From: Peribacillus kribbensis DSM 17871
Lineage (GTDB): Bacteria > Bacillota > Bacilli > Bacillales > DSM-1321
Direction: 5' to 3'
NCBI RefSeq assembly: GCF_000430765.1
Contig: NZ_AUMQ01000039.1
Location: forward strand, 1 to 54,339
DNA length: 54,339 bases
Shown: piece by piece, positions 1 through 54,339 of the stretch
How positions within the stretch are numbered: position 1 is the stretch's first letter
How the letters are laid out: every line of letters begins with the position of its first letter
The notes under the pieces: generated by a model
Database searches by the model: none
The model's input: the letters and a program-made list of their open reading frames with translations, nothing else
Told to the model about the DNA's origin: nothing
Translations under genes and position numbers: made by a program

Positions 1-143
1 AAGCATGAAGCCCCCCTCAAGATGAGATTTCCCATAGCGTCAAGCTAGTAAGATCCCTGAAAGATGATCAGGTAGATAGGTCTGAGGTGGAAGCGTGGTG
101 ACACGTGGAGCTGACAGATACTAATCGATCGAGGACTTAACCT
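1..143 (+). rRNA. 23S rRNA, 3' end (partial)
   Basis: The first 143 bases match the conserved 3' terminal part of Bacillus 23S rRNA, including the words GGTAGATAGGTCTGAGGTGG and CGATCGAGGACTTAACC. The gene begins outside the window. The end is placed after the final AACC by analogy with Bacillus and could be off by a few bases. Confidence 0.95.
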
Positions 144-210
144 AGTTGGTTTATGAAACGTGTACTGCCTTCTGTTATCTAGTTTTGAAGGAACGAAGTT
201 CTTTCATTTT

Positions 211-328
<118 letters not shown>

Positions 329-334
329 ACACCG

Positions 335-363
335 AGATCAGCTGACATTGCTGGTCTTTTTTT
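335..363 (+). terminator. rRNA operon terminator
   Basis: The arms AGATCAGC and GCTGGTCT can pair (one G-U) around a 7-base loop and are followed by seven T. This is an intrinsic terminator directly after 5S, with no tRNA gene between. Confidence 0.85.
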
Positions 364-514
364 GTGTTCTGATTTTGGTTTAAACGAGGGATAATGTAAA
401 GGAGCGGCTGAGTTCTTTTGAGCCCAGAGGTAAAGTTGAATAACACCAAACCATCTAGTATAAAACACAACGGACAACCTCTCAGCCCATTCGGGCTAAA
501 CCAAAAAGAAAAAG

Positions 515-549
515 CACCCGATAAGATCTTTCGCTAACATGAGCGGGTG
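515..549 (+). repeat. inverted repeat upstream of pepF
   Basis: CACCCG at 515-520 pairs with CGGGTG at 544-549 across a 23-base loop. A TATAAT box at 560-565 follows but has no convincing -35 partner. It may be a regulatory hairpin or chance; nothing else is visible between the rRNA terminator and pepF. Confidence 0.3.
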
Positions 550-603
550 AGGAGTGCGATATAATAGATATTATATACATATTTAAAGTGAGAGGATGTA
601 CGG

Positions 604-2400
604 ATGATGAATGCTTATAAAAGCAGGCAGGATGTGCCAAGCGAGCATACATGGGACCTAAGGGATATTTTTGGAGACATGGAGGAATGGGAAGACCAAT
701 TTAAGAAGGTGGAAGCATCGATTGATGAGATTCGGGCTTTTCAGGGGAATATCCATTCCAGCGGGGATCTATTGGCTTATTTGAAGAAAGGTGAGGAAGT
801 TTCATCGCTGTTCCAGCCGCTTTATGCGTATTGCAGGCTGCAGCTTGACTTGGATACGAGGGATTCTGAGGCTCAGTCACTATTGGACAGAGCGTCACGG
901 CTGAGTGTGCAATTAAGTGAAGCCCGTTCCTTTTTTATGCCGTTTTTATTGAGTCTTGAAGAGGAGACGCTTAAGAGGTTTATTTCTGAGCAGGAGAGCC
1001 TTGGCTATTTTGAAGAGAGTCTTTTGGAATCTTACCGTTATAGACAGCATGTCCTGACAGGAGAGCAGGAGGAGCTCCTGTCTAAGCTTGGAGAAGCGCT
1101 GGCTGTGCCGGGCAAGACGTTCAATATGATGAATAATGCAGACATCAAGTTCGGAGATGTCACCGATCAAGATGGAAGGAAAGTGGAATTGACGAGAGGG
1201 ATGTATTCTAAATTAATGGAGGATGAAAACCGAGGGGTGAGGAAGGAAGCATACCAGGCTTATTATCAGCCATACAAGCAATTGAAAAATTCCATTGCTT
1301 CCACGCTGGCCGGAAATATTAAAAATAATGCGGTTCTTTCAAAAATAAGGAAATATCCCACATCCCTGGAGAAGGCACTTTTTGGTGATAAGGTGCCAAA
1401 GATAGTGTATGAAAATTTGATCGAATCCACAAAGAACCATATAGCACCCCTTCATTCCTACAATGCGCTGCGTAAGGAGCTCCTTGGCTTGGATACTCTT
1501 GCACCGTATGATCAGAGTGTGGATCTTGTAAAGGGAGTAAAGCGGGAAATCTCCTTTGATGAAGCTTATGAAACGATGCTGAAAGCCCTCTCTCCTCTAG
1601 GAGATGATTATATTGAAAACCTTCGTTCGTTTAAAGAGAAAAGGTATATAGATGTCTGGGAGACTCCCGGAAAACGTTCTGGTGCCTATAACTTAGGATT
1701 ATATGGAGTCCATCCGTTTGTCCTGCTTAACCATCGCAATGATTTGAACAGCCTGTTCACGCTTGCTCATGAGATGGGCCATGCGATGCACAGCTATTAC
1801 AGCAGTAAGCAGCAGCCGAGAATATCGGCCGGATACAGCATCTTTGTTGCCGAGGTGGCTTCTACTGTCAATGAAGTGCTGCTGATCAGGCATCTATTGA
1901 GCGAATCAAAAGAAAAAGATCTCAAGAAGTATCTTCTGAATCATTTTATTGACCAGTTTAAGGGAACCTTTTTCACCCAGGTCATGTTCGCGGAGTTCGA
2001 GAAAATCACGCATGAACTGGCAGAAGAAGGTAAACCTTTAAATGCCGAAGTTTTTAATGATATTTATGAAAAATTGACGAAAGATTATAACGGGGAATCT
2101 CTAGAAATTTGTGAGGAAGTTAAATACGGGTGGACGAGAATTCCCCATTTTTACCGTCCATTTTATGTTTATAAATATGCCACAGGGTTTGCTTCAGCTC
2201 TATACATTGCTGATCATCTTTTACATGGCGGGGAAGGGTTCCAAAAGGACTACCTGACATTCCTTCAGAGCGGCAGCTCTGATTATCCTTTGGAACTACT
2301 GAAAAAAACTGGAGTCGATTTATCGGGTCCTGATCCCATCGATAATGCCTTGAAGCAATTTAAGGAATTGGTGGAGGAGTTCTTAAAATTAAATGAATGA
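604..2400 (+). CDS. pepF: oligoendopeptidase F, M3 family
   Basis: Cytosolic zinc oligopeptidase that cleaves short peptides, a recycling role in this family. The 598-residue length is normal for PepF. The zinc motif HEMGH lies at residues 389-393 within LAHEMGHAMHS, and the downstream glutamate-containing stretch (SIFVAEVASTVNE) supplies the third ligand, as in M3 peptidases. The start is the first of two adjacent ATG codons, behind the ribosome site AGTGAGAGG. It stands alone with its own terminator. Confidence 0.95.
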   Translation: MMNAYKSRQDVPSEHTWDLRDIFGDMEEWEDQFKKVEASIDEIRAFQGNIHSSGDLLAYLKKGEEVSSLFQPLYAYCRLQLDLDTRDSEAQSLLDRASRLSVQLSEARSFFMPFLLSLEEETLKRFISEQESLGYFEESLLESYRYRQHVLTGEQEELLSKLGEALAVPGKTFNMMNNADIKFGDVTDQDGRKVELTRGMYSKLMEDENRGVRKEAYQAYYQPYKQLKNSIASTLAGNIKNNAVLSKIRKYPTSLEKALFGDKVPKIVYENLIESTKNHIAPLHSYNALRKELLGLDTLAPYDQSVDLVKGVKREISFDEAYETMLKALSPLGDDYIENLRSFKEKRYIDVWETPGKRSGAYNLGLYGVHPFVLLNHRNDLNSLFTLAHEMGHAMHSYYSSKQQPRISAGYSIFVAEVASTVNEVLLIRHLLSESKEKDLKKYLLNHFIDQFKGTFFTQVMFAEFEKITHELAEEGKPLNAEVFNDIYEKLTKDYNGESLEICEEVKYGWTRIPHFYRPFYVYKYATGFASALYIADHLLHGGEGFQKDYLTFLQSGSSDYPLELLKKTGVDLSGPDPIDNALKQFKELVEEFLKLNE

Positions 2401-2411
2401 ATACCAAAATG

Positions 2412-2439
2412 GAAGGGTTGATTCCCTTCTCTTTTTTTT
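2412..2439 (+). terminator. pepF terminator
   Basis: GAAGGG and CCCTTC form a short stem with a 6-base loop, followed by a run of eight T. It sits 11 bases after the pepF stop. Confidence 0.8.
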
Positions 2440-2511
2440 ATGAATAATTGGGCTGTAAGGGAAGAAATCTTCATATGAATAGATATAAGTACGCCGGGAT
2501 TGGAGGCTGTT

Positions 2512-3774
2512 ATGTTTATTCATATTGTTAAAAAGGGAGATACGTTATATTCAATCAGCCGACGTTATAGGGCATCCCTGGAACAATTAAGAAATGTGAA
2601 TGGCCTTGAGGGAGAAGTGGTTGTCCCAGGGCAGGCTTTGCTGCTGCCTCTCTATACATATGTCGTCCAGCCGGGTGACACACTTACCAGGATTGCGAAA
2701 AAGGCTTTTGTCACGATGGAACAGCTTCGCAGGGCCAATCCAGGAATTACGTCCCAGGTACTGCAGGCTGGAAGTTCCATTTCAATTCCAGATATATCGA
2801 ATTACCTTGCTGCTACGTTGGGGTTTTATGTTATAAGAAGCCCGGAGCTTGATGTGCAATTGGTTAATGACTTTGCTCCTTATTCCTCTTTAATATCTAT
2901 GTTTGAATATCACATAACAGGAGCAGGAGGCATTGCGAATAACCTGAACGATAAAGCAGCGATTGAAGCCACCTGGAAAAACAGGGTGACGCCGCTTGCA
3001 ACTATCACCAACTTATCTTATGGTGGATTCAGTCCGGAATTGGCGGGCACGGTTCTGAATAACCCTGCTGCAAGGAGAAATTTGGTCGATAATATCTATA
3101 ATTTACTAAAACGTAAAGGGTATGGAGGAGTAAACATTGATTTTGAACGGGTAAGGGCACAGGATCGGGATCTATTCACAGGCTTCTTAAGGCAGCTGAG
3201 GGATCGGTTGAATCCTGAAAAACTGGCTTTGACCATTGCTGTTCCAGCAAAGACGAGTGAGGAAATCTCCTGGCTCAGAGGGTATGATTATGGAGGAATA
3301 GGATCCGTTGTTAATTATATGTTTATCATGGCATATGACTGGCATCATTCGGGGAGTGAACCGGGTCCGGTAGCACCGATAACAGAGGTGAGGAGGACGA
3401 TCGAGTTTGCCATCCGGACGGTTCCCAGAAGGAAGATCATTATAGGCGTCCCTCTCTATGGATACAACTGGTCCATTCCTTATCGGCCGGGAACCGTTGC
3501 TTCGGCCATCTCCAACCAGGGTGCGATTGAAACAGCATTGAGGCATGAAGCGCCTATTCAGTATTCAGAAGAATATCAGTCGCCTTTTTTCAGGTATACA
3601 GATCAAGCAGGACAGACCCATGAGGTATGGTTTGAGGATGTAAGGAGCATGAGTGAAAAAATCAGGATGGTCCGGGCATATGGCCTGCAGGGAATCGGAG
3701 CCTGGCAGCTTACCCTCGGGTTTCCCCAGGGAGTATGGCTGCTTCGTAAATTCTTTAGGATTAGGAAAGTGTAA
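2512..3774 (+). CDS. sleL: LysM-GH18 spore cortex hydrolase (YaaH/SleL type)
   Basis: Predicted N-acetylglucosaminidase of the spore cortex, acting during germination in the SleL/YaaH family. Two LysM peptidoglycan-binding repeats occupy about residues 1-46 and 49-94, and a glycoside hydrolase 18 domain fills the rest. The catalytic glutamate is E212 in GVNIDFE. There is no signal peptide, as expected for a protein delivered in the sporulating cell. I chose the ATG at 2512 because GGAGG lies five bases before it; an in-frame TTG at 2500 overlaps that ribosome site. Length 420 residues fits the family. Exact cleavage specificity is inferred. Confidence 0.9.
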   Translation: MFIHIVKKGDTLYSISRRYRASLEQLRNVNGLEGEVVVPGQALLLPLYTYVVQPGDTLTRIAKKAFVTMEQLRRANPGITSQVLQAGSSISIPDISNYLAATLGFYVIRSPELDVQLVNDFAPYSSLISMFEYHITGAGGIANNLNDKAAIEATWKNRVTPLATITNLSYGGFSPELAGTVLNNPAARRNLVDNIYNLLKRKGYGGVNIDFERVRAQDRDLFTGFLRQLRDRLNPEKLALTIAVPAKTSEEISWLRGYDYGGIGSVVNYMFIMAYDWHHSGSEPGPVAPITEVRRTIEFAIRTVPRRKIIIGVPLYGYNWSIPYRPGTVASAISNQGAIETALRHEAPIQYSEEYQSPFFRYTDQAGQTHEVWFEDVRSMSEKIRMVRAYGLQGIGAWQLTLGFPQGVWLLRKFFRIRKV

Positions 3775-3807
3775 AAAAAGAGGATTGTCTTTTGCGGACA
3801 GTCCTCT
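3773..3807 (-). terminator. terminator for the MFS gene
   Basis: Arms 3779-3789 and 3797-3807 pair over 11 positions with one wobble. Read on the minus strand, the hairpin is followed by seven T, so it mainly ends the MFS transcript; it may also stop the opposing sleL transcript. Confidence 0.75.
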
Positions 3808-3861
3808 TATATCATTATAAAAGTTATATTTTGGGTTTATATGCTCCTGCAGGCGTCCATT

Positions 3862-5082
3862 TTAATGAGATTTAATCAAACTTTCGACTTTTTTAAGGAT
3901 ATTCACTCCACTGTATTTGAGGGTAGAGCGATGTGCAAGGACGGCTGAGGCAAAGAGCAGGACAGCCGTCAGAAGAAACACGATTTGAATCGTAAAGATG
4001 CCCCCGACAAATCCTCCAAGGATAGGTCCGAGCATGCCTCCCAGCTGATTTGCCGTCTGGTTTAAACCAAAGGCCCGCCCTCTTGCATCCGGATCCGTCC
4101 ATTTTACAATCAAGCCATTCAATGCAGGGAACACAGCACAGAAAAAGAATCCGAATATAAACCGTGCAATGGAAAAGCCCCATACATCGTTAAAGAAAAT
4201 CTGGGCCAGGGAGCCGAGTCCGCCGCCTATCAACCCAATCAGGAGAATTGTTCCAAAGCCGATCTTATCCGAAAGCTTCCCCCAATACGGACCAATCAGA
4301 ATGCTGGAAATCCCGGGTATGGAAAAGATCAGTCCAGCCAAAAAGGATGTATTATGAGAAGTGCCATGCAAATTCATGATATGAAGAGGCAGCACCGGTT
4401 CCAGAATCATAATGGAGCAGGCGGCACCCATAGTCAGCATCAAAACCATCATGAGCGGTTTATTTCCAGCTGCCTCTTGTATGTTCTTTTTAACAGAGCC
4501 TCTCGTCTTGCTTGGTGTAAATTTTTCTTCCCTTACAAGGAACAGGACAAGCAGGGTGGAAATGAGCACCATGCAGCCTCCAGTGGCAAAAGATAAGCGG
4601 TTGCCAACCAATTCGGAGATTCCGCCTCCAAGCAGCGGACCAATGATTCCCCCGGAAGCGGTTCCTGTAGAAATCGCTGCTAACGCATATCCAACTTTCT
4701 TCTCCGGCGTATTCGTACCGATCAAGGCGACCGCCCCGGGAATAAAGCCGGTAAGCAGTCCCTGTGATATGCGAAGGATCAGCACTTCATAAGGATTAGT
4801 AACAAAAGACATCAGAGTATAGATGATAAAAAGAAAAAAGCCTGCTCTGACAATCATCGGTTTACGGCCATACTTATCCGCAATCGTTCCCCAAAAAGGT
4901 GCGGAAACAGCGCCAGCTAAAAACGCAGCACTAAAGGTTATGCCAGACCAGATTTCAGTGTGATGATGGACGCCGATCTGCAAAAGAAAAAGCGGCAAAA
5001 ACGGTATGACCATTGAAAAACTAGCAGACGTTATAAAAACACCTATCCAAAGAACCCATAAATTTCTCTTCCAAGTTTCCAT
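3862..5082 (-). CDS. MFS transporter, drug-efflux type (12 TM)
   Basis: Integral membrane proton-coupled exporter of the major facilitator superfamily. The 406-residue length and about twelve hydrophobic segments fit the 12-TM multidrug group resembling MdtG/TetA. The MFS signature is visible in the loop after TM2 as GTIADKYGRKP. A second copy of the loop motif (GPYWGKLSDKIGFG) begins the C-terminal half. The substrate cannot be read from sequence. It is transcribed divergently from trpB and is monocistronic. Confidence 0.85.
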   Translation of the reverse strand: METWKRNLWVLWIGVFITSASFSMVIPFLPLFLLQIGVHHHTEIWSGITFSAAFLAGAVSAPFWGTIADKYGRKPMIVRAGFFLFIIYTLMSFVTNPYEVLILRISQGLLTGFIPGAVALIGTNTPEKKVGYALAAISTGTASGGIIGPLLGGGISELVGNRLSFATGGCMVLISTLLVLFLVREEKFTPSKTRGSVKKNIQEAAGNKPLMMVLMLTMGAACSIMILEPVLPLHIMNLHGTSHNTSFLAGLIFSIPGISSILIGPYWGKLSDKIGFGTILLIGLIGGGLGSLAQIFFNDVWGFSIARFIFGFFFCAVFPALNGLIVKWTDPDARGRAFGLNQTANQLGGMLGPILGGFVGGIFTIQIVFLLTAVLLFASAVLAHRSTLKYSGVNILKKVESLIKSH

Positions 5083-5262
5083 CCAAGATTCACTTCCTAA
5101 TTAAATATGGTCTTTATGATTCCAATAAACTTTCGGGAAATAGGAAAAATAATGCCATTTTCAATTGTAAGACTTCCCAATCAAAAGGTAAAGATATATC
5201 ACCATCCTGTTTTACGTTATGAATGTTCGCTTTAAGACCATTTTTATAACTGAGTGACTATT

Positions 5263-5321
5263 TTTACTAACAGAATATTCAGTATGTTATACTGTCAGGG
5301 AAGTTCAAAAACGGGACTTCC
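5263..5321 (+). promoter_or_regulatory. trpB promoter and leader hairpin
   Basis: A -10 box TATACT lies at 5288-5293 with a weak -35 (TTTACT, 5263-5268, 19-base spacer). A hairpin with stem GGAAGT (5299-5304) and ACTTCC (5316-5321) would sit at the very start of the transcript. No T-box or TRAP-type repeat is seen. The function of the hairpin is unknown; it could stabilise the mRNA 5' end. Confidence 0.4.
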
Positions 5322-5350
5322 TATTAGTATAGAGAGCGGAGATGAGCGAA

Positions 5351-6514
5351 ATGACAAAGAGCGTAGCTGAGAAAGGATTTTATGGGGAATTTGGCGGCAG
5401 TTTTGTAACTGATGAATTGAAGAAAGTTCTTGGTATTTTAGATGATAATTTTGAGAAATACAAGGATGACCCCGAATATAAAAAAGAATTTTCCTATTAC
5501 ATGCAGGAATATATCGGACGTGAAAATCCCCTGACATATGCAGAGAATCTTACAAAGCATGCCGGGGGTGCAAAAATATACCTAAAGCGTGAAGATTTGA
5601 ACCACACAGGTGCACACAAGATCAATAATGCCATTGGGCAGATCCTCCTTGCGAAAAGAATGGGAGCCAAAAGGATTATAGCTGAGACCGGAGCTGGACA
5701 GCACGGAGTAGCAACTGCTACAGCATGTGCCATAGTAGGCGGCATGGAATGCATCATTTATATGGGGAAGGTAGATACTGAACGCCAGGCCCTGAATGTC
5801 TTTCGTATGGAGCTTTTGGGCGCAAAGGTGATAGCAGTCGAGAGCGGCCAGGGCCGCCTTAAAGATGCAGTGGATGCAGCCCTGAATGACCTGGTAGAAA
5901 ATTACGAGTCCACGTTTTATTTGCTGGGTTCTGCAGTGGGACCCCATCCGTTCCCCAAAATGGTGAAACACTTCCAGGCAATTATCAGCGAAGAGTCAAA
6001 ACGGCAGATTCTCGATAAAGAAGGCAGGCTTCCTGCTGCAGTCGTTGCGTGTACCGGTGGAGGAAGCAACGCAATTGGTGCGTTTGCACATTATATCGAT
6101 GAAGAAGTAAGGCTGATTGGCGTGGAGCCTGCGGAAGCACCTACGCTTACCAAGGGTGTGCCTGCAGTCATCCATGGTTTTAAGTGCTTGACGCTTTTAG
6201 ATGGAAATGGGCAACCTCAGCCAACCTATTCTATTGCAGCCGGCCTGGATTATCCTGGAGTAGGGCCCGAGCACAGCTATCTAAAGGAAACCAATCGGGC
6301 AGAATATGTCACCGTAAGCGGACAGGAAGCCCTTGATGCCTTCCTGCTCCTTTCCAAAGTGGAGGGAATCATTCCGGCACTCGAAAGCTCCCATGCTGTG
6401 GCTCATGCCCTCAAGCTTGCAAAGGATTTGAATAAAGAGGAAAGCATCATTATTAACCTGTCTGGCCGCGGAGATAAAGATGTAGAGCAGGTATTTAAAA
6501 TGATCAGCAAATAA
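5351..6514 (+). CDS. trpB: tryptophan synthase beta chain (stand-alone)
   Basis: PLP enzyme that condenses indole with serine to tryptophan. The Schiff-base lysine is about residue 90 in [10 protein letters not shown], and the phosphate-binding [10 protein letters not shown] loop is present. The 387-residue length is standard. Two in-frame ATG codons exist at 5342 and 5351. GGAG at 5338-5341 touches the first and stands nine bases from the second, so 5351 is preferred. No other trp gene is near, so this is an orphan trpB. It may be an extra copy that salvages indole, or the organism's only copy moved away from trpA; the sequence does not decide. Confidence 0.94.
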
Positions 6515-6521
6515 AAGCCAG

Positions 6522-6552
6522 CCGCTGCATTATCGGATGCAGCGGTTTTTTT
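6522..6552 (+). terminator. trpB terminator
   Basis: A perfect nine-base-pair stem (CCGCTGCAT with ATGCAGCGG, loop TATCGG) is followed by seven T directly after the trpB stop. Confidence 0.92.
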
Positions 6553-6643
6553 GCAAAGAAATACCTTTTTTCTGGACTATTTTATTGAATTTATGATAAT
6601 AGAATGGCATAGATAATTTTTTGTCGAACAGGAGATGCAGAGG

Positions 6644-7402
6644 ATGAAAGCCACTTTTTTAGGGACAAGCGACGCACAGGGAGTTCCAAGACTTCTTTGT
6701 ACCTGCAGGGGTTGTTCTGATGGGAAAATAAACAGAACGAGATCCAGCCTTCTGCTGGAATTGGATGGGAGCAAGGTGCTTATTGATGTTTCACCTGATT
6801 TTAGAAGCCAATTTTTGCGCGAGTTAAAGGATATCCCGGATGAAATATTAATTACTCATACCCATTACGATCATGTCGGGGGATTTGGGGATCTGATCGA
6901 TTTGTGTTTCTGGAATAGAAAGCTGGTCACGGTGACTTCCCCTGGCGAGGTTGTAGAGGATCTATTAGTCAAGTTTCCCTATGCCGAAGGGAAACGCTAT
7001 ATGAAATTTAATCGGACAAAGGAACATAAAATCAAGGACTGGAATATAACTTTTTTTAAAGTAAACCATGGGGCCAATGGTTTCTCCTATGCAATAAAAC
7101 TTTCCAAAGGCGGCAGGACAGCCGTATACATGCCTGACAGCTTTAATCTGGAGGACGAGCAGCTCCAACACTTATACGGAACCGATTATCTTATTATTGG
7201 AACTTCGTACTGGGACGAACAAACTGCAATAGAAACTAGATCCGTATATTCAACGGTTGAGGCGATGGAACTGGTTCAAAAGATAAAACCAAAACAAGTC
7301 TGGTTTACCCATCTGTCGCACGATCCAGCATTCCTGGCACATGATTTGCCGGACCATATGGCATTTGCGAGCGATGGACTGACGATTGAAATGGAAGTAT
7401 AG
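6644..7402 (+). CDS. MBL-fold metallohydrolase, PhnP-like
   Basis: Metallo-beta-lactamase-fold phosphodiesterase. The dinuclear metal motif HTHYDH is present, with further ligands in VNHGANG, MPDSFN and FTHLSHD. Near the N-terminus CTCRGC recalls the structural zinc cysteines of PhnP, which hydrolyses phosphoribosyl cyclic phosphate. No phn genes are nearby, so a cyclic phosphodiester substrate is plausible but unproven. The second ATG (6644) is chosen because GGAG at 6631-6634 is nine bases upstream; the ATG at 6635 abuts it. Length is 252 residues. Confidence 0.8.
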   Translation: MKATFLGTSDAQGVPRLLCTCRGCSDGKINRTRSSLLLELDGSKVLIDVSPDFRSQFLRELKDIPDEILITHTHYDHVGGFGDLIDLCFWNRKLVTVTSPGEVVEDLLVKFPYAEGKRYMKFNRTKEHKIKDWNITFFKVNHGANGFSYAIKLSKGGRTAVYMPDSFNLEDEQLQHLYGTDYLIIGTSYWDEQTAIETRSVYSTVEAMELVQKIKPKQVWFTHLSHDPAFLAHDLPDHMAFASDGLTIEMEV

Positions 7403-7408
7403 AAAACG

Positions 7409-7438
7409 AAAAAAAAGTATCCAGCTGAAGCCGGATAC
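7409..7438 (-). terminator. terminator for the DUF975 gene
   Basis: Stem GTATCC/GGATAC (7417-7422, 7433-7438). On the minus strand it is followed by eight T, so it belongs to the gene ending at 7549, about 110 bases upstream. The bases between hold no gene. Confidence 0.7.
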
Positions 7439-7548
7439 AAAAGTATAGAGAAAAATCGATTACTAATAGATTAGCAGACTTAAAAGACAATTTAATGAAA
7501 AACAGATTAAAAATAGATGAAAATTTATAGTGCTGTAAATCCGCTATT

Positions 7549-8223
7549 TTATTGGAGTTCAAGGGAACTGCCTTCCTCATCTTGTTTTTTAAAGCCGGAT
7601 ATTTCATTGTAGAAAGCGGCCTGTGTTGTATTCATGTAAGGAATGAGCCAGAGCAGGCCGATAAAGAGGGTGAAAATGCTCAGAATCCCCCACCCGATAA
7701 AGCTGAGACAAAGAAGGAAGTACCGCCATTTTTGACCGTCCATCAACTTCCGGCTGAAAGTGATGGCCTGATTGGCGGAGTATTCAGGGTGGTCCTTCAG
7801 AATAAAACCGGTCTGTGAGTATGCTAGAGATTTAATGATTCCAGGTACGATAAGGAGCAGGGACCATAGAATGGTATAAAGCCCCATTAAAAAGCTGGCC
7901 AAAATTAATTTGCCTGATACCGCCGAGTTTGAAAAAGGCTTGCTGAATAAATCGGCAATCTCGGTATGTTCCCTCCGTACAATGTTTAAATACATCCAGC
8001 TCGCTCCAATTGTTATTGGAGTGAGAAGGAGGGACAGAAGCATTTGGGAAATCCCTTTGACAATATCTTTTGCATCGCCTTCAAAAAAGCTCGCTAATAT
8101 AGCCCCTGCCAAATTTGGAACCGCACTCCCTACAAGTCCTGAAAGCACAATGATTCCAATAGCAAGGCCCCAGCGTCCCCTTAAACCAAAGAGCGCTTCC
8201 TGCTTAAATTGTCTGATCTTCAT
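7549..8223 (-). CDS. DUF975 family membrane protein
   Basis: Integral membrane protein of 224 residues with about five or six hydrophobic segments. The N-terminal IRQFKQEALFGLRGRW patch and the central region with Y-x-x-L-N-I match the DUF975 family. Function is unknown for the family. The C-terminal tail (GFKKQDEEGSS) is polar and probably cytosolic. It is monocistronic. Confidence 0.75.
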   Translation of the reverse strand: MKIRQFKQEALFGLRGRWGLAIGIIVLSGLVGSAVPNLAGAILASFFEGDAKDIVKGISQMLLSLLLTPITIGASWMYLNIVRREHTEIADLFSKPFSNSAVSGKLILASFLMGLYTILWSLLLIVPGIIKSLAYSQTGFILKDHPEYSANQAITFSRKLMDGQKWRYFLLCLSFIGWGILSIFTLFIGLLWLIPYMNTTQAAFYNEISGFKKQDEEGSSLELQ

Positions 8224-8493
8224 GTTTAACCTCCAAATGAAATTCTACCTCTTTATCTTATCGAAATAAGTAGAAAAATGTAACTAAAATTGTAAATATT
8301 AACATTTCCCGTCCGATTTGATTAGAGAGGCTTTATAATCTGATTATTGGGTATATATATGGCGGTTAACAGTTGTTTATTCTGGGAATATGATGATTTG
8401 GCTTGTATGATAGAAAGTAGGCGTTTTCTTTATGCCTGCTTCACGGAAGGAAGTACATAAAAATTCAAAACAGAGTAAAGAGAGGTATGGCAT

Positions 8494-9540
8494 ATGAAGG
8501 TTGAAAAACAGCAGTTTGGAGAATTGAAGGGTAGAGTCATTGAGTCTTTTACCTTAAAGAATCATAACGGCATGGAGGTAACCTGCATTAATTTAGGCTG
8601 CATCATTACCAGAATCATGGTCCCAGATAGAAACGGAAATGTGGAGAATGTAGTCTTGGGCTATGAAACTTTGAATGAATATGTGAATGATGCTTCTTTT
8701 TTTGGGGCAGTTGTAGGGAGAGTGGCAGGCAGGATAAGCAAGGGAAGATTTGAATTGGACGGAAAAGAATATACGCTTGCCAAAAATGAAAATGGCAATC
8801 ATCTGCATGGCGGCATGGAAGGCTTCAACCAAAAAGTATGGGACGCGGAAGTAGTAGAGGATGAAAACACAGCTGGAGTGGCATTCACATATACGAGTCC
8901 TGATGGTGAAGAGGGATATCCAGGAACCGTCAAGTTGAGGGTAACTTATCTCTTAAATGATCAAAATCAACTGATTATCCACTATACAGGAATCTCCGAC
9001 CAAAGGACTCCATTAAATGTAACCAACCATTCTTATTTTAATCTAACTGGAAATATCAAGAGTGATATTTTGAATCACCGGTTAAAGCTAAAGAGCCATC
9101 AATTTTTAGAATTGGATGAGGAAATGATTCCTACCGGAAAGATGCTGGAAGTAGAAGGTACAGAGTTTGATTTTAGAGATGAAAGGGCCATCAAGACAGG
9201 GGTGGGATCTTTGCACCCTCAAAATGTGTTGGTTGGTGGAGGATATGACCATCCATTCATCCTGGATGCGAACAATGATCATGAGATCGTTTTAAGCGAT
9301 CCAGAAAGCGGGCGCACTCTTATAATTGAAACAGATGAAGCGGGAGTAGTCGTCTACTCAGGGAATCAGCTGATTACTGATGTAGAAAAGGATACTAGAT
9401 CAAAGAAACATCTAGGGATCTGTCTTGAAACCCAGGGGCTCCCTGATGCAGTGAACCACTCCCATTTTCCTTCATGGATTTTAGAAAAAGACACGGAGTA
9501 TGTGTCAAAAACAACTTATAAATTTGGGGTTTCAGAGTAA
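8494..9540 (+). CDS. galM: aldose 1-epimerase
   Basis: Cytosolic mutarotase that interconverts alpha and beta anomers of galactose or glucose. The catalytic base and acid are recognisable: histidine in TNHSYFNL and glutamate in CLETQGLPDA. The sugar-contacting NHLHGG motif is also present. Length 348 residues is typical. AAGAGAGG precedes the ATG. No other galactose gene is near, so it acts as a general housekeeping mutarotase here. Confidence 0.93.
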   Translation: MKVEKQQFGELKGRVIESFTLKNHNGMEVTCINLGCIITRIMVPDRNGNVENVVLGYETLNEYVNDASFFGAVVGRVAGRISKGRFELDGKEYTLAKNENGNHLHGGMEGFNQKVWDAEVVEDENTAGVAFTYTSPDGEEGYPGTVKLRVTYLLNDQNQLIIHYTGISDQRTPLNVTNHSYFNLTGNIKSDILNHRLKLKSHQFLELDEEMIPTGKMLEVEGTEFDFRDERAIKTGVGSLHPQNVLVGGGYDHPFILDANNDHEIVLSDPESGRTLIIETDEAGVVVYSGNQLITDVEKDTRSKKHLGICLETQGLPDAVNHSHFPSWILEKDTEYVSKTTYKFGVSE

Positions 9541-9630
9541 CAACAGCAAAGCAATGTATATACGTGTATATTCAAGACTGCCATGCAGCCTGGATGCTTT
9601 GACTGGAAATAGTACGAGTCAGAGTCCGGC

Positions 9631-9673
9631 TAGGCTCACTAATACAACCGTTGTTAGGCTTAGTGATACAACC
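9631..9673 (+). repeat. tandem imperfect 19-bp direct repeat
   Basis: Two copies of TAGGCT-YASTR-ATACAACC (9631-9649 and 9655-9673) lie 24 bases apart in the gene-free stretch 9541-9703 after galM. They differ at four positions. Their role is unknown. The stretch contains no credible gene and ends in an intrinsic terminator, so it may be the tail of the galM mRNA or a small RNA. Confidence 0.6.
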
Positions 9674-9703
9674 TGCGGCAAAGATTTGGCTCGCTTATAT
9701 AAT

Positions 9704-9734
9704 GACTTGATCGTTTAGCCGATCAGGTCTTTTT
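9704..9734 (+). terminator. intrinsic terminator after galM
   Basis: GACTTGATCG pairs with CGATCAGGTC around a TTTAGC-type loop and is followed by six T. It lies 164 bases after the galM stop, which leaves room for a long 3' UTR or a small RNA. Confidence 0.85.
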
Positions 9735-9857
9735 TATTTGTCTTAATCATATCACTTGGAACGTTTGTTCGCAACTGATAAGCTGCATAATAATTTCGAC
9801 AAATCCCCCTATCCTTCAGCTTTTTATGCATGATTTAGGAAGAATAGAGATAGATAA

Positions 9858-9989
9858 ACTGAAAGGGCCTTTCAAAATGATAACTGGAAAAAGACCGACT
9901 GGAAAAAGTTATATCCGAATATTAAAATACACCCTGAAATAAGCGTTGAGTTTACCCAGCATGGCGTCATTAAGTTAAAAAAATTTTAA
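9858..9989 (+). pseudogene. C-terminal gene remnant, possibly Ger(x)C family
   Basis: An open frame of 43 codons with no start follows an in-frame stop at 9855. It encodes W-K-K-T-D-W-K-K-L-Y-P-N-I-K and then E-F-T-Q-H-G-V-I-K before a stop. The spacing of tryptophans, YP, alternating hydrophobics and a late glycine resembles the C-terminus of Ger(x)C spore-germinant lipoproteins. Nothing of the rest of such a gene is visible upstream. I read it as the tail of a deleted gene; the family call is tentative. Confidence 0.4.
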
Positions 9990-10056
9990 GATTAATGTTT
10001 AGAAGGAGACACAGCGGGAATAAAACCTTTAAAAAAATAAAAATGGAGGGGTAAGT

Positions 10057-10245
10057 ATGGGTACAGCAATCGTAGAAAACACCAAATTATTTGAGTTACA
10101 ATCAGATACTCCACTTCCTAAGGGTTTTTCTTTTCGAGTTAGGGACGATAGGGACGATGTGTATTGGGAAGTAGTGGAACAAATCGGGGAAACAAAATAT
10201 GAATGCCAGATTGCAGGCGTTAATGGATATGGTGTAAATATTTAA
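10057..10245 (+). CDS. small hypothetical protein (62 aa)
   Basis: A 62-residue cytosolic protein, acidic in the middle (RDDRDDVYWEV), with no membrane segment. It has a good ribosome site (TGGAGGGG, seven bases before the ATG) and its own terminator, so it is likely expressed. I do not recognise the family. The two repeated codon pairs for R-D-D are encoded by a short GGGACGATA/GGGACGATG duplication. Confidence 0.6.
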   Translation: MGTAIVENTKLFELQSDTPLPKGFSFRVRDDRDDVYWEVVEQIGETKYECQIAGVNGYGVNI

Positions 10246-10296
10246 AAAAGGTGTTTCTTTTTTTTTGGATATTGCTACTTATAAATGAAACATAAA

Positions 10297-10329
10297 CCTG
10301 GAGGCCTTGAGATGGCCGCCGGGTTTTTT
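10297..10329 (+). terminator. terminator after the 62-aa gene
   Basis: A ten-pair stem (CCTGGAGGCC with GGCCGCCGGG, one mismatch and one wobble) with loop TTGAGAT is followed by six T. Confidence 0.85.
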
Positions 10330-10431
10330 AGTTGTAAATCATCGGATTTTTAAATAAAAGAAAGAATGCAAGGGAGCGGGAATGGGTAGAGGAGAAAGCA
10401 GTGCAAATTTTTACAAAAAGGAGTGGAATAT

Positions 10432-11034
10432 GTGTCTAAAGATTTTTTATCAGCCATAAAGAACAGGCGGTCTTATTATGCATTGAGCAATGAATCTCCT
10501 GTGCCGGACGATCACATTCAGGAAATCATCGAACAGGCTGTGAAGTATACTCCGTCAGCCTTTAATTCCCAGAGTGCAAGGGTGCTGTTATTGCTGGGTG
10601 AGAATCACCAAAAACTATGGAATATTACAAAGGATGTGCTGAAAGCAGTTGTACCTGATGATTCATTCGGAAAGACGGAACAAAAAATAAATGAATCCTT
10701 TAAAAGCGGATATGGCACTATTTTGTTTTTTGAGGACAAACACACGGTAAGGGAGCTTCAGGAGAAATTCGAGCTTTATGCCGAGAAATTCCCGCTCTGG
10801 TCTGAGCAGTCTTCGGGGATGCTGCAGTTCGTCATTTGGACAGCCTTGGAGCTTGAAGGTTTTGGAGCCTCGCTTCAGCATTATAATCCGTTGATCGATG
10901 AGAGGGTGAAAAAGGAGTGGGCCGTGCCGGAAGAGTGGGAGCTTGTTGCCCAGATGCCGTTTGGAAAGCCTGTTTCACAGCCAGGAGAAAAGGAATTTAA
11001 ACCTATTGAAGAGAGAGTCAAGATTTTCAAATAG
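10432..11034 (+). CDS. nitroreductase family protein
   Basis: FMN-dependent oxidoreductase of the nitroreductase fold, 200 residues, cytosolic. The N-terminal NRRSYYAL and the TPSAFNSQSAR motif bind FMN in this family, and GFGASLQHY is the usual C-terminal half motif. It resembles the fungal/bacterial HBN1-like subgroup. Substrate is unknown. I place the start at GTG 10432 because AAAAAGGAG ends eight bases before it; an in-frame GTG at 10423 overlaps that site. Confidence 0.85.
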   Translation: MSKDFLSAIKNRRSYYALSNESPVPDDHIQEIIEQAVKYTPSAFNSQSARVLLLLGENHQKLWNITKDVLKAVVPDDSFGKTEQKINESFKSGYGTILFFEDKHTVRELQEKFELYAEKFPLWSEQSSGMLQFVIWTALELEGFGASLQHYNPLIDERVKKEWAVPEEWELVAQMPFGKPVSQPGEKEFKPIEERVKIFK

Positions 11035-11057
11035 TTCAGCATAGTAAGGAATTAATG

Positions 11058-11080
11058 AGGCCGGTTGTTTCCGGCCTTTA
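11058..11080 (+). terminator. hairpin after nitroreductase gene
   Basis: AGGCCGG pairs perfectly with CCGGCCT around TTGTTT. Only TT-A follows, so termination would be weak without a factor. Confidence 0.5.
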
Positions 11081-11098
11081 GGGGTGAGGTGAAAGAGA

Positions 11099-11173
11099 AT
11101 GGGGATAAAAGAAAGAATCTGGACGAACATGACAATCCCTCAGTGGGAGAGACTATTAGAGGAAGAAGAGTAA
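11099..11173 (+). CDS. possible 24-aa leader-like peptide
   Basis: An ATG with GGGGTGAGGTG upstream opens a 24-codon frame ending in four glutamates. The last codons and the bases after the stop form a perfect 11-pair hairpin (11161-11171 with 11177-11187, loop AAAAA region). A peptide whose stop codon sits inside a strong stem could be a translation-coupled switch, but no T-run follows. It may also be the tail of a decayed gene. The rest of 11035-11430 holds only hairpins and promoters. Confidence 0.3.
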   Translation: MGIKERIWTNMTIPQWERLLEEEE

Positions 11174-11352
11174 AAAACTCTTCTTCCAGCTTCTTAGATA
11201 TTTGGAATGATGCATGCGGGCCTGTCGGGATATCCACAGCCGGTGATCCTTTTGTAATATCCCCATATTGAATGCTGCTTCTAAAAAAATCCTCCTTTTA
11301 CACTCATAAACTGATTAAGAAAGGCAGATAAATGCCGGCCATATAAATTCTC

Positions 11353-11411
11353 TTGACAGAGAACAGAATGGATACATTATAAATTGTATTATCAAACGTT
11401 TAGTATATAAT
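11353..11411 (+). promoter_or_regulatory. tandem SigA promoters for PAS-STAS gene
   Basis: The proximal promoter has -35 TTGTAT (11384-11389), a 16-base spacer and -10 TATAAT (11406-11411). An upstream TTGACA at 11353 has a possible -10 TATAAA at 11378 with a long 19-base spacer. Both point to the gene at 11446. Confidence 0.6.
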
Positions 11412-11445
11412 TATATCGACATAAAGAAAGTTGGTGTTTGTAAAG

Positions 11446-12219
11446 ATGCCTGATGTATTAGCAGCGATGAATACATATGAAGTATTGGATAAAATAGATG
11501 AGAATATTTTTATAGCTGATTCCGAATTCCAGCTGGTATGGGTGAACAAAAAAGCGAAGAGCCTGCTGGAAGTGGTGGGCCCTTATGTCCAGATATCAGA
11601 TCCGGAACACTTTATTGGGATGAATATCACTCATTTTCATTCTGAAAGGCAGAATCGGATACTGGAGGAAGGTCCCTTCCCCCATCGAGCTCAGGTTACG
11701 CTGTTTAACCGATTCAAGGCCAATATACAAGTGGACCTCATACAAAACGGGGAGGACAAGCGGGCAGGTTTTATTCTTACCTGGAATGACGTCACCGAAT
11801 ATGAAGAGGCCATTCAAGAAGGAAAGGAACTGCTGGATGAAATTGATACTCCAATCATAAAAACGGTGCTTGATTCTGTATCCCTTGTACCGATCATGGG
11901 GAAAATGACAGAAGAACGCATGGAAAGCATGCAAAAGAAAATCCTTTTCTATTGTCCGGAGAACCAGATTACAACCATGATCTTTGATTTCAGTTCATTT
12001 CAGCATTCTCTTGATCCATTTGAGGTAACCGGACTTGCAAATCTTGTAAGAGCATTAAAGCTGATGGGTGTGGATCCTATTTTTGTCGGGATCAATGCAC
12101 GTATGGCACAATCGATGACTCAAAAGCAGCTTTGTTTTGGTGTGCCCACTTTTAATTCCTTCCGGCAGGGCATGGGGTACCTTATGGACAAGAACGGCTA
12201 CAAGATTGTGAAGCTGTAA
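11446..12219 (+). CDS. PAS-STAS sensor protein, RsbR-like
   Basis: Cytosolic 257-residue protein with an N-terminal PAS-like sensor (about 10-125) and a C-terminal STAS domain (about 140-255). This is the plan of stressosome RsbR paralogues, which feed SigB or diguanylate cyclase pathways. The threonine in GKMTEERM aligns with RsbR Thr171. At the Thr205 position the sequence reads HSLDPFEV, with proline instead of the phosphorylatable residue. No rsbS, rsbT or sigB is adjacent, so it is an orphan. ATG 11446 is chosen over an in-frame TTG at 11431 because TTGGTG-type spacing suits it; this is not certain. Confidence 0.75.
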   Translation: MPDVLAAMNTYEVLDKIDENIFIADSEFQLVWVNKKAKSLLEVVGPYVQISDPEHFIGMNITHFHSERQNRILEEGPFPHRAQVTLFNRFKANIQVDLIQNGEDKRAGFILTWNDVTEYEEAIQEGKELLDEIDTPIIKTVLDSVSLVPIMGKMTEERMESMQKKILFYCPENQITTMIFDFSSFQHSLDPFEVTGLANLVRALKLMGVDPIFVGINARMAQSMTQKQLCFGVPTFNSFRQGMGYLMDKNGYKIVKL

Positions 12220-12252
12220 GGAAACTTAAGAGAAATAACAACTAACTGCGAA

Positions 12253-12277
12253 TCGGCTCTTCCAGGAGCCGGTTTTT
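12253..12277 (+). terminator. terminator after PAS-STAS gene
   Basis: CGGCTC pairs with GAGCCG around TTCCAG, followed by five T. Confidence 0.8.
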
Positions 12278-12308
12278 GTGAAAGCGAAGAGAAGGGAATG
12301 GTCGCGCA

Positions 12309-13028
12309 TTGATTTATCTTGCAGCTGCCTGCGCAGTAATTCTGTTTATCATGATCTTTTATTCTGTTATTCCTACCCTTGTCATAAGAAAGCTTGAAAT
12401 GGGTATTAAAAAAAGTCTTCCTGGAAGCAAAGGAATTGCCTTGACCTTTGATGATGGCCCCCATCCTGAATATACCGTGAAATTGCTGGATCTGTTAAAA
12501 AAATATAAAGTAAAAGCATCCTTTTTTGTGGTAGGAAGCAAAGCGCAAAGATATCCCAATATCATCAAAAGAATGCATGCTGAAGGGCACACGGTCGGAA
12601 TCCATCATTTTAACCATATTTCAGGCTGGCTGCTTCCTCCCATCAGTCTGAAGATGCAGCTGGATATGACTGAAAAAGCCATTGAAAGAATCACGAAATC
12701 CCAGGTACGGTTTTACAGGCCGCCATGGGGGCATTTTAATCTTTTTACTTTGGTGTTAAGCAGGAAGTACTCGACGGTAATGTGGTCGGGGATTTTTGGA
12801 GATTGGAAAGTAAAGAACCACAAAACCCTGCTTCAAGAAATGAGAAAAGCGACGAAAGATGGCGCCATTTTCCTGCTTCATGATTGCGGAGAAACTTTTG
12901 GTGCCGACAGAGAAGCACCAGGATATATGCTTGAAAGCCTGGAGGTATATCTGGAGGAACAAATTGTGGCAGGTGTTCATTTTGTCACTTTGAAAGATGC
13001 CATACCAACCCAAGAGAGGATTTTATGA
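12309..13028 (+). CDS. membrane-anchored polysaccharide deacetylase
   Basis: NodB-domain carbohydrate esterase (CE4). Residues 1-22 form a membrane anchor. Motif 1 is TFDDGPHPE, with the catalytic base and metal aspartates. Motif 2 is the H-x3-H in HHFNH, motif 3 is RPPWG, and the late motif is LLHDCG. All key residues are present. The likely substrate is peptidoglycan or a wall or lipid-linked glycan. The start is TTG 12309, as no ATG gives an intact N-terminus; the ribosome site (AGAAGGGA) is distant. Its stop overlaps the next start (ATGA), so it is coupled to the DedA gene. Confidence 0.85.
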   Translation: MIYLAAACAVILFIMIFYSVIPTLVIRKLEMGIKKSLPGSKGIALTFDDGPHPEYTVKLLDLLKKYKVKASFFVVGSKAQRYPNIIKRMHAEGHTVGIHHFNHISGWLLPPISLKMQLDMTEKAIERITKSQVRFYRPPWGHFNLFTLVLSRKYSTVMWSGIFGDWKVKNHKTLLQEMRKATKDGAIFLLHDCGETFGADREAPGYMLESLEVYLEEQIVAGVHFVTLKDAIPTQERIL

Positions 13029-13618
13029 GTATAGATACAGTCCTTCATTATTTAAGTGCTTATGGATATCCCATCATTTTTTTATTTTTATTTTGCGGTA
13101 TTGTGGGAATTCCCGCGCCGGAGGAATCCCTGCTATTCTTGATTGGGGTTTTGGTCGGCAGACATCAGCTTTCCTTCGAGATGGCCGCATTGGCCGCAAG
13201 TTCGGGGGCATTTTCTGGAATGCTGGCTGCTTATTTACTGGGAGCGTTTATCGGTCTGCCGTTTGTAAAAAAATACGGCAGGTTCGCCGGGGTTACAGCA
13301 AAACGGTGGGAGAAGGTTCAGGCCAGATATGAAAAAGGTAAAGGGAAGACCATCCTGCTCGGTTTTTATATGCCTGGAATCAGGCAAATCAGTCCGTACT
13401 TTGCGGGGATATCCAGGGTTCCTATAATAAAATTCACAGTCCTTTCACTGGCGGGGACACTGATCTGGACCCTCCCGTTTATAGCTGGCGGCTATTATTT
13501 GGGAAGAGTATTTAATATTGATCCTAAGTATGCCCCTTATTTAGGTCTCCTATTTTTAATCCTTTTTCTCTTGTATTTACTTTTTCGTTATGTGAAAAAG
13601 AAGAGAAAACATAAATGA
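13025..13618 (+). CDS. DedA family membrane protein
   Basis: Integral membrane protein of the DedA/VTT superfamily, 197 residues, whose members include undecaprenyl-phosphate and phospholipid flippases. The N-terminal GIPAPEESLLFLIG motif has the conserved acidic pair, and the RFxPGxRxxxxxxAG motif appears as GFYMPGIRQISPYFAG. The last 25 residues are a basic tail. Starts inside the stop of the deacetylase gene. The pairing suggests envelope lipid or glycan handling. Confidence 0.88.
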   Translation: MSIDTVLHYLSAYGYPIIFLFLFCGIVGIPAPEESLLFLIGVLVGRHQLSFEMAALAASSGAFSGMLAAYLLGAFIGLPFVKKYGRFAGVTAKRWEKVQARYEKGKGKTILLGFYMPGIRQISPYFAGISRVPIIKFTVLSLAGTLIWTLPFIAGGYYLGRVFNIDPKYAPYLGLLFLILFLLYLLFRYVKKKRKHK

Positions 13619-13788
13619 TGGAGTGTATGCCCCTTCCTGAATAACTTCTAAAAAATAGATTAAAAAATGATTAAAAGAGGAGTAAATTTAAAATTTAGTG
13701 ATAAAATTGTAAGAGGGAATAATCATGAATGTTATTTCCATGAAAGTCATCCACGATTGGCATTTTGATAGAATAGGAGATGACATGA

Positions 13789-14952
13789 ATGAAAAAAATC
13801 TTATTTTTACCCCTCTTACAAATGCAATCGGGGCATCATCATGCCGCTGATGCGATTATAGATATATTACAAAAACAGGACCAAGTCCTTATAAAAAAAA
13901 TCGACATCCTGAGCTATACGAGTGCAAAATTAGAAAAGATCGTAGCAGGCGGATATTTAAAATGGATCCGGTATGCTCCCCAAACCTATAACTTCACCTA
14001 TAAAACATTCTTCTGCCGCCAGCCGGGCAAAGAGCAGGGAGTAAAATGGTATCAGCATCTCTTTTTAAAGTCGATGATGCAGCTGCTGGATGAAGAAAAG
14101 CCGGATGCGATCGTCTGCACCCATGGTTTCCCGTCCTTTTTATTAAGCCAGCTGAAAATAAAAGGGAAGTGCCAGATCCCTGTGATTAATGTATATACGG
14201 ATTTCTTTATCAATAAATTCTGGGGCATGGAAGGGATTGATCTTCACTTTCTTCCTACCCAGGAGGAAAAACAAAAACTGGCGAACTGCAAGATTCCTCA
14301 GAAAAAAATGATTGTAACGGGTATTCCTGTGCATGGGGATATAAAAGGATCAAAAAGAAGAAAACGTACGGTCAAGCCTAAAATCCTTGTAGCAGGAGGC
14401 AGCAGCGGTCTTGGAGGAATTTTGGCATTGTCTGATGAGTTAAAGAAATCCCGGGATACCATATACTATGTACTTTGCGGCAAGAACCGAAAACTGTACA
14501 ATAAAATCCTTTCCTGGAAGCTGGACCATATAAAACCTCTGTCATACATTTCCGACAAGCAGGAAATGGACAAGCTCTACAATGAGGTGGATGCCATTAT
14601 TACGAAGCCCGGCGGTGTGACCGTAAGTGAAGCCCTGCACAAAAAACTGCCTATTTTTGTCCATGCGGCCCTTCCTGGACAGGAGGAAATCAACTTAACG
14701 TATTTGCACAAAAAGGGTCTCGTCTTTCCAATTGATGCAGGCACCTCTCTAGAGTTACAGGTCCTTGGCCGCCTTAAGGATGCTGACGCAATGGACCAAT
14801 GGCAGCAGGCCTTAAACACCTATCATAATGGAATGGAAATCGATCAGCGAAAACTGGCTAAACTGATCAGCCAGACCATCATGGAAACCCCGCTCAGCAT
14901 TTCCAGCCTGCAGGCGGTGAAGCCGAAGGTGCTGGATGTGGCAAGAGCTTAG
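13789..14952 (+). CDS. GT28/MGDG-synthase-like glycosyltransferase
   Basis: Glycosyltransferase of 387 residues resembling processive diacylglycerol glucosyltransferases (UgtP) and the Bacillus YkoN group. The N-terminal SGHHHAADAI segment is the acceptor or lipid-binding loop of MGDG synthases. VAGGSSGLGG binds diphosphate, and the C-terminal ITKPGGVTVSEAL is the nucleotide-sugar motif. Sugar donor is probably UDP-linked. AGGAGA precedes the ATG by eight bases. It follows the deacetylase-DedA pair after 170 bases, the same direction, and may act on the same lipid or envelope product. Confidence 0.85.
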   Translation: MKKILFLPLLQMQSGHHHAADAIIDILQKQDQVLIKKIDILSYTSAKLEKIVAGGYLKWIRYAPQTYNFTYKTFFCRQPGKEQGVKWYQHLFLKSMMQLLDEEKPDAIVCTHGFPSFLLSQLKIKGKCQIPVINVYTDFFINKFWGMEGIDLHFLPTQEEKQKLANCKIPQKKMIVTGIPVHGDIKGSKRRKRTVKPKILVAGGSSGLGGILALSDELKKSRDTIYYVLCGKNRKLYNKILSWKLDHIKPLSYISDKQEMDKLYNEVDAIITKPGGVTVSEALHKKLPIFVHAALPGQEEINLTYLHKKGLVFPIDAGTSLELQVLGRLKDADAMDQWQQALNTYHNGMEIDQRKLAKLISQTIMETPLSISSLQAVKPKVLDVARA

Positions 14953-15039
14953 GTATCATTTGCAGCCTTAGAAATGAGGAAATAAGTTCCTTGCTGTTCT
15001 TAACATCGTGAAATGATGGCCGGATTAGCATGGTTATTG

Positions 15040-15066
15040 ATACTCGCCTTAGTAATTAGCGAGTAT
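15040..15066 (+). repeat. inverted repeat after glycosyltransferase gene
   Basis: ATACTCGC (15040-15047) and GCGAGTAT (15059-15066) form a perfect eight-pair stem. No T-run follows. It may protect the mRNA 3' end. Confidence 0.5.
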
Positions 15067-15126
15067 GTTTAAGTACAAATGGTTCGGTCAACGTCCCGCA
15101 AAATGGAATCAGGCCAGTTTTATGCA

Positions 15127-15160
15127 GAGCCCAACACTTTGATGTGGAGGGCTCTTTTTT
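15127..15160 (+). terminator. intrinsic terminator before paa cluster
   Basis: GAGCCC pairs with GGGCTC, with partial inner pairing of AACAC and GTGGA-side bases, followed by six T. It insulates the paa promoter. Confidence 0.8.
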
Positions 15161-15229
15161 ATGGAACAGCCGTTGAAATTTGAAGAAAGGGACTCTCTAG
15201 AGAAGAAGAATAAATTTTCTGAAAAACAA

Positions 15230-15288
15230 TTGACAATTCCAATATCAAAGGGTATGTTTGTTTACATATAACAACTATGCATTGTTAC
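15230..15288 (+). promoter_or_regulatory. paa promoter with candidate operator
   Basis: A SigA-type promoter has -35 TTGACA (15230-15235), a 17-base spacer and -10 TATGTT (15253-15258). Just downstream, over the expected start point, is the inverted repeat TAACAA (15269-15274) and TTGTTA (15282-15287) with seven bases between. The 8-mer GTAACAAT, read on the minus strand at 15281-15288, recurs on the plus strand in front of paaX at 23073-23080. Repression here by PaaX or another local regulator is inferred. Confidence 0.6.
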
Positions 15289-15336
15289 GATTATTTTTCG
15301 TCATATAATTATTTATATAAGACGGGAGGGGAGAAA

Positions 15337-16644
15337 GTGATACTTCATGAATATGAGACGAGGAGCCGTGAGTTTATAGAGGCCGACCAGCTCCGGAAAT
15401 TAACGGGAACCGTCAGGAGGGTATATCAACATGTGCCCTTTTACAGAGAGAGGCTGGAGTCGGGTAGTGTATGCCCGGAGGAATTTGAAAGACGCCCAGA
15501 AATGGAAGCGCTTCCTTTTACCACGAAGGAAGATTTGCGGAGTGCGTATCCGTTTGGGATGCTCGCTGTACCTCGTGAAGAGCTCATAAGGATTCATGCC
15601 TCCTCCGGGACAAGCGGAAAGCCGACAGTTGTGGGCTATACGAGAAAGGATATCGACTTATGGGCCGAAATCACGGCAAGGGCCATTGCTCTCGGAGGAG
15701 GGAAGCCGGGCAGAGTGCTGCATAATGCCTATGGGTATGGGTTGTTTACTGGCGGTCTCGGGCTTCACTATGGAAGTGAAAAACTCGGGATGGGCACGGT
15801 GCCCATTTCTGGTGGAAACACAGAAAGACAGGTCATGCTCATTGAAGATTTTAAGCCTGAGGTGATCTGTGCGACTCCTTCTTACGCCTTGAATATTGCG
15901 GAATGCATGGAGGGGATGGGAAAGGATCCCCGCGAAACTTCGCTCAAATACGGCATTTTTGGAGCGGAACCATGGTCAGAGGAAATGCGGAGAACTCTGG
16001 AGGATAAGCTTGGGATCAAGGCGTGTGATATATATGGATTGAGTGAGGTGATCGGTCCGGGGGTAGCTTCTGAATGCCATGAAGCAAGGAACGGCCTGCA
16101 TATTGCTGAAGATCATTTCTTTGTGGAAGTGATCGACCCTAAGACCTTGAGGCTTGTACCAGAAGGACAGGAAGGAGAGCTGGTTTTTACAAGTCTGACC
16201 AAGGAAGCATTTCCTGTGATAAGGTACAGGACCGGAGATATTGCTTCCATAACGCGGGAAATATGCAGCTGCGGCAGGACCACCCTGAGAATGTCGAGAG
16301 TAAAGGGCAGGATCGATGACATGATCAATATGAACGGAGTTAATGTTTTTCCCTCGCAGATTGAGCACTGCCTGCTGGGAGTCCCCGAGCTCGCTCCTTA
16401 TTATCAAATCCAGGTCTCCCATAAAGGAGCATTAAAATCTCTGGAGCTGCACGTGGAGCTGAATGAAGCTTTTTATTTCGAACAAGACGATGAACCTTCG
16501 CTGATACATAAAATACAATCAAGATTAAAAAGCCATTGTCTGATTACAGTGAATGTAAAAGTACACCCGCCCAAAACGATCGCCAGGTCTGAGGGTAAGG
16601 CGGTACGGTTGATTCATAAAAATAAAGAACCATTGATCACCTAG
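15337..16644 (+). CDS. paaK: phenylacetate-CoA ligase
   Basis: AMP-forming ligase that converts phenylacetate, ATP and CoA to phenylacetyl-CoA, the entry step of the Paa pathway. The adenylation motif SSGTSGKPT is present near residue 88, with YGLSEV and RYRTGD motifs further on. Length 435 residues is normal. I start at GTG 15337, which has GGGAGGGGA six bases upstream; an ATG at 15277 lies inside the putative operator and has no ribosome site. First gene of the operon. Confidence 0.95.
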   Translation: MILHEYETRSREFIEADQLRKLTGTVRRVYQHVPFYRERLESGSVCPEEFERRPEMEALPFTTKEDLRSAYPFGMLAVPREELIRIHASSGTSGKPTVVGYTRKDIDLWAEITARAIALGGGKPGRVLHNAYGYGLFTGGLGLHYGSEKLGMGTVPISGGNTERQVMLIEDFKPEVICATPSYALNIAECMEGMGKDPRETSLKYGIFGAEPWSEEMRRTLEDKLGIKACDIYGLSEVIGPGVASECHEARNGLHIAEDHFFVEVIDPKTLRLVPEGQEGELVFTSLTKEAFPVIRYRTGDIASITREICSCGRTTLRMSRVKGRIDDMINMNGVNVFPSQIEHCLLGVPELAPYYQIQVSHKGALKSLELHVELNEAFYFEQDDEPSLIHKIQSRLKSHCLITVNVKVHPPKTIARSEGKAVRLIHKNKEPLIT

Positions 16645-16669
16645 TACCAAGTTAAAGGAGGATGTCAGC

Positions 16670-17629
16670 ATGGCAGAAACAAGCTCATTCGACTTGCTCC
16701 CTGATGAACAGAGACTAGCCCGCTTTATGGAACGAATCGAGACGGGGGAGAAGATTGAAGCCGATGACTGGATGCCTGAGGATTACAGAATGACACTGAT
16801 CAAGCTGATTTCCATGCATGGAATCAGCGAAATCATGGGGGCGCTTCCGGAAAAAGAGTGGGTGCCCAAAGCCCCTTCTCTGAAAAGGAAGCTGGCCATC
16901 ATGGCAAAGGTGCAGGATGAAATGGGGCACGGACAGCTGCTTCTAAGGGTAGCCGAAGACTTAATGGAGCCTCTTCTAAAGTCAAGGGAGCATATTATTC
17001 AAGATCTTTTATCAGGGAAATTGAAGTTTCATAACGTTTTCCATATGGAAGCTAAAACATGGGGAGACGCCGGGCTTATCGGCTGGCTGGTCGACGGTGC
17101 GGCCATCATTACGCAGACCAATATGCTGAATGCCTCGTACGGTCCTTATGCAAGGGCATTAAAGAGGATCTGTGCCGAAGAGGTATTCCATGCACAGCAC
17201 GGTGAAGCCATCATCATGGCACTGGCCGAAGGGACAGGGAAGCAGAAGGCGATGATCCAGGATTCCATTGACCGCTGGTGGGATGCCCTCCTGATGTTCT
17301 TCGGGCCGGGAGATGCGTCGACAACCGGAACCTCCAAGCAGGACATCACTATGAAATACAAAATCAGGACCAAAACAAACGAAGAACTCCGCCAGGATTT
17401 TTTTTCAAAATACATCCCGAGGGTCCTGTCGCTGGGTTTGAAGCTGCCTGACGAAACGATGCACTTTGATAAAACAGAAGGACTGTGGAAATACCGGCAG
17501 CCTGACTGGAGCCAGTTTAAACAAATCATCAAAAATAACGGGCCAAAGTCCAGGGAAAGGTTAAGGCTGAGAGAGATTTCCTATACCTCGAATAAATGGG
17601 TGTTAGAGGCTCTTAGTGTGAGAGTTTAG
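16670..17629 (+). CDS. paaA: phenylacetyl-CoA epoxidase, catalytic subunit PaaA
   Basis: Di-iron catalytic subunit of the ring 1,2-epoxidase. Ferritin-like helices carry the iron ligands, seen as the E-x2-H type motifs in QDEMGHGQ and AEEVFHAQHGE. The 319-residue length matches PaaA. AAAGGAGG lies nine bases before the ATG. It works with PaaC, PaaB and an electron donor; follows paaK after 25 bases. Confidence 0.96.
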   Translation: MAETSSFDLLPDEQRLARFMERIETGEKIEADDWMPEDYRMTLIKLISMHGISEIMGALPEKEWVPKAPSLKRKLAIMAKVQDEMGHGQLLLRVAEDLMEPLLKSREHIIQDLLSGKLKFHNVFHMEAKTWGDAGLIGWLVDGAAIITQTNMLNASYGPYARALKRICAEEVFHAQHGEAIIMALAEGTGKQKAMIQDSIDRWWDALLMFFGPGDASTTGTSKQDITMKYKIRTKTNEELRQDFFSKYIPRVLSLGLKLPDETMHFDKTEGLWKYRQPDWSQFKQIIKNNGPKSRERLRLREISYTSNKWVLEALSVRV

Positions 17630-17708
17630 CAGAAAGGGCTGGTTTTGCCAGATGGGCGGTGCGCCTTAAACTAGGTCTGGCATCAAGGAGGAAGGGGGCC
17701 GGAAAAAC

Positions 17709-18056
17709 ATGCCGGACAAGGGCTTTTATCAGGAATTTGAAGTATTCAGCAAGCGCAGTGACGCGTCGCCTTTGCAGCATCAATTTTCCCTGCTTGCACC
17801 GAATCATGAGCTTGCACTCGTCATGGCGCAGGAGAATTTTATGAGGCGTGAGCCGGTGAGTGATATCTGGGTCGTAAAACGGGAGGATATCCGGAAAATG
17901 GACCTGGAGGAGAAACAGTCGCTGAAGAGGCTGGATAATAAAGATTACCGGAATACAAAGGGATATGGCTATCTGAAAAAGAAATGGCGCGTGTATGAGC
18001 AGGAGATTCTGGATGAAAGGGAAATTCTGTCCTGGGGAGGGGAGCCGGAAAAGTGA
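17709..18056 (+). CDS. paaB: phenylacetyl-CoA epoxidase subunit PaaB
   Basis: Small structural subunit (115 residues) of the PaaABCE epoxidase. It is recognised by FEVFSKR near the start and the central region that PaaB proteins share, and by position between paaA and paaC. AAGGAGGAAGG precedes the ATG. Its TGA overlaps the GTG of paaC. Confidence 0.93.
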   Translation: MPDKGFYQEFEVFSKRSDASPLQHQFSLLAPNHELALVMAQENFMRREPVSDIWVVKREDIRKMDLEEKQSLKRLDNKDYRNTKGYGYLKKKWRVYEQEILDEREILSWGGEPEK

Positions 18057-18871
18057 AATACACAAAAGAAGAAGCCTTGATCCACAAAGAGTATCATTCG
18101 GCTCTCTGTGAGCTCTTGTTTCAGCTGGCAGATGATGATTTTATACTGGCTTACCGTGGTTCCGAGTGGCTTGGACTGGCACCGCATATAGAGGAAGACG
18201 TTGCGTTCTCTTCCATCAGCCAGGATATGATGGGCCACGCGGTCATCTTTTATGGGATGCTCGAAGACCTTGGGATTGGAAAGGCGAATGACCTTGCTCA
18301 TGACCGTCCTGCTGAAGAAAGAAAAAATGCCATTCTTCTTGAGAGGGTGAACGGACCGGGGACGTATCTTCATGAACCGCATTACGATTGGGCATTTGCT
18401 GTAGTACGCAGCTACTTTTATACCGGCATAAAAAAAATAAAAATAGCATCCCTGAAGAATTCTTCCTATATTCCGCTGTCGCAGGCAGCAGTCAAGATTG
18501 AGATGGAGCTTTATTATCATCTGCTCCACTGGAAAACCTGGTTTACACAGCTTTTGGGGGCAGGAGGAGAAGCAAAAAAGAGGATCGAGGATGCCATGGC
18601 AGCAGTCTTTCCGGACCTTGATGGAGTTTTCTCTTTTGGAGCTGCCCGGACGATGTTTATAAGACTTGCTCTGATCACTTCAGAGGAAGAGATAAGACAA
18701 GAGTGGATTCAGATGATGAGACCCATCTTTGAGAGTCTTGGAATCAACATGCCGAATTCTTTTGGATTAGAGTCCGGCAATGGAAGGGACGGCGTTCACA
18801 CGGAAGACCTTGAGGCTGCCCTGAAGACATTGACGGAAGTCTATCGGATCGATCAAACAGCAAGCTGGTGA
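18053..18871 (+). CDS. paaC: phenylacetyl-CoA epoxidase subunit PaaC
   Basis: Ferritin-like non-catalytic partner of PaaA, 272 residues. SQDMMGHAVIFYG and YYHLLHWKTW keep the helical bundle pattern, but the iron ligand set is incomplete as in other PaaC. GTG start overlaps the paaB stop (GTGA) with GGAGGGGAG about eight bases upstream, so translation is coupled. Confidence 0.93.
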   Translation: MKYTKEEALIHKEYHSALCELLFQLADDDFILAYRGSEWLGLAPHIEEDVAFSSISQDMMGHAVIFYGMLEDLGIGKANDLAHDRPAEERKNAILLERVNGPGTYLHEPHYDWAFAVVRSYFYTGIKKIKIASLKNSSYIPLSQAAVKIEMELYYHLLHWKTWFTQLLGAGGEAKKRIEDAMAAVFPDLDGVFSFGAARTMFIRLALITSEEEIRQEWIQMMRPIFESLGINMPNSFGLESGNGRDGVHTEDLEAALKTLTEVYRIDQTASW

Positions 18872-18884
18872 AGGGCGGATGGAA

Positions 18885-19364
18885 ATGAATCTGAAAGAAA
18901 AGATATTCGACGCACTTCACAAAGTGAAGGATCCGGAGATTAACACAGTCTCCATCCTGGAGCTTGGGATGCTTGAGGAAATAGAAATCTCTGAGGAAGC
19001 AGTTTCTATTAAACTCCTTCCCACCTTCATGGGCTGCCCTGCACTAGAAGTCATAGAAAGAAATGTGGCAGAGGCCGTTTTGGGGACAGCCGGGACCAGG
19101 CGGGTGGAAGTGAAGTTTATCCATCATCCCCCCTGGACCTCTGACAGGATCACAGAAAACGGCCGGCAGCGTTTAAAGGAATTCGGCATTTCCCCGCCGC
19201 CTAATCATATCAGTGAAACAGGAGAATGGGAGGCAGAATGTCCCTTTTGCGGATCCATTTATACGACGATGGAGAACCTTTTCGGCCCTGCCGCCTGCCG
19301 CAGCATCTTATACTGCAGGTCCTGCCGGAATCCCTTTGAGGCGTTGAAACCATATCCACGATGA
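18885..19364 (+). CDS. paaD: PaaD, MIP18-family FeS maturation protein
   Basis: Accessory protein of the epoxidase (called PaaD or, in older naming, PaaJ), thought to help metal assembly. The N-terminal MIP18/DUF59 domain has KDPEINTVSILELGM, and the C-terminal zinc-ribbon has CPFCGS and CRSC. The ATG at 18885 is six bases from GGCGG; an ATG at 18879 touches it. Length 159 residues is normal. Confidence 0.92.
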   Translation: MNLKEKIFDALHKVKDPEINTVSILELGMLEEIEISEEAVSIKLLPTFMGCPALEVIERNVAEAVLGTAGTRRVEVKFIHHPPWTSDRITENGRQRLKEFGISPPPNHISETGEWEAECPFCGSIYTTMENLFGPAACRSILYCRSCRNPFEALKPYPR

Positions 19365-19435
19365 TGTAATCGATGGAAAGCCGGCACAGCCGCTGGCTTT
19401 ACATACAATCTTATTTTAAAAAAGGAGGCAGTATC

Positions 19436-19747
19436 ATGGTGAAATTGATTGCGCTTTATAAGCATCCGCAAAACAAAGAGGAATTTGATCAGCATTATTT
19501 TGAAACACATGCACCGATGACGTCAAAGATTCCCGGTCTGCGCAAAATGGTGGTTACCCGGATAACAGGAAGTCCAATGGGAGGCGAAGGGAAATATTAC
19601 TTGATGTGTGAAATGTATTATGACAGCCATGATGCCTTAAAGGCAGCCATGAAATCGGATGAAGGCCGTGCTTCCGGAAAGGATGCCATGAGTTTTGCGG
19701 GAGACCTGATCACCATGATGATTGGTGAAGAGCTGAATCAGGAATAG
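19436..19747 (+). CDS. EthD-like family protein in paa operon
   Basis: Small 103-residue dimeric alpha-beta barrel protein of the EthD family. The pattern ALYKHPQNKEEFDQHYFETH near the start is diagnostic. EthD relatives support oxygenase systems or bind hydrophobic intermediates; the role here is not established. A strong AAGGAGG supports the ATG at 19436. It sits between the epoxidase genes and the beta-oxidation genes in the same direction, so a link to ring-epoxide handling is likely. Confidence 0.8.
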   Translation: MVKLIALYKHPQNKEEFDQHYFETHAPMTSKIPGLRKMVVTRITGSPMGGEGKYYLMCEMYYDSHDALKAAMKSDEGRASGKDAMSFAGDLITMMIGEELNQE

Positions 19748-19864
19748 TTTTCTTAAGGCAGACTTTTCGAAAAACAGAGGCAGACGATGTCCGCTTGAAA
19801 TAGAAGGGATGGAATGGCCGATCCTGCGGTGCCGGCTGCTGAAGCATTCCATCAAGTAAAATCA

Positions 19865-19885
19865 GGCGGGGCAGACAGGCCCGCC
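19865..19885 (+). repeat. hairpin in the EthD-paaG gap
   Basis: GGCGGG pairs with CCCGCC around nine bases, without a T-run. The gap 19748-19989 has no gene; the hairpin may tune downstream expression. Confidence 0.45.
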
Positions 19886-19989
19886 CTTACAGCTCTTTGA
19901 ACAGCGGATACTGATTTCTGGAAACATCCGAGAGAGGAAGAAGCAGGTATACAGGGGCATGCCAATCTAGATTAAGGGGGGGACATAAC

Positions 19990-20763
19990 TTGTTTGAAAC
20001 GGTAATCTATGAAGTGCGCCAGGGATCAGCCCATATTACAATGAACCGTCCGGAAAAACTGAATGCCTTCAATGAACAATTAAACAGGGAGCTCACGGAT
20101 GCATTGCGGATGGCTTCAGGGGATAAAGCGGTGAGGACGGTTGTAATAACAGGAGCAGGAAGGGCTTTCTGCTCGGGAGAGGATCTTGAGGGAATTGGGG
20201 AGAAGATAGACCATGGCGATGTATTGCGCAGGCGCTATAATCCTATGCTTCTTGAATTGGACCGCTGTGAGAAACCAGTACTGGGTGCCATTAATGGAAC
20301 AGCAGCCGGAGCCGGGATGAGTCTGGCACTCGCCTGTGATTTCCGTATAGCATCAGAAAAGGCAAGCTTTTTCGAGGCGTTCATTCATGTCGGCCTCATC
20401 CCGGATGCCGGAAATTTATATCATCTGCCCCGCATCCTCGGCCACGCTAAGGCAATGGAACTCGCAGTGCTCGGTGAAAAGGTCACTGCTTCTCAAGCGA
20501 AAGAACTCGGCCTCGTTACAGAAGTATACCCGGCAGAAAACTGGCAGCAAAAAGTGGATCTATTTGCAGGGAGGCTCGCTGCCCTGCCTACCAAGGCAGC
20601 CGGCATCATAAAAAAAAATCTGAAAGCAAGCTGGCATTCCAGCTTCGAAGAGTTTCTGGAGCTCGATGCAAAGGGACAGCGCTTGGCGGGCCTGACAGCG
20701 GACCACAAGGAAGGTGTCCAGGCATTTTTTGAAAAAAGAAAACCTCTGTTTATAGGGGAATGA
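19990..20763 (+). CDS. paaG: PaaG-type enoyl-CoA hydratase/isomerase
   Basis: Crotonase-fold enzyme, 257 residues, expected to isomerise ring-1,2-epoxyphenylacetyl-CoA to the oxepin. The oxyanion-hole glycines are in AFCSGEDLEGIG and NGTAAGAGMSLALACD, and the catalytic-region aspartate is in GLIPDAGN, as in PaaG rather than general hydratases with a glutamate pair. TTG start with a run of seven G upstream. Confidence 0.9.
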   Translation: MFETVIYEVRQGSAHITMNRPEKLNAFNEQLNRELTDALRMASGDKAVRTVVITGAGRAFCSGEDLEGIGEKIDHGDVLRRRYNPMLLELDRCEKPVLGAINGTAAGAGMSLALACDFRIASEKASFFEAFIHVGLIPDAGNLYHLPRILGHAKAMELAVLGEKVTASQAKELGLVTEVYPAENWQQKVDLFAGRLAALPTKAAGIIKKNLKASWHSSFEEFLELDAKGQRLAGLTADHKEGVQAFFEKRKPLFIGE

Positions 20764-20831
20764 AGGGCGGGCAAGGGGGTACCTTGAACGGTGAATATCA
20801 AATAAAGAAATTAGCTGCCCTATTAAAATTG

Positions 20832-20856
20832 CGAGCACTTCATTTACGGGTGCTCG
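20832..20856 (+). repeat. hairpin between paaG and paaH
   Basis: CGAGCAC pairs with GTGCTCG around an 11-base loop; TCTTTA follows. It could be a weak terminator or processing site that lowers paaH expression relative to paaG. Confidence 0.5.
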
Positions 20857-20885
20857 TCTTTATGTATCGGAAGGAGGAAGGTCTA

Positions 20886-21746
20886 ATGATGAAAGTAGTG
20901 GTCATCGGTTCGGGTGTGATGGGCAGGGGAATCGCCTATACGGCAGCTGCCGGGGGTTTTTCCACGGTCTTGGTGGATGTGGATGAAAAGCAGCTGAAAA
21001 GTGCCGAAAGGGAAATTGGCCTCCTCTTTGAAAAAGCGGCTGCAAGCGGCAGGATGGGCCATGAAGAAAGAGAAGAAGCAGGCAGGAGGCTCGTTTATTC
21101 CCATTTTCTTGTGGAGCACGTGCAGGATGCAGACCTGATCATTGAGGCAGTCCCGGAAGTGATGGAAATCAAAAGATCCATATTCGAAGTGATTGATCAG
21201 CATGCACATCATAACTGCCTTGTTGCGACAAATACCTCAACGATGAGCCCTACAGAAATAGGTTCCTTCACCAAGAGGCCGGATAAAGTGATTGCCATGC
21301 ATTTTTTCAATCCAGTCCACAAAATGAAGCTGGTTGAAATTGTCCGCGGATTGGAAACCAGCGATGAAACAGCCGAAGCGGCCCAGGCGGCTGCTGTCCA
21401 GATGGGAAAGGAAACAGTCATTGTCAAGGAATTCCCGGGTTTTGTCACAAGCAGGATCAGCGCGCTTGTTGGAAATGAAGCCTTTTATATGCTCCAGGAA
21501 GGTATCGGCAGTCCGGCGGAGATTGACCGGGCCATCAAACTGGGTCTCAATTATCCGATGGGCCCCTTCGAGCTGGGTGACCTTGTCGGTCTTGATACAA
21601 GGCTCAATAACCTGAGATATCTCCATGAAAAGCTTGGGGAAAAATACAGGCCGGCCCCGCTCCTGGAGCAGTATGTAAAAGCAGGAAGGCTTGGGAGGAA
21701 AACGGGGCGGGGGGTTTATGACTACAGCCTGTCTGTTAAGAAATAA
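20886..21746 (+). CDS. paaH: 3-hydroxyacyl-CoA dehydrogenase
   Basis: NAD-dependent oxidation of 3-hydroxyadipyl-CoA. The Rossmann motif GSGVMGRGIA opens the protein, followed by the NPVHKMKLVEIV catalytic histidine segment and the C-terminal domain with GLNYPMGPFEL. The 286-residue length is that of single-domain HBD enzymes. AAGGAGGAAGG supports the ATG pair at 20886; upstream in-frame starts lack a ribosome site. Confidence 0.93.
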   Translation: MMKVVVIGSGVMGRGIAYTAAAGGFSTVLVDVDEKQLKSAEREIGLLFEKAAASGRMGHEEREEAGRRLVYSHFLVEHVQDADLIIEAVPEVMEIKRSIFEVIDQHAHHNCLVATNTSTMSPTEIGSFTKRPDKVIAMHFFNPVHKMKLVEIVRGLETSDETAEAAQAAAVQMGKETVIVKEFPGFVTSRISALVGNEAFYMLQEGIGSPAEIDRAIKLGLNYPMGPFELGDLVGLDTRLNNLRYLHEKLGEKYRPAPLLEQYVKAGRLGRKTGRGVYDYSLSVKK

Positions 21747-21766
21747 TTAAAAAAGGGGGAGCACTT

Positions 21767-22972
21767 TTGAGGGAAGCAGTGATCATTGATGCAGTCCGAA
21801 CTCCGATTGGCAGGTATAATGGCAGCCTGAAATCCATCAGGCCTGATGACCTGGGGGCAGTGGTCATTAAGGCTCTGATAGACAGGAATCCCATGGTGCC
21901 GCCGGCAGAGATAGAAGAAGTGGTGCTTGGGAACGCAAATGGGGCAGGGGAGGATAACCGGAATGTGGCCAGGATGTCTGCCCTTCTGGCCGGCCTGCCG
22001 GTAAGTACGGCTGGAACTACGATAAACAGGCTGTGCGGATCGGGGCTCGACGCAGTCAGCTATTGCGCCCGTGCCATCCTTGCGGGAGAAGGGGACATTT
22101 TTATTGCCGGTGGAACCGAAAGCATGACAAGGGCCCCTTTTGTCATGGCCAAACCAGAATCAGAATTCCCGCGGGGAAATATGGAGATGTATGATACCAC
22201 GATCGGATGGCGGTTTATTAACAGCAGGCTCCAGGAAATGTACGGGACCCATTCCATGCCGGAAACAGCAGAGAATGTCACAAAAAAATATGGCATCACG
22301 AGGGAGGCCCAGGATGCATTTGCTGCTGAGAGCCAGGCAAGGGCGGAAGCGGCTGCTGCCTCTGGCCGGTTTAAGGAAGAGATGATTCCAGTATCCGTGA
22401 AGGACCGGAAAGGGAATGAATCGGTTGTGGACCGGGATGAACACCCCCGGCTGGGCACAACTGCCGAAAAGCTTGCCAGACTCAAGCCGCTCTTCAATGA
22501 AGGTACAGTCACCGCCGGAAATGCTTCTGGAGTAAATGACGGCGCGTCCGCCATTCTATTGATGAGCCGTGAAAAGGCCGAACAGCTGGGTGTGAAGCCG
22601 CTGGCGAAATATATTGTCTCAAGCGTGGCGGGTCTCGAGCCTTCCATTATGGGGATGGGGCCGGTTTATGCAGTAAGAAAAGCCATGCAGAGGGCAGGAG
22701 TTACTGTAAGCGATCTTGATTTAATCGAGCTGAATGAAGCTTTTGCAGCCCAGTGCATTGCCTGCATGAATGAGCTGGGTCTCGATTCCTCCAGAGTGAA
22801 TGTCAATGGAGGTGCCATTGCCTTCGGACATCCACTGGGTGCCAGCGGGGCTAGAATCCTTACGACTCTCCTGCATGAAATGAAAAAGAGAAAAGCTAAA
22901 ATCGGGCTTGCCGCAATGTGTGTAGGAGTTGGGCAGGGAATCGCTGCGATTATCGAAAACTTATCAAACTAA
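21767..22972 (+). CDS. paaJ: thiolase, 3-oxoadipyl-CoA type
   Basis: Cleaves 3-oxoadipyl-CoA to succinyl-CoA and acetyl-CoA, the last Paa step. The nucleophilic cysteine is in [11 protein letters not shown], and the base cysteine and histidine are in [14 protein letters not shown] and CVGVGQG. Length is 401 residues. TTG start with AAAGGGGGAG upstream. Last gene of the forward biosynthetic block before paaX. A broader acetyl-CoA C-acyltransferase specificity is possible. Confidence 0.92.
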
Positions 22973-23062
22973 GGCAGCGTATGAATGGAGAACGATCAGT
23001 CCATGAAATCTATGAGTCTATGAGCTGAGAGTTCCAGACGAAAATCCACAGAAAATCCGTTT

Positions 23063-23115
23063 TTGCAATATAGTAACAATACTGATAATATACCTCTATA
23101 ACGGTTTGAAACCGT
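23063..23115 (+). promoter_or_regulatory. paaX promoter with palindromes
   Basis: -35 TTGCAA (23063-23068) and -10 TAATAT (23086-23091) have a 17-base spacer. The spacer contains GTAACAAT (23073-23080), also seen at the paaK promoter. At the expected transcript start lies the perfect 15-bp palindrome ACGGTTT-G-AAACCGT (23101-23115). Both are candidates for PaaX autoregulation. Confidence 0.55.
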
Positions 23116-23138
23116 CCGATAAAAAAGCTGAGGATGAC

Positions 23139-24017
23139 GTGCGATTGAATACAAGATCGATGATTTTTACATTATACGGTGACTATATCTCACATTATGG
23201 AAGCAAGATTTGGATTGGCAGTTTGATTAAGCTGCTGAATGAATTCGGGCACAATGACCAGTCTGTAAGGGCGGCTATTTCCCGGATGAATAAGCAGGAA
23301 TGGGTTCAGGCGGAGAAGATTGGCAACAAAAGCTATTATTCGCTGACGGAGCGGGGTCAAAAGAGAATAGAAGAAGCAGGGAAGCGGATCTTTAAGCTGA
23401 AGCCGGAGCAATGGGACGGCAAATGGAGGATTCTGATGTACAACATACCGGAAGAAATCCGAACAGTAAGAGATGAGCTTCGCAAGGAATTAATCTGGAG
23501 CGGTTTTGGCTCTATGTCCAATAGCTTTTGGATATCGGCTAACAATCTGGAAAAACAGGTCCATGATTTAATTGATAAATATGGCATACAGCCTTATGTG
23601 GACTTTTTTGTGGCCGAATATAAAGGACCCCATGAAAATAAACGGCTGGTTGAAAAAAGCTGGGATCTGGACGACATCAATGCAAGATACCAGGAATTCA
23701 TCAGCCTGTACAGCCAGAAATATATCATCGATAAAAACAAGATTCAAAGAGGAAATATGTTAGATGCTGAATGCTTTGTAGAGCGGACAAAGCTGGTCCA
23801 TGAATACAGGAAATTCTTGTTTGTGGATCCGGGGCTGCCGGAAGAACTGCTCCCGGAAAAATGGCTTGGGGGGCATGCAGCCTCCTTGTTCAGTGAATAC
23901 TACAAAGAACTTGCTGAACCAGCCTCTCGTTTCTTTGAATCAGTTTTTAAAGAAGGCAATGAGTTGGCTGAAAAAGATGGAAACTATTGTTTTTTGGACC
24001 ATCCATATATTCTATGA
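23139..24017 (+). CDS. paaX: PaaX family transcriptional repressor
   Basis: GntR-like winged-helix regulator that, in the known family, is relieved by phenylacetyl-CoA. The N-terminal NTRSMIFTLYGDY and the helix VRAAISRMNKQEW are typical, followed by the PaaX C-terminal domain with EEIRTVRDELRKEL. The start is uncertain: TTG 23106 lies inside a palindrome without a ribosome site, whereas TGAGGA at 23129-23134 precedes GTG 23139 and TTG 23145. I chose 23139. Convergent with the PaaY-like gene. Confidence 0.9.
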   Translation: MRLNTRSMIFTLYGDYISHYGSKIWIGSLIKLLNEFGHNDQSVRAAISRMNKQEWVQAEKIGNKSYYSLTERGQKRIEEAGKRIFKLKPEQWDGKWRILMYNIPEEIRTVRDELRKELIWSGFGSMSNSFWISANNLEKQVHDLIDKYGIQPYVDFFVAEYKGPHENKRLVEKSWDLDDINARYQEFISLYSQKYIIDKNKIQRGNMLDAECFVERTKLVHEYRKFLFVDPGLPEELLPEKWLGGHAASLFSEYYKELAEPASRFFESVFKEGNELAEKDGNYCFLDHPYIL

Positions 24018-24079
24018 GCGGAAGAAGGCTGCTCCTTTTTCACATATAAGGTGTTTTTAATGAGACAGCCTTTCATTGC

Positions 24080-24619
24080 TCAAGGAGCTGGACTATTAGC
24101 CGGGAGCTCTTTTAGTTGTTCCTTATATTCCCTTCCTTTTTGCACATATGTATCAATGGATAGCTGAATGAGCTCAAGGTCCTTTTCTCCGAGTTCCCTT
24201 GCCGGTTTGCCTGGGGAGCCCACAACGAGGGAGCGCGGCGGGATCTTCTTTCCCGGCGGGATCAGCGTATTTGCCCCTATGATGCATTCCTCGCCGATTT
24301 CGGCACCGTCAAGTATGGTTGATCCCATTCCGATAATGCATCTTTTTCGAATGGTACAGCCATGAAGAATGGCATTATGGCCGACTGTCACTTCATCCTC
24401 AATGATTAAAGGCGATCCTTCATATAAATGGCAGGTCACATTATCCTGAATACTGCATCGCTCTCCGATCGAAATAGTATCCTCATCTCCGCGAAGAACG
24501 GCATTAAACCAGACAGAAGAATTCTTTCCGATTTTCACATCCCCTATAATATAGCAGCCAGGCGCCTGAAATACGGATTCATCCACTTCAGGCTTTTTTT
24601 CTAGAAAAGGTATGATCAT
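24080..24619 (-). CDS. paaY: PaaY-like gamma carbonic anhydrase protein
   Basis: Left-handed beta-helix trimer protein, 179 residues, with hexapeptide repeats throughout residues 15-150. The zinc histidines are in VTCHLYEG and VGHNAILHGC. PaaY in Gram-negative clusters is a thioesterase that rescues blocked CoA intermediates; gamma carbonic anhydrase relatives are common outside paa clusters too, so the role comes from context. Reads toward paaX. Confidence 0.75.
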   Translation of the reverse strand: MIIPFLEKKPEVDESVFQAPGCYIIGDVKIGKNSSVWFNAVLRGDEDTISIGERCSIQDNVTCHLYEGSPLIIEDEVTVGHNAILHGCTIRKRCIIGMGSTILDGAEIGEECIIGANTLIPPGKKIPPRSLVVGSPGKPARELGEKDLELIQLSIDTYVQKGREYKEQLKELPANSPAP

Positions 24620-24636
24620 GGGCCTTATCCTTTCTG

Positions 24637-24649
24637 AATTGTCACAATT
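24637..24649. promoter_or_regulatory. 13-bp palindrome between divergent genes
   Basis: AATTGT-C-ACAATT is perfect and lies 18 bases from the PaaY-like start and 43 bases before the nitronate monooxygenase start. GTCACAAT inside it is one base from the GTAACAAT word at the paa promoters. Possible shared operator. Confidence 0.4.
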
Positions 24650-24691
24650 TTAAAACTAGTATAACATTATTTCAACGAAGGGGGAATTTTT

Positions 24692-25639
24692 GTGAATAGG
24701 CTGTGTGAAATCCTTGGAATTAACTATCCCATCATCCAGGGAGGCATGGGGAATATCAGCAGCAGCATCCTTGCAGCAGCTGTGTCGGAAGCAGGGGGGC
24801 TCGGTACCATAGGGGCGGGCACCATGAGCATGGAGGAGGTTGAGGGACTCATTGTCCAGACAAAAGAAAGGACCAAGAAGCCATTCTCGCTGAATATTGC
24901 TTTGACTGTATCATCCTGCGCACCGGAACTCTTAAAGCTCGCGGTCAAATATAATCTGTCTGTTGTGACACTGAGTGCCGGCAATCCTTCCCCTTACATT
25001 CCCTTGCTGAAGGAAGCAGGAATAAAGGTGATTGCCGTGACAGCTTCTGTAAAGCAGGCGAAAAAGGCGGAGGAGGCAGGCGCGGATATATTGGCAGCGG
25101 AGGGATATGAAGCGGCAGGGATCAATTCAAACCTTGAGACAACTACTATGGCACTGATACCCCAAATCACATCGGCGGTGAAGGTTCCTGTTGCGGCGGC
25201 AGGAGGGGTAGCGGATGGCAGGGGGCTTGCCGCTGTTTTGGCATTAGGGGCATGCGGCGCTCAGATGGGTACCAGGTTCATAGCCACAAAGGAAGCTCCC
25301 TTCCATGAATCTTATAAGCAAAGGATTTTAGATGCTTCTGATCACGATACAATGATTGTAGGCAGATCCTTTGGCAGAATCAGAAGGCTGATGGTTTCCC
25401 CATATGCTGAACAACTGATGAGAGCAGAAAATCAGGGAGTCACCCATGAAGAGTTTTCAGATATGACATCAGAAGATCATCATAAGACAGGTGCATTGGA
25501 AGGGAATGTACAAAAAGGGTTTATGAATGGCGGGCAGATATCAGGTTTGATTTCTGACATACCAAGTGTCGCAGAGCTTCTGGATAGAATGATCACAGAA
25601 GCAAGGGAACAGCTTTTGAAGGCTCAGTTTCTGATATAG
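24692..25639 (+). CDS. nitronate monooxygenase / FabK-like flavoenzyme
   Basis: FMN TIM-barrel enzyme of the NPD superfamily, 315 residues. PIIQGGMGNISSS at the N-terminus, AEGYEAAG in the middle and AAAGGVADGRG with GAQMGTRF near the phosphate site are characteristic. Annotated relatives oxidise alkyl nitronates, but many paralogues are enoyl-ACP reductases or of unknown function. Position beside the paa genes suggests a role with CoA or aromatic substrates. GTG start with GAAGGGGGAA upstream. Confidence 0.8.
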   Translation: MNRLCEILGINYPIIQGGMGNISSSILAAAVSEAGGLGTIGAGTMSMEEVEGLIVQTKERTKKPFSLNIALTVSSCAPELLKLAVKYNLSVVTLSAGNPSPYIPLLKEAGIKVIAVTASVKQAKKAEEAGADILAAEGYEAAGINSNLETTTMALIPQITSAVKVPVAAAGGVADGRGLAAVLALGACGAQMGTRFIATKEAPFHESYKQRILDASDHDTMIVGRSFGRIRRLMVSPYAEQLMRAENQGVTHEEFSDMTSEDHHKTGALEGNVQKGFMNGGQISGLISDIPSVAELLDRMITEAREQLLKAQFLI

Positions 25640-25743
25640 AAGGGCATAGAAATTTCCAGACAATTTGTTGACCATACGTTTAACGTGATGTTATGATTAC
25701 GTTGAATAAACGGTATACATATTTTGGTGAGGAGGTTGGTTTG

Positions 25744-26130
25744 TTGCTTCCTGGCTTAACACCCGGTTTGTCACAGTCTATTGAGATAACAGTAACGAAA
25801 GAGATGTTTGCCGAGTTTGATGGAAAGCTTGTCCATCCTGTCTATTCCACCGCTTCCATGGTCTATCATATGGAGTGGGCGTCAAGAAAGATTCTGCTTC
25901 CTCACCTGGAGGGACACGAAGAAGGAATGGGAGGGACAGTGTCAGTCAAGCATCTTCATCCATGCCCTCTTGGGGCTGAGGTGCAGATTACTGCCGTTCT
26001 TTCTGAGGTTCAGGACAATAAGATTATTACCGAAGTCGAGGCAAGGAGCGGGGAAAAGATTTTAGGGATTGGAAGGATCGTTCAGATTGTTCTGCCGAAG
26101 GAAAGGATCCGGCAGCTGCTGTCCCGCTGA
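25744..26130 (+). CDS. FlK-like hotdog thioesterase
   Basis: Single hotdog domain of the fluoroacetyl-CoA thioesterase-like group. VHPVYSTASMVYHMEWASR carries the threonine/serine-glutamate-histidine catalytic pattern (HMEWASR), and MGGTVSVKHL follows. It would hydrolyse an acyl-CoA, perhaps a stalled phenylacetyl-type ester. I start at TTG 25744, eight bases after GGTGAGGAGG, giving 128 residues as usual for the family. An upstream ATG at 25693 would add residues that this family lacks and has no ribosome site. Confidence 0.8.
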   Translation: MLPGLTPGLSQSIEITVTKEMFAEFDGKLVHPVYSTASMVYHMEWASRKILLPHLEGHEEGMGGTVSVKHLHPCPLGAEVQITAVLSEVQDNKIITEVEARSGEKILGIGRIVQIVLPKERIRQLLSR

Positions 26131-26148
26131 AAAATTTTTAAAACTAAA

Positions 26149-26162
26149 TGTAAGCGCTAACA
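26149..26162 (+). promoter_or_regulatory. cre box (CcpA site)
   Basis: TGTAAGCGCTAACA matches the Bacillus cre consensus TGWAARCGYTWNCW at every position. It lies about 200 bases before the 2-oxoacid dehydrogenase operon, within the gene-free stretch 26131-26349. Catabolite repression or activation by CcpA is inferred. Confidence 0.8.
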
Positions 26163-26349
26163 TAATGCAGTGTGCTAAAGAGGGAGAGGGGCGTGTTTGA
26201 GAAAATCATAGAGCATGAGCAGGTGGTATTCTGCAATGATGAATGATCGAAGCAAGAAAAAAACGCAACAGTTTCTTTACTCATATGAAGCGGCCGAATG
26301 GGCGGTAAGAATATAATTCTATGAAAATAGAGGAAACCAGGAGGAGCCG

Positions 26350-27417
26350 ATGGAAACTACTTTTCCGATTTTTCAAGTGCTGGACGCGAACGGAAATCTT
26401 GCTGATGAAAGCTGCAGGGAATACGTGGACGAAACACTAGTTAAGGAGTTTTACTCTGGAATGGCCAGGATCCGCATTTTTGACCGGAAGGCGGTGAGCC
26501 TTCAGCGCCAGGGAAGGATTGGGACGTACGCTCCGTTTGAAGGCCAGGAGGCTTCCCAGGTGGGAAGCGCCAAGGCGTTAAATCCTGATGACTGGATGTT
26601 TCCCACTTATAGGGACCATGGGGCTGCCATGACGTTCGGACATTCCTTGCTGAATATCCTGCTTTTCTGGAATGGAAGGAATGAAGGCTGTGTACCGCCG
26701 GAGGGAAAAAGGATTTTTCCGCCTGCTGTTCCAATTGCCACGCAGCTGCCTCATGCTGCAGGTGCGGGGTTTGCCGAAAAGAAAAAAGGAACGGAGAATG
26801 CCGTCATATGTTATTTTGGCGATGGAGCAACCTCAGAGGGAGATTTCCATGAGGGCTTGAATTTTGCTTCTGTCTTTAAATCTCCGGTTGTCTATTTCTG
26901 CCAAAATAATCAGTATGCCATTTCTGTCCCGATTCATAGACAGATGAATTCAGCCACCATTGCCCAAAAGTCGATTGCTTATGGGATGGAAGGAAAACGG
27001 GTGGACGGCAACGATGTATTTGCGGTTTACATAGAAACAAAAAAAGCTCTAGAGCGTGCAAGAAAAGGAGAGGGACCTACGCTAATCGAGGCGGTGACAT
27101 GGAGATACGGTGCCCATACGACGGCGGATGATCCGTCTAAATACCGCGACCAGGAGGAAAGCACAATGAAAAGACGGGAAACAGATCCCATGCTCCGCCT
27201 TGAAAGGTGGCTGAAGAATGAAGGAATGTATGAGGAAGGCTGGGTCAGGGAAATCGAGGAAAAGGCCGCACAAGAGATAGATCGGGCCATCCTTGAAATG
27301 GAGGAATTTCCGGCCCCGGATCCCGCCGCGATCTTTGACTATGTGTTTGAAAGGCCGACATGGACCATTGAGAAGCAGAAGCAGGATTATTTTGAGCTGA
27401 TCAGAGGTGGGGAATGA
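26350..27417 (+). CDS. 2-oxoacid dehydrogenase E1 component, alpha subunit
   Basis: Thiamine-diphosphate E1 alpha subunit, 355 residues, of the pyruvate dehydrogenase type. The ThDP/magnesium motif GDGATSEGDFHEGLNFA is at about residue 157, with a phosphate-side loop RYGAHTTADDPSKYRD near 255. The latter is closer to PdhA than to branched-chain E1 alpha (which has TPHSSDDD). GGAGGAG precedes the ATG. Substrate is not settled: pyruvate, a branched-chain or an aromatic 2-oxoacid. First gene of a four-gene operon. Confidence 0.9.
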   Translation: METTFPIFQVLDANGNLADESCREYVDETLVKEFYSGMARIRIFDRKAVSLQRQGRIGTYAPFEGQEASQVGSAKALNPDDWMFPTYRDHGAAMTFGHSLLNILLFWNGRNEGCVPPEGKRIFPPAVPIATQLPHAAGAGFAEKKKGTENAVICYFGDGATSEGDFHEGLNFASVFKSPVVYFCQNNQYAISVPIHRQMNSATIAQKSIAYGMEGKRVDGNDVFAVYIETKKALERARKGEGPTLIEAVTWRYGAHTTADDPSKYRDQEESTMKRRETDPMLRLERWLKNEGMYEEGWVREIEEKAAQEIDRAILEMEEFPAPDPAAIFDYVFERPTWTIEKQKQDYFELIRGGE

Positions 27418-28412
27418 TGAAGACCGTACAAAAATCAAAAGTCTTGACCCTTGTCGCTGCCATAAATGATGCACTGGATATTATGCTTGAAGACGATTCA
27501 GGGGTCCTTCTGCTTGGCGAGGACATCGGTAAAAACGGCGGCGTATTCAGAGCAACAGACAGCCTTCTAGAAAAGTACGGCCAGGACAGGGTGATAGATA
27601 CTCCCTTGAGTGAAGCGGGATTTGTCGGAGCCGCGATCGGAATGGCGGTGAACGGCTTCCGCCCTGTCGTTGAGATTCAATTCTTAGGATTTATCTATCC
27701 GGCTTATGAACAAATCATGACCCATGCTTCAAGGCTCAGAATGAGAACAAGGGGGCATTTTACCGTCCCCATGGTGATCCGGGCCCCTTATGGAGCGGGC
27801 GTCCGGGCACCTGAAATCCATTGCGACAGTACGGAGTCACTTTTTACCCATATGCCGGGCATGAAGGTGGTCTGCCCTTCCAATCCGTATGACGCCAAAG
27901 GGCTGATGATAGCAGCCATCCAGGATCCCGATCCGGTTTTGTTCCTTGAACCGATGAGAAGCTACCGTTCACAAAGGGAAGAAGTTCCGGAAGGGAAGTA
28001 TGAGGTGGAGATCGGAAGGGGGAAAAAGCTGGCAGAAGGCAAGGATGTTACCCTTATCGGCTGGGGGGCCATGATTCCGATTGTGATGAAGGCTGCAGAG
28101 GAAATGAAGGAAAAAGGGATATCGTGCGAAGTCCTGGATTTAAGGACCCTGTATCCCCTTGATAAGGACCTTGTCATGGAATCCGTTCAAAAAACGGGCC
28201 GGACCGTCATAGTCCATGAAGCACATGCAACCGGGGGGACAGGGGCAGATTTGATCTCCCTGATCAATGACGAGGCATTCCTTTATCAGAAAGCGCCGGC
28301 TGAAAGGGTGACAGGCTTTGATGCACCCGTTCCCTTTTTCGGGCTCGAAGACCATTATCTGCCTTCAACGAAACGGGTAGCAGCGGCCATTGAAAAAGTG
28401 ATGAAGTTTTAG
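27414..28412 (+). CDS. 2-oxoacid dehydrogenase E1 component, beta subunit
   Basis: Beta subunit of the same E1, 332 residues, supplying the aminopyrimidine-binding glutamate region in LGEDIGKNGGVF and the PLSEAGFVG motif. RAPYGAGVRAPEIHCDS is the family middle motif. Its start overlaps the alpha-subunit stop (ATGA); a second ATG follows at once. Confidence 0.93.
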   Translation: MMKTVQKSKVLTLVAAINDALDIMLEDDSGVLLLGEDIGKNGGVFRATDSLLEKYGQDRVIDTPLSEAGFVGAAIGMAVNGFRPVVEIQFLGFIYPAYEQIMTHASRLRMRTRGHFTVPMVIRAPYGAGVRAPEIHCDSTESLFTHMPGMKVVCPSNPYDAKGLMIAAIQDPDPVLFLEPMRSYRSQREEVPEGKYEVEIGRGKKLAEGKDVTLIGWGAMIPIVMKAAEEMKEKGISCEVLDLRTLYPLDKDLVMESVQKTGRTVIVHEAHATGGTGADLISLINDEAFLYQKAPAERVTGFDAPVPFFGLEDHYLPSTKRVAAAIEKVMKF

Positions 28413-28422
28413 GAGGTGCAGC

Positions 28423-29616
28423 ATGTTTGAGGTAAAACTGAATGATATCGGGGAAGGGATGACAGAAGCCGGCATCAGCTGCCTGTTTGTCAAGGCCGGG
28501 GATGAAGTCAAGGCGGATGAGCCGTTAGTGGAGATACAGACCGATAAAATGACTGCAGAAATCCCGGCCCCAAGGCCGGGAATAATAAAAAGCATCCTGA
28601 TAAGCACAGGGGAGACCGTCAAAGTGGGCACCACCTTGTTCATCCTGGAGGAACAAATTCCATCGGAAAAGAGGGAGCCGCCTGAGAAAGGAGTCCCTTA
28701 TCATCCTAGAATACTGGCTTCTCCCTATACAAGAAAAATAGCAAGAGACCACTCGGTGAACATTGAAGAAATCAGGGGAACAGGGCCTTCCGGCCGCATC
28801 ACGGACGAGGATGTCCTGGCCTTTATTTCTTACAGTGATTCCGCAGACATTAAGTCCCTCTCAATAGGAACTATTCCGCAGGATACAGGCCAAAAACCTT
28901 TACCTGCAAGTGCTTTGCAGGAGTTGGGGCTGATTCCATTCCGCGGCCGCAGAAAACAGATTGCAAAGAATATGGTCCATTCTCTAACGGTCATTCCGCA
29001 TTGTACCCATTTTGAGGAAATCGATGTAAGCGGCCTGTCAGACTTCCGTAATGAACTGAAAGCATCCGGCCAGTCCATTTCTGCCGCTAGCTTTTTCGTC
29101 AAAGCACTCTCTGTATGCCTTAAGGAATATCCAGTCTTCAATGCAATGCTTGATGAGAAACAGGAGGAAATCCGGCTGCTGAAGGAGCATCACATTGGAA
29201 TCGCGGTGGATGCGCCGGAGGGCCTCATTGTGCCGGTTATCCGGAATGTGGAGCAGAAAAACATAAAAACCATACAAAAGGAAATGAAAAATCTCACAGA
29301 GCGTGCCCTATCTGAAAAATTGACCATAAAGGACATCTCAGGGGGTACCTTTACAGTAAGCAATGTAGGGCCGCTCGGCGGCAGTATCGGGGCGACACCG
29401 ATCATCCAGCATCCCCAGGCTTCGCTCGTTTCGTTCCATAAAACAAAGAAGAGGCCGGTTGTTACAGATAACGATGAAATTGTGATCCGCTCTATTATGA
29501 ATATGTCGATGTCCTTCGACCACAGGGTGGCAGACGGTGCAGCTGCCGTCCGCTTCACAAACCGATTTGCCGAGCTGATTGAAAATCCTAAAATGCTTCT
29601 CCTGGAGTTGATGTAA
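28423..29616 (+). CDS. 2-oxoacid dehydrogenase E2 (dihydrolipoyl acyltransferase)
   Basis: Core acyltransferase, 397 residues. Lipoyl domain residues 1-77 with the lipoylated lysine in TDKMTAE, peripheral subunit-binding domain about 92-130 (SPYTRKIARDHSVN, GTGPSGRITDEDV), then the catalytic domain with active-site SFDHRVADGA near the C-terminus. One lipoyl domain only. AGGAGGTG is the ribosome site. Overlaps the E3 start by one base. Confidence 0.94.
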   Translation: MFEVKLNDIGEGMTEAGISCLFVKAGDEVKADEPLVEIQTDKMTAEIPAPRPGIIKSILISTGETVKVGTTLFILEEQIPSEKREPPEKGVPYHPRILASPYTRKIARDHSVNIEEIRGTGPSGRITDEDVLAFISYSDSADIKSLSIGTIPQDTGQKPLPASALQELGLIPFRGRRKQIAKNMVHSLTVIPHCTHFEEIDVSGLSDFRNELKASGQSISAASFFVKALSVCLKEYPVFNAMLDEKQEEIRLLKEHHIGIAVDAPEGLIVPVIRNVEQKNIKTIQKEMKNLTERALSEKLTIKDISGGTFTVSNVGPLGGSIGATPIIQHPQASLVSFHKTKKRPVVTDNDEIVIRSIMNMSMSFDHRVADGAAAVRFTNRFAELIENPKMLLLELM

Positions 29617-31046
29617 TGGTAGTCGGAGAGATTGCTCACGAAAAGGAGCTTGTTATCATTGGCGGCGGCCCCGGCGGCTATCATGCTGCCATCAGGGCTT
29701 CCCAGCTGGGCATAAGGGCTGTGCTGATTGAAAAAAAGGAGCTTGGCGGGATCTGCCTGAATAAAGGCTGCATCCCCTCCAAGGTATTCTCCCATACAGG
29801 GGAACTCCTTACCTCCATAAAGACGAAAGAACAGTTTGGTATTAAAGCCGAAAAAATTGAATTTGATTTCCATAGTCTGATCCATTACAAGCAGGAAGCG
29901 GTCCAAAGGCTCCGAAGCGGAGTGGATGCCCTGTGCAGGGAAAATAAAGTAGAAATCATCAAAGGAAAGGGGTATTTCTTATCGGAGGACAGGATTGGCG
30001 TTGAACAAAAGGATTCTTATGAAGTCTTCCGTTTTAAGTCTGCCGTCATCGCCTCCGGCGGTGTCCCTGTTGAACCATCAGGCTGCCCTATCAATGATTC
30101 CCGAGTCCTGAGCCCCTGGACCATCACTAATTTGAAGACAGTGCCTGGACATCTCATAATTTTGGGCGGTGATTATATTGCCCTTGAAATGGCCATGGCC
30201 TATAAGGCGTTCGGTTCCAAAGTCAGCATGGTTTTACCTGAAGGGAAGAGGGATTTTTCCTTCGATCCAGCCATCAACCGGGAATTGACCCGTGTCTTCA
30301 AGAAAACCGGCATTTCCATTCTGAAAGGATACTCCATGCTGGGGATGGATGCAGGAAGTGAAACGATAACCATCCAGCTTAAGGGAGAAAATGAGAGCAA
30401 AAACGCAGAAGGAACTCACTTGTTTTATTCCCTTGGAACTAGGCCGAATGTAAAGAATCTGGGTTTGGAGCGCCTGGGCCTTGCATTGACGGAGGAAGGA
30501 TGTATCCAGACAGATCCGGCTGGAAGGACCTCTATCCGGAATATTTATGCGGTGGGGGATGCCGTTTCGGGCCCTTCGCTGGCTGTAAAAGCCATGAAAC
30601 AGGGAAAGATTGCAGCCGAAACGATTGCCGGCTTAAAGAGTGAAACTGATTTAAGGTTTATGCCTCGAATCGCCCGCACATACCCGCCGATCGCCTGTGC
30701 TGGCCTGACAGAGCCGGAAGCAATAGCGGAAGGCTACGACGCCGCAGCCGGCGAGTTTTCCCTCGCTGGAAACGGGTATGCAGAAATTCTTGGGTCAAAA
30801 GAAGGACTGGCCAAGCTAGTCTTTGACAAGAAAACAGATGTGCTTCTTGGCGTTCATCTCATCGGCCGCGGAGCCGCTGAATTGCTCTCCGGGGGCATCC
30901 AGGCACTTGAAATGGCCGCGCGCTTTGAGGATCTCCGATTCCCTCTGTATCCTCATCCCTCCCTTAATGAGGCAGTAATGGAGGCGGCTGAAGCTTTCAA
31001 GGGAGAAAGCATCCACAGCAGGCCAAAAAAATTAAAGCGTCTGTAA
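29616..31046 (+). CDS. lpdA: dihydrolipoamide dehydrogenase (E3)
   Basis: FAD flavoprotein that reoxidises the lipoyl group. FAD motif GGGPGGYHAAIRA begins at about residue 16, redox cysteines are C47 and C52 in GGICLNKGCIPSK, and the C-terminal HPSLNEAV holds the catalytic histidine, here preceded by YP rather than HA. Length 476 is normal. TAATG coupling with E2 shows one operon and a dedicated E3. Confidence 0.93.
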   Translation: MVVGEIAHEKELVIIGGGPGGYHAAIRASQLGIRAVLIEKKELGGICLNKGCIPSKVFSHTGELLTSIKTKEQFGIKAEKIEFDFHSLIHYKQEAVQRLRSGVDALCRENKVEIIKGKGYFLSEDRIGVEQKDSYEVFRFKSAVIASGGVPVEPSGCPINDSRVLSPWTITNLKTVPGHLIILGGDYIALEMAMAYKAFGSKVSMVLPEGKRDFSFDPAINRELTRVFKKTGISILKGYSMLGMDAGSETITIQLKGENESKNAEGTHLFYSLGTRPNVKNLGLERLGLALTEEGCIQTDPAGRTSIRNIYAVGDAVSGPSLAVKAMKQGKIAAETIAGLKSETDLRFMPRIARTYPPIACAGLTEPEAIAEGYDAAAGEFSLAGNGYAEILGSKEGLAKLVFDKKTDVLLGVHLIGRGAAELLSGGIQALEMAARFEDLRFPLYPHPSLNEAVMEAAEAFKGESIHSRPKKLKRL

Positions 31047-31117
31047 AAGAGGGCTCTTAGAGAGAAGAGGGAAAAATTAAATTCTTGCCATGATTAGACT
31101 GAATTGTATTGATACTT

Positions 31118-31148
31118 AGCTCTCATGAAGTTTTTGAGAGCTTTTTTA
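31118..31148 (+). terminator. terminator of the dehydrogenase operon
   Basis: AGCTCTCA pairs perfectly with TGAGAGCT, followed by six T. Confidence 0.88.
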
Positions 31149-31174
31149 ATGTTCTTTAATGGAAATTTTTAAAG

Positions 31175-31204
31175 GCATAAAACCCCTGCATCTGAAGCAC
31201 AATA
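31175..31204 (+). promoter_or_regulatory. SigG-like forespore promoter
   Basis: GCATA (31175-31179) and CACAATA (31198-31204) have an 18-base spacer. They fit the published SigG pattern (gnATr and CAnnnTA) at all defined positions. It lies 37 bases before the DUF1657 start. No SigA match as good is visible. Forespore expression is inferred. Confidence 0.6.
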
Positions 31205-31240
31205 ACTTTGTTCCACATTTCAATACAGGGGTGATTTTTA

Positions 31241-31447
31241 ATGACCGTTATCCAAAACGTAAAAACAACAGTCGCTGGTTTAAAAAGTGCTCAGGCAAGT
31301 TTTGAAACTTTTGCGCTTTCCACTGACAATCAAGAGGCGAAAAAATTATATGAGGATGCAGCCCAGCAGACTCAGTCCATAATTGAAACAATCTCAAGCC
31401 GTGTAGAAGCAATCGAGCAGGAAGAGCCGCAATACACACAAGGGTAA
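31241..31447 (+). CDS. DUF1657 protein, first copy
   Basis: Helical 68-residue cytosolic protein of the DUF1657 family (VKTTVAGLKSAQASFETFAL). DUF1657 proteins occur in spore operons with SpoVA and YetF-type proteins. AGGGGTG is the ribosome site. About 45% like the next gene and also like the tail of the third gene, so the operon holds three copies of one domain. Confidence 0.85.
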   Translation: MTVIQNVKTTVAGLKSAQASFETFALSTDNQEAKKLYEDAAQQTQSIIETISSRVEAIEQEEPQYTQG

Positions 31448-31454
31448 ATCAAAA

Positions 31455-31479
31455 GGAGGCTGGCATCAAGCCAGCCTCT
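31455..31479 (+). repeat. perfect hairpin between DUF1657 genes
   Basis: GAGGCTGGC and GCCAGCCTC pair fully around ATCAA, plus one wobble. No T-run follows. It may act as an RNA stabiliser or partial terminator. Confidence 0.7.
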
Positions 31480-31507
31480 CCATAAGGTAAAGAAGGAAGA
31501 TGAAATT

Positions 31508-31714
31508 ATGACGGTGGCATCTAATGTAAAACAGACACTGGCATCCCTAAAAGGAATTGAAGCCCAGCTTTCAGCCTTTGCGTTAAACTCAAAAGATTCA
31601 GAGGCCCAGCAGGTCTTTCATGAAGCCATGATCGAAATGGCGGAAATCAAGAATGAAATCCAAATGAGGGTATACGAAATTCAGCGGGAAGAAGAACAAT
31701 ATCAGTCATCATAA
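31508..31714 (+). CDS. DUF1657 protein, second copy
   Basis: Helical 68-residue protein, same family (VKQTLASLKGIEAQLSAFAL). Acidic C-terminus QREEEQYQSS. Ribosome site is AGAAGGAAG. The next gene starts 13 bases after its stop, so all three are one transcript. Confidence 0.85.
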   Translation: MTVASNVKQTLASLKGIEAQLSAFALNSKDSEAQQVFHEAMIEMAEIKNEIQMRVYEIQREEEQYQSS

Positions 31715-31727
31715 ATGAGGTGAGGAT

Positions 31728-32585
31728 TTGACGGTTTGGGATATCGCTCTTCGATCCGTAATATTCTTAATTGTCTTGTTTGCGGCAGCAAAATTATTAG
31801 GGAAAAAGCATATATCGCAATTATCCTTTTTCGAATATGTATCTGGGATTGTGCTTGGGGATATTGCTGGGGAAGTGATCCTGGGCGAAGATCAGTATAT
31901 CATGCATGGAATCGTCGGCATTTTCATCTTTACTGCAGTTACATACCTTGCAGACTTCCTTTCCTTGAAGAGCCGAAGATTTAGGGAAATCATCGAAGGC
32001 AAATGCACCGTTTTTATAGAAAATGGAAAAATTTTAGAAGATCATTTAAAAAAAGAAAGATATTCCGTAGAAGACCTTGCCGCCCTGCTGCGTGAAAAGG
32101 ATGTGTTCAATATCGCCGATGTTGAATTTGCCGTATTGGAGCCGAAGGGTAAATTAAGCGTTCTCCTTAAAAAAGAAAAACAGCCGCTTACTCCTAAGGA
32201 CCTCAAGATTAAGACACCCAATGAGAAAGAACCCCAGGCGGTCATCATGGACGGGCAGGTCATTTATGAGGCACTCGGCAAAACAGGGAAAACGCTTGAA
32301 TGGGTAAATAAAGAATTATCCAAACAAGGGGTGTCCCTCAACAATGTCTTTTATGCCCAGATCGACAGCTATGGAGAGATGACCATCGATCTTTATAATG
32401 ATAAAACGAAAACATCCTCTCCAAATGCGAGACCCCTTCTCCTGGCAGAAATTAAAAAAACCCAGGCGGATCTGGAATCATTCTCCTTGCAGACTTCTAA
32501 TAAAGCAGCAAAGAATATGTATGCTAAAAATGCGGAAAAAATGACTTCCATCCAAAAAAGACTGGAGCCCTTCCTGAAAGGATAG
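31728..32585 (+). CDS. 2Duf protein: DUF421 membrane domain plus DUF1657 tail
   Basis: Membrane protein of 285 residues. About residues 5-75 form three membrane segments, then a DUF421 cytosolic domain with VFIENGKIL and AVIMDGQVIYEAL. The last 60 residues (KKTQADLESFSLQTSNKAAKN) form a DUF1657 domain. Proteins of this plan (2Duf) in the mobile spoVA2mob operon raise wet-heat resistance of spores and sit in the inner membrane; that is knowledge from other Bacillus. Here no spoVA gene is present. TTG start with GAGGTGAGGA upstream. Confidence 0.88.
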   Translation: MTVWDIALRSVIFLIVLFAAAKLLGKKHISQLSFFEYVSGIVLGDIAGEVILGEDQYIMHGIVGIFIFTAVTYLADFLSLKSRRFREIIEGKCTVFIENGKILEDHLKKERYSVEDLAALLREKDVFNIADVEFAVLEPKGKLSVLLKKEKQPLTPKDLKIKTPNEKEPQAVIMDGQVIYEALGKTGKTLEWVNKELSKQGVSLNNVFYAQIDSYGEMTIDLYNDKTKTSSPNARPLLLAEIKKTQADLESFSLQTSNKAAKNMYAKNAEKMTSIQKRLEPFLKG

Positions 32586-32625
32586 TGCGGGTTGAAAATA
32601 GGGAAGCAGCGCTTAAGGCTGCCCC

Positions 32626-33162
32626 TTATTTTATTTTCCGGCTCCGGAGCACGGTAATGAAGCCATCCAGGATTTCATGACTGACTGTAAATCCTTTCCG
32701 CTGATAAAATTCCAATGCGTTCGTGTTTCCATTGGAAACGAAGATGAAGTAATCTTCTGCTTCTTTGAAGGTCTGCAGCCATGTCATGGACAGATCAAAG
32801 AGCTTTGAACCGACTCCATACTTTCTATATCCTTCCTTAATATAGAACTGAGATAAGCAGCCGACCTGTTCCATTTTCACTGATGAGAGATCAAAAAAAG
32901 CAGCAAAATCATTGGAATAGGTTTCCTTTGGTGAAATATTGGAGTAGACATATCCGACAGGCTGATCACGGTCCTTTACTAAAACGATGTAATTATGAGA
33001 GGCAGAATCAATGGATGGAAGCATTCTTGTTTCAAAGTTCATGCTGTCAAACAGTTCGGGTCTTATCGCAGCCACAGATTTTTGAAAAGCCATAAGCTCA
33101 TTGCACAGCTCCCTGCATGCTTCAGCTCTTTCGGCTGGTATAACCTCATATGTAAGGTTCAT
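32626..33162 (-). CDS. GNAT family N-acetyltransferase
   Basis: Acetyl-CoA-dependent N-acetyltransferase, 178 residues. The acetyl-CoA pyrophosphate loop appears as FYIKEGYRKYGVGSKLF. The C-terminal ALEFYQRKGF motif is the usual strand-helix end of the fold. The acceptor substrate is unknown. Converges on the 2Duf gene, 40 bases apart, with a GC-rich imperfect hairpin (about 32601-32625) between. Confidence 0.85.
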   Translation of the reverse strand: MNLTYEVIPAERAEACRELCNELMAFQKSVAAIRPELFDSMNFETRMLPSIDSASHNYIVLVKDRDQPVGYVYSNISPKETYSNDFAAFFDLSSVKMEQVGCLSQFYIKEGYRKYGVGSKLFDLSMTWLQTFKEAEDYFIFVSNGNTNALEFYQRKGFTVSHEILDGFITVLRSRKIK

Positions 33163-33371
33163 AGGTACATCTCCTTTTTGCCTTTCTTATACTTAATTCT
33201 ACTAAAAAAATGAGAGTAAAGCATTTTTTTATAAGGAAACCAAATGCTGCTGCTTTAAATAAGTTTTAAATTTTTTGAAAAATGGTAAAAGGTATGTAAG
33301 AATATTAGATGTAGTTTTTATTCTAAAATAATATTTGGTAAGATTTCTGGATTTGAAGGGAGCAGGCTGCA

Positions 33372-35003
33372 TTGGGAAACATGCATAGGAACATGGGGTA
33401 TTTCTCTTTAACGATGACCGGTCTTGGATCGATTATTGGTTCAGGCTGGCTTTTTGGGGCTTGGAAGGCGGCGAAGATTGCCGGACCGGCTGCCATCTTT
33501 GCGTGGGTAATTGGGATGGTTGTCATCCTGACGATTGCCCTGACATACACAGAGCTTGGAGCCATGCTCCCGGAAGCAGGGGGGATGGTGAAGTATACAC
33601 AGTATTCACACGGCTCTTTTGTCGGTTTCCTTGCTGCCTGGGCAAACTGGATTGCCATTGTTTCCGTTATCCCGGTTGAGGCGATCGCATCCGTACAGTA
33701 TATGAGCTCCTGGCCCTGGGCATGGGCAGGGTGGGCGCATGGCATGGTTCATCAGGGAATCTTGACTCCTCCAGGTTTAGCGGCAGCCGCCATCTTGGTT
33801 ATCATCTATTTCCTCTTAAACTTTTGGGCTGTCAGCTTATTCTCGAAAGCCAATTCACTGATTACGATTTTTAAAATTATTATTCCTGGTGCAACAATTG
33901 TGGCATTGATTACAGTGGGCTTCCACAGCGGCAATTTCTCCACTGGTTCGCATGGCATGGCGCCCTATGGGTGGTCAAGCGTTTTGACTGCGGTGGCAAC
34001 CTCTGGAATTGTATTTGCCTTTAATGGGTTCCAGAGCCCGATCAATATGGCGGGAGAGGCGAAAAATCCGGGAAAATCCATCCCTATTGCCGTCATTGGT
34101 TCGGTGCTGGCTGCGACGGTCATATATGTCCTGCTGCAGATTGCCTTCATTGGGGCAGTCAGTCCAAGTGCCATCGCCAAGGGCTGGCACAGCTTGAATT
34201 TTGATTCTCCATTTGCTGATCTTGCACTGGCGCTCAATATTAACTGGCTGATGATTGTCTTATATCTAGACGCATTTGTATCTCCATCGGGGACAGGGAC
34301 GACCTATACGGCAACAACCGCAAGGATGATTTTTGGGATGGAGAAGAATGGATACATGCCAAAGGCATTCGGCAGGCTTCACCCGATTTTTAAGGTCCCG
34401 CGGCCGGCCATGTTTTTCAACCTTGCCGTATGTTTCATATTTTTATTTGTGTTTAAAGGATGGGGAACACTGGCCGAGATCATTTCCGTTGCGACTCTGG
34501 TTTCCTATATCACCGGTCCGGTTACGGTCATGACCCTGAGGAAAACGGGCAGCCACTTCTACAGGCCGGCAAAGGTGAAGGGACTTCAAGTAATTGCGCC
34601 GCTTGGATTTATCTTTGCCTCCCTTGTCTTATATTGGGCAAGATGGCCGCTGACCGGACAGGTTTTATTCATCATCATCATCGGCCTTCCGATCTATTTC
34701 TATTACCAGCTAAAAAGCAAATTCAAAGGATTTATGCAAAGCTTCAAATCGGGAGTATGGATGGCTGCCTATCTTGTAACCATGATGCTGATTTCCTATC
34801 TTGGCAGCGAAAAATTCGGCGGCTTAAATTATATCCATTTCGGCTGGGATATGGTACTGATTACAGTTGTTTCCATTCTCTACTATATCTGGGCCCTGAA
34901 AAGCGGGTACAAGACTGAGTTCCTGAAAGAAGCGGAAGCGATTAACAATACGCTCCGTAAACAGGAAAAAAAGCTTAGGCACGACCAGACGGAAGTATTA
35001 TAA
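33372..35003 (+). CDS. yveA: APC-family amino acid permease, YveA-like
   Basis: Proton-coupled amino acid transporter with about 12-14 membrane segments, 543 residues. The first unwound helix motif GSIIGSGWLFG and the long chain resemble the aspartate/glutamate permease YveA of Bacillus. Helix 6 reads ATSGIVFAFNGFQSP. Substrate assignment rests on family resemblance. The start is TTG 33372, or the in-frame ATG 33381. Confidence 0.8.
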   Translation: MGNMHRNMGYFSLTMTGLGSIIGSGWLFGAWKAAKIAGPAAIFAWVIGMVVILTIALTYTELGAMLPEAGGMVKYTQYSHGSFVGFLAAWANWIAIVSVIPVEAIASVQYMSSWPWAWAGWAHGMVHQGILTPPGLAAAAILVIIYFLLNFWAVSLFSKANSLITIFKIIIPGATIVALITVGFHSGNFSTGSHGMAPYGWSSVLTAVATSGIVFAFNGFQSPINMAGEAKNPGKSIPIAVIGSVLAATVIYVLLQIAFIGAVSPSAIAKGWHSLNFDSPFADLALALNINWLMIVLYLDAFVSPSGTGTTYTATTARMIFGMEKNGYMPKAFGRLHPIFKVPRPAMFFNLAVCFIFLFVFKGWGTLAEIISVATLVSYITGPVTVMTLRKTGSHFYRPAKVKGLQVIAPLGFIFASLVLYWARWPLTGQVLFIIIIGLPIYFYYQLKSKFKGFMQSFKSGVWMAAYLVTMMLISYLGSEKFGGLNYIHFGWDMVLITVVSILYYIWALKSGYKTEFLKEAEAINNTLRKQEKKLRHDQTEVL

Positions 35004-35007
35004 TCCA

Positions 35008-35042
35008 AAAAAAGGATCAGAAATCGCTTCTGATCCTTTTTT
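35008..35042. terminator. bidirectional terminator
   Basis: AAGGATCAGAA pairs with TTCTGATCCTT, with A and T runs on both flanks, serving both the permease and the opposing exporter. Confidence 0.9.
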
Positions 35043-35044
35043 GA

Positions 35045-36562
35045 TTATGAAACCTGTTTATCTGAAGCCCCAAGCTTAGAAGGCATGAGCCTCTCTTTTC
35101 CCATCAGGATGATGGCGATGAAGCCTAAAGAAATAGGAATTAACGTCCACGTAAAGGTCGCCGATACAGAGTCTGCCATGGCGCCGGATATTTTGTGCAG
35201 GATTCCGGCTGGGATCTTTGCTCTCATATCCGCAGAAAGCAGTGCCCTTGAATCAATATTTCCCGCGAATCCTTTTAAAGAGCCTAAAGCTTCCTTTAAA
35301 TCATTCTGGAAAAGCTTGTTTTGGATACTGCCGAAGATGGTAACACCGATCGTCATGCCCAGTGTCCTGAAAAAAGTATTGGTGGATGTGGCAATTCCGC
35401 GTTTCTGCGGCTCCATTTTATGCTGGGTGGACATGCTTAAAAGGGAGAAGGAGCAGCCCATTCCAACGCCGGCAATAATCATGAATATTGTCAGGGTAGA
35501 GCGTCCCGTATCTGCATCAATGGTTCCCAGCAAACACATTCCTATGAAAAACAGAATGACCGAAACCAGCATGATGGCCCTATAGCTGAACCTCCGGACA
35601 GATAATCCTGAAAGCTGGCTTCCCGCTACGGAGCCTACCATCATCGGGATCAAAATTACTCCTGAGTTGGTTGCAGTCCCGCCATAAACCGATTGAACAA
35701 ACAATGGAATGAGTACCGTCGCAATAATGAAGGCTGCTCCGTAAAAGAAGGCCACAGCCTGGGTAGCGGCAAAAAGCTGCCTTTTAAACAAACTCATGGA
35801 AATGATCGGTTCCTGTACTTTCCTCTCGATTACAAGAAAAGCAGCGAATAGAACCGCAAAAATAATAAAGAACGAAATAATCTGCGCAGAATCCCAGGCA
35901 TATTTATTTCCTCCAAGCTCGAGTGCAAACATGAGGCTCACTACGGATCCTACCAATGTAACAGCCCCATACCAGTCAATCTTAAGCCTGCGGAGCTGCA
36001 GGGTTTCCTTATAAAACGGACCGATTAAAAACAGGGAGAGAATTCCCAGCGGCAGATTAATATAAAAAATCCAGCGCCAACTAATCTGATCAGTAATAAA
36101 GGCTCCCAGAAGCGGACCGATGACAGAGGAAAGGCCGAAAACTGCGCCGAACAGCCCCGTCATTTTCCCCCGTTTCTCTGGAGGGAAGATATCAAAAATA
36201 ATGGTGAATGCAATTGGCATAAGAGAACCTCCGCCAATCCCCTGTATGGCTCTGTAAATGCTCAGCTGAACGATCGTCTGCGCGGTCCCGCAAAGGGCAG
36301 ATCCTATCAAAAATACGGCAAGGCCCAATAAATAAAACCTCTTTCGGCCATACATATCCGACAGCTTCCCAAAAATGGGCATGCTGGCCATCGTAGCGAC
36401 CAGGTAAGCCGAAGTGACCCAGATAAACTGCTCCAGGCCGCCAAGCTCCCCGACGATCGTAGGCATGGAGGCAGAAACAATGGTATTGTCCATGGCCGCC
36501 ATCAGGATCCCCAGCAATAACCCGGCAACGACTAAGCCTGTTCTGCTTTCTTTTTTGCTCAT
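35045..36562 (-). CDS. DHA2-type MFS multidrug exporter (14 TM)
   Basis: Drug:proton antiporter of the EmrB/QacA group, 505 residues, 14 membrane segments. The DHA2 motif LDNTIV-type appears as AAMDNTIVSASMPTIV, with the GKLSDMYGRKRFY loop. AAGGAGGATATT supports the ATG at 36562; an upstream in-frame ATG at 36592 lacks one. Substrate unknown. No regulator is adjacent. Confidence 0.9.
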   Translation of the reverse strand: MSKKESRTGLVVAGLLLGILMAAMDNTIVSASMPTIVGELGGLEQFIWVTSAYLVATMASMPIFGKLSDMYGRKRFYLLGLAVFLIGSALCGTAQTIVQLSIYRAIQGIGGGSLMPIAFTIIFDIFPPEKRGKMTGLFGAVFGLSSVIGPLLGAFITDQISWRWIFYINLPLGILSLFLIGPFYKETLQLRRLKIDWYGAVTLVGSVVSLMFALELGGNKYAWDSAQIISFFIIFAVLFAAFLVIERKVQEPIISMSLFKRQLFAATQAVAFFYGAAFIIATVLIPLFVQSVYGGTATNSGVILIPMMVGSVAGSQLSGLSVRRFSYRAIMLVSVILFFIGMCLLGTIDADTGRSTLTIFMIIAGVGMGCSFSLLSMSTQHKMEPQKRGIATSTNTFFRTLGMTIGVTIFGSIQNKLFQNDLKEALGSLKGFAGNIDSRALLSADMRAKIPAGILHKISGAMADSVSATFTWTLIPISLGFIAIILMGKERLMPSKLGASDKQVS

Positions 36563-36803
36563 AATATCCTCCTTCATAAGTGCTTTCATCAAAACAAGCG
36601 GTTAAGAGATGTCGGCTATATCTACTAATTCTTCTTTAATGTATGAGCTTACAAAGGAAGATAATCATTCTGCTGTCCTATAGCATAGATACTCAGAGCA
36701 TCTTGTCTTAACTGCTAAGAAAATTATAAGGAGGGGATTGAGTGGAGTCAATTTATATTTGGTTTTTTATTCCTGATCCTGCAATATTTATAAGATAACC
36801 TAA

Positions 36804-36839
36804 TAGAAAAATGCGAAAGCCTATAACAGCCTTCGCATT
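36804..36839 (-). terminator. terminator of the 46-aa gene
   Basis: On the minus strand AATGCGAAGGC pairs with GGCTTTCGCATT-type arm (one wobble) and TTTCTATT follows. Confidence 0.7.
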
Positions 36840-36861
36840 CATAATGGGGTGAATTCTCTCC

Positions 36862-37002
36862 TTAGCTTTTAAATCCATTTTTTGTTCTATCAGCATTTTT
36901 CTTCAATTGGTCTGCCTTTTGATACTCCCTGTGATCGACGCTGGTGTCCCAAATGCTGTATTCGATATCCCGGCTGGACTGCGGAGTGTTTTTAGAACTC
37001 AT
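36862..37002 (-). CDS. small hypothetical protein (46 aa)
   Basis: Polar, basic 46-residue protein (MSSKNTPQSSRDIEYSIWD at the start, KNGFKS at the end), no membrane segment. GGAGG lies eight bases before the ATG and a terminator follows, so it is very likely expressed. The composition recalls small spore or stress proteins, but I do not recognise the family. The rest of 36563-37180 shows no gene. Confidence 0.6.
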   Translation of the reverse strand: MSSKNTPQSSRDIEYSIWDTSVDHREYQKADQLKKNADRTKNGFKS

Positions 37003-37180
37003 TCACATTACCTCCAAGCTAGTTGTAACGTCATTATCTGCGCTTTTATCATTTTTATTCTGGCTAATGCATAATAGAAAACAATCTCTTGTTTTTATTC
37101 CGGACAATTGTCTTAATATCAAAAAAATGTTTCATTTCCTATTAAAGAGAATGAAAAACAGGCCCTCCGCCATTTTTTTG

Positions 37181-37495
37181 CTAGTCACTTAATTTTTCCT
37201 CAATAGCGAGGTCTCTTAAGTAATCCAGTAAAGGACGGAGCTGTTCAGGAGCCGTAACATCGGTATAAACAAGGCAGGACGTCTCAGCCTCTCCGATTAG
37301 CTCAAGCTGATAGGTAAACGCATCATTGCCACCGAATGCTTTAGAAGTCAAGGAGGCAGCGAGGCTGTTTACATCAGCGTCTTCTAGTAACTGCTTCAGT
37401 TTCTCCGCCTTTTCCTCAGGAAGCTGTTCTAATTCCGTTTCGTATGCCAGATGAAGATTGGCAATCCCGCCGGAAGTCAAAAAACGAATCTTCAT
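37181..37495 (-). CDS. emfourin-type protease inhibitor
   Basis: Cytosolic 104-residue protein matching the protealysin inhibitor emfourin (MKIRFLTSGGIANLHLAYE start, LPEEKAEKLKQLLEDADV, then DAFTYQLELI). Emfourins bind M4 proteases of the protealysin type and block the active site with their N-terminal strand loop. It starts 16 bases after the M4 protease gene, so the pair is co-expressed. The ATG at 37495 has CGGAGG nine bases upstream. Confidence 0.88.
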   Translation of the reverse strand: MKIRFLTSGGIANLHLAYETELEQLPEEKAEKLKQLLEDADVNSLAASLTSKAFGGNDAFTYQLELIGEAETSCLVYTDVTAPEQLRPLLDYLRDLAIEEKLSD

Positions 37496-37511
37496 GTTCG
37501 CCATCCTCCGA

Positions 37512-38534
37512 TTATTGTGAAATCCCGACGGCCTGGAACGCAGATTCCACAGATTTTGGTGCGGTTTCAGGAACCTCTCCTTTATCAGCCAATGACTGGG
37601 CAGCCTGCTGGATGGTGTGGAAAAAAGCGGAGAAATCTGCAGTGGCATATAGCTTCTGCATTCCCTGATACCAGACGGCAGCGGCCTTATCAGTTCCAAT
37701 CTCCATAGAAACCAGATAAAACGCCTTGTTCAGGATACCTGAGTTAATGTGCACTCCATAATTATCATCCGAACCGCTGTAATAATTTTTCATATGATCC
37801 GGCTGCATATCCTTGCCCATCAGCTTGTTATCAAAGGCCGTTCCCGGCGCCTTCATGGAGCGGAGTGCCTGTCCCTTTAAGGAAGGGCCCATAATATCGG
37901 CACCGATCAGCCAATCTGCCTCCGAAGCAGTCTGCTTTAAATGGTGCTGTTTAATAACTGTTCCGAATACATCTGAGAGATGCTCATTGATTGCTCCGGA
38001 CTGGCCTTCATACTCCAATCCGCTCGTATATTGAGTCACTCCGTGAGTCAATTCGTGGCCGATGACATCGAGGGAACTGGTAAAACCAATAAAGATCTTT
38101 CCATCTCCGTCTCCGAATACCATTTCTTCTCCATTCCAAAAAGCATTCAAAAAATTTCGTCCATAATGCACATTTAAAAGAAGATCCAATCCTCGATTAT
38201 CAATGGAATTTCGGTTCAGTACTTCCTTAAAATAATCCCGGACGATCCCGGCAAAATCATAAGCCTGGTTAACCGCCTCATCCGAGCCCGAACGGTCTCC
38301 TTCCTTGCGGGCTTCCTGTACACGCAGCCTGGTATTGTGCCCGCAATCATAAACATGGCGCTCTGATCCGCCTTCTCCAATGGCTGTAGAGATTAAATCG
38401 AAATCCAGCAGGTTTCTCTGCCTATGGATCAAACGCAGTTTAGAAAGACTGGCCCGTGCAGCATCCACATCATTCTGGGCTAAACGTTCAAGAATATAGA
38501 CAGGAACAACAAAATCAGGCATATGCTTCATCAT
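37512..38534 (-). CDS. M4 metallopeptidase, protealysin-like
   Basis: Thermolysin-family zinc protease of 341 residues. H160-E161-L-T-H164 and the third ligand E184 in NEHLSD are intact. There is no signal peptide and only a short N-terminal region (about 45 residues, ending near LLDFD) like the protealysin propeptide, so it is probably intracellular or exported without Sec. AAGGAGTGAAGCC supports the first ATG of the pair. Followed by its inhibitor gene. Confidence 0.92.
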   Translation of the reverse strand: MMKHMPDFVVPVYILERLAQNDVDAARASLSKLRLIHRQRNLLDFDLISTAIGEGGSERHVYDCGHNTRLRVQEARKEGDRSGSDEAVNQAYDFAGIVRDYFKEVLNRNSIDNRGLDLLLNVHYGRNFLNAFWNGEEMVFGDGDGKIFIGFTSSLDVIGHELTHGVTQYTSGLEYEGQSGAINEHLSDVFGTVIKQHHLKQTASEADWLIGADIMGPSLKGQALRSMKAPGTAFDNKLMGKDMQPDHMKNYYSGSDDNYGVHINSGILNKAFYLVSMEIGTDKAAAVWYQGMQKLYATADFSAFFHTIQQAAQSLADKGEVPETAPKSVESAFQAVGISQ

Positions 38535-38725
38535 GGCTTCACTCCTTTTTTCTAGTTTACGGCTTTTACAGACTGCGTTCAAATAATTCAGACTATTTAA
38601 GTTAAACTTAGGATAGGAAAGGGATCTTTAGGGAGGTCGAGCACAGAATGTCCGGGTGCTTCTAGTTTTCGGACAGGTTGAAGCAGCGGAAGGGGTAAGT
38701 CCATCAGCAGCAGCCTTATTTTTTG

Positions 38726-38990
38726 TTATGCTTCTATTTTAGGGGACTCTGGATCTGGCAATGCCAGCAAATCATTGGCTGCTTTTTTGTCTTTCCTTAC
38801 ATCCCGGAGGAAGAAGCTTAGGACAATGCCCGCGATACAAATTGCGGCTGCCCAATAGAATGCGTCATTAATACCGCTGACCGTGGCCTGCATATTGGCC
38901 TTTTTCGCCATGAGCTGGACCGCTGTCTGCTGGGCCTGGGCAGCCGGCAGATGCACCTCGGCAGAAAAATCAACCTGTTTCCACCTAAAA
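38726..38990 (-). pseudogene. C-terminal remnant of a DHA2 efflux pump
   Basis: Frame with HLPAAQAQQTAVQLMAKKAN and a last membrane segment, then FFLRDVRKDKK, as at the end of DHA2 drug exporters of the LmrB/YhcA group. The 13 preceding membrane segments are gone. The upstream bases (about 38957-39000) carry related sequence in a shifted frame. It faces the MarR gene, so the original pair was probably pump and regulator. Confidence 0.75.
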
Positions 38991-39066
38991 ACAGTTCGGC
39001 AATACCACTCTTATTAGAAAACAGTCTTAACAAAAATAAATATTAACAATGTTTAGTATCACTGAA

Positions 39067-39085
39067 ATACTTTAACAAAAAGTAT
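39067..39085. promoter_or_regulatory. 19-bp palindrome, likely MarR operator
   Basis: ATACTTT-AACAA-AAAGTAT is perfect in its seven-base arms. It lies between the MarR gene and the pump remnant, where a MarR operator would be expected. Confidence 0.6.
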
Positions 39086-39186
39086 CTTTGTTGTAAAGAA
39101 ACTTTTGCGAAAAGGTATTGCGCTTTTCATTCTATTATGAATGAGGTAAAATATAACTAGAAAGTGGTTGTTGAAGGAGGAAACAA

Positions 39187-39639
39187 GTGGATAATTTGAA
39201 CGAAGGGCATGTCAATATCATGGATGAGCTTGATAGTATTTCGGAAACGTTTTTCCGTTATAAAAACAAGCAGATGGAAAAAAAGTATGATGATATACCC
39301 TTGAAAATGAATGTAAATAAGTATCAGATTCTTAAATCCATTTATATGAACAAGGAATGCATCGTTGCAGATCTGGTTAAGAAACTTGAGCTTACATCAG
39401 GGGCTACTACTCTGATCTTAAATAAATTAGAAGAAGAGAATCTTATTGCGAGAAGCCGCTCTACAGCTGACCGAAGGCTTGTTTTCCTGGAATTGACGGA
39501 CGAAGGCAGGAGAGTATACGATATTCTTTCTAAAAAGAGGGCAGAATTTCTGCTTAAGATATTAAACCCGTTGAGTGCCGGAGAAAAGGATGAATTCATC
39601 CGGCTCTTTAAAAAAATTGCAGATGGACTGGATCAATAA
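39187..39639 (+). CDS. MarR family transcriptional regulator
   Basis: Winged-helix regulator, 150 residues. The wing and recognition helix are in LTSGATTLILNKLEEENLIARSRS-type sequence, with DRRLVFLELTDEGRRV in the wing. GTG start behind AAGGAGGAAAC. Probably a repressor of the now ruined pump; whether it regulates another gene is unknown. A short GC hairpin with seven T (about 39643-39668) ends it. Confidence 0.88.
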   Translation: MDNLNEGHVNIMDELDSISETFFRYKNKQMEKKYDDIPLKMNVNKYQILKSIYMNKECIVADLVKKLELTSGATTLILNKLEEENLIARSRSTADRRLVFLELTDEGRRVYDILSKKRAEFLLKILNPLSAGEKDEFIRLFKKIADGLDQ

Positions 39640-39756
39640 GCTGCGGCCGTGTGCTGCGGCTTTTTTTGCGGAGAAACTTGGCCGTTTTGATACTGCCTGG
39701 TTCCATTCAGGCATATATTTCATATATTGAGATAGAAAGATTGGAATATACTATGA

Positions 39757-40383
39757 ATGTCTAGGCTCCGGACGGCTGAAGGAACTCTGAATGAAAGGTT
39801 GCAGATACTGATTATGGAACAGGTACAAGGAATTCCGTATTTTTTTCAAAATATCACCGAGAAAAATATGACATTTGACCATGTTTTTCAGCGTATTTCC
39901 GATTTTATCAAAAGAGATCCAAAGGGAAATTTCCGCCTTATCGTAGGGACGGACTCCCAGGTCCATAAAAGGCATACCCTTTTTATCTCTGCCATCATCA
40001 TCCAAAGACAGGGCAAAGGGGCATGGCTGTGCATCCGAAAAGAACTAGTACCGAGAAAGATGCTGCACCTCCATGAGCGGATCTCACGGGAAACCTCCCT
40101 GACGGAAGAACTGGCTGCGCTGTTTACAGACGACCATAAAAATGCCCTTGTGGATCTAGTGCTTCCACACGTCTACGATGGGGCAAGCTTTACATTGGAA
40201 GGCCATATTGATATTGGCTCGGGTCAAAGAAATAAAACAAATGTATTTGTAAAAGAAATGGCTACAAGAATCCGTGCAATGGGGCTGGTACCTGTCATCA
40301 AGCCGGATTCATTCGGGGCTTCCTGTGTAGCCAATAAATATACGAAACGGAACAGCCTTACAGAAGGAAAAAAGATTATTTAA
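39757..40383 (+). CDS. ykuK: RNase H-like YkuK family protein
   Basis: Protein of the DUF458/YkuK family with an RNase H-like fold; function unknown. LIVGTDSQVHKRHTLFISAI holds the conserved GTDSQ aspartate. The start is unclear: ATG 39757 gives 208 residues, while ATG 39814 gives 189 (near the family length), and neither has a strong ribosome site. The stop overlaps the opposing GMC remnant. Confidence 0.75.
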   Translation: MSRLRTAEGTLNERLQILIMEQVQGIPYFFQNITEKNMTFDHVFQRISDFIKRDPKGNFRLIVGTDSQVHKRHTLFISAIIIQRQGKGAWLCIRKELVPRKMLHLHERISRETSLTEELAALFTDDHKNALVDLVLPHVYDGASFTLEGHIDIGSGQRNKTNVFVKEMATRIRAMGLVPVIKPDSFGASCVANKYTKRNSLTEGKKII

Positions 40384-40885
40384 CAGAATTGTGCGGATTT
40401 GTGCGAATGGTGTCCTGTTTTCCCATTATAAAAAGAGGTACATATACAGCGGTTTTCTGAATTTTTTCAGCTGTTCTTGTGGCAAGGCCCTGTGTGGTGA
40501 GGGTAGGGTTGGTCCCTCCCAGGCCGTTGGGCAGTACGCTGTTGTCTGCGATGAAAAGGGGGTTTACCTGGATTGCCTCACAGTTTTGGTCCACAACAAA
40601 GCCTATTTTCATGGTACTCATGATATGGATCATCATGCCGGGTGGCCATTTGGACTGGATGATGGTTTTTGCTCCGGAATATAGCAGGATATCAGCAGCC
40701 AGTTTTATGAGCTGCTTTTTCTTTTTGATCGTATTTTTAGTGGGAGAATATGTAATGGATGGAACAGGGCCGTGTGTATCCCCCATATCCGGGGAAGTGA
40801 GGACTGAGTTCCATGAAATTAAATATGGTGGCCTGGTTCCATTTTTGTGCCAAACGCTTTTCCCTCTTTTCTGCCTTTTTATCAA
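40376..40885 (-). pseudogene. GMC oxidoreductase C-terminal remnant
   Basis: The frame encodes the end of a glucose-methanol-choline-type flavoenzyme: FIADNSVLPNGLGGTNPTLT and ATRTAEKI are clear. Upstream, where HxMGTxRMGxDPxxSVVD is expected, the sequence reads HIMSTMKIGFVVDQN, with several residues lost. The N-terminal FAD domain is absent. Reading frame stays open, so decay is by deletion. Nothing else is visible in 40886-41099. Confidence 0.8.
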
Positions 40886-41099
40886 GAATATTGCAAATAG
40901 AGGATTATAGAAGTGAAAGTTCGAAGTATTTTTAAAGGAGAATAACTGCCTTCCATTTTGGATACCTTTGCAAGGGCTGTCTGATTATTTATGGAAGACA
41001 GAACATGAAAGGACTGCCTGTTTAGTTTCTTCTATATATATGAATGCAGAGTATGCAACCTGCTTACTGCATGCCGTATTTCATTTTCCGGATGCTTTA

Positions 41100-41573
41100 T
41101 CAATCCCCGAGCCTCATCGTCAAAAAAACACTTCGATCTGTATAGAACTCATTATCCTTCACAAACCCCAGTTTTTCATAAAGATGAATGGCTCTCTGAT
41201 TAAACTCAGCGACGGTAAGCCGGATGGGGATGTTTTTATACATTTCTTTGAGATGATCGAGGATGAGTGAACAGAAAAGAAAGCCATTTCCTTTGCCTGT
41301 CAGACCAGGCTTCATTCCCAATCCCATATCGATGAAGCCTTTCGGATAAACATCATACTGGTTTCCCATTGGAACCTGGGCGTTCGTTCCAATGCAGAAA
41401 AATCCGGCCAGTTCCTTTTTGTCACTCAGCAGGGCATAATAGGAGCCATCAAGCATCTCTTCCATAGCTTCGTCTGTCAGCTCATTGTTATAAAAATCGT
41501 ATGGCTCTTCATATCTCCAATGGAGGATTTCCCTTGCCATTCGGGGAGTCATCTTTTCAATGAACAGCTTCAT
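41100..41573 (-). CDS. GNAT family N-acetyltransferase
   Basis: 157-residue acetyltransferase. GLGMKPGLTGKGNGFLF is the acetyl-CoA loop, and VAEFNQRAIHLYEKLGF the C-terminal motif. Resembles ribosomal-protein-type acetyltransferases; substrate unknown. Confidence 0.87.
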   Translation of the reverse strand: MKLFIEKMTPRMAREILHWRYEEPYDFYNNELTDEAMEEMLDGSYYALLSDKKELAGFFCIGTNAQVPMGNQYDVYPKGFIDMGLGMKPGLTGKGNGFLFCSLILDHLKEMYKNIPIRLTVAEFNQRAIHLYEKLGFVKDNEFYTDRSVFLTMRLGD

Positions 41574-41660
41574 CTAACCACGCACCCTTCTTCACTGTTT
41601 ATAGGTAAATTATACAATGAGCAGGGCAGGCAGCAAGCAGAAATTATTTCAGAAAAAGCA

Positions 41661-41694
41661 AAAAAACCTGAATGTCCAAACCATCAGGTTTTTC
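41661..41694 (-). terminator. sipW-tasA operon terminator
   Basis: On the minus strand AAAACCTGA pairs with TCAGGTTTT across 12 bases, then a T-run. Confidence 0.85.
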
Positions 41695-41702
41695 CACGAT
41701 CA

Positions 41703-42554
41703 TTATGGCTGTTTAGAGGGTTCTTCAGGTACGGCTTGTGGCTGCTTCTGTGAGTCAGCTGATTCATCTGTTTGGGCTGCAGCTTGATCTGAAGAATCTT
41801 TAGGAGATGTCGTCTCGCTGGCAGGTTCCTTCGCAGGGCTGTCAGGCTTCGGGTCTTCGGCAGGTTTTGGGTCCTTTGTATTCCCATCATTATGATCCGC
41901 AGGAGGAATGTCAGACTTAGGCAGCTGGGTGCCTTTTTCCTTTTCTCCATCTTTCTCACCGGAATCTTTATCTTTATCTTTATCTTTATCTTTATCTTTA
42001 TCTTTATCTTTATCTTTATCTTTATCTTTATCTTGATTTTGATCTTCAGGCTTCGGAGCCTCAATCGTCGCCTTCACTTTTTCTGCATCGACCGGCACCG
42101 TATAGGTTTCGTCGACGAAGGAATTGAGGGCAGTGATTCTGTATTTAAACGAATCAAGGCTGCATGCAGAGTTGGCGGCCGATGGGCTGGCGGACAGTGA
42201 TCCACCGCTTTCCAGACTCTGGGATGAGACAGATTGGAAGCCATCGCCGGAATCCAAATATACCTCTACATCCATGGGAATATCCGATTTGTTATGGATG
42301 CTTACTCCCTGGCTGAGGGCGCAATTCTTTCCATATTCAATATCTCCAAGCTGGATATCCAGCAGGTCGGAAGTGGTAGCGTTTTGCAATTCACCTGTGG
42401 CGCTTGTTTCCGAGGTGAATAAGGCAAAGGTTCCTTTGGATGAAATGGAGGCTGCACCAGTGTAACAAAGGGATAAGGTCAAAATCCCTGCAAGCCCCAT
42501 GAATTTGGCTCTTTTTATAGGTTTATGACGGAAATATAGCAGCCTGCGTTTCAT
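41703..42554 (-). CDS. SipW-dependent secreted protein with Lys-Asp repeat
   Basis: 283-residue exported protein. Residues 18-45 form a signal segment with the SipW-type pattern KGTFALFTSETSATGELQNAT also seen at the start of TasA. A beta-rich domain follows (about 45-165). Then 11 Lys-Asp pairs, then an acidic Pro-Ser-Lys tail to the end. No wall-anchor motif. By position (third in sipW-tasA) it may be an accessory or anchor of TasA fibres, the place of TapA in other Bacillus, although its order and sequence differ from TapA. Confidence 0.75.
   Translation of the reverse strand: MKRRLLYFRHKPIKRAKFMGLAGILTLSLCYTGAASISSKGTFALFTSETSATGELQNATTSDLLDIQLGDIEYGKNCALSQGVSIHNKSDIPMDVEVYLDSGDGFQSVSSQSLESGGSLSASPSAANSACSLDSFKYRITALNSFVDETYTVPVDAEKVKATIEAPKPEDQNQDKDKDKDKDKDKDKDKDKDKDKDSGEKDGEKEKGTQLPKSDIPPADHNDGNTKDPKPAEDPKPDSPAKEPASETTSPKDSSDQAAAQTDESADSQKQPQAVPEEPSKQP
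41964..42034. repeat. hexanucleotide tandem repeat (ATCTTT), 11 units
   Basis: Eleven exact ATCTTT units (66 bases) plus five bases. On the coding strand each unit reads AAAGAT and encodes Lys-Asp. Unit length is a multiple of three, so slippage changes the linker length without frameshift. Confidence 0.95.
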
Positions 42555-42564
42555 ATGATCACCT

Positions 42565-42601
42565 TTCTAAAAGAAGGGACAGCCTTGAAATCGACTGCCC
42601 C
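42565..42601 (-). terminator. hairpin between tasA and the third gene
   Basis: On the minus strand GGGGCAG pairs with CTGTCCC (one wobble), followed by TTCTTTTA. It may attenuate transcription so that TasA exceeds the third protein. Confidence 0.5.
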
Positions 42602-42611
42602 GCTTTTTTTC

Positions 42612-43349
42612 TTATTCCTTGTCGAATTTCGCACCGGAGTCTGTCTGCTTGGCTTGAACAGTCAGATTAGCTGTATATTTTACTCCCTGATATTCATTGC
42701 CCGCTTTTGCAGCAAGCTTAACATCAAACGCGATATCTATGTACTGGTTATCCTTAAGAGTAAAGAACTTATCGTTGCCGATTTTATATTCCTTTGTTCC
42801 AGAATCATCTGTAGCAGCCATAGCCATCATCTGCTGAGCTGGAGCTGCTGCTTCAGGATCTACTTCGCCGACAAACGCTTCTACACCTGCAGGAAGCTTT
42901 GGAAGTGGCACTGCTTTTGAGCTTGCAATGGAAGGATTAGTAGCTCCATTGTAGAATCCTTTTTCCCAGGCCATTCTGTAATCTTTAAGGACGTCCCCGC
43001 TTGGTTTAGCAGCATATTTAAATGCCAGGTAATAAATTTTATAAGGGGCAGCGGAAACTCCTGCTTTATCAATTGAAGCTTTATATGTTAATTTCAGCAC
43101 TTGATCCAGGCTTCCAGTGTTGTCCAGAGTAATGAAGTCTCCAGGAACAATCTGTGAAGGTGCGAAGTTTGAGTGGCTGAACAGCGGAGTTGTTACTGCC
43201 TTACCGTTATTGACAGATAATGTACCGTTTTGAATCGTTCCGGTTGCACTGCTGCTTGAAGTGAACCAAGAGTATGTACCATACCCAGCGCTTACTGCCA
43301 GTGCTCCTGCCAGTGTTGTTGCCATAAGTGCTTTTTTTACATTCTTCAT
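42612..43349 (-). CDS. tasA: TasA-family amyloid-like fibre protein
   Basis: Secreted 245-residue matrix protein of the TasA/CalY (M73) family. Signal peptide residues 1-27 ends near SAGYGTYSWFTSSSSATG, the SipW-type cleavage region. NGTLSVNNGK and VPGDFITLDNTGSLDQVLKLTYKA-type sequence are typical. No protease motif is expected to be active. Forms fibres of biofilm matrix in the family. Good ribosome site (TCTGGAGG). Confidence 0.92.
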   Translation of the reverse strand: MKNVKKALMATTLAGALAVSAGYGTYSWFTSSSSATGTIQNGTLSVNNGKAVTTPLFSHSNFAPSQIVPGDFITLDNTGSLDQVLKLTYKASIDKAGVSAAPYKIYYLAFKYAAKPSGDVLKDYRMAWEKGFYNGATNPSIASSKAVPLPKLPAGVEAFVGEVDPEAAAPAQQMMAMAATDDSGTKEYKIGNDKFFTLKDNQYIDIAFDVKLAAKAGNEYQGVKYTANLTVQAKQTDSGAKFDKE

Positions 43350-43382
43350 GAATGAATACCTCCAGAATAATAGTTTTATATT

Positions 43383-43928
43383 TTAATTTCTTGAAACCGG
43401 ATTAGTCCCGCTTTTGTTGAAAAAGCTAAGGGTCCTCTGATAAACCTCAATAAGGATAAGGAGGAGAAGAGGCAGAATGATAAATAGAAAAAATCCAAAA
43501 GGACTTGCTAAAAATTTTGCGATCAATCCTGCTTTTGGAAGGATGAATTTGACCTGTCCGAGCAAGCTCTCCGGCTTGATCACCCAGTCATCCTTCACAT
43601 TGTTATTGTCTCCTTTAGTGACAAAACCTTCTTTTGTTACCTGATAGACCCTGTGGGTAATAAGTTTTTTGTCCGAGATTCGAAATGTAATAATATCCCC
43701 TTTTTTTACGTCTGAGCCTTCCTTTTCCTTTACCAATACCATATCTCCTGCGTTTATTCGTGGCTGCATGCTGTTCGTCAGCACTGTCAGCGGCTTGTAT
43801 CCGAAATACGTCGGAATTTTATTAGGATTTTTGTTCGCCTGATGGGCAATAAACAACAAAGTTCCAATACAGCCGATGACAACAACTAATAGAACGTATG
43901 ATATGGCCTTGGATAGTGTCCTGGCCAC
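43383..43928 (-). CDS. sipW: SipW signal peptidase I (ER type)
   Basis: Membrane signal peptidase, 181 residues, with an N-terminal anchor (8-29) and a C-terminal one (about 148-166). The catalytic serine is S53 in TNSMQP, and H92 in LITHRVYQV replaces the lysine of prokaryotic type I enzymes, as in SipW and eukaryal peptidases. It processes TasA and related proteins. GTG start behind AGGAGGTGCTAGA. Confidence 0.93.
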   Translation of the reverse strand: MARTLSKAISYVLLVVVIGCIGTLLFIAHQANKNPNKIPTYFGYKPLTVLTNSMQPRINAGDMVLVKEKEGSDVKKGDIITFRISDKKLITHRVYQVTKEGFVTKGDNNNVKDDWVIKPESLLGQVKFILPKAGLIAKFLASPFGFFLFIILPLLLLILIEVYQRTLSFFNKSGTNPVSRN

Positions 43929-43973
43929 TCTAGCACCTCCTGTCAGATTTGGAATTATTCTGTTACATTGTCC

Positions 43974-44028
43974 AATTTACTAGACTTATTCTTTTGAGTC
44001 AACGTTATAACGAACGAAAATGTTCGTT
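43974..44028 (-). promoter_or_regulatory. sipW-tasA promoter with flanking palindrome
   Basis: On the minus strand -35 TTGACT (43997-44002) and -10 TAAATT (43974-43979) have a 17-base spacer. Immediately upstream of the -35 is a perfect inverted repeat, AACGAAC (44009-44015) and GTTCGTT (44022-44028). The half-site is one base from the SinR consensus GTTCTYT, so SinR-like control is possible but not proven. The stretch 44029-44270 holds nothing else. Confidence 0.55.
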
Positions 44029-44270
44029 AAAAAGTTACAACGTTCCATCTTAATCTCTGTTTTTCTCCAAAAAATTCAGGGCGGAAAATCAGGAAAAAAG
44101 AACTACTTCGTGCTCCGAAACACTTAGTTTAAAAGGTTTTATTTAGCACTATTTTTAGATGACAATAGATGAGTTTTTGTCGCATATTGCTGAATAACTC
44201 TTCTAGTATTCAGAAAATTTTTGAAATATCATGTGTTTATACCAATAAATTTTCCAAGGGGGGTATATCA

Positions 44271-46649
44271 TTGAACAAATTTTTCAAAGCCGGCTTATCG
44301 TCTGTTGTGGTAGCCGGGACCTTATTCACAGGCTTTAACGGCCTGGCGAGTGCCGCCAGCCTGGACGCTGTCCAAAAATCAAAGCCATATGTCTCCTCAG
44401 CACAGAGCACGCTGGATCTCGCAATTGTGAATGATGAAAAGATCATTCAGTCTCTGATTAAACAGGGGAAAATCAAGGCAAACTCTTCCGATGCAAAAAA
44501 GCAGCAGGCATTAAAGGATTATATTGAGCTGAAGGGAAAAGATCCCGGGGTAAAACAGAAGGATCCTCTTGCTCCAAAGGTGAAAGCTGCACAGGCAGAA
44601 AAAATCCAAAAATTCAAGGCTGATACCAGCACAAATAGTGGAACGCTGCAGGGAAGCACTGCGCATCCTGATCCTGTAAAGGAATCCCCATCCCCTGGAA
44701 TCCAGAAAAAAGGAAAACTGCTGACGATCATGGTCGAATTTTCCGATCTAACGCACAACCAGATCAAACCAGACCAAACAGATAACTATTATACGGACTA
44801 CAATACAAAACACTATGAAGATATGATTTTCGGAGAAAATGGAGTGAAGGGGCCAAAGGGTGAAAATTTGGTGTCCCAAAAGCAATTTTATGAAGAGCAG
44901 TCTGGCGGTACCTATACGGTTGAAGGCCAGGCCTATGGCTGGCTGAAGGTTCCAGGGACTGCAGCATTCTATGGTGCTGACCGGACAGAAGGGCAGGGCG
45001 GCGGCCATGATAATGTTACGCCGGGCGGTGCCAAGCAGTTAGTTAAAGATACATATGCTGCTGCACAGGCTGCGGGCATTCCCCTTAAGGATTATGATTT
45101 AGAGGATCCGCATGATCTGGACGGCGACGGAAACTTCTGGGAGCCGGACGGACTTGTTGACCACCTTCAGATCATCCATTCAGGAATGGGGCAGGAAGCT
45201 GGAGGAGGAGCACAGGGCGACAATGCCATCTGGTCTCACCGCTCAGCCGTTTTCTATGATCCTGACGGACTTGGTGCCGGCGTTCCAGGATTCTATGATT
45301 ATACGATGATGCCTGAAGATGGAGCATCCGGTGTATTCTCTCATGAATATGGCCACGATCTCGGCCTTCCGGATGAATATGACACGATTTACTCCGGAGC
45401 TGGTGAAGCAATTGAATACTGGTCCATCATGGCAGCCGGTTCCTGGGCCGGTAAAATTCCGGGAGCGGAGCCGACGGGATTCTCGCCTTGGGCCAAAGCC
45501 TACTTCCAGTCCACGCTTGGAGGGAAATGGACAAAACCTACGCAGGTAAATCTTGGAGATTTAAACAAGAAAGGCAAAACCTTCTTATTGGATCAAGCAA
45601 ACTCACCTCTTGGGAAGAATAACCAGGCTATTCAAGTGAACCTGCCGCAGAAAAAGACTCCAGTAAATGTACCTGCTGCAGGCAGCTATGAATATTGGGG
45701 CGGTCAAAAGGATGAAATGGATAACAATATGGTTACAGATGTCGATCTGACCGGAAAAACATCAGCAGCCCTTACATTTGATGCGTGGTATGATATGGAA
45801 GAGAAATGGGATTTTGCTTTTGTCCAGGTGTCTACCGATAATGGCGCTACATGGAAGTCGTTAGGAAATGCCCATACACGCAGCGATGTCGTGGATGAAG
45901 GCTATCCGACCATCATCGATTCTATGCCAGGCTTTACAGGCAATTCAAACGGCTGGCAGGCACAGTCCTTTGACCTTTCACAGTACAAAGGGCAAAAGAT
46001 CAAGCTCCGCCTTCGCTCAGCGACTGACTGGGGTTCTACAAATGTAGGCTTCTTTGCAGACAATATCAAGGTTGTAGCGGACGGACAGACAATCGTTAAT
46101 GACGGAGCTGAAAATCCGGCTTCAAGCTTCACACTGAATGGATTCAAAAGATTTGATGGAAACAAGCTGACAGACCACTACTATCTATTAGAGTGGAGAA
46201 ATCACAGCGGAGTTGACAAGGGTCTTGCGCATATCCATCGCGGCAGCTCTTTGATGAGCTATGAAAAAGGGCTTGTGGTCTGGTATGTGGATGACAGCTA
46301 TACCGATAACTGGACTGGTGTGCATCCTGGTGAAGGCTTCCTTGGAGTTGTCGATGCCCATGATGACACAAATCTTGTGTGGAGCACAGGAGAACAGGCA
46401 TCCAGCCGCTACCATATCTATGATGCGGCCTTCAATTTCATGCCGGTCTCCGCTCTGAATGTGGTTTATCCAACACAGACTTTGAGCTACCCAGCGCAAA
46501 GGGGAATTCCGCTGTTTAACGACAGCAATGACTATAACAATAAGTATCTGCCGGATGCTGGACGCGATATCCCGCATTACGGTTTGAAGGTACTTGTCAG
46601 CGACCAGGCGATGGATCAATCCGTTGGCCAAGTCGTCCTATCCAAGTAA
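44271..46649 (+). CDS. inhA: immune inhibitor A metalloprotease
   Basis: Secreted M6 zinc protease, 792 residues. A signal peptide ends near GLASA (about residue 27). The long pro-region follows, then the zinc motif HEYGH at 358-362 in HEYGHDLGLPDEYD. The C-terminal half has a beta-sandwich (MAM-like) domain. InhA degrades antimicrobial peptides and other proteins in B. cereus-type bacteria. TTG 44271 is chosen because AAGGGGGG lies eight bases before it. It diverges from sipW as in the B. cereus inhA-sinIR-sipW-tasA locus, but here without sinIR. Confidence 0.93.
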   Translation: MNKFFKAGLSSVVVAGTLFTGFNGLASAASLDAVQKSKPYVSSAQSTLDLAIVNDEKIIQSLIKQGKIKANSSDAKKQQALKDYIELKGKDPGVKQKDPLAPKVKAAQAEKIQKFKADTSTNSGTLQGSTAHPDPVKESPSPGIQKKGKLLTIMVEFSDLTHNQIKPDQTDNYYTDYNTKHYEDMIFGENGVKGPKGENLVSQKQFYEEQSGGTYTVEGQAYGWLKVPGTAAFYGADRTEGQGGGHDNVTPGGAKQLVKDTYAAAQAAGIPLKDYDLEDPHDLDGDGNFWEPDGLVDHLQIIHSGMGQEAGGGAQGDNAIWSHRSAVFYDPDGLGAGVPGFYDYTMMPEDGASGVFSHEYGHDLGLPDEYDTIYSGAGEAIEYWSIMAAGSWAGKIPGAEPTGFSPWAKAYFQSTLGGKWTKPTQVNLGDLNKKGKTFLLDQANSPLGKNNQAIQVNLPQKKTPVNVPAAGSYEYWGGQKDEMDNNMVTDVDLTGKTSAALTFDAWYDMEEKWDFAFVQVSTDNGATWKSLGNAHTRSDVVDEGYPTIIDSMPGFTGNSNGWQAQSFDLSQYKGQKIKLRLRSATDWGSTNVGFFADNIKVVADGQTIVNDGAENPASSFTLNGFKRFDGNKLTDHYYLLEWRNHSGVDKGLAHIHRGSSLMSYEKGLVVWYVDDSYTDNWTGVHPGEGFLGVVDAHDDTNLVWSTGEQASSRYHIYDAAFNFMPVSALNVVYPTQTLSYPAQRGIPLFNDSNDYNNKYLPDAGRDIPHYGLKVLVSDQAMDQSVGQVVLSK

Positions 46650-46674
46650 GCAATAGGGTAATAGTTTGAATGAA

Positions 46675-46706
46675 AGAGCCCCGCCGTATGGCAGGGCTCT
46701 TCGTGT
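46675..46706 (+). terminator. inhA terminator
   Basis: AGAGCCC pairs with GGGCTCT, continued by GCC/GGC with one mismatch, followed by a short T-rich stretch. Confidence 0.7.
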
Positions 46707-46815
46707 TCCAAAGGGCAGGCGGGGCTTCAGGATCTCTTTCATATACGGATTCACCATAGGTGCAAAGTAAATAGAGAAGCAAGAGTAAAATCATTACGAA
46801 AATGGTTTGTTCTAA

Positions 46816-46861
46816 CGAAAAGAGGCTGCCGTAAAAAGGATCGATTCCTAATACGGCAGCC
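46816..46861 (-). terminator. terminator of the ROK gene
   Basis: GGCTGCCGTA and TACGGCAGCC form a perfect ten-pair stem around an 18-base loop; TCTTTTC follows on the minus strand. Confidence 0.8.
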
Positions 46862-46872
46862 TTATAGATGTG

Positions 46873-48087
46873 TCATCCGTCCTGTACGGCAAACATTTCG
46901 TCCAAAATAAGGGAAACAGCCCCTAAAACTGTAGCGTCACCGCCAAGCTGGGACAGCTCGATTTCGGTTTCTTTGGCATGATTCGTCAAGGCTCTCTGAC
47001 GGATGCTTTCCTTCATAGCGTTTAGGAGAAGGCCTCCGGCATTGGCGACTCCTCCTCCGATGATGATTCTTGACGGATTAATGGTATGAATTAAATTGGT
47101 GATCCCAATGCCGAGGTATCGGCCAGCCTGGCGGAGGGCAGACCTGCTTAATACATCACCATTTTCGGCCGCCCGGCAGATGGCTTCCCCGTCAATAGCG
47201 CTGAGGTTTCCAGAAAATTCTTCTGAAAGGCTGCTTTGGTTCCCCAGGATAATTTTTCGCTTTACGGCTTCTGCAAGGGATGGGCCGGAGGTGAACGATT
47301 GCAGGCAGCCATGACTGCCGCAGGTGCATTTTGGCCCTTTCAGGTCGATTGCCATGTGCCCGATTTCTCCGCTGATGAAGGAGGAGCCGCGATGCAGCTT
47401 ACGGTCTACGATCACACCGGCACCCACGCCCCGGCCGACATTGATGCAGACAAAGGTGTCAAGGCCGGATCCATTACCGAACCAAAGTTCGCCCATAGCC
47501 TGGGCGCTCACATCGTTTTCAACTCTTACAGGCATCTGGAATTCCAGCTCTAGCTCTTCCTTCAGCGGGATATCACGAAGTCCCAGATTGGGGGCGAAAA
47601 GTGAGATGCCATTTTCCCAATCGACGACCCCATGCATTCCAATTCCTATGCCCATGATGGCTTCGTCCGTGAGATCGGAGGCTTCCTTTAAGTCGTGAAC
47701 AGAATCTTTAATGAAGAGAATAAGCTGTTCCTTCTCAATATTTTGCGGTATTCTCCTTGTTATTTTTTTAAAGATGGAGCCATTAAGATCAGAGATGACG
47801 GCCTTTAATTGAAAGGAGCCAATATCCAGGCCAATGATGAAAAATTGCCTGCTGTTGATCATAAGCATAACCGGTTTCCGGCCGCCGCTCGAGACTCCCT
47901 GCTTACTTTCGCAGATAAGGCTGGAATCCAGCAGGCCAGAAACGATATTTCCTACAGCAGGAGGTGAAAGCCTTGTCTGCCGGGCAATTTCTGCCCGCGA
48001 GATGGGACCGTTCTGCCGGATAATATGTAGAATGAGAGACCTATTTAAAGATCTCATAGATTGAAAGCTTCCTTTAAGGCCAACCAT
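46873..48087 (-). CDS. ROK family transcriptional repressor
   Basis: 404-residue regulator with an N-terminal winged helix (about 10-70: NGPISRAEIARQT, LSPPAVGNIV) and a C-terminal ROK sugar-kinase-like domain. The ROK zinc motif CTCGSHGCLQ is intact and IGLDIGS is the N-terminal phosphate loop. XylR/NagC-type, sensing a sugar. No sugar transport or metabolism gene lies beside it, so its targets are elsewhere. AGGAGGAACAAAA supports the ATG at 48087. Confidence 0.88.
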   Translation of the reverse strand: MVGLKGSFQSMRSLNRSLILHIIRQNGPISRAEIARQTRLSPPAVGNIVSGLLDSSLICESKQGVSSGGRKPVMLMINSRQFFIIGLDIGSFQLKAVISDLNGSIFKKITRRIPQNIEKEQLILFIKDSVHDLKEASDLTDEAIMGIGIGMHGVVDWENGISLFAPNLGLRDIPLKEELELEFQMPVRVENDVSAQAMGELWFGNGSGLDTFVCINVGRGVGAGVIVDRKLHRGSSFISGEIGHMAIDLKGPKCTCGSHGCLQSFTSGPSLAEAVKRKIILGNQSSLSEEFSGNLSAIDGEAICRAAENGDVLSRSALRQAGRYLGIGITNLIHTINPSRIIIGGGVANAGGLLLNAMKESIRQRALTNHAKETEIELSQLGGDATVLGAVSLILDEMFAVQDG

Positions 48088-48128
48088 TTTTGTTCCTCCT
48101 AGAAGTTTCTGCACGATATCTAGTATTA

Positions 48129-48157
48129 ATTATAGCGCTTTCATCAGGCAGTTACAA
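48129..48157 (-). promoter_or_regulatory. ROK gene promoter with overlapping cre-like box
   Basis: Minus strand: -35 TTGTAA (48152-48157), 17-base spacer, -10 TATAAT (48129-48134). TGAAAGCGCTATAA (48130-48143) overlaps the -10 and matches the cre consensus except at its next-to-last base. CcpA repression is likely. Confidence 0.7.
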
Positions 48158-48193
48158 AGAAAATTAAATTAATTAACAAAGATGTGGGGCATA

Positions 48194-48218
48194 CCAAAAA
48201 GCAGGCCCATGAGCCTGC
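48194..48218 (-). terminator. M1 peptidase terminator
   Basis: GCAGGC pairs with GCCTGC around CCATGA; on the minus strand TTTTT follows. Confidence 0.85.
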
Positions 48219-48231
48219 CTTCCTTATTATG

Positions 48232-49722
48232 CTATTCTTGATCCGACACAAACACCCTGTGCTCCCGGAAGAATTCACCGAGGTCCCTGCCGCTTTCCTT
48301 TTTCATGATTTCCATGAAGTCTCTGGTTGTCGTGATGCCAAATTTCTTTTCCTTAAAATAAGCTTTCATGGCTGAATAGAACACATCATCTCCGAGCTTC
48401 AGCCTAAGGTCATTCAAGGTTCTGGAGCCATAGCCATAAATCATTTGGTAATAGGCACCGACTCCTTCATCTCCATATGACGTGAAAGTGGAAATAGGAG
48501 AGGAAAGGTGGAAAGCCGTGTTTGGATTGGGATCGGCTGTCAGCCTGTCCAGCGTATTGTCGTGCAGGGCTGCCGCAAAAGTGGCGAAGGACTCATCCAG
48601 CCATGGCTCATCATATTCGTTGTCGCCGATGATGCCATAAAACCACTGATGCCCGATCTCATGGGCGGTAACCGACTGTACCCATCCCTGTGAACGTTTG
48701 CCGGCAATACTGATCATGGTGAGCTGAGGATATTCCATTCCGCCAAACCAGCCTTCCATCCCGACAATATCAAGCTCGGGCCAAGGATAGGTGCCGAAAT
48801 GGCCGCTGAACAAGTCAATGCTTCTTAGGCCGGCCTTCAGCATGGAATCCGCATAAACGGCCTGTTCATCCGTGTAATACACATTGATTTTAACATTATT
48901 CACGGTTCCTTTTTTCACCTTATAGCCTGGGTCCATCTCCAAAGCGAAATCCCGGACATCCTGTGCTTTATAGCGGTGGATGGCGAGGTTTCCTGCCTTC
49001 TGTGGCTTTCCAATCTCGGTTCCTGTTGCAGCAATCACCTGCTCTTTATCTGTAGTCAATGTCACATCAAAGTCGCCTGTAAGAGAATAGAAGGATTCTC
49101 CGTAAGGAAAATAAGGATCCACATTCCAGCCTTCCTTATCATAGACTGAGAGAATCGGGAACCAGTTTCCAAGCGAGGTGGTCCCTTTATACCATCCGAA
49201 CCGGTCCTGCTGGTTTGGGATTGTCACCTTGAAATCCATGGAAACCGTTGCCGGCTTATTCTTTTTAAGAGAAACAGAAGGAATGTGGAGTGCAGTCTTG
49301 TCCACATTGAAAACCGCTTTTTTGCCGTTAACCTTCAACTTGCTGACATCCATGCTGGCACCATTTCCCGTATGAGTATCGGCATTTCCCCACAGATTGA
49401 AATAAAGCTCCTTTAAATCCTGTTTAAGATTATTTTGGAAGGCTACCTCCAGATGTCCCGTTACGATATGCTTCGCGCTGTCATAGTAAACATTCATTTT
49501 GTATTTGGGGTCAGCTGGTCCAAGCACATCCTGACCAGAGCCCTTTTTACCCAGAGCCTGGAAGGGCGCCGGCTTGGCCAGCTGTCCTGCATTTGCCGGG
49601 TCATATCCTGTGTCCTGTGTATAAGGAATCGATTGGGCAGATGCTGCGGATGCACCGAGCATGCCGGCTGACAGGGCAGCGGCTGCCGTGAACTGCAAAG
49701 CTCTTTTAGCGGTATTCTTCAT
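48232..49722 (-). CDS. secreted M1 family aminopeptidase
   Basis: Exported zinc aminopeptidase, 496 residues. Signal peptide 1-29 ends ASAASAQS. Zinc ligands are H354 and H358 in HEIGHQW and E377 in WLDESFA, spaced as in M1 peptidases. The gluzincin substrate-binding GMEYP motif (GGMEYPQ) is present. Shorter than typical aminopeptidase N (no C-terminal helical domain), so it is the catalytic core with the N-terminal beta domain. GGAGGG is the ribosome site. Confidence 0.93.
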   Translation of the reverse strand: MKNTAKRALQFTAAAALSAGMLGASAASAQSIPYTQDTGYDPANAGQLAKPAPFQALGKKGSGQDVLGPADPKYKMNVYYDSAKHIVTGHLEVAFQNNLKQDLKELYFNLWGNADTHTGNGASMDVSKLKVNGKKAVFNVDKTALHIPSVSLKKNKPATVSMDFKVTIPNQQDRFGWYKGTTSLGNWFPILSVYDKEGWNVDPYFPYGESFYSLTGDFDVTLTTDKEQVIAATGTEIGKPQKAGNLAIHRYKAQDVRDFALEMDPGYKVKKGTVNNVKINVYYTDEQAVYADSMLKAGLRSIDLFSGHFGTYPWPELDIVGMEGWFGGMEYPQLTMISIAGKRSQGWVQSVTAHEIGHQWFYGIIGDNEYDEPWLDESFATFAAALHDNTLDRLTADPNPNTAFHLSSPISTFTSYGDEGVGAYYQMIYGYGSRTLNDLRLKLGDDVFYSAMKAYFKEKKFGITTTRDFMEIMKKESGRDLGEFFREHRVFVSDQE

Positions 49723-49973
49723 TTTCTTATTCCCTCCTTTGATAACCTACTATTTCTGCAGGAAAGGATTTGACTCCTTGCAACAAAAGAATCATTCATT
49801 CGACAACTATAAGGAAGAAAGTGGCAAAAATGATGCAGGTCTTTTGTCTGGTTACTCTAGGAACCAAAAAAACAGCTCATAGCCTTCTGCAGACTGATGG
49901 TCCATTCTGCGATGAAGCTCGGCAGGCACTTCTCTTTATAAAAGAATTTCTATTTAAATGGAAGATTTATATC

Positions 49974-50115
49974 TTGAACTCTTTAACGGTATGTACTATA
50001 ATAAAATAGTAATTAGGTTACTTTTTGTTACCTTATTACTTTTTATTTAGATGCTAGTTAATGCAAACCATACATCGTATAATGCGGAGCAGGTTATTGT
50101 CCCTGCTCTTCTTTA
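49974..50115 (+). promoter_or_regulatory. promoter, 33-bp palindrome and early terminator (leader or sRNA)
   Basis: -35 TTGAAC (49974-49979), 17-base spacer and -10 TATAAT (49997-50002) form a strong SigA promoter. A near-perfect 33-bp palindrome lies at 50008-50040 at the start point (12 of 14 pairs). A terminator hairpin (GAGCAGG with CCTGCTC, 50087-50108) follows and precedes a small gene. The unit may be an attenuated leader, a small RNA of about 100 bases, or an operator site. The remainder of 49723-49973 shows no gene. Confidence 0.55.
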
Positions 50116-50159
50116 TGTGTTGAAAAATATAGATTAAGGAACGAATAGGAGGAAAATAA

Positions 50160-50294
50160 ATGTACGAGGTTTTTGTTAGTGTTTCTATTAACGGAAGAAT
50201 CTATCAGACTAACGTCCTTGCTGAAAAAGGCATGTCAGATAAGATGATTCAGCGAATTGCCAGAGAACAAGTGGCAAAGCAATGGCAAATTTAA
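50160..50294 (+). CDS. BA3454-type small stress protein (44 aa)
   Basis: 44-residue protein starting MYEVFVSVSINGRIYQTNVL and ending AKQWQI. The spacing of YEV, G, YQTNV, and the C-terminal EQVxKQW match the BA3454 family of stress-response proteins. Function is not defined. AGGAGGAAAATAA supports the ATG, and a terminator follows. It sits behind the leader at 49974. Confidence 0.7.
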   Translation: MYEVFVSVSINGRIYQTNVLAEKGMSDKMIQRIAREQVAKQWQI

Positions 50295-50359
50295 GTCTTG
50301 CCATGATCATGCCGCCATTTAAGACACTTCATTCAATAAGGCGAATCTGCCAGAAAAAC

Positions 50360-50408
50360 AAGAGGCTTTCTACCCCGGATACATTCCTAAGGAGAAACCT
50401 CTTTTTTA
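50360..50408 (+). terminator. terminator of the BA3454-type gene
   Basis: AAGAGGcTTTCT pairs with AGAAACCTCTT (one bulged base) across a long loop, followed by six T. Confidence 0.75.
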
Positions 50409-50473
50409 ATGTACAGGGGAATGTTTGATATACTAAAGTACATGTAAGAATGCAGGAAGGAATGAATGTATGT

Positions 50474-51091
50474 ATGGACAGCATCATCTTTGATTTAGAC
50501 GGAACTCTGTGGGATTCAAGGGATACGGTATTGATAGCATGGAATGAGATTTTAAAACAGGATCCTGAAGTACATATGGAAGTAACGAAGGAGGACTTCC
50601 GGAAAACGATGGGTCTGCAGGTGCCGGAAATCGGGCGGATTCTCTTCCCTGATGTTGCCGAGGAAAAACGGGAGAAATTATTGACGGATTGCTGTGATCT
50701 TGAATGTGAATACTTGAAAAAGCAAGGCGGCAGCTTGTATGAAAATGTAGAGGAGGTACTTCAATCCTTGTCTGAAAAATACAAGCTTTTTATCGTCAGC
50801 AACTGCCAGGAAGGCTATATAGAGTCGTTTTATGAATATCATAAGCTGGGACGTTTTTTTCAGGATTTTGAAAATCCTGGCAGGACGGGACTGTCAAAGG
50901 GAGAGAATATTAGATTGATCATGGAGCGGAACAGGCTGTCTGCACCCGTTTATGTGGGGGATACGGAAGGGGACCAAAAGGCCGCAGCGTCTGCCGGGAT
51001 CCCATTTGTTTTTGCCGGTTATGGATTCGGCCATGTAAAACAGTATGACTATAAGATTGATTCCATTAACCAATTAAAGGAGCTTTTTTAA
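50474..51091 (+). CDS. HAD family phosphatase
   Basis: Haloacid-dehalogenase-like hydrolase of 205 residues, resembling phosphoglycolate or pyrophosphate phosphatases. Motif 1 is FDLDGTLWDS with the nucleophile aspartate, motif 2 is IVSNC, motif 4 is YVGDTEGD. Substrate unknown. Three in-frame ATG codons occur; MDSIIFD at 50474 best matches family starts. Two others at 50450 and 50462 fall on or before the AGGAAGG site. Confidence 0.87.
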   Translation: MDSIIFDLDGTLWDSRDTVLIAWNEILKQDPEVHMEVTKEDFRKTMGLQVPEIGRILFPDVAEEKREKLLTDCCDLECEYLKKQGGSLYENVEEVLQSLSEKYKLFIVSNCQEGYIESFYEYHKLGRFFQDFENPGRTGLSKGENIRLIMERNRLSAPVYVGDTEGDQKAAASAGIPFVFAGYGFGHVKQYDYKIDSINQLKELF

Positions 51092-51143
51092 CTCAAACAT
51101 ATAAGACACTGCAGGAAGGCCATTGGCCATCCAGTTTTTCCAT

Positions 51144-51180
51144 AGAAAACAGCCTGTATACCATGGGTATTCAGGCTGAA
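51144..51180 (-). terminator. SPFH-RHH operon terminator
   Basis: CAGCCTGAATACC pairs with GGTATACAGGCTG (one mismatch); TTTTC follows on the minus strand. Confidence 0.75.
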
Positions 51181-51184
51181 GCTT

Positions 51185-51343
51185 TCATGATTCATTCTTC
51201 CATCTTTTCGCTTTTTTGGCTGCATCCTTCAAGATGACTTCAATTTGGGCATTTACACTTCGTAGTTCGTCCTCCGCCCATTTTTCCAGTACCTCGTACA
51301 ATTTAGGGTCGATGCGAAGCGGGAACGCTTTTCTTTTGCTCAT
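51185..51343 (-). CDS. ribbon-helix-helix DNA-binding protein (52 aa)
   Basis: Small basic protein of the Arc/MetJ type: strand KAFPLRID, then helix [18 protein letters not shown] and helix [16 protein letters not shown]. This is a typical RHH fold. It starts 13 bases after the SPFH gene stop and shares its transcript. With the palindrome at the operon promoter it may be an autorepressor; toxin-antitoxin use is unlikely as no toxin gene is beside it. Confidence 0.75.
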
Positions 51344-51356
51344 TTACAGCACAACC

Positions 51357-52217
51357 TTAATAGATGCTTCCTGTGTTGATGATAGGCTGGGTCCCTTTCT
51401 CGGAAACGATGGCGACCATCAGATTATTGACCATCTGGGCTTTTTTCTCTTCGTCGAGATCCACGATTTCCTGCTCCGTCAGCTGGTCGATCGCTGCTTT
51501 GACAAGTCCGACCGCACCATCCACGATGACTCTTCGTGCGGATAACACAGCCTGTGCCTGCTGCCTTTGGAGCATGGCCGATGCAATTTCCTGCGAGTAG
51601 GCAAGATGCATGATGCGCGCTTCAATCACATCCACACCGGCCACATCAAGCCTTCTCTGAAGATCATGCATAAGTACCTCAGCCACTTCATCACTATTCT
51701 GGCGAAGCGTCAGGGTATGTTCATCGCTTTCAATGGAATCATAGGCATAGCGGCTCGCTATATGGCGGATGCCTGTTTCGCTTTGAATCTGGATGAATTT
51801 TTCATAGTTTTCTACATCATAGAATGCTTTAGCCGAATCGCTTACCTTATAAACCACGACCGCTGCAATTTCAATCGGATTTCCCTCAAGATCGTTTACC
51901 TTCAGTCGTTCGCTGTTAAAGTTTGTCACTCTTAAGGAAACGCTGCGCTTGAAGGTGAAAGGAATCGTAGCCCAAAGGCCCTGTTCACGGATGACGCCGA
52001 TATATGTACCAAAAAACGTTAAAACCTTCGCTTCATTCGGCTGCACCACCGTCAGGCTCGTACCGATGATCAATCCTAAAATCAGGATCAGCACGCCGCC
52101 GGCTTTTGCCGGGATGGCAGCTCCATTAATAATCAGCAGAACCCCGAAAAGAATACAAAGAACGGCTATGATCAGCGCGGCAAAGCCATTCATCTTAAAG
52201 ATGGATTTTTCTTTCAT
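51357..52217 (-). CDS. SPFH domain membrane protein
   Basis: 286-residue band-7/SPFH protein. Residues 9-60 hold two hydrophobic segments, then the SPFH core ([35 protein letters not shown]) and a helical C-terminus. Related to prohibitin and stomatin; such proteins scaffold membrane microdomains and proteases. CAGGAGGATGAAGC is the ribosome site. No partner NfeD gene is adjacent. Confidence 0.88.
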
Positions 52218-52239
52218 GCTTCATCCTCCTGCGATCAAA

Positions 52240-52295
52240 ATGATATAAAAGTGATATCACATTTATATCATAACCCGATTGAAAATTTAAGTAAA
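52240..52295 (-). promoter_or_regulatory. SPFH promoter with 32-bp near-palindrome
   Basis: Minus strand: -35 TTTACT (52290-52295), 17-base spacer, -10 TATGAT (52267-52272). A 32-bp palindrome at 52240-52271 (30 of 32 positions) covers the -10 and the start region. It contains TGATAT in both arms and in the centre. This placement fits a repressor operator. Confidence 0.65.
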
Positions 52296-52320
52296 TACAT
52301 TTTCCTGATTCTGCTAAAAA

Positions 52321-52360
52321 ATAGAATTCCCAAGATTTTTCAGGGGAATTCTATTTTTAT
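52321..52360 (-). terminator. terminator of the ruined siderophore operon
   Basis: ATAGAATTCCC and GGGAATTCTAT form a perfect 11-pair stem; the minus strand has TTTTTTA after it, so it ends the remnants upstream. Confidence 0.85.
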
Positions 52361-52373
52361 AGAGTGAGAGATT

Positions 52374-52670
52374 TTATTTTTTTACTAGCAGATACATAAT
52401 GTAGGGGGCACCGCTCAATGCGGCCATAATGCCAGCAGGCAATCCATTTGACCCTGCCAGATTACGCCCAAGGGTATCAGCCAAGAGCAGGAGCCATCCG
52501 TCGATCAAAATGGCCAAAGGTATAAATAATTGATTGAGGGGTCCCACTAAAGCTTTTGCGAGATGCGGTGCCATTAATCCGATAAAGGAAATCCCGCCAG
52601 TAACTGAAACAGCGGATGCAGCAAGGGCTGCCACCGTTAAAAGAAGGGCAATTCTTTCCTTTTATCGAAA
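52374..52670 (-). pseudogene. FecCD siderophore permease C-terminal remnant
   Basis: About 98 codons encode the end of an iron-siderophore ABC permease: KERIALLLTVAALAAS, GGISFIGLMAPH and ADTLGRNL are clear. The N-terminal two thirds are missing. An in-frame stop at about 52665 and a shift near GLSI mark the break, where it joins the tail of the binding-protein remnant. Confidence 0.82.
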
Positions 52671-52687
52671 GGCCGACCCCGTTTTAA

Positions 52688-53040
52688 CTTTCCTAGGAAT
52701 GACTTTTTAAAGAAACCCAATTGCTTATCCAGGGTGACAGGATCGCTGAAGGATGCGCCCTGCCGTTCATTTCGAATACATGATAATTCTTTACGGCAGG
52801 AATATTTTTGTGCGTTTCCGTCTGCTGGAACGCTGTATCCGAATCGGAATACTTGCTTAGAATCATATTATCACCGGCATACTGGGGGAGGACCTCAGCT
52901 GAAATGCTGTAGTAGCCTGGCTTTAATGCGGTTACTTTAACTTTATCAGGCATTTTCATGGTTTCTCCCCATAATGAAGCATTCAAACAGCGTAATCGTG
53001 ATCTCGTCAGGAAGCTGGTCAATTAACCTTCCATGCAAGT
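52688..53040 (-). pseudogene. siderophore-binding lipoprotein remnant
   Basis: Frame fragments encode the C-terminal lobe of a FhuD/YxeB-like binding protein: KMPDKVKVTALKPGYYSIS, EVLPQYAGDNMILSKYS, SDSDTAFQQTET and IPAVKNYHVFEMNG. A frameshift near 52757 separates these from FSDPVTLDKQLGFFKKSFLGK-type sequence. Further upstream only traces remain. The N-terminal signal and first lobe are absent. Confidence 0.78.
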
Positions 53041-53087
53041 AACGGAATTTCCCGGACATTCGTCTAATGGATAAAGGGGCGGTGTCG

Positions 53088-53783
53088 ATGAAAAAGATGG
53101 GAATGATCTTATTGGCAGTATGGCTGCTTACTGGCTGCTCTTCCAATCTGCACACAGGGATATCTATCGACTGGGTAGATTTTATTGTGTGGGATGGAGA
53201 AGAGTACGATGGAATGTTCACAGGTGCCCTAGCGGATCCAGCTTATGTTGGCAGGGAATTAGGAAAAGTGAAATTTAAGGTGGCTGAAAAAGTGTACGAC
53301 CCAGAATACAAGACAAAAAACGGCGATGCCGCTTTCCTGGAAAAAGGAACGAGGCTGTATTCTGTGAAGGGAAGGCCGGACCTGATAGCAGTCCCATCTC
53401 AGGACTCTATTAAAGGCTACAAGCTGTATGGTTCTAGTGACACTCCGTACAAATTGAATTTCAAGGATATACCAATTGATAAAGTAAGGAAAATAGAAAT
53501 CTATAAAACCAGCATGACGGAGAGGGCTGAGCTGCTCTCGACCATGGAAAACCGAAATAAAATGAATCAGCTATACCAGCTGTTAAGCAGCAGCAAAGAA
53601 GATTCTTCCTTCCAGCCTGATTCCGCAGAAAAGGATTCTGTACAATACAAGCTGATCTTTTATACAGGGGACCCAGTGGCCATTCAATTCGATCTTGATT
53701 TTGATGGGAAAACCTATTATTGGTTTCCTGAAGATATAAGCATTGTTCCTCAGGAGATAGACGGCTTTATTCGGGCGAAATAA
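53088..53783 (+). CDS. hypothetical lipoprotein
   Basis: 231-residue exported lipoprotein. Lipobox LLTGC gives a mature start at about residue 17 (C). The rest is soluble with several aromatic and acidic patches (TYYWFPEDIS near the end). No domain recognised. AAGGGGCGGTG lies before the ATG at 53088. It starts divergently from the ruined siderophore genes and ends just before the IS element. Confidence 0.7.
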   Translation: MKKMGMILLAVWLLTGCSSNLHTGISIDWVDFIVWDGEEYDGMFTGALADPAYVGRELGKVKFKVAEKVYDPEYKTKNGDAAFLEKGTRLYSVKGRPDLIAVPSQDSIKGYKLYGSSDTPYKLNFKDIPIDKVRKIEIYKTSMTERAELLSTMENRNKMNQLYQLLSSSKEDSSFQPDSAEKDSVQYKLIFYTGDPVAIQFDLDFDGKTYYWFPEDISIVPQEIDGFIRAK

Positions 53784-53801
53784 GAAAAGACAGCAGATCC
53801 T

Positions 53802-54339
53802 TGAACTGTGCCCCAGTTTACGGACAGTTTAAAAAAGCACCTAAGCTGCTAGTAAATGGCCCCGGTATTGTACCGGGGTCATTTTATTTAACCCCCACTG
53901 ATAACGGGAATGATTATACTCCTCGATTACACGGTCTACTTCATTCTTTACATCTTCTAAGCAATTCAATGATTTATACTCTGCCCAATCCTTAAAATGG
54001 CCAAAGAAACTTTCCATGGATGCATTGTCCCAGCAGTTACCCCTTCGTGACATTGATTGAGTCAGCCCAAGCTTTCTCACCTTGTTTTGGAAGAGGGGAT
54101 GAGTATAATGGACCCCTTGGTCAGAATGTAAGATAGCTTCTGGATGAAAAGGATGGCCGACAGCCTGTTTTAACTTTTTTAACGTTTTATACACAATGTC
54201 CATTTCTAAGGAAGTAGACAGATGATACGCCACAATTTCCCTCGTAGCTCCATCCTTTACGCAAGATAAATATGCCTTTTGGCCCTTTCCGTAATAAAGA
54301 TAGGTGATGTCTGTAAGCAGGACTTTTCCCGGTACTTCC
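53802..54339 (-). mobile_element. IS3-family insertion sequence, one end (partial)
   Basis: The left boundary in this window is the terminal repeat beginning TGAACTGTGCCCCAGTTTAC at 53802. The element continues past the window edge. Transposase reads toward 53802, so this is the transposase 3' end. The IS starts 18 bases after the lipoprotein stop. The other end and target-site duplication are outside. Confidence 0.85.
53841..54339 (-). CDS. IS3-family transposase OrfB, C-terminal part
   Basis: Integrase-core (rve) transposase of the IS150 type; the reading frame remains open to the window edge. DDE residues are D in LLTDITYL, D in SDQGVHYTHP, and E in NASMESFFGHFKD. The last part, YNHSRYQWGLNKMTP, is the family C-terminus. 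Apparently intact as far as seen. Confidence 0.9.
   Translation of the reverse strand, partial: EVPGKVLLTDITYLYYGKGQKAYLSCVKDGATREIVAYHLSTSLEMDIVYKTLKKLKQAVGHPFHPEAILHSDQGVHYTHPLFQNKVRKLGLTQSMSRRGNCWDNASMESFFGHFKDWAEYKSLNCLEDVKNEVDRVIEEYNHSRYQWGLNKMTPVQYRGHLLAA

What the first reader, a model, noticed from the sequence alone, without database searches (positions are those of the whole stretch)
31175..32585. SigG-like promoter and three-copy DUF1657 operon ending in a 2Duf protein, with no SpoVA genes
The operon has DUF1657, DUF1657, and a DUF421 membrane protein with a DUF1657 tail. 2Duf proteins from the spoVA2mob operon raise spore wet-heat resistance (known). Here the trio stands alone, with a GCATA-18-CACAATA promoter fitting SigG. 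It suggests a chromosomal, SpoVA-independent heat-resistance or inner-membrane module in which the small DUF1657 proteins bind the tail of 2Duf.
Basis: partly seen in the sequence, partly recalled or inferred. Interest (0 to 1): 0.8.

Follow-up and report, generated by a model that had tools for sequence, protein, structure and literature searches.

The report
SpoVA-free 2Duf spore membrane operon
This is a small sporulation gene cluster that keeps the gene linked to extreme spore heat resistance but lacks the usual neighbouring channel genes, so it could show whether that gene works without them.

Summary
At 31241-32585 lie two 68-aa DUF1657 genes and a 2Duf gene (YetF_N + DUF421 + DUF1657 tail), flanked by terminator-like hairpins, with a SigG-like promoter at 31175-31204. 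They hold the only DUF1657 hits in the 5.05 Mb genome. Its single spoVA operon (yhcN-spoVAC-spoVAD-spoVAEb) is on another contig. Relatives show a definite variant rather than a stray remnant. The DUF1657-DUF1657-2Duf trio stands without spoVA in 29 of 80 titled loci. Trio 2Dufs plus two from the window's genus form one clade (100/99 in a bootstrapped tree of 66 rows). The SigG-like promoter is conserved. The three DUF1657 copies are old, separate positional lineages, not recent duplicates. DUF1657 tracks sporulation: 179 of 182 positive genomes of the class have Spo0A. Yu et al. [quoted passage not shown] these loci are exceptions. Most likely it is a forespore-expressed inner-membrane resistance module. 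Heat resistance, tail binding and functional independence from SpoVA are untested.

The parts
31118..31147 (+). terminator-like hairpin with T run, after the upstream gene
   Evidence: fold of 31108-31150: -11.5 kcal/mol, z -2.9, followed by UUUUUU; not flagged by the scan
31175..31204 (+). SigG-like promoter GCATA-18-CACAATA
   Evidence: 24 of 33 trio upstream regions score >=11 of 12 against 6.7% of shuffles
31227..31234 (+). likely ribosome-binding site AGGGGTGA
   Evidence: sequence
31241..31447 (+). DUF1657a, first-slot small protein, 68 aa, predicted two-helix hairpin
   Evidence: Pfam PF07870 1.2e-20; AlphaFold2 mean pLDDT 92.6; a-lineage
31455..31479 (+). conserved intercistronic stem-loop (GGAGGCTGGC-ATCAA-GCCAGCCTCT)
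   Evidence: gap MFE -20.2 kcal/mol, 0 of 500 shuffles as low; covariance-model hit E 0.00096, but the window is one of the 48 rows of that model; changes on both sides at 7 of 10 pairs
31508..31714 (+). DUF1657b, second-slot small protein, 68 aa
   Evidence: Pfam PF07870 2.8e-18; b-lineage
31728..32585 (+). 2Duf: YetF_N transmembrane region + DUF421 + DUF1657 tail, 285 aa, TTG start
   Evidence: Pfam; AlphaFold2 mean pLDDT 79.6; PDB relative YetF 3c6f, 7.4e-29
32436..32570 (+). DUF1657 tail domain inside 2Duf
   Evidence: predicted helices 234-255 and 259-283
32595..32632 (+). terminator-like hairpin after 2Duf
   Evidence: fold -16.8 kcal/mol, z -2.8; scan hit 32606-32622, where shuffles give 2.0 such sites per region

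Best explanation
The trio is a self-contained sporulation operon. Shown by sequence: three intact genes between terminator-like hairpins, a conserved SigG-like promoter, a conserved stem-loop after gene 1, and a spoVA-free 2Duf clade. Inferred: it is transcribed in the forespore by SigG; 2Duf goes to the spore inner membrane, where like YetF and the spoVA2mob 2Duf it makes the membrane more rigid and raises resistance to wet heat and to chemicals that must cross it; the small DUF1657 helical hairpins are accessory partners. The clade most likely arose when the yhcN-spoVAC-D-Eb block between DUF1657a and DUF1657b was lost once from a spoVA2-type operon. The stem-loop probably separates expression of DUF1657a from DUF1657b-2Duf, by leaky termination or by protecting an mRNA 3' end. 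The core is 2Duf: in the sequences seen, spoVA, DUF1657a or DUF1657b can each be missing while 2Duf stays (the searches looked for 2Duf or DUF1657, so loci that lost 2Duf were not sought).
For: Domains. Only DUF1657 hits in the genome. Trio in 29 of 80 titled loci; no SpoVA- or YhcN-type ORF anywhere in the 5.2-14.9 kb held for any of the 33 trio loci. Clade of 33 trio rows, SH-aLRT 99; with G001/G002 35 rows, 99; without the tail, 24 of 66 rows, 100/99. Promoter at 17/18 spacing in 24 of 33 trio loci, 0-2 at each of five other spacings. Stem-loop. DUF1657 and Spo0A: 179 of 182 against 325 of 398, Fisher 7e-18. dN far below dS in 8 close pairs for a, b and 2Duf, apart from one 2Duf dS that could not be computed. 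Small DUF1657 proteins were found in B. subtilis A163 spores (PMC8005191, passages). YetF and YdfS loss lowers spore heat resistance (PMC10126465 and PMC12548441, abstract and passages). Loss of the 2Duf orthologue in spoVA2mob severely diminished heat resistance (reported in PMC5376575, passage; the original paper was not held).
Against: No expression, localisation or phenotype data were found for this operon or any spoVA-free 2Duf. The window's -10 departs from the recalled consensus at one base, and SigF and SigG sites resemble each other (recalled). 2Duf itself was not detected in A163 spores. In that proteome DUF1657b had 27 peptides and DUF1657a 17 (slots inferred from identifier order), which does not support an excess of DUF1657a. 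The window's stem-loop lacks the T run seen in many relatives. The model misses the stem-loop in 7 of 29 titled trio loci and in all 3 further trio loci searched, L049, L050 and L053.
Confidence: 0.68

Rival explanations
1. Split operon: 2Duf and the DUF1657 proteins still work on SpoVA, with YhcN-SpoVAC-D-Eb from the unlinked operon, so loss of linkage is not functional independence.
For: The genome has exactly one spoVAC-D-Eb set, on C27, after a yhcN-like gene. G003 and G008 of the same family have Y-C-D-E-DUF1657b-2Duf together. 2Duf is usually spoVA-linked in the loci seen and in PMC10126465 (section 15).
Against: The spoVA-free arrangement is kept across a whole clade. Some genomes hold both a trio and a full operon: Bacillus sp. 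V3B (L095, L138) and 522_BSPC (L089, L128).
Confidence: 0.35
2. Decaying remnant of a spoVA2-type operon after internal deletion.
For: Loss does occur: G093 keeps only the 3' end of DUF1657a before an intact DUF1657b-2Duf; G001 and G002 keep only DUF1657b-2Duf.
Against: Three intact frames, dN far below dS in related trios, a conserved promoter, and one spoVA-free clade spread over Neobacillus, Cytobacillus, Mesobacillus and others.
Confidence: 0.08
3. A vegetative or general membrane-stress operon, not a spore one.
For: DUF421 proteins occur in non-spore-formers: the E. coli and L. lactis controls ring.
Against: DUF1657 rings in none of 14 control genomes (B. subtilis, a spore-former, is among them) and follows Spo0A; SigG-like promoter; no sigma-70-type site between 31030 and the first gene in the scan.
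Confidence: 0.07
4. The stem-loop is an ordinary intrinsic terminator, so DUF1657a is a separate monocistronic gene and the downstream genes have their own promoter.
For: In many spoVA-linked loci it has an A tract and a T tract, as terminators do. A weak sigma-70-like site (9 of 12) lies inside gene 1 at 31302-31330, though 3 sites were found where shuffles give 3.3.
Against: The window copy is followed by CCATAAGG, no T run; only 60 nt separate genes 1 and 2; no second SigG-like match in the operon.
Confidence: 0.25

Closest known systems
spoVA2mob operon (Tn1546) of B. subtilis, B. amyloliquefaciens, B. licheniformis and its chromosomal counterpart in B. cereus
   Same: Same slots: SigG-like promoter, DUF1657a, DUF1657b, 2Duf (PMC5133452 passage; PMC10126465)
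   Different: yhcN, spoVAC, spoVAD and spoVAEb are absent from the operon; its 2Duf belongs to a separate clade from the spoVA-linked 2Dufs sampled; no transposon was looked for
spoVA2 locus of Clostridium sporogenes PA 3679
   Same: DUF1657 protein plus DUF421/DUF1657 membrane protein (PMC5376575 passage)
   Different: There they accompany spoVAC, spoVAD and spoVAEb, with one small DUF1657 gene
YetF/YdfS family of B. subtilis spore inner-membrane proteins
   Same: DUF421 family; 3c6f YetF is the only solved relative found by sequence; SigF/SigG expression reported
   Different: No DUF1657 tail; [quoted passage not shown] subtilis

Membership tests
2Duf proteins | YetF_N/DUF421 followed by a C-terminal DUF1657 domain, about 285-290 aa | tested here: met
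2Duf proteins | raises spore wet-heat resistance | not testable with these tools
   needs mutants
spoVA2mob / spoVA2-type operon | spoVAC, spoVAD and spoVAEb in the operon | tested here: not met
spoVA2mob / spoVA2-type operon | DUF1657 first, DUF1657 just before 2Duf | tested here: met
   each copy falls in the lineage of its slot
spoVA2mob / spoVA2-type operon | SigG promoter before the first DUF1657 gene | tested here: met
   by motif only; the -10 differs from the strict recalled consensus at one base
spoVA2mob / spoVA2-type operon | carried by a Tn1546-like transposon | not tested
   no transposase search was made
SigG regulon | sigG-dependent forespore transcription | not testable with these tools
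   motif evidence only

The most novel reading that the evidence does not exclude
The DUF1657/2Duf proteins form a spore-membrane machine of their own, to which the SpoVA channel is optional cargo: three non-interchangeable DUF1657 helical hairpins (two free, one on 2Duf) assemble a core-side scaffold on the 2Duf tetramer that stiffens the inner membrane, and a conserved stem-loop after the first gene sets the ratio of free DUF1657a to 2Duf.
Probability: 0.2. Interest if true: 0.78.

Novelty: new variant of a known kind. Interest (0 to 1): 0.58.

Why it matters
Whether 2Duf needs SpoVA, YhcN and the small DUF1657 proteins is open; Yu et al. [quoted passage not shown] A clade with 2Duf and DUF1657 but no linked spoVA, and sister species with DUF1657b-2Duf only, are natural tests of which parts matter. 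The conserved stem-loop is an element to test in all such operons; a search for spoVA2mob with 'terminator' found 0 papers in the held library, which lacks most subscription journals. Spore heat resistance matters for food spoilage and sterilisation.

Tried and rejected
Rfam on 30900-32800: four matches, all far below their gathering scores. Foldseek of DUF1657a: no match at E <= 0.001; the best are ferritin-like EncB hairpins (E 0.16), and the consensus of the alignment has no His, so a ferritin reading was rejected. Sequence search of DUF1657a against the PDB: nothing below 0.34. NCBIfam: no family for the three proteins. Phage records: no match to DUF1657a. Plasmids: 16 of 230 matching records cover at least 80% of 2Duf, under 60% identity; their gene order was not examined. 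Synteny: 13 trio loci, among them Neobacillus, share a downstream neighbour family. The window's four upstream neighbours and its first downstream neighbour have no relative among the trio flanks. Its second downstream gene, a permease, groups with permeases at varying places near 7 other trios, and its third with 2 other flank genes. One fixed locus was therefore rejected. RNAalifold on unguided MAFFT alignments of the gap failed for the trios (0.0) and gave five pairs for the spoVA set, -1.4. Recent triplication of DUF1657 was rejected. The trio as strictly one clade became trio plus G001/G002 when these were added.

Limits: the 80 titled loci are the best of 367 and are ranked by likeness to the window's 2Duf, so 29 of 80 is not a frequency. 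Rows dropped: five duplicates (L048, L055, L058, L061, L064) before the trees and the promoter and stem-loop counts; 34 locus prefixes thinned. Stem-loop alignment A4 was chosen with a motif that favours pairing at the core, so one search is biased upward there. Only passages were seen of most papers; PMC11841064 and PMC13068155, which name DUF1657, were seen in the listing only.

Full report
What is there. The window holds DUF1657a (31241-31447), DUF1657b (31508-31714) and 2Duf (31728-32585) in tight order on the + strand. Pfam confirms all domains over the curated cut-offs. A terminator-like hairpin (31118-31147) precedes the unit and another follows it (32595-32632). Upstream is a pyridine-nucleotide-disulphide oxidoreductase gene (a lipoamide dehydrogenase by appearance), downstream a GNAT gene on the other strand.

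Genome context. All three DUF1657 hits in the 5.05 Mb genome are in this operon. There is one SpoVAC, one SpoVAEb and one SpoVAD, together on contig C27 after a YhcN-like gene. So the seven parts of a spoVA2mob operon are present, at two places; other YhcN-like genes of the genome were not counted. Other DUF421 genes are present: 11 hits in all, seven in frames of 221 aa or more including 2Duf.

Relatives. A search of species genomes with an alignment of 14 2Dufs returned 80 loci with record titles, the best of 367. Of these 80, 29 are DUF1657-DUF1657-2Duf without spoVA. Over all 100 loci examined, five of them duplicates, the arrangements were: 39 full DUF1657-YhcN-C-D-Eb-DUF1657-2Duf, 33 trios, 11 with C and D, 5 with D only, 3 DUF1657-2Duf, 5 2Duf alone or at an edge, 4 others. 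No trio locus has a SpoVA- or YhcN-type ORF in the DNA held, 5.2-14.9 kb. Trio species include Neobacillus, Cytobacillus and Mesobacillus. Some arrangements with fewer spoVA genes may reflect missed ORFs, since each rests on my own profiles. In the five genomes with a trio for which SpoVAD was counted, the copies were G000 1, G088 1, G095 1, G045 2, G050 3.

Ancestry. In a tree of 96 2Dufs the 33 trio rows, window included, are one side of one branch, SH-aLRT 99. With 15 more rows the clade gains G001 and G002, the two other held species of the window's genus, giving 35 rows at 99. Without the DUF1657 tail, 66 rows, the clade has 24 rows at 100/99. With the deep spoVA-linked and duo rows outside it, the spoVA block was probably lost in this line; the root is by midpoint only. 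G001 and G002 have just one small DUF1657 before 2Duf, of type b (scores 71 and 68 against 29 and 15 for a). G093, which falls among spoVA-linked rows, has DUF1657b-2Duf with only the 3' end of a DUF1657a gene before it, a separate loss. Three other loci, L051, L052 and L054, keep type a and 2Duf without b.

Three slots. First, second and tail DUF1657 form three groups in a tree of 273 domains: 87, 87 and 96 rows, each one side of a branch, local support 85, 98 and 99 (few columns, many unresolved forks). DUF1657a is the most conserved: 72% mean identity between trio and spoVA operons, against 49% for b and 53% for the tail. Fold: DUF1657a is a two-helix hairpin, mean pLDDT 92.6. 2Duf has three long helices in the transmembrane region, strands and helices of the DUF421 part, and a tail hairpin, mean pLDDT 79.6. 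No complex was modelled.

Promoter. Within 130 nt before DUF1657a, 24 of 33 trio loci reach 11 or 12 of 12 positions of the recalled SigG consensus; shuffles reach that in 6.7%. By spacing: 19 loci at 17 nt, 5 at 18, and 0-2 at each of 14, 15, 16, 19 and 20. In 29 of 33 the best site starts 64-78 nt before the start codon. In the 57 other loci 29 reach 11, shuffles 6.0%. Prior work gives a predicted SigG promoter for spoVA2mob and the B. cereus operon.

Stem-loop. Between genes 1 and 2 the window has a 10-pair stem, -20.2 kcal/mol, 0 of 500 shuffles as low. Many relatives have GGTTGG..CCAACC at the same place: 22 of 33 trio and 36 of 54 spoVA-linked loci match the motif, against 0.2% and 0.1% of shuffles. 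On 48 rows, 7 of 10 pairs show changes on both sides, 39 cells against 11.5 in shuffles (rows chosen by motif, so biased). A covariance model run over 73 sources, 1.06 Mb, gave 56 plus-strand hits at E <= 0.01 besides the window's own. Of these, 53 lie within 150 nt after a small DUF1657 gene; the other three are one at a contig edge, before YhcN, and two elsewhere. Two minus-strand hits at E <= 0.01 (L101 1819, L115 853) are also elsewhere; the remaining minus-strand hits mirror plus-strand ones. Eleven of the 53 loci were not in the model. In L136, where the gene order is permuted, the hit still follows a DUF1657 gene. Of 72 loci checked, 19 have no hit after a DUF1657 gene at that threshold, including 7 of 29 trios. 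In 24 further loci none of the hits follows a small DUF1657 gene: these include loci without DUF1657a, as expected, but also three trios (L049, L050, L053) and the three type-a duos, against expectation. Many spoVA-linked copies look like intrinsic terminators with A and T tracts; the window copy has no T run. I read it as a device that separates the output of gene 1 from the rest; this is inference. Peptide counts in A163 spores, 27 for DUF1657b and 17 for DUF1657a (slots inferred from identifier order), give it no support.

Sporulation link. In 398 genomes of the class, 182 have DUF1657 and 325 have Spo0A. Reading the two lists together by eye, 179 of the 182 have Spo0A (exceptions G054, G178, G310); Fisher p 7e-18. 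Relatedness is not corrected for.

Function. Knowledge of the families: YetF and YdfS loss lowers B. subtilis spore resistance (abstract and passages of PMC10126465 and PMC12548441), and loss of the spoVA2mob 2Duf orthologue severely lowers heat resistance (as cited in PMC5376575). The operon is therefore most likely a forespore-made inner-membrane resistance module. That it acts without SpoVA is possible but not shown.

Known or new. The protein family, the promoter type and the DUF1657-2Duf pairing are known. A stable spoVA-free clade, the three-slot ancestry and the stem-loop were not seen in the listings and passages returned. DUF1657 is named in 6 held papers. Yu et al. 2023 state the opposite for linkage. 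Their supplementary tables could not be read here.

Noticed in passing
L177 (G093) 4824-4919: 3' end of a DUF1657a reading frame stands before an intact DUF1657b-2Duf pair: a loss caught half-way.
   Followed up: partly
L136 7001-9967 (Litchfieldia salsa): Permuted order 2Duf-DUF1657-SpoVAC-SpoVAD-DUF1657; the stem-loop still follows a DUF1657 gene (8190-8219).
   Followed up: partly
L171, L172 (G003, G008, same family as the window): YhcN-SpoVAC-D-Eb followed directly by a very divergent DUF1657b and 2Duf, with no DUF1657a.
   Followed up: partly
L098, L154; plasmid CP079755.1: 2Duf-like sequence in records titled Pseudomonas, Sphingomonas and Klebsiella; perhaps mislabelled or mixed assemblies.
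   Followed up: no
L105 7920-8603, L119 8029-8709, L161 2977-3660: A DUF421 gene of about 227 aa, without room for the tail, lies next to the 2Duf operon in several species.
   Followed up: no
window 26350-31046: By appearance a four-gene 2-oxo acid dehydrogenase operon (E1 alpha, E1 beta, E2, lipoamide dehydrogenase) directly upstream of the trio; only the last gene was run against Pfam.
   Followed up: no
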